Assembly: GCA_947589505.1 (NCBI GenBank)
Contig: CANQCF010000012.1
Location: 1-37,302 of the forward strand
DNA: 37,302 bases
Direction: 5' to 3'
Source of the DNA: an uncultured Acetatifactor sp.
Lineage (GTDB): Bacteria; Bacillota; Clostridia; Lachnospirales; Lachnospiraceae
Positions 1 to 37,302 of this stretch are shown piece by piece. The translations under genes were made by a program, and so were the position numbers. The first letter of the stretch is position 1; each line of letters starts with the position of its first letter. The notes under the pieces were generated by a model that was not told the origin of the DNA, made no database searches, and saw nothing but the letters and a program-made list of their open reading frames with translations.

Positions 1-110
1 GGCGTTATTTTTCTCCATACCGCCACATCTAAAAATGTATATAACAGCATAACGCCAAACCATGCCAGAACCCACAAAGCACCCTCGCCGATAGATATAC
101 CTTTGTCCAT
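1..110 (-). CDS. partial small membrane protein (C-terminus beyond window)
   Basis: The reverse strand reads ATG at 110 and stays open to the window edge, giving about 36 residues beginning MDKGISIGEGALWVLAW. After roughly ten residues it becomes a hydrophobic stretch (VLAWFGVMLLYTFLDVAVW) that looks like one membrane segment. A purine-rich GAGGG lies just upstream and overlaps the stop codon of the 122-436 gene, so the two are probably translated together. I do not recognise the family. The gene is too short for the ORF track because it is cut by the edge. Confidence 0.55.
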   Translation of the reverse strand, partial: MDKGISIGEGALWVLAWFGVMLLYTFLDVAVWRKIT

Positions 111-121
111 TTTTGTTACCC

Positions 122-436
122 TCATAAAACCGCAAAACCGATGATCAGTATGATCGACAGTGTAATGCGTATGACGTGATGCGGTATATGAAGTTGCCTG
201 CTTTTTATTCCGTTCATAAGCGCCGCGGCACAAACTGCCGTACACCCAAGAAAAGCAATGATGTAATCAAATTGCTGTCCGGCTATATTACAAATCACGG
301 CTGCAAGTAACAGCAGGGAGCCGGTAATCATAATCAAAGCCGAAGGTGACTTCTTTTCACTTTTTATTTGACTGATAGCCGCTATCAACGACAGGCCGCC
401 AAAAAGAACACTTACGATACAGAGAATCACTTGCAT
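122..436 (-). CDS. small four-helix membrane protein, unknown function
   Basis: 104 residues with four hydrophobic segments (about 3-20, 32-50, 57-73, 85-103) separated by short charged loops, so an integral membrane protein is likely. The ORF track starts at a TTG at 448, but a GGAGGT at 441-446 sits correctly in front of ATG 436 (MQVILCIV), which I prefer. It lies 46 bp downstream of tyrS on the same strand and ends just before another small membrane-protein gene, so the two form a pair. Base composition appears more AT-rich than tyrS, which hints at accessory origin. Family not recognised. Confidence 0.7.
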   Translation of the reverse strand: MQVILCIVSVLFGGLSLIAAISQIKSEKKSPSALIMITGSLLLLAAVICNIAGQQFDYIIAFLGCTAVCAAALMNGIKSRQLHIPHHVIRITLSIILIIGFAVL

Positions 437-482
437 TTTAACCTCCAAATGCCGGGACTTTTTCCACTAACATAGGTAGTCA

Positions 483-1706
483 TTATCTCACAATCCGCTT
501 ATAATTCTTCTTTCCTCTTCTGACGATCATCCCGTCTCCATCAAACTGGTCTGGCGTGTAGGAAGTCTTCACGTCCGTGACCTTTTCCTCATTCACGGTG
601 ACACCGCCCTGCTCCACTGCCCGTCTCGCCTCGGAGCGGGAAGCGCAGAGCCCGGAAGAAGCAAGAACTCCCAGAATATCGATCACGCCGTCCCGAAAAT
701 CCCCGTCGGAAAGGGTGTAGGACGGGATATTCGAAGTATCCCCGCCGCCGGCAAACAGCGCCTTGGCGCTCTCCTGGGCTTTCGCGGCTTCCTCCTCGCC
801 GTGGACCAGCTTGGTCAATTCAAATGCCAGGATCTCCTTCGCGGTATTTAACTGACTGCCCTCCCAGTGATCCATCTCGTCGATCTGCTCCAGGGGCAGG
901 AATGTCAGCATCCGCAGACACTTCAGCACGTCTCCGTCCCCGACATTCCTCCAGTACTGGTAAAACTCATAAGGGGAAGTCTTCTCCGGATCCAGCCACA
1001 CGGCGCCCTTCTGGGTCTTCCCCATCTTCTTGCCCTCGGAATTTAAGAGCAGGTTGATGGTCATGGCGTAAGCGTCCTTCCCCAGTTTCCGACGGATCAG
1101 CTCCGTGCCTCCCAGCATATTGCTCCACTGATCGTCGCCGCCGAACTGCATATTGCACCCGTAACGGTTGTAGAGCTCCAGAAAATCGTAGCTCTGCATA
1201 ATCATGTAGTTGAACTCCAGGAAGCTCAGCCCCTTCTCCATGCGCTGCTTATAGCACTCCGCGGTGAGCATCCGGTTCACGGAGAAATGGGCGCCCACCT
1301 CTCTCAAAAATTCAATGTAATTCAGGCCCCTGAGCCAGTCGGCGTTATTCACCATCATGGCCTTGCCCTCTCCGAACTCGATAAAACGGCTCATCTGCTT
1401 CTTAAAGCACTCGCAGTTGTGGTCGATCTGCTCCGTAGTCATCATGGTGCGCATATCCGTCCTTCCGGAGGGGTCCCCGATCATGGCCGTGCCGCCTCCG
1501 ATCAGCGCTATGGGGCGGTTCCCCGCCATCTGCAGCCTCTTCATCAGGCAAAGCGCCATGAAATGCCCCACGTGGAGACTGTCCGCAGTGGGATCGAAAC
1601 CGATGTAGAACACCGCCTTTCCATTGTTGATCAGTTCCTTGATCTCCTCCTCGTCCGTAAGCTGTGCAAGCAGTCCTCTCGCCTTCAGTTCGTCATAGAT
1701 CGTCAT
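483..1706 (-). CDS. tyrS: tyrosyl-tRNA synthetase
   Basis: 407 residues, the usual length for a bacterial TyrRS; it charges tRNA-Tyr with tyrosine in the cytoplasm. The class I HIGH signature is present as HVGH near residue 46, and the KMSKS loop as KMGKT near residue 228. The tyrosine-pocket region with [10 protein letters not shown] and GGDDQWSN is also visible. The C-terminal 60 residues ([22 protein letters not shown]) form the S4 RNA-binding domain. The start is ATG 1706 behind GAGAGGAAAG. Expression is expected to be controlled by the T-box leader upstream, whose specifier codon UAC agrees with tyrosine. About 180 nt separate the leader terminator from the start codon, which is longer than usual. 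Confidence 0.97.
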
Positions 1707-1895
1707 TTTCTTTCCTCTCTTTCTGCCCCGATAAAGGGGCTGTTCCTTCCAGCATTCCGTCCGTTCCCCGGCGCAGGCGGATCCTTACCAAAAGGCCCTC
1801 TCTGCCCAACGGAAAACATTTCTGCAACAGGGTTTCAGGGAGATCCTCTTTCTGCAGGCTCCCGCGCAGCATATCTTCCACCGCACGCTCCGCAC

Positions 1896-2249
1896 AAAAA
1901 AAGGACCACCCTCTCAAAAGGGTGAGCCCTCACTCACGTTACCACCTCATGTTCCCGTATAGCTCACGCCATACGGCTCAGCGAGTATCCAACAATACTC
2001 CTGGTCTGTACCGGGACCTCCCGTCAAAGCCTACTCTGAGGATCCTTTGGCCGCCACATATTAACAAAGCCGCCCGCCGGACTTCCCCGTTTGGGTTTGC
2101 TGCTCCGAGATGTATTCCTGCCAGGCTTTTTGCGCCTCTCACCAACCGGCCGCTCTCTGTAAAAAGGGGACTCGCAGTACTCTTTCTCTTCATCGCATTT
2201 CCATATTCTGTTTAAGCCTGTCAATTCCCGCAGGCTTTTATGATACTTT
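1896..2249 (-). promoter_or_regulatory. tyrosine T-box riboswitch leader of tyrS
   Basis: The reverse strand carries the T-box landmarks in order. There is a GATGAAGAGAAAGAGTAC stem I segment, a GGTTGGTGAGAGG element, and a specifier loop GGAATACATC with UAC (Tyr) at 2112-2114. The T-box antiterminator sequence AGGTGGTAACGTG lies at 1935-1947. A terminator follows (CACCCT-TTTGAG-AGGGTG, about 1903-1929) and ends in a run of seven T. Uncharged tRNA-Tyr is expected to stabilise the antiterminator and allow tyrS transcription. The upstream edge is set by the predicted start site and is approximate. Confidence 0.93.
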
Positions 2250-2255
2250 GTTGTT

Positions 2256-2283
2256 ATTCTACCACAGTTATGGAAAAAGTCAA
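2256..2283 (-). promoter_or_regulatory. sigma-70-type promoter for tyrS leader
   Basis: Reverse strand: -35 TTGACT (2278-2283), 16-bp spacer, -10 TAGAAT (2256-2261). It lies directly before the T-box leader. Confidence 0.75.
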
Positions 2284-2299
2284 CAAATTTTTTGCTGCC

Positions 2300-2330
2300 G
2301 TAAGTATACCGTGAATATAATGTAAGTATA
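2300..2330. repeat. direct repeat GTAAGTATA, 22 bp apart
   Basis: GTAAGTATA occurs at 2300-2308 and 2322-2330, just upstream of the tyrS -35 box. The spacing equals two helical turns, so it could be an operator for a dimeric regulator or a chance AT-rich repeat. The rest of 2331-2510 shows no gene; only a small CTGCTGATCTGAGCAG inverted repeat is visible near 2340. Confidence 0.4.
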
Positions 2331-2510
2331 ACATAGGTCTGCTCAGATCAGCAGGCTATTTGCGTCAGGATTTATCTCCATCGCAGCTTCCATCTAATAT
2401 TTTTGCCGTAATCGGCACTTTTCTGATATGTATTATACCCGCCGCAGACAATTTATGCAGCCATGAAAGGAAAATCCATTCACACTCAAAGAGTAAATCT
2501 TTCCGCCTTC

Positions 2511-3635
2511 TCAGGAAAACAGGAAATCCCTCAGCGTCGGATGGAACTCGTCATAGGAAGCGCCGCAGTTTCTCACATGCTGGGTGTAGACAAGGGAGCG
2601 CTTTGACGCTGTGTCCATGATGATACAGCTCCCGGCAGCCCCGTCCCAGCCGAAGACCCCTTTGGGAGCGCAGGACCCGATGAGCTCAGGCTCTAAGAGT
2701 ACCTGGACGCCGCAGCCATAGCCGTATCCCCTTCTCCCCATGGTTCTCTCGATATCCCGGCGGGAAGCCTCGCCCAGGAGGTTCCTCTTCATCAGTTCAA
2801 TGGTCTCCGGCTTCAGAATCCGGATCCCCTGAGCGCTGACGCCGCCGCAGGCCAGCGTATCCGCAAACACGGCGTAATCCTCCGTGCAGCTGATCAAGCC
2901 CGCTCCGCCGCTCTCATAATTTTCCGAGAGCTGGTAATCACAGGAGGGCGGCATGAGTTCCGGTTTCTCCGGTTCGTTCCAGACAACCTGCTGTGCCAAT
3001 TCCTCCACTCCTTCATTCATGGGCTTTGCAAAAAAAGTCCGATTCATCCCCAGCGGCTCCCAGATATTCTGTTTCAGATATTCGCTGAACCGCATGCCGG
3101 AGACCGCCTCCACCACGGCCGCCGCCACATCATGGCTCAGACTGTACTCAAAATGTTCTCCCGGGATAAACTTCAGAGGGCTTTCCGGAAAAGAATCTAC
3201 GATCTCCCGGGTGGAAGCGCTCTGCCCCCGCTCCTTCAGGACCCTGCGGATCCCCGGCCGGTTCAGATCGTAATCCAGACCAGACTGCATGGAGAGCAGA
3301 TGTTTGATCAGAAGGGGCTGTTCCAGCTTTTTCTCCTGTCCGTTGACCATGACGGTCAATTTTTCGTAAGCGGGCAGAAATTTAGATACCGGATCTTCCA
3401 GGGAGAGCTGCCCTTTCTCAATCAGCTGCATCACCGCCGCCATGGTCTGGACCTTTGTCATGGAAAACATGAGATACAGCGTCTTTTCACTGACTTTTTT
3501 CCGGCCTGCAGCATCCACCGTCCCGTTCATGTGCCTGTATAAGAGTCTGTGATCCTCATAGATCATGCAGTCCACCGAGGGCACGCCCCGATTTTCCAAG
3601 CTGTCCAAATATTGAGTGATCTTTTCGAAATCCAT
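2511..3635 (-). CDS. serine hydrolase, class C beta-lactamase fold
   Basis: 374 residues of the Beta-lactamase (PF00144) type, a family that includes EstB-like esterases, D-aminopeptidases and AmpC. The catalytic SxxK is SMTK (about residues 58-61). The second motif, usually YxN, is YSL at about 164-166, so the Asn is not conserved. The third motif region reads FGWDGAAGS near 335, as in esterase-like members. No signal peptide is seen, so it is likely cytoplasmic, which argues against an antibiotic-resistance role; an esterase or peptidase on a small substrate is more plausible. The start is ATG 3635 behind AAAAAGG. It appears to be a single-gene unit upstream of the tyrS promoter. The substrate cannot be deduced. 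Confidence 0.9.
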   Translation of the reverse strand: MDFEKITQYLDSLENRGVPSVDCMIYEDHRLLYRHMNGTVDAAGRKKVSEKTLYLMFSMTKVQTMAAVMQLIEKGQLSLEDPVSKFLPAYEKLTVMVNGQEKKLEQPLLIKHLLSMQSGLDYDLNRPGIRRVLKERGQSASTREIVDSFPESPLKFIPGEHFEYSLSHDVAAAVVEAVSGMRFSEYLKQNIWEPLGMNRTFFAKPMNEGVEELAQQVVWNEPEKPELMPPSCDYQLSENYESGGAGLISCTEDYAVFADTLACGGVSAQGIRILKPETIELMKRNLLGEASRRDIERTMGRRGYGYGCGVQVLLEPELIGSCAPKGVFGWDGAAGSCIIMDTASKRSLVYTQHVRNCGASYDEFHPTLRDFLFS

Positions 3636-3649
3636 ACCTTTTTCCCCGC

Positions 3650-3678
3650 TTTCTACGTGCAGACATACTGCCAGTCAA
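3650..3678 (-). promoter_or_regulatory. possible promoter for serine hydrolase
   Basis: Reverse strand TTGACT (3673-3678), 17-bp spacer, TAGAAA (3650-3655). The -10 is weak, and the start site would fall only about a dozen bases before the ribosome binding site. Confidence 0.35.
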
Positions 3679-3884
3679 TCTGTCATCCTGCCCGCATGTG
3701 TCATATGAAAAACTGTCACTTCTGATTTACCGGTGTGTCCGCGTTTCTCCACACGAGCTGACTTCTTCCTTTTCCCTCTATATACAAAAGCATCCTCGTT
3801 CCGTTAGAATCTTCTGCTTTCTTACTGCCCAAAAGGATATCCTCAACCGGTCATAAATTCCCACTATCTTCTAATGGCAAAGAA

Positions 3885-4015
3885 CATCTCTTCAACACGC
3901 CTGAATCTTTCGTTTTCGTCTATACAGGTATTTCCAACCTGCTCAAAACTACTGTTTTCGTCTATAACAAAGGTAACTCCTTACCCGACTGAATCCTTTT
4001 TTCCCTCTATACACA
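3885..4015 (-). repeat. degenerate tandem repeat across the end of the DUF2809 gene, 45/42-bp period
   Basis: On the reverse strand the motif TATAGAGGGAAAA / TATAGACGAAAAC recurs with its first base at 4011, 3966 and 3924, so the steps are 45 and 42 bp. The first two units are inside the reading frame and encode YRGKK and YRRKQ at the protein's C-terminus; the third lies after the stop codon. A more distant relative (TATAGAGGGAAAAGG) is at about 3770-3782. Between 3636 and 3884 I see no gene. Confidence 0.6.
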
Positions 4016-4374
4016 AAATATTCCCACCCCGCCAACAGGAGACACCCAACCCCATAGCACACGATATCCTTCCAGTCGAACACGGAGCCGATCAGGACGC
4101 GGAAGAACCGGCTCTCTCCCAGCCCCAGCCGATCTGCCAGGGAAAAGAGCTGAAGAACTTCCACCGCCGTCGCAAACAGAAAGATATACAGGGGAAGGAA
4201 TCTTCCCCTCTCCGGCACCAGGATCCGCACAAAACAATAGAGCAGGATCACCACGAGGATGTCTCCCACATAGGGCCGGATAAAACGGTCATGGACAAAG
4301 AGGGCGATCAAAATTTCAACTCCCAGAAGAATGGCCGCAGCCAGCAGATATCCTGCCCTATACCGATCTCGCAT
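3949..4374 (-). CDS. DUF2809-type membrane protein
   Basis: 141 residues with four predicted membrane helices (about 7-28, 32-52, 58-75, 100-122). The core RPYVGDILVVILLYCFVR and the VFDWKDIVCYGVG segment match the small VanZ-like DUF2809 family, whose function is unknown. I take ATG 4374 because GGGGAG at 4384-4389 is well spaced for it; the track's GTG at 4380 sits directly on that site. The C-terminal tail is basic (YRGKKGFSRVRSYLCYRRKQ) and appears to be built from a tandem repeat that continues past the stop codon. The gene follows the 44-bp repeat array on the same strand as the VWA gene. Confidence 0.78.
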   Translation of the reverse strand: MRDRYRAGYLLAAAILLGVEILIALFVHDRFIRPYVGDILVVILLYCFVRILVPERGRFLPLYIFLFATAVEVLQLFSLADRLGLGESRFFRVLIGSVFDWKDIVCYGVGCLLLAGWEYFVYRGKKGFSRVRSYLCYRRKQ

Positions 4375-4404
4375 TTCCACTTCTCCCCGCCCATTTTTTT
4401 CCTA

Positions 4405-4792
4405 TAAGCTTGGTTCCAGCTGTTCACCTGTTTCCCATAAGCATTTTCACGACCTGGTTCCAGCCATTCACCTGTTTCCCATAAGCATTTTCATGGCTTG
4501 ATTTCAGCCGTTCGCCTGTTTCCCATAAGCATTTCCACGGCTTGGTTCCAGCTATTCACCTGTTTCCCATAAGCATTTTCACGACCTGGTTCCAGCCATT
4601 CACCTGTTTCCCATAAGCATTTTCATGGCTTGATTTCAGCCGTTCGCCTGTTTCCCATAAGCATTTCCACGGCTTGATTACAGCCGTTCGCCCATTTCCC
4701 ATAAGTCTTTCCATGGTTTGGTTTCAGCCGTTCACCTATTCACCATGAGCTTACTCATGGCCTGGTTCAAGCCGTCCACGGTGAGCTTATAC
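4405..4792. repeat. 44-bp tandem repeat array seeded by the end of the VWA gene
   Basis: The string TTTCCCATAA recurs with starts at 4431, 4475, 4519, 4563, 4607, 4651 and 4695, every step exactly 44 bp. A more diverged copy at 4739 is the last codons of the VWA gene. Units 4441-4484 and 4573-4616 are identical, and so are 4485-4528 and 4617-4660. 4409-4528 matches 4541-4660 with one visible difference, so a 132-bp block was duplicated later. The unit length is not a multiple of three and no reading frame crosses the array. Each unit has an internal weak duplication (GGGAAACAGGT / TGGAACCAGGT). Confidence 0.95.
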
Positions 4793-5934
4793 ATGGGGAA
4801 CAGCTCCTTGATCGCCGTCTCCGCCTCTCGCCAGGGCGCTTTTCCCGGCGCCATCTTGGGATTCAGCCAGACCACTTTTTTGTAATGTCTTTTTATCTGT
4901 TTCAGCCACTCCCAGCCCGAGAGCCCCCCGTTGGGACCCCGGTAGTTTCCTGTGTCGGAATAGAGTTCTTCCGGCGCCATGGCGGCATCCCCCACAATGA
5001 TCACCTTGTAGTCGCTGTCCACATTCCGGAACATCCACTCCGTATCCACCCAGTCGCCGTTTTCGCACTCCGGGGTCTTATAGAGTTTACTGTAAATGCA
5101 GTTGTGAAAATAATAGGTCTTCACATCCTTATAGTGATTGGACTTGTGGACCGCCTGGAACAGATCGTTCAGAAGACTGCTGAAGGGGATCATGGTCCCG
5201 CCGGAGTCCATAAGCAGTAATAACTTAACCGCGTTCTTCCGGGGTTTCTTCATGACGATCTGAAGGCAACCCCCGTTGTTGCAGGTCTTGTCCACGGTTC
5301 CGTCGATATCCAGCTCCGTCTCCGGGATGTCCAGCCTGCTGGAAAACTGCCGAAGTTTCCGGAAAGCCAGTTGGAACTGTCGGTTGTCCAGCACTCGGTC
5401 GTCCCGGAAATCCCGGTATTTTCTCGCTCCTACAACAGAGAAAGCGGACTGGTACCCGGTCTGACCTCCCACCCGGACGCCGCCCACATTGCCGCCCATA
5501 TTGCCGAAGGAAGTCTTTCCCATGGTGCCGATCCAGAAACTTCCGCCGTTGTGCTCCTCGTTCTGATCCTTCAGGCGCTGCTTGAAAGTCTCCTCCACCA
5601 TTTCCTTATCCACCTGGATGTCTTCCATCTGGTTCAGATGGGCCCTGGCCTCCTCGTGGGCCAGTTCCAGCATATCCGACTTATCTAACCATCTCAGCAT
5701 TTCCCTGCCCACTTCCGTCTCTCTCTGGGCAGGCTTAAAACATTCCTCGAAGGCCATGTCGTATTTGTCAAAGTCCGTCTCGCTCTTCACCAGGATCATC
5801 CGTGCTACATAATAAAACTGTGTCAGGGAACTGCCGCAGAGCCCTTTGTCCAGAGCCTCCTGCAGTGTCAAGAATTCCCCCAGCGTCACATGCAGTCCTT
5901 TTTCTCTCAAAGTCTCAAAAAATTTCGTGAACAT
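4732..5934 (-). CDS. VWA / CoxE-like protein, partner of MoxR ATPase
   Basis: 400 residues. The N-terminal half (about 1-125) is helical and resembles the CoxE/VWA family found beside MoxR ATPases. Residues 129-160 are a glycine-rich linker (GGSFWIG...GGNVGGVRVGG). A von Willebrand A domain follows, with a strand and metal site at LLLLMDSGGTM (about 238-248) and later strand IIVGDAAMAPEEL. The usual MIDAS DxSxS appears as DSGGT, so the second and third positions differ (D-x-G-x-T). Such pairs are thought to act as chaperones that insert metals or remodel protein complexes. It is the third gene of the moxR-MBL-VWA operon, 31 bp after the hydrolase gene, and its 3' end is the template-like first unit of the 44-bp array. 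Confidence 0.88.
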   Translation of the reverse strand: MFTKFFETLREKGLHVTLGEFLTLQEALDKGLCGSSLTQFYYVARMILVKSETDFDKYDMAFEECFKPAQRETEVGREMLRWLDKSDMLELAHEEARAHLNQMEDIQVDKEMVEETFKQRLKDQNEEHNGGSFWIGTMGKTSFGNMGGNVGGVRVGGQTGYQSAFSVVGARKYRDFRDDRVLDNRQFQLAFRKLRQFSSRLDIPETELDIDGTVDKTCNNGGCLQIVMKKPRKNAVKLLLLMDSGGTMIPFSSLLNDLFQAVHKSNHYKDVKTYYFHNCIYSKLYKTPECENGDWVDTEWMFRNVDSDYKVIIVGDAAMAPEELYSDTGNYRGPNGGLSGWEWLKQIKRHYKKVVWLNPKMAPGKAPWREAETAIKELFPMYKLTVDGLNQAMSKLMVNR

Positions 5935-5965
5935 TTCCGGTTCAATCCCTCCTGAGCGCGGATAC

Positions 5966-6949
5966 TTATTTCAGCAATATCTGGTTCGGCGCGGTGTAAT
6001 AACTGAAAATCACACAGTCCATATCCCGCATGAGCGTTTCCTTTTCCCTGGTACTGCGGTCACCCTCCCCCGTCATCAGCCATGCCGGCGCATCAAAAAA
6101 CGCCGCCCGGGGGGCCACCAGCCGGTAAAAGGATTCTCCCAGTCCGCCGAAACCATGGTGACCCATCTGAACATAGTCCGCTTTCAGGTCCTCTCCATAT
6201 TCCGCCGTCAAAAAATCCGTCAGCCCTACGCCGGCGTCGGCACAGAATAAAAAAGAATCCTCCGCGCCGGTCAACCGAAACACCAGGGAACTATCATTCA
6301 TCAGATCATTGGTCATAGAATCCAGCCTGTTATCGTAGGCGCTCAGCACTTCCATCTTAAGCCCCAGAAGATTCAGCTCATCCCCCCGGTGCAGATATTC
6401 TATCCCCGAAAGTTCCAGAGCATTAAAGCGTTCCAATGCAGTGAAATCATCCCAGGACGCTTTTTCCTGCATCAGTGCGAGATCCGCCTGCTCCACGGTA
6501 TAGATATGATGAATCTCAATCCCCTGCGGGTCCTCCGCGATGTCCATAAAAGCTGTGATGTGATCCGGATGATAATGGGTCAGGATCCAAGCCTCCACGC
6601 TGTTGCCGTATCTGCTGATGATCTCCCGCAGCCTCGGCGTCTCATAACTATATCCGCCGTCAATAATTACAAGGCCCGTCCCGGTCGTGATCACATAACA
6701 CATTTCCTGCTGTTGCATGGGATCCCCAAATTGGGTGACAAGCCACCCTTCCGTCCCTGGATCCAGATTGGGAATATACTTTTCTCTGTCCAGAGCGCCG
6801 TCCGCAGAATCCATCAGCGCAATTACCGTGTCATGCAGGTTGTTAATCTTCCGGTTCAACACAAATACAGCGCCCGCAATGACTGCCGCTCCGGTTAGCA
6901 GCGCCAGGATCACAAAGAAAGGAACAATCCTTCTCCATCTGTTTTTCAC
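5966..6949 (-). CDS. membrane-anchored metallo-beta-lactamase-fold hydrolase
   Basis: 327 residues. Residues 9-31 form a single hydrophobic segment after a basic N-terminus (MKNRWRR), so this is probably a signal anchor with the enzyme outside. The metal motif HYHPDH is at about 125-130, followed by FCADAG and MGHHGFGG, which supply the later Asp and His ligands. The layout resembles the ComEC/Rec2-like MBL branch. The start is GTG 6949, preceded by AGGAAGG with good spacing. It lies between the MoxR and VWA genes in one operon, which is unusual because those two are normally adjacent. Substrate unknown; a nucleic-acid or phosphoester role is possible by family but unsupported here. Confidence 0.88.
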   Translation of the reverse strand: MKNRWRRIVPFFVILALLTGAAVIAGAVFVLNRKINNLHDTVIALMDSADGALDREKYIPNLDPGTEGWLVTQFGDPMQQQEMCYVITTGTGLVIIDGGYSYETPRLREIISRYGNSVEAWILTHYHPDHITAFMDIAEDPQGIEIHHIYTVEQADLALMQEKASWDDFTALERFNALELSGIEYLHRGDELNLLGLKMEVLSAYDNRLDSMTNDLMNDSSLVFRLTGAEDSFLFCADAGVGLTDFLTAEYGEDLKADYVQMGHHGFGGLGESFYRLVAPRAAFFDAPAWLMTGEGDRSTREKETLMRDMDCVIFSYYTAPNQILLK

Positions 6950-7018
6950 TGAATCATCCTTCCTACTTTCCCTGATTTCTTACAAAAATTTCCGACCAGA
7001 ATTTCTGACCGTTTCCAA

Positions 7019-7837
7019 TCACAGGCCTGCGTCGTGCCGCACCAGCTCCAGATCCTCGTCCTTTTTCACTACAACGCCTACAAAGGGAAGTTTCGCCCGG
7101 ATCTGCTCTGCGGGAATGCCGCCCACCTGCAGGGCGTTGATCCAGTCGATCAGCTCTGAAGTGCTGGGTTTCTTCCGGATGTCCCGGATGGCGCGGATAC
7201 TATAAAAGACGTCCATAGCGTTCTTTAACAGGTTGTCCTCCACGTCGGGGAAATGCACCCTGACGATCTCCTCCATGAGTTTTTCGTCCGGGAAATCGAT
7301 ATAGTGGAAAATGCACCGGCGCAGGAATGCGTCCGGCAGCTCTTTCTCCGCGTTGGAAGTGATGATCACGATGGGGCGGTGTTTGGCTTTCACCGTGCGC
7401 TTTGTCTCGTTGATGTAGAACTCCATCTGATCCAGCTCCCAGAGCAGGTCGTTGGGAAATTCCAGGTCCGCCTTGTCGATCTCGTCGATCAGGAGCACCA
7501 CCTGTTCCTCGCTGTCGAAGGCCTCTCCCAGCTTTCCAAGCTTGATATACCGGGCGATATCATCCACGCCCTCCTCGCCGAACTGACCGTCGTAGAGACG
7601 CTGAATCGTATCATAGACATACAGGCCTTCCTGGGCCTTCGTAGTAGACTTGATGTTCCAGATGATCAGTCTCTTTCCCAGTGCCTTTGCCACCGCCTCC
7701 GCCAGCATGGTCTTTCCCGTCCCGGGCTCCCCCTTGATCAAAAGGGGCTTTTTTAACGCGATGGCAATGTTCACGCTGGCCATCAGCTCCTCGCTGGCCA
7801 CATATTCGCGAGTTCCCTGAAAATTCTGTGTCTCCAT
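7019..7837 (-). CDS. MoxR-family AAA+ ATPase
   Basis: 272 residues, a typical length for compact MoxR proteins. Walker A is GEPGTGKT (about 36-43) and Walker B is VVLLIDEIDKAD (about 113-124). The sensor-1 strand IVIITSNAEKELPDAFLRRC carries the arginine finger region. These ATPases form rings that work with VWA proteins to remodel or mature client complexes, and the partner VWA gene is two genes downstream. The start is ATG 7837 behind AAAGG. It is the first gene of the operon and has a good promoter 125 bp upstream. The gap to the next gene is 69 bp and holds a short GGTC(A/G)GAAATT duplication. Confidence 0.95.
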   Translation of the reverse strand: METQNFQGTREYVASEELMASVNIAIALKKPLLIKGEPGTGKTMLAEAVAKALGKRLIIWNIKSTTKAQEGLYVYDTIQRLYDGQFGEEGVDDIARYIKLGKLGEAFDSEEQVVLLIDEIDKADLEFPNDLLWELDQMEFYINETKRTVKAKHRPIVIITSNAEKELPDAFLRRCIFHYIDFPDEKLMEEIVRVHFPDVEDNLLKNAMDVFYSIRAIRDIRKKPSTSELIDWINALQVGGIPAEQIRAKLPFVGVVVKKDEDLELVRHDAGL

Positions 7838-7961
7838 AGCAAGATACCTTTCTTTCTCTTAATTCTGCTTTTTTTGAATGTATGATTCATCCGTCAACCC
7901 GCACGGAAAGCTGCTCCCCGGCGGCACATTTCTCTGTCAATGTCTCTGCAGATTCTTTTTC

Positions 7962-7990
7962 ATTTTATCACATTCTTTCCTTTCATTCAA
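7962..7990 (-). promoter_or_regulatory. sigma-70-type promoter for the moxR operon
   Basis: Reverse strand TTGAAT (7985-7990), 17-bp spacer, TAAAAT (7962-7967), with the start codon at 7837. Confidence 0.65.
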
Positions 7991-8079
7991 GTACCCGATT
8001 GGTCCCCAAACCGTTGATTTTCAGCCGTTCCACAAGAGCTTTCGGACTGACCGGACCCGTCGCCGCAGCCGTTCAGCAC

Positions 8080-8112
8080 ACAGCCATAGAAACAGCCATA
8101 GAAGCCATAAAA
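8080..8112. repeat. short 12-bp tandem repeat in the moxR/esterase intergenic region
   Basis: ACAGCCATAGAA occurs twice in tandem (8080-8103) followed by a shortened GCCATAAAAGC. It lies in the 456-bp gap between the divergent MoxR and esterase genes. Apart from this repeat and the two promoters, I see no gene in 7838-8293. Confidence 0.6.
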
Positions 8113-8161
8113 GCGTTTCTGCGCAGCAGCATCGAGAAGGCACAGGCCATCTTGCTGCATC

Positions 8162-8190
8162 TTGCCCTATCTCTGCGGACATGTTATATT
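8162..8190 (+). promoter_or_regulatory. sigma-70-type promoter for sialate O-acetylesterase
   Basis: TTGCCC (8162-8167), 17-bp spacer, TATATT (8185-8190), about 100 bp before the start codon. Confidence 0.5.
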
Positions 8191-8293
8191 GTGGTTATAA
8201 GAATTTCCCGGAAACCAGATAAAGAAAAACCGGCAGACAGCTTGCCTGTTCTCACGGGAATGTCAACCGCGCGGCGGAAAAGGAGGGCTCCTT

Positions 8294-10015
8294 ATGTCAT
8301 ACACATATTTCGCACCTGTCTTTACAGATCATCTTGTATTACAGCGTGAAAAACCGATCCGGCTCTGGGGGACCTGTACTCCCAACGTATCCCTGCGCAT
8401 CGTCTTATGCGGGGGGAACGGTAACCTGCTCTGTGAAGAAGAGGAGCAAATTCTCGCAGAAAGAAACTTCTCTCCTCAGGGTGACCATTTCCGCGCCGAA
8501 CTCCCCCCGCTTCCCGCCGGCGGCCCCTATCGGCTGTTTCTTATGGAAGGCGGCAGGATTCGTCAGGTTTTGCAGGATGTCATGATCGGCGAAGTCTGGC
8601 TGGCCGGCGGGCAGTCAAACATGGAATATGAACTTCAGAACGACGCGGATGCAACGGAACTTTTTTCTGCACCCCGTAATCAAACGGGTTCCCACGGACC
8701 GCTCAAAGGATCCGTTGTCTCCGGTGAAAATGTAGTCTTATCCTCCTGGGTGCCCACCGGCTCAGATGTCCCGGGGACTCTGCCTCAGTCCATCGGCGTA
8801 CGCTTTTACCAGGTTCTCCGAAAGGCTTATTTTGATGAAAGGTTTGAAGCAGAGGAACGAGAAAACCACTGGATGACGGAAGACGACCCGAAGCTGGGCA
8901 CCTGGTCCGCCGTGGCCTATCACTTTGCCAAAGAACTTTCCCTTGCCCTTCACTGCTGCGTCGGCATCATCGGCTGCAACTGGGGCGGAACCAGCGCCGC
9001 TGCTTGGCAGGACCGGGAAAGCCTTCTCTCCCACCCGGAAACCGCCGTTTACTGGCAGGAATACCAGGAGATCTTAGACAGCCTCTCCCCGGAAGGATAC
9101 GAAAAAGCCCGCCGGGAATATGCGCTCTATCAGGAGACCTGGCAGCCTAAGATCAACGAATTTTATGCGGAGAACCCCTCCGGAAGCTGGAGCGACGCCC
9201 TCGCCTATGCCGGTCCCTGTCTCTGGCCCGGTCCCATGGGACCAAAGCATGAGTTCCGGCCCTGCGGCCTTTACGAAACCATGCTGCGGCGCGTGACCCC
9301 CTATTCCCTGAGAGGTTTCCTCTACTATCAGGGAGAGAGCGACGATCACCGCCCGGAGGCCTATTACACACTGTTAAAGTCCATGGTCCGGGTATGGCGC
9401 CGGGATTTTGAGGACGAGAGCCTTTCTTTCCTGAATGTCCAGCTTCCTATGCATCAATACGAAAGCGATCCGCCCTCAGACTCCTGGGCGAAGATCCGGG
9501 AAGCGCAGCTTCGTCTCAGCAGAGAGGATCCCCTCTCCGGCCTTGCCGTTGCCATTGACCTGGGAGAATACAATAATATCCATCCCCTGCACAAAAAAGA
9601 AGTGGGCCACAGACTCTTTCTGCAGTCCATGACCCATGTCTATCACAAATTGTCCCCAGAGGACGCCTGCGGTCCGATGTTTCGCCGTGCGGTCTGCTTT
9701 AAAGAGGATGCCTCTATCCGGCTGGAATTCGACTTTGCGGACGCAGGCTTTGACCGGGAGCGCTATCTCGCCGTCCTCAGCCGTGCCCAGGGCAGCGGCA
9801 GTTCTTTTCTAAAGGGTTTTGAGATCGCGGGGCCTGATGAAATCTACCGCTGCGCTGAAGCGGATTTCGAATCCGGAGATCAGACCATTTCCCTGCGGAT
9901 CCCCGGAGAAATCGCCCAGCCTGCTTTCGTCCGCTATCTCTGGATCAATTACAGCCTGGTGCCCCTCTTTGACCGAAGAGGCCTGCCCGCAGCGCCTTTC
10001 CGCACCGCCCTGTGA
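8294..10015 (+). CDS. sialate O-acetylesterase (SASA family)
   Basis: 573 residues. The nucleophile motif GQSNM is at about 106-110 (Ser108), preceded by the small beta-domain typical of this family (residues 1-100). The later blocks GCNWGGTSAAAW, YYQGESDD and DLGEYNNIHPLHKKEVG follow in the normal order. The last one carries the Asp/His expected of SGNH-type hydrolases. The family removes O-acetyl groups from sialic acids or from plant-type acetylated glycans. No signal peptide is visible, so it probably acts inside the cell after uptake. AGGAGGG lies seven bases before ATG 8294. It is one of only two plus-strand genes in the window, stands alone, and its last codons are the first copy of a 43-bp tandem duplication. 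Confidence 0.92.
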   Translation: MSYTYFAPVFTDHLVLQREKPIRLWGTCTPNVSLRIVLCGGNGNLLCEEEEQILAERNFSPQGDHFRAELPPLPAGGPYRLFLMEGGRIRQVLQDVMIGEVWLAGGQSNMEYELQNDADATELFSAPRNQTGSHGPLKGSVVSGENVVLSSWVPTGSDVPGTLPQSIGVRFYQVLRKAYFDERFEAEERENHWMTEDDPKLGTWSAVAYHFAKELSLALHCCVGIIGCNWGGTSAAAWQDRESLLSHPETAVYWQEYQEILDSLSPEGYEKARREYALYQETWQPKINEFYAENPSGSWSDALAYAGPCLWPGPMGPKHEFRPCGLYETMLRRVTPYSLRGFLYYQGESDDHRPEAYYTLLKSMVRVWRRDFEDESLSFLNVQLPMHQYESDPPSDSWAKIREAQLRLSREDPLSGLAVAIDLGEYNNIHPLHKKEVGHRLFLQSMTHVYHKLSPEDACGPMFRRAVCFKEDASIRLEFDFADAGFDRERYLAVLSRAQGSGSSFLKGFEIAGPDEIYRCAEADFESGDQTISLRIPGEIAQPAFVRYLWINYSLVPLFDRRGLPAAPFRTAL

Positions 10016-10056
10016 CCGAAGGTCTGCCCGCGGCGCTCTTTCGCGCATCGCCCTGT
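9971..10056. repeat. 43-bp tandem duplication of the esterase gene tail
   Basis: 9971-10013 (end of the esterase frame, from GACCGAAGAGG to CGCCCTGT) is repeated at 10014-10056 (from GACCGAAGGTC to CGCCCTGT) with scattered substitutions and small shifts. The stop codon falls at the junction. The step is 43 bp, which is not a multiple of three. Confidence 0.85.
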
Positions 10057-10112
10057 AACAAGCAAAGAGACTTTCTTTGGCCTTTTGGGGCCTTCCTTCC
10101 GCGCGCAGACAC

Positions 10113-10139
10113 CAGGGCAGTGCGAAACCTGCGGGCAGA
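10113..10139. repeat. inverted third copy of the esterase-tail element
   Basis: CAGGGCAGTGCGAAACCTGCGGGCAGA is, on the other strand, TCTGCCCGCAGGTTTCGCACTGCCCTG, a close relative of the 10023-10056 unit. The two face each other across about 55 bp that contain a GGCC-TTTTGG-GGCC hairpin (10079-10092). The whole gap between these two convergent genes could fold into one large stem and serve as a two-way transcription barrier. Confidence 0.7.
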
Positions 10140-10212
10140 TCTTACTGATTTTTCTCTCTGTACATCCGGAAAAGAACTGCCGCCTCTCCGTTGCTGCAGC
10201 CTTGCCGACAGC

Positions 10213-10923
10213 TCACGGGAGCCTGTTTTCCCCGGAAGTTCTGCGGTTCTCCGCGTTCCTGTTTTCTGTGGAAAGTTTACTGTACTCGCCCTTTTTATTA
10301 TAGGAGTCCAGAAGATAACTGTCATCCGTCAGAATACATTCGATCTCCTCGTCGTCCTTTCGGTAACGGCTTCTCCTGCGGAGGTCTTCCTCCCGGTTCT
10401 GCTGTTTCGCGTGAAAGGATCCCGTATGGGCAAAGGGCAGGTGCTTTTCCAGGTAGCCGGATACGCTGTGAACTTTTGTCAGGATCCGCTGGAGCACTCC
10501 CCCCGTGGCGGCTCCCTTATTCTCCGGCAGGACAAAATAAGGCGGCATCTGCCGTGCGCCGCGTTCCCCGTCGTCATGGGACTGGAGATGGGAGGTTTCC
10601 TGTCCCGGTACCCCGGACAAGACCTGCCCCTGGGCCGCTGTAGTCCCGGAATTTTTCCCCTCCGACGTCCCCGGGAGATCGTTTCCCCAGAGGCGGAGCG
10701 CCAGCCCCCTGCCCTTCCGCAGCAAGTCCTTCAGCCGCTCAAAGGGATTCCACAGAGCGGAAAGTTCCTCTTTTCCGGCCGCCTGGCTCTGCGGGGAGAC
10801 GGGAGCGGTTCCGCCGGACATTCTCATGGCGCCTGTCTCCGCCTTCTTATCCTCATGCCGGTGCACACAGTCCGTCACATGATGGGAAGAAGATCCGTGA
10901 ACATCCACGTTTCCGATCCGCAT
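10213..10923 (-). CDS. hypothetical hydrophilic protein
   Basis: 236 residues, no recognised domain. It is rich in Gly, Ser, Arg and Glu, without a membrane segment, and largely looks disordered. The more conserved-looking end is a charged stretch (RRRSRYRKDDEEIECILTDDSYLLDSYNKKGEYSKL). An AAAGGAGGAG ribosome binding site sits seven bases before ATG 10923, which is the main reason to accept this frame over the longer plus-strand frame covering the same DNA. It follows the DUF305 gene by 85 bp on the same strand and runs convergently towards the esterase. Confidence 0.65.
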   Translation of the reverse strand: MRIGNVDVHGSSSHHVTDCVHRHEDKKAETGAMRMSGGTAPVSPQSQAAGKEELSALWNPFERLKDLLRKGRGLALRLWGNDLPGTSEGKNSGTTAAQGQVLSGVPGQETSHLQSHDDGERGARQMPPYFVLPENKGAATGGVLQRILTKVHSVSGYLEKHLPFAHTGSFHAKQQNREEDLRRRSRYRKDDEEIECILTDDSYLLDSYNKKGEYSKLSTENRNAENRRTSGENRLP

Positions 10924-11008
10924 CCCGCTCCTCCTTTCCGTTCCCTTCGGAAGAAACCTTCTTTCTTATGGTCCACACCCGCTTGAAGACAGGATCTCAT
11001 ACACCCTG

Positions 11009-11605
11009 TCAGTTCATACGCCATCCTCCGCCGCAGCTGCAGGTTCCATCCTGCAAAAGTGTCCTCATCTGCCGGATCCCCCTTGTCTGGGAGGCGATGA
11101 TCGCATCCAGGATCGGACACAGTTCCTTACAGATCCGCTGTCTCAGCGCGTTCTCCGACATGCGGACGGCTCCCTCGTGGTGCGGGATCATCTCCCTCAT
11201 AAAATCGTCGCTGAGTCCGTTGTCCGCGCAGGCCCCTTCCATCCCCTCAAACATCACGCAGAGGATACGGTCCATCTCCTGCTGATACGCGCAAAGTTCC
11301 TGGGGCGTATTCTTTAACATACGGCAGCAGGGCAGAGCTTTCTTCATCTGTTCAATGCTCTCCGTCTGTTCCCTGATAATGCCCAGGGCAATCTCCTGCA
11401 GCGGAATACATGTGGTATATCGCAAAAGATTCCTGCACATATTGATGGCGCCCTGATGGTGCGGGATCATCTGCAGAATAAAGTTTGCGGAAATGCTGTT
11501 TCCCAGGCATACTCCCGTCATCCCCCGCCGCATCTCACAGAAAATCTTTTCAAAATCTCTGAGGTACACTCTTGTCACATTGCTGAGCTTTTCTGTCTGA
11601 TTCAT
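11009..11605 (-). CDS. tandem DUF305 (ferritin-like) cysteine-rich protein
   Basis: 198 residues containing two copies of the DUF305 core: MIPHHQGAI near 47 and MIPHHEGAV near 138. Each is followed by a helix with the spaced acidic and Met residues of the family. The fold is a four-helix ferritin-like bundle often tied to metal handling. This version has about 13 cysteines spread over both repeats and a GTCSCGGG end, but no signal peptide, so a cytoplasmic metal-binding or metal-buffering role is an inference. GGAAG just before ATG 11605 is a modest ribosome binding site. A promoter candidate lies immediately upstream. Confidence 0.88.
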   Translation of the reverse strand: MNQTEKLSNVTRVYLRDFEKIFCEMRRGMTGVCLGNSISANFILQMIPHHQGAINMCRNLLRYTTCIPLQEIALGIIREQTESIEQMKKALPCCRMLKNTPQELCAYQQEMDRILCVMFEGMEGACADNGLSDDFMREMIPHHEGAVRMSENALRQRICKELCPILDAIIASQTRGIRQMRTLLQDGTCSCGGGWRMN

Positions 11606-11622
11606 ACTCTTCCAGCTTTCAG

Positions 11623-11651
11623 ACTCTACTTTTAATTATTTTATGTGACAA
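11623..11651 (-). promoter_or_regulatory. possible promoter for the DUF305 gene
   Basis: Reverse strand TTGTCA (11646-11651), 17-bp AT-rich spacer, TAGAGT (11623-11628). A perfect TTGACA also occurs about 30 bp further upstream but has no good -10 at normal spacing. Confidence 0.45.
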
Positions 11652-11766
11652 ATTTCGATTCGTTACCGATTCCTGTCAAATTCCCAGCCACCCGCTTTCC
11701 GGGAACCTGTCCCTAAGCCGGATGCAAACACCGGATCTATAAACCCCAAAAACAATCAAATCATTC

Positions 11767-11856
11767 TATAACCTTCGGGTAAAAAACGGTTCCCGGAAAA
11801 TGGATCAGGCCTGTAACCTGCTGGTAAAAGAACCCCCCGTGAAACCGGACCAGGCC
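11767..11856. repeat. 45-bp degenerate tandem duplication downstream of gpsA
   Basis: 11812-11856 and 11767-11811 align without gaps over 45 bp. I count about 30 identities, including the ends CAGGCC and TAACCT and the central GGTAAAA. It starts 11 bp after the gpsA stop codon. A weaker TATAAACCCC echo lies near 11737. No gene is visible in 11652-11867. Confidence 0.65.
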
Positions 11857-11867
11857 GTTTTTTCGGC

Positions 11868-12878
11868 TCACTCATCCCACTGCGCTCCGGAGAGTTCGCT
11901 TTTCTTATCCCGCAGCATCAGCTCTTTCACGCCCTCCGCGGGGCTCTTTCCCTCAAAAAGAACCTGGTTTACCTGCTCGATAATGGGAAGCTGTATCCGG
12001 TACTTCTCCGCCAGCTTCATGGCGGCCTTTGCGGAATACACCCCTTCCACCACCATCTGCACCTCGTCCATGGCCTCCTGATAAGTCTTTCCCTGACCGA
12101 TCAGGATTCCGGCCCTGCGGTTGCGGGAGTGCATGCTGGCGCAGGTCACGATCAGGTCGCCAATGCCCGCCAGTCCGTTAAAGGTCTCCTGTTTTCCGCC
12201 CATGGCAGCACCCAGCCTGGAGATTTCCGCGATACCCCTTGTGATCAGGGCCGCCTTGGCGTTATCCCCATAGCCCAGACCGTCCGCGATCCCGGCCGCC
12301 AGCGCCACCACATTTTTCAGCGCGCCGCCCAGCTCGATCCCCAGGAGGTCCGGGCTGGTATATACCCGGAAGACCGGGCTCATAAAGAGATTCTGAATAA
12401 ATTCTGCGGTAGAGCGGGTCTTTGCGCCCACCACCACCGTAGTGGGAAGACCCCTCCCCACTTCCTCCGCGTGGGAGGGGCCGGACAGGGCCGCCACATC
12501 CGCCTGGGGAATCTCCTCCTTTATGACATCCGACAGGGTCTTCAGGCTCTTTTCCTCAATCCCCTTCGCCACATTGACAATCTTCTGTCCGGGTTCGATC
12601 AGCCCCGCCAGACGGTTTGCAGTACTTCTGGTATAGGAACTGGCCACCGCCATGACAAGGAGGTCTTTTCCTGCGACTGCCTCCCTGTCCTCCGTGGTAA
12701 AGTACATATCTTCCGGAAGCGTTACACCGGGGAGCATGTTGTGTTCATGCTTCTCCTGCAGCATCCGAATCTCCGTCTCCAGGGCGGACCAAACAGTGAT
12801 CTCGTGCCCGTTGTTGTGAAGCAGCACCGCCAGGGCGATCCCCCAGCTTCCCCCTCCCAAAATACCGATCTTTGCCAT
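11868..12878 (-). CDS. gpsA: glycerol-3-phosphate dehydrogenase [NAD(P)+]
   Basis: 336 residues. It reduces dihydroxyacetone phosphate to sn-glycerol-3-phosphate, the backbone for phospholipids, in the cytoplasm. The N-terminal Rossmann motif GILGGGSWG is at about 5-13. GPSHAEEVGRG, the LGGALKNVVALAAGIADGLGYGDNAKAAL helix with the catalytic Lys, and NRRAGI complete the family pattern. The track's start at 12911 adds 11 residues (MLFGEKERVWT); ATG 12878 with GAGAGGG upstream places the Rossmann strand correctly. It lies downstream of plsY, which uses its product, with a 185-bp gap that shows no clear gene. Confidence 0.96.
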   Translation of the reverse strand: MAKIGILGGGSWGIALAVLLHNNGHEITVWSALETEIRMLQEKHEHNMLPGVTLPEDMYFTTEDREAVAGKDLLVMAVASSYTRSTANRLAGLIEPGQKIVNVAKGIEEKSLKTLSDVIKEEIPQADVAALSGPSHAEEVGRGLPTTVVVGAKTRSTAEFIQNLFMSPVFRVYTSPDLLGIELGGALKNVVALAAGIADGLGYGDNAKAALITRGIAEISRLGAAMGGKQETFNGLAGIGDLIVTCASMHSRNRRAGILIGQGKTYQEAMDEVQMVVEGVYSAKAAMKLAEKYRIQLPIIEQVNQVLFEGKSPAEGVKELMLRDKKSELSGAQWDE

Positions 12879-13063
12879 AGTCCAAACCCTCTCTTTCTCG
12901 CCAAAAAGCACCGCTTGCTACATTTTTTCTTCCAGTGAACCGCTTTTCATACCACGCAGACATATGCAGCTCACTGGACCGCTGCCTTATCATAAAGGCA
13001 TGAACTTTTCGGTGCAAAGTTTTCATTTTACAGATGATCTGTGCCTGACAGACAAAGGCGGTT

Positions 13064-13717
13064 TCAATCTGCCTTGTTCTTCTTTGTCAGGTAAGTCTTT
13101 CTCTCCTGGCCGTGGATCAGCCTCTTAATATTCTCGCGATGCTTCCAGAAGGCCAGAACGGTCAGGCACCCGAACAGGATATACATCTCGATGAGGTTTC
13201 CCTGGGTCATCCCTGTAAAGAGGCCTCTCTGCCCGAAGATCACCAGCTCGATCATCAGCCCCAGGTAAACCAAAAGGGAACCCAAGGAGACATAATGGGT
13301 GGTAAAAAAGATGGTGAAGAACAGGATCACGCCCATGATTGTAAAATACGGGTGGAACGCGATCACCATCCCCGCCGTTGCAGCGATTCCTTTGCCGCCC
13401 CTGAAATTCATATAGAAGGGATAGTTATGCCCCAGGATCGCCCCCGCGCCGGTATAGAGACAGAGCAGATAAATAATATCCGGGTGGCTCTGTCCGAAGA
13501 GAAACCGGACGATGGTCACCGCGATGATACACTTCAGGCAGTCCCCGGCAAACACGATGAGCCCCGCCTTCGTCCCTAGGACCCGGAGCGTGTTGGTGGT
13601 TCCGGAATTTCCGCTCCCGTGCTCACGGATATCGATGCCGTGGGCCTTCCCATAAAAATAACCCGTCTGAAACAATCCAAACACATAACCGATCAGGACA
13701 CAGATCACTCGTACCAT
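13064..13717 (-). CDS. plsY: glycerol-3-phosphate acyltransferase (acyl-phosphate dependent)
   Basis: 217 residues, an integral membrane enzyme that transfers an acyl group from acyl-phosphate to glycerol-3-phosphate, the first step of phospholipid synthesis. The conserved loops are present: HGSGNSGTTNTLRVLG near 36-51 and GHNYPFYMNFRGGKGIAA near 98-115, the latter with the phosphate-binding glycines. Five to six hydrophobic segments surround them. ATG 13717 is preceded by GAAGAGGG; the track's start is 15 codons upstream. It sits between der and gpsA, so the two lipid genes share a transcript with a ribosome-assembly GTPase. Confidence 0.96.
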   Translation of the reverse strand: MVRVICVLIGYVFGLFQTGYFYGKAHGIDIREHGSGNSGTTNTLRVLGTKAGLIVFAGDCLKCIIAVTIVRFLFGQSHPDIIYLLCLYTGAGAILGHNYPFYMNFRGGKGIAATAGMVIAFHPYFTIMGVILFFTIFFTTHYVSLGSLLVYLGLMIELVIFGQRGLFTGMTQGNLIEMYILFGCLTVLAFWKHRENIKRLIHGQERKTYLTKKNKAD

Positions 13718-13774
13718 TTTTACACCCTCTTCACTCTCTGTTTTGTGGCAGCACGGCCCCATTTCTCCGCCGCG

Positions 13775-15109
13775 TCACTTCTCCTCATTCCTCTCGCGGA
13801 TGATAAACCTCAGCGGAGTCCCCTTAAAGCCAAAAGTCTCCCGGATCTGGTTTTCAATATACCGCGTGTAGGAAAAATGCATCAGTTCCTTATCATTCAC
13901 AAAGATCACAAAGGTCGGGGGCTTTACCGCCGCCTGTGTGATATAGAAAAGCTTTAAGCGCTTTCCCTTGTCCGTGGGGGGCTGCTGCATGGCAACCGCC
14001 TCCGCCATGATCTCGTTTAAAACGCCGGTCTGCACCCGCATAGCATGATTTTCGCTCACCATGTCGATGGTCTCAAACAGTTTCGGAAGACGCTGTCCGG
14101 TCTGGGCGGAGATGAACAGGATCTCCGCATAGGGCATGAAGCTCAGCACATTCCGAATCCTCTCCGTAAACCGGTAGATCGTCTTGTCATCCTTCTCCAC
14201 GGCGTCCCATTTGTTCACCGCGATGATCACCGCCTTGCCACGGTCGTGGGCGATTCCCGCGATCTTCGCGTCCTGCTCCGTGACCCCTTCCTTTGCGTCG
14301 ATCACCAGAACCGCGATATCCGCGCGTTCCACCGCGCTGACCGCACGCACGATCATGAACCTCTCCAGCTCTTCTTTGATTTTGTTTTTCCGTCGGAGTC
14401 CGGCCGTGTCGATAAAGACATATTCTTTTCCGTTGTACTTGATCTCGGTGTCCACCGCGTCCCTCGTCGTCCCGGCGATGTCGGACACGATCAGCCTGTC
14501 CTCCCCAAGGAGCTTATTGATCAGCGAGGATTTCCCCACATTGGGTTTTCCGATGATCGCCACCCTGGGTCTCTCGTCCTCTTCCTGCTCCCCAGTATCC
14601 TCCGGGAAATGGCTGCACACCGCCTCCAGCATGTCACCGATCCCGGTGCGGTTCACCGCGGAGACCGGAACCGGATCCCCCATGCCCAGGTTATAAAACT
14701 CATACACGTCCGCCTCATATTTTTTCGGGCTGTCCACCTTGTTGACCACCAGTACCACCGGTTTCCGGGAGCGCCTAAGCATATCCGCCACCTTGGAATC
14801 CGCATCCTGCAGCCCCTGCTTGACATCCACCAGAAAGAGGATCACGTCCGCCGTCTCAATGGCGATCTGGGCCTGGGCCCGCATCTGGGAGAGAATGACG
14901 TCCTTGGAATCCGGCTCGATCCCCCCGGTGTCGATCAGGGTAAAAGTGCGGTTGAGCCAGGTGACGTCCGCATAAATCCGATCCCGGGTAATTCCCGGCG
15001 TATCCTTTACAATCGAAATATTTTCCCCCGCCAGGGCGTTGAACAGGGTGGATTTGCCTACGTTAGGCCGCCCTACCACCGCCACGATGGGTTTTCTCTT
15101 ATCACTCAT
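13775..15109 (-). CDS. der: ribosome biogenesis GTPase Der (EngA)
   Basis: 444 residues with two tandem GTPase domains and a C-terminal KH-like domain, needed for 50S subunit maturation. The first G1 loop is GRPNVGKST (about 13-21) with DTPG and NKVD; the second is GKPNVGKSS with DTAG and NKWD. The track's start adds ten residues ([10 protein letters not shown]) that come from the preceding gene's frame. ATG 15109 has GGAGG ten bases upstream and overlaps the DUF512 gene's stop codon by eight bases, which suggests translational coupling. Confidence 0.97.
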
Positions 15110-16460
15110 GATATAATTCCTCCAAAACCGCCTCCACAAAGTCGCGTCCGCTTGATTTTACAATAGAAATCGGAACTTGTAAAGTCTTTTCCAACTCCGG
15201 GACGCGGATATCGTCCAAAAAAACATCCTCCCCGTCCCGCAGCATATTCTCCGTCAGAAGCAGACGACTCCCCAGTCTTCGGCCCTTCAGCTGGGTGATA
15301 AGGTCCTGCCCTGTGAGAAGTCCGGCCACCGTGATCCTCTCCCCAAAGAAATCGTTCCGGATTTCATAAATATGTATCATCAGGCCGGGGCAGAGTCCCA
15401 TGAGTTCCTGGGACATCTCAGAGAGAAAGGGGTACGCCAGTTTCCCGGTGGCCATGGAGATCTCCTTTTTCAAGTTCCGGTCCGGCAGTTTCCCCTCTTT
15501 CTTCAGCCTGTCCGTTTCCTCCCGAAATTCATTCAGGAGCAGCCGCACCATCCCCACGCCGTTTTCCAGCTGCAAATATCCGTCATAGCGCTCTTCCTCC
15601 GGCATTTCCTCCCCGGCGAGGAGATACCACTCGTCCCCGGCATGGATAAAATGGATCCCGTATTTTTCATAACAGATTTTCTGATACCGATGGATCAGCT
15701 CCAGCACCGCCCTGGCGTCCTCCGGTTCAAAAGGCTCCAAGGGAAAGAGCCCCTCCCGGTACCTGGTAAGTCCCACGGGCACCACCGAAACGCTCTGCAG
15801 GTTCGGGATATATTTCATCAATTCTTGAATGCTGAACTCCAGCTCTTTTCCGTCGTTGATCCCCTTACAGAGCACGATCTGGCCGTTCATACGGATGCCT
15901 ACAGCTTTTAGGGCATCAACCTTCTTTAAGGCTTCCCCGGCAAAGCGGTTATTCAGCATACGGCAGCGCAGCTCCGGGTTCATGGTGTGGAAGGAAATAT
16001 TGATGGGACTCAGCCGATAACGGCAGATCCGCTCTATGTCATGGTCAGACATATTTGTCAGGGTCACATAGTTGCCCTGCAGGAACGAGAGCCGGGAATC
16101 GTCGTCCTTAAAATACAGCGTCTCCCGCATCCCCTTCGGCATCTGGTCGATAAAGCAGAAGATGCATTTGTTGCAGCATCTCCGATACTCGTCCATCAAT
16201 CCGCTCTCGAAAGTGATTCCCAGATCCTCATCGGCCTCCTTGTCGATCTCCAGGAGCCACTGTTCCCCGTCCGGTTTCTCTACGAGAACTTCTATGTAGG
16301 TATCCTGCACAAGGAACTGATAGTCAAAAATATCTTCTATCTCCGTATCGTTTATGGCAAGGATGCTGTCCCCGGGGCAGATTCCCATCTCCTGGGCAAT
16401 GCTCCCCTCTCCGACGCTCTTTACGATATGTTTTTTCTTTTCCCGCCGATCGTCCTTCAT
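15102..16460 (-). CDS. DUF512 radical-SAM-like iron-sulfur protein with PDZ-like N-terminus
   Basis: 452 residues. The N-terminal 80 residues resemble a PDZ domain ([25 protein letters not shown]). Then comes [20 protein letters not shown], which contains a CX3CX2C cluster of the radical SAM type, followed by a TIM-barrel-like region and the C-terminal DUF512 domain (about 240-450, with ATGKLAYPF). The biochemical role of this family is not established as far as I know. ATG 16460 with GGAGGAAGG upstream is preferred to the track's start 12 codons earlier. It is consistently next to der in Clostridia, and here the two overlap by eight bases, so a link to ribosome or lipid maturation is possible but unproven. 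Confidence 0.9.
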
Positions 16461-16506
16461 TCCTTCCTCCAAAGCAGTTTTATGGGGGCAGCCCACGCCT
16501 CCCTTG

Positions 16507-16876
16507 CAACAGTTCAGCCCACGCCTTTTATTCGCAAAGCCGCGCTGGCGCGCTTCCCGGCGCTTCGCGCCTTCCTTTGCTCATAAGGCGGCGTTTTGAC
16601 TCCCTGGCAACAGTTCAGCCCACGCCTTTTATTCGCAAAGCCGCGCTGGCGCGCTTTTCCGGCGCTTCGCGCCTTCCTTTGCTCATAAGGCGGCGTTTTG
16701 ACTCCCTTGCAACAGTTCAGCCCACGCCTTTTATTCGCAAAGCCGCGCTGACGCGCTTTTCCGGCGCTTCGCGCCTTCCTTTGCTCATAAGGCGGCGTTC
16801 CCTCAGCCGTCGGTCCGACGAAAGATTCCGTGCAAGCACGATCTTTCGTCGATACCGTCGGCTGGCTGAACTGTTG
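16507..16876. mobile_element. composite repeat element with 13-bp terminal inverted repeats
   Basis: The left end CAACAGTTCAGCC (16507-16519) is the exact reverse complement of GGCTGAACTGTTG (16864-16876) at the right end. Between them are three near-identical units of about 101-102 bp starting at 16507, 16608 and 16710. Each contains GGCGCTTCGCGCC and a GCGCGCT-type hairpin. A 61-bp palindrome closes the right side. The minus-strand frame across it (repeating PPYEQRKARSAGKARQRGF) has no gene-like features and is best read as non-coding. No transposase is present and I see no target-site duplication. A MITE-like or REP-like element is the best description. Confidence 0.7.
16804..16864. repeat. 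61-bp three-tier palindrome inside the composite element
   Basis: Outer arms CAGCCGTCGGT / ACCGTCGGCTG (one T-T mismatch), middle arms CGACGAAAGAT / ATCTTTCGTCG, inner arms CGTGC / GCACG around AA. It lies 38 bp before the prs -35 box and would form a very stable hairpin in either transcript. Confidence 0.85.
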
Positions 16877-16901
16877 ATATAAGTAGTATACCCGAAATCT
16901 C

Positions 16902-16930
16902 TTGACGTGTCGATAGGGGAATGTTACATT
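16902..16930 (+). promoter_or_regulatory. sigma-70-type promoter for prs
   Basis: TTGACG (16902-16907), 17-bp spacer, TACATT (16925-16930), then a 92-bp leader to the start codon. Confidence 0.7.
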
Positions 16931-17022
16931 ATAAGCGGAAAGTTTTTCACCGCTGTTTGGTATGTGGTGAAACAAAAACGCAGTCAATTATTCTGAAATC
17001 TTAACAACCGGAGAGAAAAAAC

Positions 17023-18216
17023 ATGCCTGATTTACAAGAACTGGAAAACGCAATGCCCGTAGCCCCTCTTAAAATTGTGGCCCTGTCTTCCGCGGCGCGG
17101 ATGGGGCGGCGGATCAACAATTATTTAGTTGAATTCCGGAAGAGCGTCCACAATGACAAGGTGAAGAACGACCCTGCCTTTCACGGCTACATTGAAAGCA
17201 ATTATTTGGTAAAGGCGGACACTCCCCGCTTCGGAAGCGGAGAGGGGAAAGCGGTGTTCTATGAATCCATCCGCGGAAAGGATCTCTTTATTCTGGTGGA
17301 CGTGTGCAACCACAGCATCACCTACGAAATGAACGGGTGCACAAACCACATGTCTCCTGACGACCACTTTCAGGATTTAAAGCGCGTAATCGCCGCCTGC
17401 AACGGAAAGGCCCACCGGATCAATGTGATCATGCCTTTCCTCTACGAGGGACGTCAGCACAAGAGAAACGGCCGGGAATCCTTGGACTGCGCCTTTGCGC
17501 TGGAAGAGCTTCGGGATATGGGGGTCTCCAACCTGATCACTTTTGACGCTCACGATCCCAGAGTTCAGAACTCCACGCCCTTAAGCGGCTTTGACAATTT
17601 TCTTCCCCCCTACCAGTTCATCAAGGCTCTGCTCAACTCAGAACAGGATCTTCTCGTGGACAAAGAACACCTTCTGGTGATCAGCCCTGACGAGGGCGCT
17701 CTGGATCGGGCGATCTACTTTGCCAGCGTTCTGGGCGTGGACACCGGCATGTTCTATAAACGGAGAGATTACTCCGTGATCGTAAACGGGAAAAACCCCA
17801 TCGTCGCCCATGAATTCCTGGGCGAAAACATCGACGGCAAAGATATCATCATCATCGACGATATGATCTCTTCCGGCGGCAGCATGCTGGACACCGCAAA
17901 ACAGCTGAAAGGCATGAACGCCCGCAGGGTGTTTATCTGCACCACTTTCGGGCTCTTTACGGACGGACTTGCCGCTTTTGACAAGGCTTATGAGCAGGGC
18001 CACTTTGACAAGGTCATCACCACGGACCTGACATATCTTCCTCCCGAGCTCTACAGCAGGCCTTATTTCGTCGAGGCGGACATGAGTAAGTTCATCGCCT
18101 CCATCATAGACTTTATGAACCACGACGCCTCCATGGCGGGAGTCATGGCTACCACGGAAAAAATACACAGTGTTCTGGAAGCCTACAACAATCGCTCCAA
18201 TATGGATGTGGAATAA
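17023..18216 (+). CDS. prs: ribose-phosphate pyrophosphokinase (long form)
   Basis: 397 residues, longer than the usual 315 because of inserts in the N-terminal half; this long form is familiar from Clostridia. It makes PRPP from ribose-5-phosphate and ATP for nucleotide, His and Trp synthesis. The PRPP-binding loop is DIIIIDDMISSGGSM (about 275-289). The pyrophosphate/ATP region reads MPFLYEGRQHKRNGRES near 140, and LITFDAHDPR follows. GGAGAG lies seven bases before ATG 17023. It is alone on the plus strand and convergent with the sensor kinase gene, with only four bases between their stop codons. Confidence 0.94.
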   Translation: MPDLQELENAMPVAPLKIVALSSAARMGRRINNYLVEFRKSVHNDKVKNDPAFHGYIESNYLVKADTPRFGSGEGKAVFYESIRGKDLFILVDVCNHSITYEMNGCTNHMSPDDHFQDLKRVIAACNGKAHRINVIMPFLYEGRQHKRNGRESLDCAFALEELRDMGVSNLITFDAHDPRVQNSTPLSGFDNFLPPYQFIKALLNSEQDLLVDKEHLLVISPDEGALDRAIYFASVLGVDTGMFYKRRDYSVIVNGKNPIVAHEFLGENIDGKDIIIIDDMISSGGSMLDTAKQLKGMNARRVFICTTFGLFTDGLAAFDKAYEQGHFDKVITTDLTYLPPELYSRPYFVEADMSKFIASIIDFMNHDASMAGVMATTEKIHSVLEAYNNRSNMDVE

Positions 18217-18220
18217 TTTT

Positions 18221-20956
18221 TTATTCCCCTTCCCGGAGTTCTTCGGACAGAAGCCGGTTCAGATCCGGCTTCTCTTCTGTCTTCTCCGGTTTTTCATACA
18301 AAGGGAAGACGATTTTTACCTTAAAGAGGTCCGCATCCAGCTGGATTTCAAAAGTTCCTCCCTGAACTTCCGTCAGACTTTTTGCGATAAACAGTCCCAG
18401 TCCGCTTCCCTCCGTACTCCTGGAGCTGTCCCCCCGGATAAAGCGCTCCGTAAGCTCGTCGGCATGAATATTCATGAAAGCCTGGGATACATTTTTTAAA
18501 AACAGGCTGACTTCTCCATTTTCCACGTGGATCTGGGCATAGACCCGGGTGCCCTCCATGGCATACTTGCAGATATTGTTGAAGAGATTTTCCATGATCC
18601 GCCACATCCTCCTGCTGTCCGCATAGACAACGGCGGGGGTACCATCAAATTCCGTGACCGCCTGCAGATTCCTTTCCTCCAGTTTTTCGGAGAATTCCCC
18701 GATAGTCTGCTGCAGCAGTTCGCTCATATCCAATGCTTCCATATTTAATTCAATATTTCCGGATGTAATCTTGGATGCCTCTACCAGGTCGTCCGTCAGC
18801 TCCTTCAGCCTCTGCGATTTATTTTCCAGGATCTCGATATAGCTCCGCGCGGGCTCCGTCTGAATATCCTGTCGTTTCAGCAGATCCACATAATTGATGA
18901 TGGAGGTTAGCGGCGTCTTAATGTCATGAGAGACATTGGTGATCAAATCCGTTTTCAGCCTCTCGTCCTTCATACTGGTTCTTACCGCATTGTCAATTCC
19001 ATCCCCGATATTGTTCACCGCGTCCGCCATGTCCCGGTTCATGCCGTGAAGATCGTTTACGTTCAGTTTAAAACCGACTTCTCCTGACTGTATCTTTTTG
19101 ATTCCGTCTATAATGTCATTGTGTTCCGCATGATTCTTAAACAGCATCATTCCGATCAGGGCGTCCAGAACCACAATTCCAAACAAGAGAATTTTTTTGA
19201 CCGCATTGCTCTCTAAATTGCTGATGCCCAGCACCGCAAACAGATTCACCAGTAAAAAAATATTATATGGCAGCAATACGCTGATCACGGAGTTTCGGTG
19301 GCGCAATATCAACCCCAGCAGCCTGGACGCGCCGGAGACGCAAGAATGGAGCAGGCTGTCACGATAAAGATTCCCCACTTTCAGCCTTCGGATCAGGCTG
19401 TACCAAAAGAGACTCAAAAACATACTTACAAGAAAGCCATAGAGCGCAAAGCAGCCGAACTGCAGATAAATCTCATTTGTTTCCCAGCCCCCTGCCTGCT
19501 CCACATAATGATTCCAAAAAAGCTCCGTTATCCGGCGCAGGAACAGATATCCCCTGTACGCTCCATATCCGCAGACTGCAGCCAGCAGGATCTGCGCCTC
19601 TGTCCAGATACGGTCAAAGAAATTCAGATAATATTCTACACCGCCCTCCTCCAGGACGATCTCGCCATCGGTGACCGTAAGATACAATCCGATTCCCAGC
19701 CAAATCAGCCCCAGAATGATCATGACCGTCAGGATCAGGGCAGCATAGGGAACCACATCCTCAAACACTGTGTTCGCATAATAGAAAGCGTCCCCTGCCC
19801 CCTTGTAAGAGGCGTCCACAGCGATCCATAGATAGACATCATCTGGATAGGAATAATGCGCCTGGCTCATGTACTCGTATATTTCCTTCTCCGTCAGCGC
19901 CGTGTTTCCCATAGATTCCAGACTGTCCGGATAATAAATCAAGTACCGCCTGTAATCTGCGAAATACTCCGTGAGACTTTCCTCGTCCATATCCTTCAAG
20001 GCTGAAATATTGGAATAAGTCTCCATGCCGCCCTGCGCCGTCTGCATCCTCACGACATATTTCACATTGCTGTTTCCCTCCGCATAGGCAGCGATACATC
20101 TCTGATACAGATCGTAATTATCATTTATAATCGTTATGGCGTCCGAAACATTATTCTGCAGCTGCAGGAAATCCGCCCAGTTGTCCACGCACTCAAAAAG
20201 GCTTCCCTTTCGGTCCGTCGTCTGATAACGGCAAGTCAGCGTATTCAGATATACCGTCAGGCTGCCGTCATCCTCCCGGTTGATGCTGATGCCATCCCCC
20301 ACCGTACTCATGATGTAAGAGAAAGCCATATCCTCCAGCTGGCTGACGCTGTACTGCGCCATCTCTTCCTCCAGCTTCGGATCCGGATTTTCCTCTAAAC
20401 CGTCTTTGCCCGTCCTGGTATTTTGATATCCCCGGAAATAGAGGGAACCGCCGCTGTCCAAAGCAAAATTTTCTGGAGCACAGGCCTGTCCATAATAGTT
20501 GACGAAATCCGAGAGACTCATCACACGGCTCCGGTACTCCACGCCGTATCTGCCCCATTTGACCAGATCTTCCAGGGTGTACCGCACGGTAATATCTCCG
20601 TATTCCCGGTCATTTTTCCCAAAGCTTTTCAGGAAATCCGTCACATCGATCACTTTTTCGGATTCAAAGATACCGTCTGTCTCCATCTGATCCCGAAGAA
20701 CCGCCAAATGAATGATATCCTGCACGGAGGTCTGGAACAGATCCTGAAACACCTCTGATTCTTCAAAGGACGTCTTCTGAGAAAAGGGATCCAGGCGGTA
20801 TAATTTCGGCCCGTTGACAGTCTCCACAGGAATAAAGGAATTATAAAGAATTCCCGCTGCAAACACTAAAACCAGGGCTGCCGCAAGATGCTGCACCAGC
20901 CCCAGGATCAATCTCTTAAAAACAGGAATCTTTTTTTGACTCTTCCTTTCCTCCAT
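18221..20956 (-). CDS. membrane sensor histidine kinase with large external domain
   Basis: 911 residues. One N-terminal helix (about 16-40) is followed by a long, probably extracellular segment up to about 400. Then come five further helices between roughly 405 and 630 and a HAMP-like linker. HisKA follows with SHDIKTP (His near 677), then an N box NLFNNICKYA near 790 and G box GSGLGLFIAKSL near 850. It would autophosphorylate the His and pass phosphate to the regulator encoded directly upstream. The start is ATG 20956, overlapping the regulator's TGA by one base; the track's start one codon earlier is GTG. The external domain is not one I recognise, so the signal is unknown. Confidence 0.93.
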   Translation of the reverse strand: MEERKSQKKIPVFKRLILGLVQHLAAALVLVFAAGILYNSFIPVETVNGPKLYRLDPFSQKTSFEESEVFQDLFQTSVQDIIHLAVLRDQMETDGIFESEKVIDVTDFLKSFGKNDREYGDITVRYTLEDLVKWGRYGVEYRSRVMSLSDFVNYYGQACAPENFALDSGGSLYFRGYQNTRTGKDGLEENPDPKLEEEMAQYSVSQLEDMAFSYIMSTVGDGISINREDDGSLTVYLNTLTCRYQTTDRKGSLFECVDNWADFLQLQNNVSDAITIINDNYDLYQRCIAAYAEGNSNVKYVVRMQTAQGGMETYSNISALKDMDEESLTEYFADYRRYLIYYPDSLESMGNTALTEKEIYEYMSQAHYSYPDDVYLWIAVDASYKGAGDAFYYANTVFEDVVPYAALILTVMIILGLIWLGIGLYLTVTDGEIVLEEGGVEYYLNFFDRIWTEAQILLAAVCGYGAYRGYLFLRRITELFWNHYVEQAGGWETNEIYLQFGCFALYGFLVSMFLSLFWYSLIRRLKVGNLYRDSLLHSCVSGASRLLGLILRHRNSVISVLLPYNIFLLVNLFAVLGISNLESNAVKKILLFGIVVLDALIGMMLFKNHAEHNDIIDGIKKIQSGEVGFKLNVNDLHGMNRDMADAVNNIGDGIDNAVRTSMKDERLKTDLITNVSHDIKTPLTSIINYVDLLKRQDIQTEPARSYIEILENKSQRLKELTDDLVEASKITSGNIELNMEALDMSELLQQTIGEFSEKLEERNLQAVTEFDGTPAVVYADSRRMWRIMENLFNNICKYAMEGTRVYAQIHVENGEVSLFLKNVSQAFMNIHADELTERFIRGDSSRSTEGSGLGLFIAKSLTEVQGGTFEIQLDADLFKVKIVFPLYEKPEKTEEKPDLNRLLSEELREGE

Positions 20957-21657
20957 CACTGCTGTCCCTTGTCCACTTTATAGCCGACTCCCCACACTAC
21001 CTTAAGGTATTTCGGGTCCTTGGGATTGATTTCAATCTTCTCCCGAATGTGCCGGATATGTACAGCCACCGTATTATCCACTCCGATCGCCTCTTCGTTC
21101 CAGATGCTCTCATAGATTTCATTGATCGAGAAAGTTTTTCCCGGATTCTTCATCAAGAGCAGAAGGATACTGTACTCGATGGGCGTCATCTTTACCGGTT
21201 CCCCGTCCACAGTGACCTGTTTATTCTCCACGTTGATGACAAGGCCTCCCACCTGATACTGGGATTTTCCGCCCTCCCCGTTCATGCCTCCCAGGGAAGT
21301 ATATCGCCTCAGATTAGACTTCACCCTGGCCACCAGTTCCAGCGGATTAAACGGTTTGGAAATGTAATCGTCCGCCCCCACGTTCAATCCCAGTATCTTA
21401 TCCGTATCCTCCGATTTCGCGGACAAGATGATAATGGGGATGCTGCTATATTCGCGAATCTTCAGCGTGGCGCGTATGCCATCCAGCTTCGGCATCATCA
21501 CATCCATGATCAACAGCTGGATGTTTTCCCTTCCCAGGATATCCAGCGCCTGCTCCCCGTCGTATGCCTTAAAGATGCGATAGCCTTCCTGGGAAAGATA
21601 AATCTCTATGGCGTCCACGATTTCCCTGTCGTCATCGCACACTAAAATTGAAACCAT
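20956..21657 (-). CDS. OmpR/PhoB-family response regulator
   Basis: 233 residues: receiver domain (1-120) with acidic pocket DDD at 8-10, phosphoacceptor Asp52 (LLIMDVMMPKLDG) and the conserved Lys in ILSAKSED. A winged-helix DNA-binding domain follows (about 135-230, with TPIEYSILLLLMKNPGKTFS and VDNTVAVHIRHIREKIE). The track's start adds 57 residues read through the pgeF gene; ATG 21657 with GAAGGGG upstream is the real one. It is cotranscribed with the kinase, one-base overlap. No target is evident. Confidence 0.96.
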   Translation of the reverse strand: MVSILVCDDDREIVDAIEIYLSQEGYRIFKAYDGEQALDILGRENIQLLIMDVMMPKLDGIRATLKIREYSSIPIIILSAKSEDTDKILGLNVGADDYISKPFNPLELVARVKSNLRRYTSLGGMNGEGGKSQYQVGGLVINVENKQVTVDGEPVKMTPIEYSILLLLMKNPGKTFSINEIYESIWNEEAIGVDNTVAVHIRHIREKIEINPKDPKYLKVVWGVGYKVDKGQQ

Positions 21658-21659
21658 GC

Positions 21660-22676
21660 TTACACCCCTTCCCGTATCTTTAGAAATGCTCCGAACCCGC
21701 CCCGTTTTCCCTTGCTTGCGCGATGAGAAAACAGGATTCCAGGATTGTGACAGGTGCACAGATCCGTCACTTCTACCTGTTCCGGGCCCACCCCCGCCCG
21801 TATCAGCAGGATCCAATTGACAAGCCATAGATCCAGCTGGTATTTCCCCTCTTCCCTGCCGGGCTCCACGGGTCTTCGAAGGCCGTTTTCCCGCATCATG
21901 CGATACCGTCTCGTCTGTCTCACAGCCTCCAGTTCCTCCCCGCAGTCACCCAGGAGTTCCAAAAAGACGTCCGCGACGTTCTGGTCCACCTCATAACAGC
22001 TCTGACAGATGGACGGGCCGATGGCGACGCGCAGTCCCGCCGGATCCGTGCCAAACTCTTCTTCCATGCGCCGGACCATTTTCCCGGCCATGTTCCCGGC
22101 GGTTCCCCTCCATCCGGAGTGCGCTACCCCAATGGCACGCCCCCAGGTGTCTACAAAGAGCAGCGGAACACAGTCCGCCCCATAACAGGCCAGCGCAATA
22201 CCCGGGACATTTGTCACAAGGCCGTCCACGTCATGATAAGCATCCCGCAGGGCAATGCCATTTCCCTTGTCTTTTGCCGTTACCCTGCGGATATTCGTCG
22301 TATGCGTCTGACGCGTCCCCACCATGTCCCCATACCTGCAGTGCATCGCCTTTGCCACCCTGCGGTAATTCTCTTTCACGTTCTCCGGATCATCCCCAAG
22401 GGACTTGTTAAAGTTCATGGTGGAAAACATTCCTGTGCTGACCCCTCCCGCCCTTGTGGTAATAAGATGTTCTATAAAATCGCACTGAGAAAGTCCCGGA
22501 AAGCGCAGAACCGGGATACCCTCACAGAGTTCCAGATCCAGCACCGGTTCCAGGCGAACGTCCCGGGAAAGCTTCTGCCCCCTCATTTCCGGAAAAAGGC
22601 TCCAGATCTGCAGTTCCCGCTCCCTCAATTCGCCGGCATCCTCTTTTTCGATCTCCTCCGTCCAAGCCTCGTCCAT
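21660..22676 (-). CDS. pgeF: PgeF/YfiH-type purine nucleoside phosphorylase (laccase-domain) protein
   Basis: 338 residues. The core from about 60 onward matches the polyphenol oxidase/YfiH family. The Zn-binding and catalytic set is visible: GTRQTHTTN (His), YGADCVPLLF (Cys) and VAHSGWRGTAGNM (His), then AIGPSICQSCYEV. Members act on purine nucleosides, and the E. coli enzyme edits peptidoglycan precursors. About 55 acidic N-terminal residues precede the core. CAGGAGGG lies before ATG 22676; the track's start is eight codons earlier. Its stop is two bases before the response regulator start, so the genes are cotranscribed. The 95-bp gap to yraN holds a CCGCAT-AAGAA-ATGCGG hairpin. Confidence 0.92.
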   Translation of the reverse strand: MDEAWTEEIEKEDAGELRERELQIWSLFPEMRGQKLSRDVRLEPVLDLELCEGIPVLRFPGLSQCDFIEHLITTRAGGVSTGMFSTMNFNKSLGDDPENVKENYRRVAKAMHCRYGDMVGTRQTHTTNIRRVTAKDKGNGIALRDAYHDVDGLVTNVPGIALACYGADCVPLLFVDTWGRAIGVAHSGWRGTAGNMAGKMVRRMEEEFGTDPAGLRVAIGPSICQSCYEVDQNVADVFLELLGDCGEELEAVRQTRRYRMMRENGLRRPVEPGREEGKYQLDLWLVNWILLIRAGVGPEQVEVTDLCTCHNPGILFSHRASKGKRGGFGAFLKIREGV

Positions 22677-22771
22677 ACTTTTCCCTCCTGTCCGCCGCAT
22701 TTCTTATGCGGTTTTGCCGTCCTCTTTTTTCTGCTCTATATCCCTTTCTTTTCCTGATCCGCCAGATCCGG

Positions 22772-23143
22772 TCAGCGAGTTGTCCTGTACCTGTGTTGAA
22801 ACGCGTTCGGAATCCACAAAATTTCCTCCCCCTGTATCCCGATCACATCATACCGCACGCAGATCGTATCCCCAAAGCCATGCAGCATCCGGTAATAATC
22901 CGCCACCCGGCAGATCTTCGCCTGTTTCGCAGGTCCCACTGCCTCCAGCGCGCTGCCTTTTTCTCTCGTCCTGCGATATTTCACTTCCGCGAACACCAGA
23001 TATTCCCCATCCCTGGCGATCAAATCAATTTCTCCCTGCCGACAGCGGAAATTGCGCTCCAGAATGATAACTCCCCGGCTCTCCAGATAAGATGCCGCCA
23101 AAATCTCCTTGTCACTCCCCAGCTGACGGTTATTTTCTGTCAT
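22772..23143 (-). CDS. yraN: YraN / UPF0102 nuclease-like protein
   Basis: 123 residues with the Holliday-junction-resolvase-like pattern of this family: GEIDLIARDGEYLVFAEVKYR near 37-57, which supplies the Asp and Glu-x-Lys metal site. Function in vivo is unclear; a DNA-processing role is inferred from the fold. ATG 23143 overlaps the TGA of the FlhB-like gene (ATGA), indicating coupled translation. Confidence 0.95.
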   Translation of the reverse strand: MTENNRQLGSDKEILAASYLESRGVIILERNFRCRQGEIDLIARDGEYLVFAEVKYRRTREKGSALEAVGPAKQAKICRVADYYRMLHGFGDTICVRYDVIGIQGEEILWIPNAFQHRYRTTR

Positions 23144-23418
23144 TTGATCTTCCCCTTTAATTTGTCCATGGAATCCACAAAGATCAAGATCTCCGCCACA
23201 ACCTCGTAGAGTTCCGGAGGTATCATCTCGCCGATCTCCAGGCGCGACAGGGTATCCGCCAGCTTGTCGTCCCTGTGGATGGGCACGTCACTCTCCTTCG
23301 CCTTCTCGATTATCTTTTCGGCCAGGACCCCCCGTCCGCTGGCTATGACTTTCGGCGCATCCTCGGAAGGATTATATTCCAGGGCAACCGCCTGCTTAAC
23401 CTTCTTTTTTTCCTCCAT
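23140..23418 (-). CDS. FlhB C-terminal-domain-like protein
   Basis: 92 residues corresponding only to the cytoplasmic C-terminal part of the type III export switch protein FlhB/YscU. The stretch ALEYNPSEDAPKVIASGRGVLAEKIIEKAKESDVPIHRD fits, but the autocleavage NPTH is not present; NPSE takes its place. B. subtilis has the same arrangement as ylqH beside the FliK-like ylqG. No membrane part exists and no flagellar genes are in the window, so it is not an export apparatus as such. ATG 23418 follows the repeat-filled gap after the FliK-like gene. Confidence 0.88.
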   Translation of the reverse strand: MEEKKKVKQAVALEYNPSEDAPKVIASGRGVLAEKIIEKAKESDVPIHRDDKLADTLSRLEIGEMIPPELYEVVAEILIFVDSMDKLKGKIK

Positions 23419-23485
23419 CCCGTATGTCCTCCCCCGCTTTTCGGCCGCCCTTGTCCAGGGATTCCTGCCTTACCCCGCATTTCTC

Positions 23486-23603
23486 TTACGGTCAGTACGC
23501 AAATCTTTACAGCCATTCCGAATTTTTCTTACAGTCAGTACACGCATTTTTACTGTCATCTCGGATTTCTTTTACAGCCAGTCCTCGCCGCTGGGCTGTC
23601 AGG
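23486..23603. repeat. 43-bp tandem repeat made of alternating 21/22-bp half-units
   Basis: The plus-strand core TTAC(A/G/T)G(T/C)CA begins at 23486, 23507, 23529, 23550 and 23572, steps of 21, 22, 21 and 22 bp. A degenerate sixth unit at about 23593 (GGCTGTCAGG) contains the stop codon of the FliK-like gene. On the transcribed strand the core reads TGRCYGTAA. The array fills most of the gap between the FliK-like and FlhB-like genes. Confidence 0.85.
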
Positions 23604-25272
23604 TCCTCACGTCAAACCCTCGGGTCTGTATGAGCAGTCCGGGGGACGTCTGGGCGAGAACCGGTCCGATGCCGGAGGTTTCCTGCTCTTCTCCCGGCTT
23701 TTTCACAGTTGTCTGAACCGTCATGGAATATCCTCTCTTCTCCAGCCGCGAGGTCAGAAGATCCATGTGCGCTTCCAGGAAATCCAGCATCTCATCGTCC
23801 CGGACATAAAACTTCGTGCTCACTTTCTCCATCTGCATGCTCACATAGACATCCACCGGCCCCAGATGTTCCATATCCAGGTGCAGCAGAGCCGTAACAG
23901 GACCGTCGCCGGAAGCCAGGTTTTTCTTGTTCGTATACACATAGAGATCTCCCTGGGCTCTGCCCTCCTGAAACCTCAGGGGAAGCTGCACATAGGCATA
24001 CATGTGATTGATCTGATTCAGGAAATCCACATTCTGGTTCAGATTGGCAAGCCCCTGAAAAGCCTGGGTCTGACTCTGCCCCGCGCTGTCCAGCGCCTGC
24101 ATCATTCCCTTAAACTGTTTCGTCAGGCGCCCATAGAGATTTTCCACTTCCCTGGGATCCGCAACCTGCTCCGGCGCAATGGTCCATTGCTTTTGAAACT
24201 GATCCGACAAAAGCTGTCTTACCTCCGGCAGACTCATCAGCGCATCCGTAAGATTCCTGTCCTTCGCCTCAAGACCCTGCCGGAGCCAGGCGTCCACAAG
24301 GTTCATTTCCTCCTGAGGAGAAAACTGACCACTCTGCAATATCTTTGAAAATGCGTCTATATATTGCTCCCTGACGGCGGATCCGGCAGGTTCCGTTCCG
24401 ACCGTTTTCTCTGTTTGCCCGCCTTCGGATGCGGCCTCCAAAACGCTCTCCACATCCGCATAATTGGCCGGAACTGCCGGCTCTCCTGTACGGCCGGGAT
24501 TCCCCTCGACATCAGGCCCCGCCTCTAAGACATTGCCGACACCCACGCCGGCGTTCCCGACGCCATCTTCTTCCAACAGCGCCGCCAGTTCCAGGTACAA
24601 GGCTGCAGCCCCCTGGGAATCTCCCCTCCCCTGCATCTGCGAGAGGACGTCCAGAAGGGCTTTTGAAACATCCGCCAACCCTGAGGAGAGCTGATGTGTC
24701 AGGTTTTTGTAAGATTCCAGCTGTGTCAGATTTTCTTCCGTCACCGGCAGTCCCAGCCTGTGCAGGTCTACCAGATCGGAGATCTGGCCGGTCGACTGAT
24801 GGATCATCTCCCGATACATCTGCTGCAGGCTCTCCCGGTCGATGGAAAGGCCCGCCTGCATCATCAGTTTCGTCATCTCTCCCGTAGCGGAATTCACAGG
24901 AATCTCCGCCATTTCCAGGGCTTTTGAAACAGGGCCTTCCACGGAGAGATTTGCCTGAAGCGGGGTGAGCAGCAGCGTTCTGCCGTTGCTCCGCACCTGA
25001 AAATTCATCATCTTTCCCAGTTCCAGCGAAAAATCGCGGTCTAACTTTGCATCGATGAGAAGATCATTCAACAGTTTGATCTGAACCTCACCATTTTCCG
25101 AAGAAACCAGCTCTCCGCGCACAACCTGCCCAGGCGTCAGTTCGCTCATCCGGGAACCGCTCCCCGCCGTCTGGCCAGCCGCCGCAGACTGCCCCTGAAC
25201 GGCCTGATTCTGTGCCGCCTGATTTGGATCCGCTATATGATTATTCCCCGCAAAAAAATCCGTTAATCTCAT
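23599..25272 (-). CDS. FliK-like protein (flagellar hook-length control C-terminal domain)
   Basis: 557 residues. The N-terminus is rich in Gln and Ala (AAQNQAVQGQSAAAGQ). The middle is mostly helical and acidic. Residues about 430-530 resemble the FliK C-terminal domain (YVQLPLRFQEGRAQGDLYVYTNK, then LLHLDMEHLGPVDVYVSM). It corresponds to B. subtilis ylqG in position, between rnhB and the FlhB-like gene. With no flagellar genes in the window, the pair may be a repurposed length-control/switch module. ATG 25272 has GGGG upstream. The end of the gene runs into the 21/22-bp repeat. Confidence 0.85.
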   Translation of the reverse strand: MRLTDFFAGNNHIADPNQAAQNQAVQGQSAAAGQTAGSGSRMSELTPGQVVRGELVSSENGEVQIKLLNDLLIDAKLDRDFSLELGKMMNFQVRSNGRTLLLTPLQANLSVEGPVSKALEMAEIPVNSATGEMTKLMMQAGLSIDRESLQQMYREMIHQSTGQISDLVDLHRLGLPVTEENLTQLESYKNLTHQLSSGLADVSKALLDVLSQMQGRGDSQGAAALYLELAALLEEDGVGNAGVGVGNVLEAGPDVEGNPGRTGEPAVPANYADVESVLEAASEGGQTEKTVGTEPAGSAVREQYIDAFSKILQSGQFSPQEEMNLVDAWLRQGLEAKDRNLTDALMSLPEVRQLLSDQFQKQWTIAPEQVADPREVENLYGRLTKQFKGMMQALDSAGQSQTQAFQGLANLNQNVDFLNQINHMYAYVQLPLRFQEGRAQGDLYVYTNKKNLASGDGPVTALLHLDMEHLGPVDVYVSMQMEKVSTKFYVRDDEMLDFLEAHMDLLTSRLEKRGYSMTVQTTVKKPGEEQETSGIGPVLAQTSPGLLIQTRGFDVRT

Positions 25273-25287
25273 TCCAACCCCTAATCG

Positions 25288-26052
25288 TCAGATATAGTCC
25301 TTGATAAAACTCCTCCTGTGGATCGGCGTCGGCCCAAGCCTTCGCAGCGCTTCGATATGAACAGCCGTTCCGTAGCCCTTATTTTTTGCAAAGTGAAACT
25401 CCGGATACTGGCTGTCGTACTCCCGCATAATCCGGTCCCGGGTCACCTTCGCAAGAATGCTGGCCGCCCCAATGGACGCGCTCTTTGCATCTCCCTTTAC
25501 GATCGGGATCTGGGCAATCGAAATCCCCGGGATCTTTACCGCGTCGTTTAAGAGAAGATCCGGCTGGGGATCCAGGGAACGGATGGCCTCCCGCATGGCC
25601 TCGTATGTCGCCTGCAGAATATTGATCTCGTCAATGCGCTGGGGCGAAACAATCCCCACTCCCCATGAAACCGCCTTCTCCAGGATCACATCATAGAGTT
25701 CCTCTCTCTTTTTTTCGGATAATTTCTTGGAATCATTGATATATAAAATGTCACAATCTTTTGGAAAGATCACGGCTCCGGCGACAACCGGCCCCACCCA
25801 GGGGCCCCGGCCGGCCTCGTCCACGCCGCAGATGAAACGGCAGTCTGCGTGCTCCCGCTCATACTTCCAGAGCGCGTTCATTCTCTCCCGCTCCGCCTGT
25901 AGCGCCGCCATCCTCTTTTCCGCCTGCTCCGCCAGCTTTCTGACGCCGGCCTTTTCTGCCTGACCCAGGCGCTTTGCGAGTTCCGGCAGTTCCTCTTCCC
26001 CCGCTTTCAGCAAAAGTTCTTTTGCCTCCGCCACACTCAGTTCCTTATCCAT
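25288..26052 (-). CDS. rnhB: ribonuclease HII
   Basis: 254 residues. It cuts RNA in RNA-DNA hybrids and single ribonucleotides in DNA. The catalytic start of the fold is CGVDEAGRGPWVGPVVAGAVI (about 75-95) with the DEAGRG acids, followed by INDSKKLSEKKR, LLNDA and KGDAKSASIGAASILAKVTRD. About 70 extra N-terminal residues form a charged helix (AGVRKLAEQAEKRMAALQAERERM), present in many Clostridial homologues. AAGGAG lies before ATG 26052, three bases after the lepB stop codon. Confidence 0.96.
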   Translation of the reverse strand: MDKELSVAEAKELLLKAGEEELPELAKRLGQAEKAGVRKLAEQAEKRMAALQAERERMNALWKYEREHADCRFICGVDEAGRGPWVGPVVAGAVIFPKDCDILYINDSKKLSEKKREELYDVILEKAVSWGVGIVSPQRIDEINILQATYEAMREAIRSLDPQPDLLLNDAVKIPGISIAQIPIVKGDAKSASIGAASILAKVTRDRIMREYDSQYPEFHFAKNKGYGTAVHIEALRRLGPTPIHRRSFIKDYI

Positions 26053-26055
26053 CCG

Positions 26056-26613
26056 TCAATCCTTCTCCTTCATCACGCTTCCGAACCCGCTCAAAGGCCA
26101 AAACCGAACCCATGCGCGCCCGATGATCTGCCTCCTGTGGACATTTCCCACAGCCAGACTCCTGCTGTCCCCGCTGTTGTTGCGGTTGTCGCCCATCACA
26201 AAATACTCGTCATCGCCAAGCGTGATAGGTTCCGCCGCACGTCCTATGGTTTCCGGCCGGATGACCTCCTTGCCGTAAGCCTCATAAAGCTTTTCCCCGT
26301 CTATGTAGATGCTGCCGTCCTCCCTGATCTGGATGGTCTCCCCCGGCAGGCCAATGATCCTTTTGATAAAATAAGTGCCTTTCTCATTTTCAAAGGGGCG
26401 AAAGACAATGATATCATACCTCTCGGGGTCCTTAAAGCGATAGGAGATCTTGTCCACGATCAAATTGTCCCCATTCTGCAATGCAGGCTCCATGGACTCC
26501 CCCTCCACGCGCGTTCTCTGTCCCACGTAAGTGATCAGGAGCAGGAGCGCCAGACATACCACAAGAAAATACAGCCCTGTTCCCAGCAATTCCTTAAAGA
26601 TCTGTTTTTTCAT
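26056..26613 (-). CDS. lepB: type I signal peptidase
   Basis: 185 residues. One N-terminal membrane helix (about 11-30) anchors the catalytic domain outside. The nucleophile is in EGESMEP (Ser40) and the general base in YFIKRIIGLPGE (Lys84); GDNRNNSGDSR completes box E. It removes signal peptides from exported proteins. GGAGGTGTGTG precedes ATG 26613; the track's extra residue is a GTG. The start lies inside the end of rbgA (20-base overlap). A second, more divergent lepB is one gene away. Confidence 0.95.
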   Translation of the reverse strand: MKKQIFKELLGTGLYFLVVCLALLLLITYVGQRTRVEGESMEPALQNGDNLIVDKISYRFKDPERYDIIVFRPFENEKGTYFIKRIIGLPGETIQIREDGSIYIDGEKLYEAYGKEVIRPETIGRAAEPITLGDDEYFVMGDNRNNSGDSRSLAVGNVHRRQIIGRAWVRFWPLSGFGSVMKEKD

Positions 26614-27451
26614 CACACACCTCCAAAGTCATTCTGCCAATTCTCCCGCTTCTGAAATCATCCAGGAGAATTCCGGCGGCCTTCTTCGTATCCAGGGTTT
26701 CCCCCCGGGCATAGCACTTCCGGCTTTCGGCCACCGCCTCCAACAGCTGTGCCGGACTGCCTTCCTCTGAAATACCATATCTGTCTGTCAGGGCGCCGGG
26801 ATACCGCTCCCTGATACAAGTGAGCAGATCGCAGGCAAGCTCATCCGCATAAAGAATTTCGTCATTCAAGGAACCGATAAAGGCCAGGTGCATCCCCACC
26901 GTATCATCCTCAAACTTCGGCCACAGGATGCCGGGGGTATCCAGAAGCTCCAGCGTCTTTCCCATGCGGATCCACTGTTTTCCCTTGGTAACACCCGGTT
27001 TATTTCCCGTTTTCGCACATGCTTTTCCAGCAAAGGAATTGATAAAGGTGGATTTCCCTACATTGGGAATCCCCGCCACCATGGCGCGGACCGGGCGGTT
27101 TACAATCCCCCTTCTGCGGTCCCTCTCTATTTTTTCCCTGCAGGCGCGCTCCACAAGACTTCCGATATTCTTAACGCCGGCGCCGGACTTCGCATTGACC
27201 TCCAGCACGTGTACGCCTTGATTTTCCAAATATTTTACCCACTTTTGATTTTCTTTCGGGTCCGCCAGGTCAGATTTGTTCAGGAGAACGATCCTGCCCT
27301 TTCCCTTTGCCAGCTGATCGATATCCGGATTCCGGCTGCTGGAGGGGATCCTCGCATCCAGAATCTCAATCACCAGATCCACCAGCATCATATTTTCCTG
27401 CATCATACGCTTAGCTTTCGTCATATGACCGGGATACCACTGATAATTCAT
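26594..27451 (-). CDS. rbgA: ribosome biogenesis GTPase RbgA (YlqF)
   Basis: 285 residues, a circularly permuted GTPase that acts late in 50S assembly. G4 NKSD (about 58-61) comes before G1 GIPNVGKST (near 127-135) and G3 DTPG, the permuted order typical of YlqF. The N-terminal QWYPGHMTKAKR is also diagnostic. The C-terminal helical domain extends to residue 285. It lies downstream of rplS as in Bacillus, with a signal peptidase gene on each side. Confidence 0.96.
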   Translation of the reverse strand: MNYQWYPGHMTKAKRMMQENMMLVDLVIEILDARIPSSSRNPDIDQLAKGKGRIVLLNKSDLADPKENQKWVKYLENQGVHVLEVNAKSGAGVKNIGSLVERACREKIERDRRRGIVNRPVRAMVAGIPNVGKSTFINSFAGKACAKTGNKPGVTKGKQWIRMGKTLELLDTPGILWPKFEDDTVGMHLAFIGSLNDEILYADELACDLLTCIRERYPGALTDRYGISEEGSPAQLLEAVAESRKCYARGETLDTKKAAGILLDDFRSGRIGRMTLEVCDEKTDL

Positions 27452-27472
27452 ACTTTTATCCTCTTCTGCGTC

Positions 27473-28057
27473 TCAATGGACAAATCCCATTGGTTCCTCA
27501 CCAAAAGGAAGGTGAAACCAGGCCCTTCCCACAATATCTTGTTTGGAAACCGGCCCGATATTCGCATACCGGCTGTCCTCTCCGTCCTGCGGATTCTCCC
27601 CGATGCAAAAATATTGTCCATTTTCCAGGACAAACGGATTTTCTGCAATCCCCGGTTCCATCATTTCTTCCGACGTAAACTCAGAGACCTCGCCGTTGAC
27701 ATACAAAACGCCTTCCTTGATCTGCACCATATCTCCCGGCCCGGCCACCACGCGCTTGACATAATAGTGGGATTTTTCGTTCCCCCTGGGGAGAAAAACC
27801 ACAACGTCTCCCATCTTCGGCTTACCCAGCACATAGGCGAAACGATCCACCAGAATGGTCTGGCCGCTGTATAAAACCGGTTCCATGGAAGAACCCACCA
27901 CATAAGTTTTCAACCCGTAAAAATATACCAGTACAGCGGCAAGAAACGCCGCGATCACCATCCATACAATACAGATCAATATTTCAGAGAAGATCGAGGA
28001 ATTTACCTTTTTCCTGGGCTGATAAAAGCTCAGGCCCTGAATCCTTTTTTTTGCCAT
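27473..28057 (-). CDS. lepB: type I signal peptidase, divergent second copy
   Basis: 194 residues. A basic N-terminus and one membrane helix (about 25-47) precede the catalytic domain. Ser57 lies in VGSSMEP and Lys101 in YYVKRVVAGPGD. Box E, normally GDNRxxSxDSR, reads GENPQDGEDSR, so the Asp-Asn-Arg and Ser positions are changed while DSR is kept. Both catalytic residues remain, so activity is likely but specificity may differ. It has its own promoter and sits between rplS and rbgA. The nearest alternative is a specialised peptidase for a subset of exported proteins. Confidence 0.92.
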   Translation of the reverse strand: MAKKRIQGLSFYQPRKKVNSSIFSEILICIVWMVIAAFLAAVLVYFYGLKTYVVGSSMEPVLYSGQTILVDRFAYVLGKPKMGDVVVFLPRGNEKSHYYVKRVVAGPGDMVQIKEGVLYVNGEVSEFTSEEMMEPGIAENPFVLENGQYFCIGENPQDGEDSRYANIGPVSKQDIVGRAWFHLPFGEEPMGFVH

Positions 28058-28096
28058 ATCTCATCCCTTGCCAAACATAACCAAAACTATTTAATG

Positions 28097-28102
28097 ATTA
28101 TA
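28097..28102 (-). promoter_or_regulatory. extended -10 promoter for lepB-rbgA-lepB-rnhB operon
   Basis: Reverse strand TGGTATAAT, a consensus TATAAT with the extended TGn element, just after the rplS terminator. No good -35 is visible. Confidence 0.6.
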
Positions 28103-28114
28103 CCACAAAAGAAT

Positions 28115-28149
28115 GAAAACGAAAAGGGCATTTACCGAAGTAAATGCCC
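28115..28149 (-). terminator. intrinsic terminator after rplS
   Basis: Perfect 10-bp stem GGGCATTTAC / GTAAATGCCC with a UUCG loop (28126-28149), followed on the reverse strand by TTTTCGTTTTC. Confidence 0.93.
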
Positions 28150-28171
28150 CTGCCTTCAATTCACGACAAAA

Positions 28172-28519
28172 TTACTTTACAAGCTCCTTAACCTTTGCTT
28201 TCTTGCCGAAACGGTTCCTCAGGTAGTTCAGTTTAGCCCGTCTCACCTTGCCGTACCTCACAACCTCGATCTTTTCCACGTTCGGGGAATGAAGGGGCCA
28301 GGTCTTCTCTACGCCTACGCCATTGGAAGTCTTTCTTACAGTAAAGGTCTCCCGGTTGCTGCCGCCCTGTCTCTTCAGGACAACGCCCTCAAAAACCTGT
28401 ACTCTCTCCCTGTTACCCTCTTTGATCTTACCGTAAACCCTTACGGTATCGCCCACGTTGAAATCATCAACGGAAGCTTTCAGCTGTGCAGCCTCGATCT
28501 CTCTGATAATGTCACTCAT
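28172..28519 (-). CDS. rplS: 50S ribosomal protein L19
   Basis: 115 residues. The family pattern [33 protein letters not shown] and the C-terminal [14 protein letters not shown] are present. It binds at the 30S-50S interface. AAGGAGG precedes ATG 28519. It is separated from trmD, its usual neighbour, by the pseudaminic-acid cassette and has its own promoter, leader and terminator, so it forms a one-gene unit. Confidence 0.98.
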
Positions 28520-28545
28520 CTCTTTTGAGCCTCCTTAAAAAAATT

Positions 28546-28583
28546 GATGTTCTATAATGCCGTTCCGGCAACAGAGGACCATC
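28546..28583 (-). promoter_or_regulatory. probable L19 mRNA leader hairpin
   Basis: The reverse strand carries GATGGTCCT ... AGAACATC enclosing a TGCCG-GAA-CGGCA stem-loop, about 27 bases before the start codon. Firmicutes rplS leaders are known to bind L19 for feedback control; that this one does so is inferred from position and shape. Confidence 0.5.
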
Positions 28584-28602
28584 TCATCTTTGCAACTTTA
28601 AC

Positions 28603-28631
28603 ATGATAACACAGACCCATATAAATTGCAA
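28603..28631 (-). promoter_or_regulatory. sigma-70-type promoter for rplS
   Basis: Reverse strand TTGCAA (28626-28631), 17-bp spacer, TATCAT (28603-28608), placed right after the end of pseG. Confidence 0.65.
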
Positions 28632-28634
28632 GTA

Positions 28635-29663
28635 TTATTTTTGCAAAAGTCTCTCTGCCAGCCTGTCTGCGCCACAGCCATCCACCAGCTCCTGCATTTT
28701 GGAAGAAATCTCCCTGCGCAATGCCTCATTCAGCGATAGCATATCGATTTCCTCCAAGATTTTATTTTCAAAATCACCTATCTCTCTGACATCCCCTATG
28801 TTTCTCATCAGTCCCATGCGCTGAAACGCCCCCGCGCCCATCTTCTGATTGTCCGCAAAAACATAAGTCACAGTTGGCACCCCGCACGCACAAAGCTCAT
28901 ATAGAGTGCTCCCTGCCGCCGAAACTGCGATATCGCTTTCCATCAGCAGCGCCTTCATATCCCTGACATTCCTGTGCACTATGATTCGGTCGCTGTTCCC
29001 TGCCAGAGCGCATATTTCTTCCGCATCCCTGTTCATGGCTCCTACTAAAAAGTGATACTTATATTTTATCCCTTTCTCCAGCAAAGTCCGGATCAGCCTT
29101 ACGGTGATATGTTCCGGATCCGCGCCCCCGGTGGAGACAAGCACCTCTGACACTTTTTCCGGCTGACTGTGCTTTTCCACACATCGGAAATCATTGCGCA
29201 GGGGCGCATATTTGATCCCCAGATATTGCTTCGGCGCCTTTACGCCGCTGCGTCCGTACAGTTCCTCATAGCCCAGATAGGGGCCATAGGCATTGTAATT
29301 CACCAGCGCCCTGCATGGATAGGGGAAAGCGCCAAGATCGTCTATATATACCAGACTGCAGATCACGTTCAAGGCATCCATATATGTCCTCGTGACAAAA
29401 TACGTATCCAGGATCACGAGATCCGGACATTTTTTTTGGATCAGGGACTGCATAGCGCTGATTTCATCATCCAAATGATCATACCTTGTGCCAAGCGTAA
29501 CTGTCTCGTATCCCCTTGAAGAAATCAGCTCCTCAGGAGTGTTGTCGGCGATCGCAAAAATACAGTTTTCCCCTCTGCGCCGAAAGGCGTCCGCCATCGA
29601 CAGACATCTCATGATATGCCCTGTACACACGATACTGTTGCCATCCGCCCTGAATATGATCAT
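28635..29663 (-). CDS. pseG: PseG-type UDP-sugar hydrolase
   Basis: 342 residues with a GT-B fold. The N-terminal RADGNSIVCTGHIMRCLSMADAF contains the GxGHxxR-like motif and the catalytic His (His16). The C-terminal half has SAAGSTLYELCACGVPTV, a UDP-binding pattern. PseG releases UDP from UDP-2,4-diacetamido-2,4,6-trideoxy-altrose, the step before pseudaminic acid condensation. GAGGAT is upstream of ATG 29663. It is the last gene of the cassette and ends nine bases before the rplS -35 box. A related UDP-sugar hydrolase function is possible. Confidence 0.88.
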   Translation of the reverse strand: MIIFRADGNSIVCTGHIMRCLSMADAFRRRGENCIFAIADNTPEELISSRGYETVTLGTRYDHLDDEISAMQSLIQKKCPDLVILDTYFVTRTYMDALNVICSLVYIDDLGAFPYPCRALVNYNAYGPYLGYEELYGRSGVKAPKQYLGIKYAPLRNDFRCVEKHSQPEKVSEVLVSTGGADPEHITVRLIRTLLEKGIKYKYHFLVGAMNRDAEEICALAGNSDRIIVHRNVRDMKALLMESDIAVSAAGSTLYELCACGVPTVTYVFADNQKMGAGAFQRMGLMRNIGDVREIGDFENKILEEIDMLSLNEALRREISSKMQELVDGCGADRLAERLLQK

Positions 29664-29683
29664 CTTCTAAATCCTCACACAAT

Positions 29684-30370
29684 TCATCTTTCAACGATCC
29701 GTATCACTTCAAAGGCTTCCGCCTTTTCGACCCCTACGCCTGCGCCTCTTACCTCAGCCAGCGCCTCCAGCATCTTCAGGGATCTGGGGTGAGGAAATTC
29801 ACACAGTTCACTCGTATATGCGCGCATCGCATCACATTTCACCTGAAAAGTCTCCGTGATATCCACATATTTCTGGGCAAAAAAACTCTCTTTTTTATTT
29901 CCGAAATTCCACTCCGTAGACGAAACAGTCTCAAAGCCATATATTTCCCTTACAGAATAGCTGCCAATAGGACGCGTCGCCGTCAAAACGGCCTCATTCG
30001 TTATTCTATGGTCAATATTCAGATCACCCGAATGATGGGTATATATGACCTGCGGCCCGATCTCTTTGATATATTTCTCCACAACCTTCACAATGTCCAA
30101 CAGCGCGGCCGTATCAAATCGATTATCCGGAAAAGACTCGAAAAAGATCTCTTTATATCCGATCATTTCAGAAGCGGCATAGGAATCCCTGTGAAGCGAT
30201 TCCACAGCCCCCTGATCCGCCAGTTCACGGGAATCCCATCTGGATGTCTGGCCCTCGCCTAAGATAACCGCATAAGCCTCATCTCCCGCCAATACTGCCT
30301 TCCGTATAGTCCCGCCTACGCCCAATATCTCATCATCGGGATGAGCGGCCACCACTAAGATCTTACTCAT
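29684..30370 (-). CDS. PIG-L / LmbE family deacetylase
   Basis: 228 residues. The zinc motif AHPDDE is at about 9-14, with the third ligand region HHSGDLNIDH further on. Members remove N-acetyl groups from sugars or related small molecules. In this cassette it could deacetylate a nonulosonic acid or its precursor to expose an amine for the neighbouring formyltransferase-like protein; that is inference. AGGAGGAAGG precedes ATG 30370, which overlaps the preceding gene's stop codon by eight bases. Confidence 0.92.
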   Translation of the reverse strand: MSKILVVAAHPDDEILGVGGTIRKAVLAGDEAYAVILGEGQTSRWDSRELADQGAVESLHRDSYAASEMIGYKEIFFESFPDNRFDTAALLDIVKVVEKYIKEIGPQVIYTHHSGDLNIDHRITNEAVLTATRPIGSYSVREIYGFETVSSTEWNFGNKKESFFAQKYVDITETFQVKCDAMRAYTSELCEFPHPRSLKMLEALAEVRGAGVGVEKAEAFEVIRIVER

Positions 30371-31052
30371 GATCCTTCCTCCTGAATACTACTTCTGCCC
30401 TTACCTCGTCTCCATCTTTAACCGCACCGGTAAATTCCAACCGGTATGCCCCGTAATCGAGAAACGCCTTGGGATACCCTTCCGCGTCCAACATTCTGAT
30501 ATAATCATAAACCTGTTCCGGACTGAACTCCGTTCCGATCTCGCTCTCCTCCGGTTTTCGCCGCTTAAAGGCAACGACTTCCCCGGACTGCGGCACAGGA
30601 ACCGGTTTTTCCTCCATAATTTTTGGGATCATAACCTGAAAGATGATCCCGGCCGCTCTCTCAAAGATTTCCTCTGCGCTTCCGTCCAGAGATAGGGGTT
30701 CCTTCCAGTAAACCGGCCCCGCATCGATTCCTTCCGTTACCCTGATCGCCGAAATCTTAGTATCCTTTATCCCCCGCACAATCAGATTCTGCAGAGGGCT
30801 TCCTCCTCGCCCAAACGGAAGATCCGTCATGTGAAAAACAACACAGGGGAAACGGTCATAAATCTCCGCCGGAATGATATACGACCAGTGGGGGAAGAAA
30901 ATATAATCCGGCTGAAATTCCTCCAGATATTCCGTGGTAAGTTCCTCCCGGTTCGTTATGATTGTGAATTTGTGTATATCCCTGTATTTGTTTTTCAGTA
31001 GTTCAGCCTGCTTTATATTCCACGACTTTATGGTGGCAATGACTATATTCAC
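30363..31052 (-). CDS. formyltransferase-like protein, catalytic Asn replaced
   Basis: 229 residues from GTG 31052 (MNIVIATIKSWN), which has AAGGATG upstream; the track's TTG start adds nine residues. The N-terminal domain matches the formyl_trans_N fold used by methionyl-tRNA and sugar N-formyltransferases, with FHMTDLPFGRGGSPLQNLI near 73-91 and IDAGPVYWK. The C-terminal 50 residues resemble the Fmt C-terminal domain. Of the N-x-H...D triad, His74 and the Asp of IDAG are present but the Asn two residues before His is Val. In context it may modify an amino sugar of the cassette. Activity is uncertain. Confidence 0.85.
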   Translation of the reverse strand: MNIVIATIKSWNIKQAELLKNKYRDIHKFTIITNREELTTEYLEEFQPDYIFFPHWSYIIPAEIYDRFPCVVFHMTDLPFGRGGSPLQNLIVRGIKDTKISAIRVTEGIDAGPVYWKEPLSLDGSAEEIFERAAGIIFQVMIPKIMEEKPVPVPQSGEVVAFKRRKPEESEIGTEFSPEQVYDYIRMLDAEGYPKAFLDYGAYRLEFTGAVKDGDEVRAEVVFRRKDHE

Positions 31053-31129
31053 AGTGTTTCTGACATCCTTTCTTATCAATCTTATGTATCGTGACTCCCT
31101 TTGGCGTATCGTACAAAAAGCTCCATTTT

Positions 31130-31135
31130 ATTATA
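31130..31135 (-). promoter_or_regulatory. weak internal promoter candidate in the pse cassette
   Basis: A consensus TATAAT on the reverse strand in the 152-bp gap between the acetyltransferase and formyltransferase-like genes. No convincing -35 is present. Confidence 0.25.
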
Positions 31136-31204
31136 ACTGATAATAATGGATGGAGAGAAGCCTCTCAGATCTCCCAGCTGCAAGGCCTCCCTGTAAATCT
31201 CTGC

Positions 31205-31684
31205 TTACAAATTCCCGCTGTTATCTTGAACTTCATTTAACTCTTTGCCCAAGGTATAGGAATAAACCCCATATTGGGGGCTAAAGTCATTGTCGAGGAG
31301 CATTTTTTGAGAGCCAATATTTTCCGCTTTTACCAAAGCCACAATCTCTTTCACATCCCTGAAATTTGTCTCTACATATTGTTTTACCAAGGCAATCAAT
31401 TCTTTTCCATATCCCATCATACGAAAACCTGGCGCTATGCTGTAATCAAGTTCAGCCGCATCGCCCTTTGTTTCAATTCTGACCTGTCCGACCGGAACCC
31501 CCTCTTTTTCAAATATGAGCTGATGAATATTTTCTGTTTTCAAAATCTTTTGAAACCAATTCACATGCTCGTCATAAGAAATGACATGGGAATCAAAAGC
31601 GCTGTTTCGAGTTATCGGATCATTGACCCAGGAAAACAACAGCTCTACATCCTTTTCGTCCGCTTTTCTCAAATATCCTTCCAT
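31205..31684 (-). CDS. pseH: GNAT acetyltransferase, PseH-like
   Basis: 159 residues. The opening LRKADEKDVELLFSWVNDPITRNSAFDSH and ISYDEHVNWFQKIL are typical of acetyltransferases that N-acetylate the 4-amino sugar in pseudaminic or legionaminic acid synthesis. Acetyl-CoA binding is suggested by APGFRMMGYGKELI. GGGAG lies before ATG 31684, two bases after the pseI stop codon region. PseH versus a legionaminic-type homologue cannot be separated by eye. Confidence 0.88.
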   Translation of the reverse strand: MEGYLRKADEKDVELLFSWVNDPITRNSAFDSHVISYDEHVNWFQKILKTENIHQLIFEKEGVPVGQVRIETKGDAAELDYSIAPGFRMMGYGKELIALVKQYVETNFRDVKEIVALVKAENIGSQKMLLDNDFSPQYGVYSYTLGKELNEVQDNSGNL

Positions 31685-31686
31685 TC

Positions 31687-32721
31687 TTACAATCTCCCGA
31701 TCATATCCATCCGCATCGGTTCACCGCGTTTGATATCCCTGAGAGCGCACTGGCCCAAGATATCCTCATAATATTTCGGAGCCATTCCGTATCCGGGCCG
31801 GATCACCCTGACATTTTCAGCGTTGATCGTCTCCCCCTTTTTGATATCCTTCACCGCAAAGATCGATCTCTTAAATACAACATTGGACTTCTCCTGCTGC
31901 GTCACACCGTAAGCTACCCGTCCAATCGCCTTTTCCGCCTGCCGGATATCCTTTACCATCTGTTGGAATTCCGCAGGTTCCATTGAAAAAGTACAGTCCG
32001 GATTTTGGATCTTTCTGCTGAGGCAAAAATGTTTTTCAATGATCTTAGCTCCAAGCGCAACCGCTGTAACGGCGCCTACTGACCCCATGGAATGATCCGA
32101 AAGTCCAACAGGCACTCCGAAAACCTCACCCATATTTCTCATGGTTGCAAGATTCATTTCATCTGTGATCGCAGGATAAGCGCTGGCACACCGCAGAAGG
32201 GCGATCCGGTTATTCCCCATGCTCCGGATGGCACTGACAGCCTCGTCTATCTCCGCCAGGGCAGACATTCCGGTTGACATGATAATGGGCTTTCCCTTGG
32301 AGGCAACATACTTCAGCAGGGGAATATCTCCGATTTCAAAGGAAGCGATCTTATAAAACTCAATGCCCAGATCTTCCAGAAAATCCACGGAAGTCCGATC
32401 AAAGGGAGTCGAAAAGAAATCAATCCCCACTCTCTCCGCCTCTTTCTTCAATTCCGCCTGCCACTCCCAGGGAGTATATGCCTTTTCATAAAGATGATAC
32501 AGGTTTTCACCCTCCCATGTGCCATCTTCTATCTGAAAATATTCATTGTCACAGTCAATCGTCATCGTATCCGGCGTGTAGGTTTGAATCTTGATACAAT
32601 CCGCACCGGACTCCTTCGCCGCATGAATGATCTCCTTTGCACGCTCCAGGCTTCCCGCGTGATTCCCGGACATTTCCGCAATAATATACGCCTGATCCAA
32701 ATTTTTAATATCAAACTTCAT
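31687..32721 (-). CDS. pseI: pseudaminic acid synthase
   Basis: 344 residues from ATG 32721 (MKFDIKNLDQAYIIAEMSGNH). It condenses a 6-deoxy-altrose derivative with phosphoenolpyruvate to give pseudaminic acid. The NeuB-type TIM barrel shows IKIQTYTPDTMT, FFSTPFDRTSVDFLE, KPIIMSTGMS and GLSDHSMG. The GENLYHLYEKAYTPWEWQ segment favours PseI over NeuB. A C-terminal antifreeze-like (SAF) domain follows at about 285-340. The track's start nine codons upstream is a TTG. The gene starts 27 bases after the trmD stop codon and opens the cassette. Confidence 0.93.
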   Translation of the reverse strand: MKFDIKNLDQAYIIAEMSGNHAGSLERAKEIIHAAKESGADCIKIQTYTPDTMTIDCDNEYFQIEDGTWEGENLYHLYEKAYTPWEWQAELKKEAERVGIDFFSTPFDRTSVDFLEDLGIEFYKIASFEIGDIPLLKYVASKGKPIIMSTGMSALAEIDEAVSAIRSMGNNRIALLRCASAYPAITDEMNLATMRNMGEVFGVPVGLSDHSMGSVGAVTAVALGAKIIEKHFCLSRKIQNPDCTFSMEPAEFQQMVKDIRQAEKAIGRVAYGVTQQEKSNVVFKRSIFAVKDIKKGETINAENVRVIRPGYGMAPKYYEDILGQCALRDIKRGEPMRMDMIGRL

Positions 32722-32748
32722 CGTCCGCCATAATCCCTTCCGTATCAA

Positions 32749-34155
32749 TTACTTCAATTGCTCTGATTGCCCTCTTCCCAGCCAGAAAACCTTTTTTGCC
32801 CCCGTATAAAGTCCCATTTTCTCCTGCATTTTCAGAGAGGCAATATTATTCTCCCTGATATGCGCGTAGGGGATACCGCCCCTCTCCAGCGCCTTGTTTA
32901 CGAGATATGAAGCCAGGGAAGACCCCAGTTTCAGCCGCCGGAACTTCGGATCCACATACAGGATCCCCAGGCTGCCGTCATCATGCATTCCCGCGAAACC
33001 GGCGATCTCCCCATCCACATAAGCGGCGAAAAGCTCCCCTTTTTGAATCCGCTGTCTCAAATAGTTCTCGTCCCCGTTTTCATAATTTTCAACCGCATAA
33101 GGAAGCGCCTCCATCGGGAACCTGCGGATATCCTTATGCGCTACGGGAAGACTGACGCGCTGCGTGTAAACCGACTGATAACAGGAAGCATGAACCTCCA
33201 TCCCGTATTCTTTTGTCAAAATCTCATTCAGAGGCTCAAAATTGTGCAGGATCAAATGCCAGTCTTCCGGAAGATGCGTCAGCAGCTCCCGACCTGCCTC
33301 TGTGGAATCACAGCACAGTTCAATGACGCCGGCCCCGGGATTGGAGGCAATGACCTGATCCCCTGCCGCGTAAAGGATTTCCGCCACACCCCGCTGCAGA
33401 TTATCGATCATATAGGCATTTTCTTTCTTATGTCTGAGGAGAATTTCCGCCATTTCCTGCCTCGCGGCATATTTCGCATACAGATCCGGGCGAAACTCCC
33501 TGGTCCGCTCTTTTGCCCTCTCCAGTCTCCAGTTCCGGATCCTCTTGTGATCTCCGGACAGAAGCTCCTCGGGAACCCTTCTGCCATGCCATTCCTCCGG
33601 CCGGGAATACTGCGGATACTCCAGAAGGTCGTTGTCAAAGCTCTCCGTTTCCGCCGATTCCTCGTTGTTGAGGACGCCCGGGATCAGCCGGGAAACCGCG
33701 TCGATCATCACCATCGCCGGGAGTTCCCCTCCGGTCAAAACATAATCTCCGATAGAGATCCTGTCCGTCACGACCTCCTCCAGGACCCTCTCATCGATCC
33801 CCTCATAATGACCGCATAGCAATATCAATTCCTCTTCTTCGGAAAGCTCCTGTGCCAGACTCTGTGTAAAAGGTTTCCCCTGGGGCGTGACATACACGGT
33901 TCTCACAGGTTTTTTCACGCATTCCGCATCCTGCAGCGACCGCCAGGCGTCAAAAACCGGCTGGGCCTGCATCAACATGCCGGCGCCGCCGCCGTATGGA
34001 TAGTCGTCCACCTTGCCATGCCTGTCCTGCGTGAACTGCCGGATATCCACCGGATGGACCTCTATCAATCCATTCGCCATTGCTCTCTTCAAAATACTGT
34101 TGTCACAGCCATTCCGGATCATCTCCGGGAAAAGCGTCAATACATGAAATACCAT
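32749..34155 (-). CDS. trmD: TrmD tRNA (guanine-37-N1)-methyltransferase fused to a GNAT domain
   Basis: 468 residues, almost twice the normal TrmD length. Residues 1 to about 244 are a full TrmD: DDYPYGGGAGMLMQ, LCGHYEGIDERV and the trefoil-knot SAM site IGDYVLTGGELPAMVMIDAVSRLIPGVL. It methylates G37 of tRNAs reading CNN codons to prevent frameshifting. After KENAYMIDNLQ a second unit begins. Its last 85 residues are a GNAT acetyltransferase (AAYVDGEIAGFAGMHDDGSLGILYVDPKFRRLKLGSSLASYLVNKALERG). The frame is continuous, with no sign of a stop or shift at the junction. The substrate of the acetyltransferase part is unknown. Confidence 0.95.
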   Translation of the reverse strand: MVFHVLTLFPEMIRNGCDNSILKRAMANGLIEVHPVDIRQFTQDRHGKVDDYPYGGGAGMLMQAQPVFDAWRSLQDAECVKKPVRTVYVTPQGKPFTQSLAQELSEEEELILLCGHYEGIDERVLEEVVTDRISIGDYVLTGGELPAMVMIDAVSRLIPGVLNNEESAETESFDNDLLEYPQYSRPEEWHGRRVPEELLSGDHKRIRNWRLERAKERTREFRPDLYAKYAARQEMAEILLRHKKENAYMIDNLQRGVAEILYAAGDQVIASNPGAGVIELCCDSTEAGRELLTHLPEDWHLILHNFEPLNEILTKEYGMEVHASCYQSVYTQRVSLPVAHKDIRRFPMEALPYAVENYENGDENYLRQRIQKGELFAAYVDGEIAGFAGMHDDGSLGILYVDPKFRRLKLGSSLASYLVNKALERGGIPYAHIRENNIASLKMQEKMGLYTGAKKVFWLGRGQSEQLK

Positions 34156-34156
34156 C

Positions 34157-34663
34157 TCACAAAAGCCCCTCCAGGATATGGACTTTCATAAATCCCTCCT
34201 CCACCTGCACATCCAGGATACACTCCCTGATAGCCGGAAGAAGAAGTTCTTCGCCGTCCGTCATCCTGATCACATAGACATCATTTGCGCCGGTGACCAT
34301 CACATCCTGCAGAATACCGATCTCCTGATCTTTCTCGTCAACCACCCGCATACCGATCAGATCCGCGATAAAGTACTCGTCCCTCTGCAGGCGCACCGCG
34401 TTCTCCCGCGGCACATAAAGACTGCACTGACGCAGCTTTTCCACATCATCCCTATTGTCAAATCCCTTCAGCTTCAGGATCACCATCTGCTTTGAAAACT
34501 TCACATGTTCGATTTCCACCTGACGCTCTTCTTTTCCAAGCGCCAGCGTCACTTCCTTCAGACGCTTAAACCGCTTGGGATCATCCGTGGTGGGGTAGAC
34601 CTTTACCTCCCCCATCACCCCATGCGGCGACGTGATCACACCGACCTGAAACCTGGTCTCCAA
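34157..34663 (-). CDS. rimM: 16S rRNA processing protein RimM
   Basis: 168 residues. The N-terminal barrel (FQVGVITSPHGVMGEVKVYPTTDDPKRF) and C-terminal PRC-barrel (ADLIGMRVVDEKDQEIGILQDV, then LLLPAI) are present. It assists maturation of the 30S head near S19. The start is taken as TTG 34663, with GGGAGGG seven bases upstream. The track's longer frame would add 25 residues that read through the upstream hairpin. Only one base separates it from trmD. Confidence 0.93.
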   Translation of the reverse strand: METRFQVGVITSPHGVMGEVKVYPTTDDPKRFKRLKEVTLALGKEERQVEIEHVKFSKQMVILKLKGFDNRDDVEKLRQCSLYVPRENAVRLQRDEYFIADLIGMRVVDEKDQEIGILQDVMVTGANDVYVIRMTDGEELLLPAIRECILDVQVEEGFMKVHILEGLL

Positions 34664-34734
34664 AAAAATCCCTCCCAAAATATCCTTCTGAGCCGCCCAT
34701 TGCCCGCTGTCTGTTCCAGCAGTCAAAGGGACTG

Positions 34735-34770
34735 TCACAGCAAGATTTTTCTTGGCGCGACAGCCCCTTT
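34735..34770. other. long hairpin between khpA and rimM
   Basis: AAAGGG.CTGTC...CAAGA pairs with TCTTG...GACAG.CCCTTT around an A/T loop. It lies just after khpA. No T-run follows on the minus strand, so it is more likely an RNA processing or stability site, or a partial terminator, than a full stop. Confidence 0.7.
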
Positions 34771-34788
34771 ATTTCTGGTTGCCTTAAA

Positions 34789-35016
34789 TCAGACAATCTC
34801 CACATCCACTCTTGTGTTATCCTTGAATGACGCCGCCTTTACAAGGGCCCTGATCGCTTTGGCGATCCTCCCCTGCTTGCCAATCACCTTGCCCATATCG
34901 GAGGCAGCCACATGAAGCTCTATCACAATGTTTCTGCCGTCAACCTTTTCGGTCACGACTACCTCATCCGGATTATCAACGAGCGCCTTTGCAACTACTT
35001 CTACCAATTCCTTCAT
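34789..35016 (-). CDS. khpA: KH-domain RNA-binding protein KhpA
   Basis: 75 residues, the usual length. The KH GxxG loop is in MGKVIGKQGRIAKAIRALV (about 41-59). KhpA forms dimers with KhpB (Jag) and binds many RNAs, affecting cell division and elongation in other Firmicutes. Its place between rpsP and rimM is the standard one. AGGTGGA-type site before ATG 35016. Confidence 0.95.
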   Translation of the reverse strand: MKELVEVVAKALVDNPDEVVVTEKVDGRNIVIELHVAASDMGKVIGKQGRIAKAIRALVKAASFKDNTRVDVEIV

Positions 35017-35038
35017 AATCCACCTCCAAACAGACGAA

Positions 35039-35284
35039 TTATTTCTCGATCCCGGCTGCCTTAAACAGTTTTCCTACAACCTCAGTGGGCTGGGCGCCGT
35101 TTGCAAGCCACTTCTTCGCAAGTTCCTCATTGATCTTAAAAGTGCTGGGATCGGTAGAAGGATCATAGGTACCGATCTCTTCAATGAATCTGCCGTCTCT
35201 GGGAGAACGGGAATCCGCTACCACAATCCTGTAAAAAGGAGCCTTCTTCTGTCCCATTCTTCTCAATCTGATCTTAACTGCCAT
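35039..35284 (-). CDS. rpsP: 30S ribosomal protein S16
   Basis: 81 residues starting [26 protein letters not shown], the diagnostic N-terminus of S16. GGAGG precedes ATG 35284. It begins the rpsP-khpA-rimM-trmD-pse unit and appears to have its own promoter after the ffh gene. Confidence 0.98.
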
Positions 35285-35303
35285 TTCTTTTTTCCTCCAT
35301 TAA

Positions 35304-35331
35304 ACTATAAAATTGATTTGTATATACTCAA
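35304..35331 (-). promoter_or_regulatory. promoter candidate for rpsP
   Basis: Reverse strand TTGAGT (35326-35331), 16-bp spacer, TATAGT (35304-35309). Confidence 0.5.
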
Positions 35332-35362
35332 AAATCCAACAGGTACATACCCAAGGATTTTT
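35330..35362 (-). terminator. terminator-like hairpin after ffh
   Basis: AAAAATCC ... GGATTTTT with an inner GGGTA-TG-TACC stem, 27 bases after the ffh stop codon. The T-rich 3' arm makes it a weak intrinsic terminator that overlaps the rpsP -35 box. Confidence 0.5.
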
Positions 35363-35388
35363 TCGCCGTAACAGATAACTATTATTAC

Positions 35389-36753
35389 TCAAAAAGGGAA
35401 ACGCCCGCCCCGCATCCCGGGGAATCCGCCAAACCCGCCGTGCCGCTTTCCGCCGCCAAACTGCTTCATCATCTTCTGGCTCTGCTCAAACTGCTTGACA
35501 AAGCGGTTCACCATGGCGATATCCACGCCAGCCCCCTTCGCAATGCGGTTTTTCCTCTGGGGATTCAGGATCTTCGGGTTCCGCCGTTCCTGCACCGTCA
35601 TGGAGAGAACGATGGCCTCCATCTGCTTCATCTGTTTTTCATCCACCATGGATTCCAGATCGCCGGCCTTGATTCCCATCCCGGGAAGCATCCCCAGAAT
35701 ACTGCCTAGACCGCCCATTTTCCGCATCTGCTTCATGCTCTCCAGGTAATCTTCGAAGTCGAATTTCCCCTTCTTCATGTGGTCCGCCATCTGACGGCCC
35801 TTTTCCTCGTCTATATCGATAGCTTCCTGGGCCTTCTCGATGAGAGACAAGACATCCCCCATCCCCAGGATCCTGTTTGCCATCCGGTCGGGATAGAACT
35901 GCTCCAGATCCGTCAGCTTCTCTCCCATGCTGACATAGAGAATCGGTTTCCCGGTAACTGCTTTGATAGAGAGAGCCGCGCCGCCCCTGGTATCGCCGTC
36001 CATCTTCGAGAGGATCACGCCGTCGATGCCGACCTTCCGGTCAAATTCACCGGCAACATTGACAGCGTCCTGACCGGTCATGGCATCCACCACCAAAAGC
36101 GTCTGGTGCACAGTGACCTTTTCCTTGATCTCCTGCAGCTCCGCCATCATCTCCTCATCCACATGAAGACGACCCGCCGTATCCAGAATCACCACGTTAT
36201 AATTGTCTTTTTCCGCCAGGGCCACCGCCTGCCTTGCGATCTCCACAGGCTTTACGTTCGTCCCCAGGTCAAACACATCAATGCCCAGCTTCTCACCGTT
36301 TACATGAAGCTGTTCCACCGCCGCAGGCCGATAGACGTCACAGGCCGCCAGAAGACACCTTTTCCCTTTCTGACGGAATTTCCCGGCCAGCTTCGCCGTC
36401 GCCGTAGTCTTACCAGCGCCCTGCAGACCCGCCATCAGGATGACTGTGACGGCCTTTCCGGGCTGAAACGCAACTTCCGTGGTTTCACTTCCCATTAAGG
36501 TGATCATCTCTTCATTGACGATCTTGATCACCATCTGTCCGGGGTTCAGACCATTCATCACATCCTGGCCGATGGCCCTCTCTTCTACAGCTTTTACAAA
36601 CTGCTTGACCACCTTAAAGTTCACATCCGCCTCAAGGAGAGCCATCTTGACCTCTTTCAAGGCAGTCTTCACATCTTCCTCGGTCAGCCTGCCTTTCCCC
36701 CGGAGGTTCTTAAATACATTCTGAAGTTTTTCCGTTAAACTCTCAAACGCCAC
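35389..36753 (-). CDS. ffh: signal recognition particle protein Ffh
   Basis: 454 residues. NG domain with G1 GLQGAGKTTATAKLAG (about 108-123), DTAGRLHVDEEMM and SKMDGDTRGGAALS, then the Met-rich M domain from about 330 that binds 4.5S RNA and signal sequences. The end is glycine and phenylalanine rich (GGFGGFPGMRGGRFPF). It targets nascent membrane proteins to the translocon via FtsY. It follows ylxM by 79 bp. Confidence 0.98.
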   Translation of the reverse strand: MAFESLTEKLQNVFKNLRGKGRLTEEDVKTALKEVKMALLEADVNFKVVKQFVKAVEERAIGQDVMNGLNPGQMVIKIVNEEMITLMGSETTEVAFQPGKAVTVILMAGLQGAGKTTATAKLAGKFRQKGKRCLLAACDVYRPAAVEQLHVNGEKLGIDVFDLGTNVKPVEIARQAVALAEKDNYNVVILDTAGRLHVDEEMMAELQEIKEKVTVHQTLLVVDAMTGQDAVNVAGEFDRKVGIDGVILSKMDGDTRGGAALSIKAVTGKPILYVSMGEKLTDLEQFYPDRMANRILGMGDVLSLIEKAQEAIDIDEEKGRQMADHMKKGKFDFEDYLESMKQMRKMGGLGSILGMLPGMGIKAGDLESMVDEKQMKQMEAIVLSMTVQERRNPKILNPQRKNRIAKGAGVDIAMVNRFVKQFEQSQKMMKQFGGGKRHGGFGGFPGMRGGRFPF

Positions 36754-36832
36754 GGATAACTACTCCTTCCAGACTGTTTTTCTAAGGATCAAAACATACC
36801 GCATGCCTTCCATCCCTTGCAGGGATCCGTTT

Positions 36833-37177
36833 TCAAAGGATATCCTTCAGTTCCTCGGCAAGCTGTCTGATCTGCGTCAGATATACCGAATTCTGATCCT
36901 CCGGCATCTGACGCGTCAGCCTCTCGATCTCCCGGATCTTTTCCTTTGCCTTTGTAAACCTCTCCACAAGATGAAGCCGCGCCTCATATTCCATCAGTAT
37001 CTTGTCGCACCTGCGGATCAGATCATGCACGCCCTGACGGCTGATCCCCTCTTCCTGCGCGATCTCCCCCAGGGACATATCATTATATACCGCTTCTTCA
37101 TAAACTTGTCTCTGATGCTCCGTCAAAAGTTCCCCGTAAAAATCATAGAGAAGCGCCTGCTCATAAATCTTTTCCAT
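36833..37177 (-). CDS. ylxM: YlxM/p13-like DNA-binding protein
   Basis: 114 residues from ATG 37177 (MEKIYEQALLYDFYGELLTEHQR), with GGAGTGGAAG upstream; the track's start adds 20 residues that include the promoter region. A sigma-70 region-4-like helix-turn-helix (MSLGEIAQEEGISRQGVHDLIRRC) spans about 37-61, followed by a coiled helix. It always precedes ffh in Firmicutes and modulates SRP, with the exact role varying by species. Confidence 0.95.
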   Translation of the reverse strand: MEKIYEQALLYDFYGELLTEHQRQVYEEAVYNDMSLGEIAQEEGISRQGVHDLIRRCDKILMEYEARLHLVERFTKAKEKIREIERLTRQMPEDQNSVYLTQIRQLAEELKDIL

Positions 37178-37197
37178 CTTCCACTCCAAAGACAAAA

Positions 37198-37225
37198 ACA
37201 CAAGGCATCTCGCGACACCTTGTGT
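37198..37225 (-). terminator. terminator-like hairpin overlapping the ylxM promoter
   Basis: Reverse strand ACACAAGGTGTC-GCGA-GATGCCTTGTGT followed by TTTTTGTCTTT: a 12-pair stem (two wobbles) with a GNRA loop. It starts directly after the -10 box, so transcripts from that promoter would lack most of the left arm. It is likely to stop only read-through from upstream. Confidence 0.7.
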
Positions 37226-37254
37226 ATCATACAACATTATGATAGGGCTGTCAA
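37226..37254 (-). promoter_or_regulatory. strong sigma-70-type promoter for ylxM-ffh
   Basis: Reverse strand TTGACA (37249-37254), 17-bp spacer, TATGAT (37226-37231). Confidence 0.8.
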
Positions 37255-37266
37255 GTAATTTTTCTT

Positions 37267-37284
37267 TACGAACTAATGTTCGTA
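37267..37284. promoter_or_regulatory. LexA-type operator
   Basis: TACGAAC-TAAT-GTTCGTA is a perfect palindrome that contains CGAAC-N4-GTTCG, the core of the Gram-positive SOS (DinR/LexA) box. It lies 12 bp upstream of the ylxM -35 box and near the window edge, so it may serve ylxM-ffh or, more likely, a divergent gene outside the window. Confidence 0.65.
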
Positions 37285-37302
37285 TTCATTGCAATAGTGC
37301 GA

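What the first reader, a model, noticed from the sequence alone, without database searches (positions are those of the whole stretch)
4405..4792. Eight-unit 44-bp array grown from the last codons of the VWA gene, with a 132-bp higher-order repeat
The unit phase is exact (TTTCCCATAA every 44 bp from 4431 to 4695), and the next phase position, 4739, is the coding end of the gene. Divergence rises towards the gene, while the distal units contain an identical 88-bp B-C block twice, so growth occurred in at least two stages. The array ends right before the ribosome binding site of the DUF2809 gene and could affect its expression.
Basis: seen in the sequence. Interest (0 to 1): 0.65.

Follow-up and report, generated by a model that had tools for sequence, protein, structure and literature searches.

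The report
Gene-end minisatellite in a gut bacterium
A 44-base stretch covering the last codons and stop of one gene was copied head to tail about eight times; it is an ordinary, non-coding minisatellite, but this species' genome holds an unusual number of such unrelated 39-45 base arrays, often starting at gene ends.

Summary
The array is real. Seven full 44-bp units plus a partial eighth run in exact phase from the last 44 bp of a VWA (CoxE-like) gene to the ribosome-binding site of a DUF2809 gene (4408-4776). Its higher-order period is 132 bp, with a 122-bp exact repeat. The unit consensus matches the gene end better than any other position in 1.18 Mb of this genome, and the C-terminal peptide is conserved across the genus, so the gene seeded the array. 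The array has no reading frame, Rfam hit, promoter, terminator or shared unit fold, and it occurs nowhere else in the genome or in 137 congeners. The best reading is a local minisatellite made by tandem duplication and slippage. It survives because duplications across a stop codon leave the protein intact.

In 1.18 Mb of this Acetatifactor-like MAG I found 27 tandem arrays with period 39-45 bp, against 1 in 1.12 Mb of relatives. Their sequences are nearly all unrelated. Of 34 arrays at 36-46 bp, 14 lie over or within 40 bp of a stop codon (4 expected). So the window array is one case of a lineage-specific burst. The cause of that burst, and any effect on DUF2809, are not shown.

The parts
4732..5934 (-). 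VWA (CoxE-like) domain gene, 400 aa; its 3' end seeded the array
   Evidence: ORF; PF05762 VWA_CoxE E 9.6e-5, below the curated cut-off; orthologues at 84-96% identity in 30 genus genomes
4733..4776 (-). coding unit (unit 0): DGLNQAMSKLMVNR plus first two bases of the stop
   Evidence: in exact 44-bp phase with the array; best match of the unit consensus outside the array, 30/44
4689..4732 (-). noncoding unit 1, the most diverged (8-12 mismatches to the others)
4645..4688 (-). unit 2
4601..4644 (-). unit 3, identical to unit 6
4557..4600 (-). unit 4, identical to unit 7
4513..4556 (-). unit 5
4469..4512 (-). unit 6, identical to unit 3
4425..4468 (-). unit 7, identical to unit 4
4392..4424 (-). 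unit 8: 17 clear bases (4424-4408), then a remnant that reads as a unit with an 11-bp deletion, ending at the DUF2809 Shine-Dalgarno
   Evidence: the deletion reading is by eye
4555..4676 (.). first copy of the 122-bp exact repeat (132-bp higher-order period)
4423..4544 (.). second copy of the 122-bp exact repeat
3949..4374 (-). DUF2809 gene downstream of the array; ATG 4374-4372, Shine-Dalgarno GGGGAG 4388-4383
   Evidence: PF10990 E 2.2e-28; start and Shine-Dalgarno read from sequence

Best explanation
A locally born, noncoding minisatellite. A 44-bp stretch covering the last codons and stop of the VWA gene was tandemly duplicated. Later slippage or unequal exchange expanded it, last by a 132-bp (three-unit) step, until it filled the whole VWA-DUF2809 spacer. 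The first copy keeps the VWA reading frame and stop, so the extra units are harmless to the protein and drift freely. It is one product of a lineage-specific tendency in this species to form unrelated tandem arrays of about 39-45 bp, which survive best at gene ends and in spacers. Shown: phase, origin, staged growth, lack of coding, single locus, and the genome-wide excess. Inferred: slippage or unequal exchange as the process, and selective neutrality. Unknown: what sets the ~42-bp length.
For: Exact 44/132-bp periodicity without indels. The unit consensus is closest to the gene end in the own-genome sample. The C-terminus is conserved in the genus, but only this species has the array among the ~110 orthologous loci compared. 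The array is absent from 137 other genus genomes and from viral, phage and plasmid collections at the sensitivities used. Stops lie in all three - strand frames, and the 14 differences from the gene fall evenly over codon positions (4/4/6), as expected of noncoding drift. Other species duplicated the same gene end independently with other unit lengths: 68 bp x2 (L036), 21 bp x2 (L013/L073), 50 bp (L080). Genome-wide: 27 arrays of period 39-45 in 1.18 Mb own against 1 in 1.12 Mb of relatives (p 2.6e-7); 14 of 34 (period 36-46) over or within 40 bp of stops against 4.0+-1.8 by chance; 11 of 13 inside ORFs have periods divisible by three, against 9 of 21 outside. Only one pair of the 34 is related to each other, and only those two have copies elsewhere in the sample.
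Against: Strain-level copy-number variation could not be examined, so ongoing instability is not shown. The lack of indels over ~370 bp and the purine-rich sense strand could hint at constraint. Slippage alone does not explain the narrow 39-45 bp preference. G162, a fairly close species, shows arrays of 42, 46 and 50 bp in only 80 kb, so the trait may be shared by a small clade.
Confidence: 0.78

Rival explanations
1. Regulatory VNTR: the array is the 5' leader of DUF2809, or a long spacer in a VWA-DUF2809 operon, and unit number tunes DUF2809 expression through RNA structure, spacing, Rho access or protein binding.
For: The array fills the whole spacer and ends at the DUF2809 Shine-Dalgarno. 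No terminator was found in the array, so read-through from VWA is plausible. A precedent exists: tandem-repeat length upstream of fpg1 in M. tuberculosis correlates with its expression (PMC2734929). The array folds somewhat better than shuffles (z -2.4).
Against: Units do not share a fold, and no single unit is strongly folded (z -0.1 to -2.0). Promoter-like and terminator-like hits are at chance level. No other species has the array, and DUF2809 is not beside VWA in the other loci compared. Any long self-similar sequence folds a little better than its shuffles.
Confidence: 0.12
2. Recombination scar or attachment-site array: the gene's 3' end is a target for incoming DNA, and the repeated gene ends are traces of successive insertions.
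For: The region after VWA is variable across species; tyrS usually follows, but here DUF2809 and a serine hydrolase intervene. In L080 the second copy of the gene end looks like the end found in other species.
Against: Units abut with no intervening DNA and no distal copy of the gene end exists in the window. No integrase family appeared among the genes tested nearby, though not every gene was tested. Array units derive from one another, not from several lineages' gene ends.
Confidence: 0.06
3. Assembly artefact: short-read assembly duplicated or misjoined units.
For: The source is a 220-contig MAG, and a 122-bp exact repeat at 132-bp spacing is hard for short reads.
Against: Most units differ from each other by 4-12 bases, which an assembler does not invent. 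The array joins two intact genes.
Confidence: 0.04

Closest known systems
Bacterial minisatellites / VNTR loci (general class, as in PMC2884548)
   Same: Head-to-tail units of tens of bp, imperfect copies, higher-order periods, largely at spacers and gene ends
   Different: Polymorphism between strains not seen because one genome per species is held; the genome-wide bias to 39-45 bp is unusual among its relatives
M. tuberculosis ETR-F/VNTR3239 upstream of fpg1 (PMC2734929)
   Same: Tandem repeats fill the spacer between two genes (rnc and fpg1); complex unit structure
   Different: An expression link was measured there, none here; units are 55 and 79 bp and not stated to come from a gene end
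Tandem repeats of archaeal Borg elements (PMC9879509)
   Same: Pervasive, independently arisen arrays; nearly all unique sequences; first unit often within a gene end; ORF arrays in multiples of three; composition bias; rare in the comparison genomes
   Different: Borg repeats are perfect and A-rich on giant linear elements; these are imperfect, on a bacterial chromosome, purine-rich at stops, with periods near 42
Mycobacterial interspersed repetitive units (MIRU)
   Same: 40-100 bp repeat units, often in tandem (PMC2734929)
   Different: MIRUs are one class of repeats scattered over 41 locations; this unit is at a single site

Membership tests
Minisatellite | tandem head-to-tail units of about 10-100 bp | tested here: met
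   period 44, 8.5 copies
Minisatellite | formed locally by duplication, not by insertion of a dispersed element | tested here: met
   derived from the adjacent gene end; single locus
VNTR | unit number varies between strains | not testable with these tools
   one genome per species; no strain set or reads held
MIRU-like or REP/PU dispersed repeat | same unit at many unrelated sites | tested here: not met
Borg-type tandem repeats | error-free repeat units | tested here: not met
   83% matches
Borg-type tandem repeats | many independent arrays per genome, mostly frame-preserving inside ORFs, some starting in gene ends | tested here: met
CRISPR array | conserved repeat alternating with unrelated spacers | tested here: not met
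   the whole 44 bp is repeated; no spacer part
Structured RNA family | match to a curated model, or a shared fold of units | tested here: not met
   Rfam finds only a T-box elsewhere; unit folds differ

The most novel reading that the evidence does not exclude
This lineage has acquired a specific duplication process, linked to transcription or replication, that makes ~42-bp (about four helical turns) tandem copies preferentially at gene 3' ends with purine-rich transcripts, for example through RNA-DNA hybrids at transcript ends. The VWA array would be one of its larger products.
Probability: 0.18. Interest if true: 0.65.

Novelty: new member of a known kind. Interest (0 to 1): 0.4.

Why it matters
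By itself the array is an ordinary minisatellite with a clear origin: it shows how a gene end including its stop codon can seed a spacer. It matters more as a pointer to a lineage-specific burst of ~42-bp arrays in a gut Lachnospiraceae chromosome. That burst gives a natural comparison with array-poor congeners for asking what sets the length and place of tandem duplications in bacteria.

Tried and rejected
Loss of the PolA 5'-3' exonuclease, recalled from memory as a possible cause of duplications: the domain is intact in this genome. Dispersed repeat or mobile element: no other copies. Coding repeat: stops in all three - strand frames and even codon-position change. Conserved unit RNA fold: none. 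Shared sequence among the ~42-bp arrays: no cross-matches except one paralogous pair. DUF2809-side origin: DUF2809 loci of relatives carry no such sequence. GC content as cause: GC-matched relatives still show only one 39-45 bp array in 420 kb. Papers: no report on tandem repeats in Acetatifactor was found in the library.

Full report
OBSERVATION. The array is present as described. TRF reports 4408-4779 at period 44 (8.5 copies, 83% matches, no indels) and 4408-4737 at period 132 (2.5 copies, 91%). Read on the - strand, the strand of both neighbouring genes, it consists of the last 44 bp of the VWA gene before the final base of its stop (unit 0, 4776-4733), seven full units (4732-4425) and 17 clear bases of an eighth. 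The sequence between 4407 and the DUF2809 Shine-Dalgarno (GGGGAG, 4388-4383) looks like a unit with an 11-bp deletion, so the array fills the whole spacer. Mismatches grow towards the gene: 0-7 among units 2-7, 8-12 for unit 1, 12-15 for the coding unit. Simulated sequence gives no such array.

ORIGIN. Among 2.35 million 44-mers from 1.18 Mb of this genome, both strands, the best match to the unit consensus outside the array is the gene end at exact phase, 30/44, with the next best at 27. The encoded C-terminus (DGLNQAMxKLMxN[KR]) is conserved in the orthologues of the genus, so the gene is the source and the array the copy. Differences from the gene fall evenly over codon positions (4, 4, 6), and stops occur in all three - strand frames, so the array is not coding. 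Among the ~110 orthologous loci compared, no other species carries it. Three others show independent small duplications of the same gene end with other lengths: 68 bp in L036, 21 bp in L013/L073, about 50 bp in L080; the last may be a recombination scar, because its second copy resembles the gene end of other species. A duplication that spans a stop codon leaves the upstream protein intact, a simple reason why gene ends keep such copies (inference).

FUNCTION. Nothing found favours a function. Rfam has no match over the array (its only hit in the window is a T-box at 1915-2202, upstream of tyrS). Promoter-like and terminator-like matches are at chance. Unit folds differ between units. The whole array folds slightly better than shuffles (z -2.4), which self-similarity can explain. 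In relatives the order is usually MoxR - about 1 kb - VWA - tyrS; in the window DUF2809 and a serine hydrolase lie between VWA and tyrS, and this is seen in no other locus compared. DUF2809 occurs in 24 of 138 genus genomes. An effect on DUF2809 expression remains possible, with the M. tuberculosis fpg1 repeats as precedent (PMC2734929), but is untested.

GENOME-WIDE CONTEXT. I sampled 1.18 Mb of the same genome (L112-L131, L153-L172, L197-L216 and the window) and 1.12 Mb from about 16 congeners. TRF arrays of period 39-45: 27 against 1 (binomial p 2.6e-7). Shorter arrays (18-35) do not differ significantly (44 against 32, p 0.25). Of the 34 arrays of period 36-46, 14 lie over or within 40 bp of the stop of an ORF of at least 150 aa (random placement 4.0 +- 1.8, maximum 11 in 2000 trials); 13 lie inside ORFs against 25.8 expected, 11 of those with periods divisible by three, against 9 of 21 outside. 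Only one pair of the 34 is related to each other, and only those two have copies elsewhere in the sample, so nearly all arose on the spot. Arrays at stops are purine-rich on the sense strand (63%, against about 54-55% in coding and post-stop DNA; T 15% against 22-24%). A further 0.37 Mb from close species gave two arrays of 39-45 bp; G162 had arrays of 42, 46 and 50 bp in 80 kb and may share the trait. Gene models were simple longest-ORF calls, so single placements may be wrong; the totals should be robust to a few errors. GC is slightly higher in this genome, but GC-matched relatives do not show the excess. The 39-45 bp bin was chosen after seeing the data, so its p-value is somewhat optimistic.

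MECHANISM. Most likely a tandem duplication at the gene end, then slippage or unequal exchange, with a last 132-bp step. The higher-order period appears in at least two other arrays of this genome (41/82/123 bp in L113, 45/89 bp in L124). The process and what sets ~42 bp are not shown. Absence of the PolA flap exonuclease is excluded as cause.

COMPARISON. It works like and belongs to minisatellites; variability between strains could not be tested. It is not a MIRU-, REP- or CRISPR-type element. The genome-wide pattern resembles the Borg tandem repeats (PMC9879509): independent arrays, first units in gene ends, frame-keeping in ORFs and a composition bias, but with imperfect units and on a bacterial chromosome.

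VERDICT. Observation confirmed; origin and staged growth supported; regulatory role unsupported. The array is ordinary in kind; the surrounding burst of ~42-bp arrays is the part worth following.

Noticed in passing
window 16499-16799; L112 9186, L118 2120, L121 13562, L124 1679, L125 6101: A dispersed, hairpin-rich repeat of about 100 bp (core GCAAAGRTAGTCGCGAAGCGACGGAGAGCGCGTCAGCGCGGCTTTGCGAAT...GCTGAACTG), single or in tandem arrays of up to 6: 52 matches at 25 sites in 1.18 Mb of this genome, only 2 in 1.49 Mb of relatives, both in G034, the closest by VWA gene identity.
   Followed up: partly
window 9970-10056 and 23474-23582: Two further 43-bp arrays at gene ends, one spanning the stop of the 8294-10015 ORF and one 17 bp after the stop of the 23599-25272 ORF, unrelated in sequence to the 44-bp array.
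   Followed up: yes
window 3893-3966: Degenerate 42-bp duplication across the DUF2809 stop (72% over 32 bp), the same style as the VWA gene-end array.
   Followed up: partly
L080 4162-4250; compare L071, L077, L037: The VWA gene ends in ...KLMSAR* and is followed by a second gene end ...KLMMNKA*, each form typical of different species; probably a scar of horizontal exchange at the gene's 3' end.
   Followed up: no
window 1915-2202 (-): T-box leader (Rfam RF00230, 105 bits) upstream of tyrS (483-1706).
   Followed up: no
L069 4900-5129; L174 15837-19132; L253 3441-5969: Long repeat arrays in relatives (18/36-bp periods in L069; 78-bp arrays in L174 and L253 that look like surface-protein repeats), all with periods divisible by three.
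   Followed up: no
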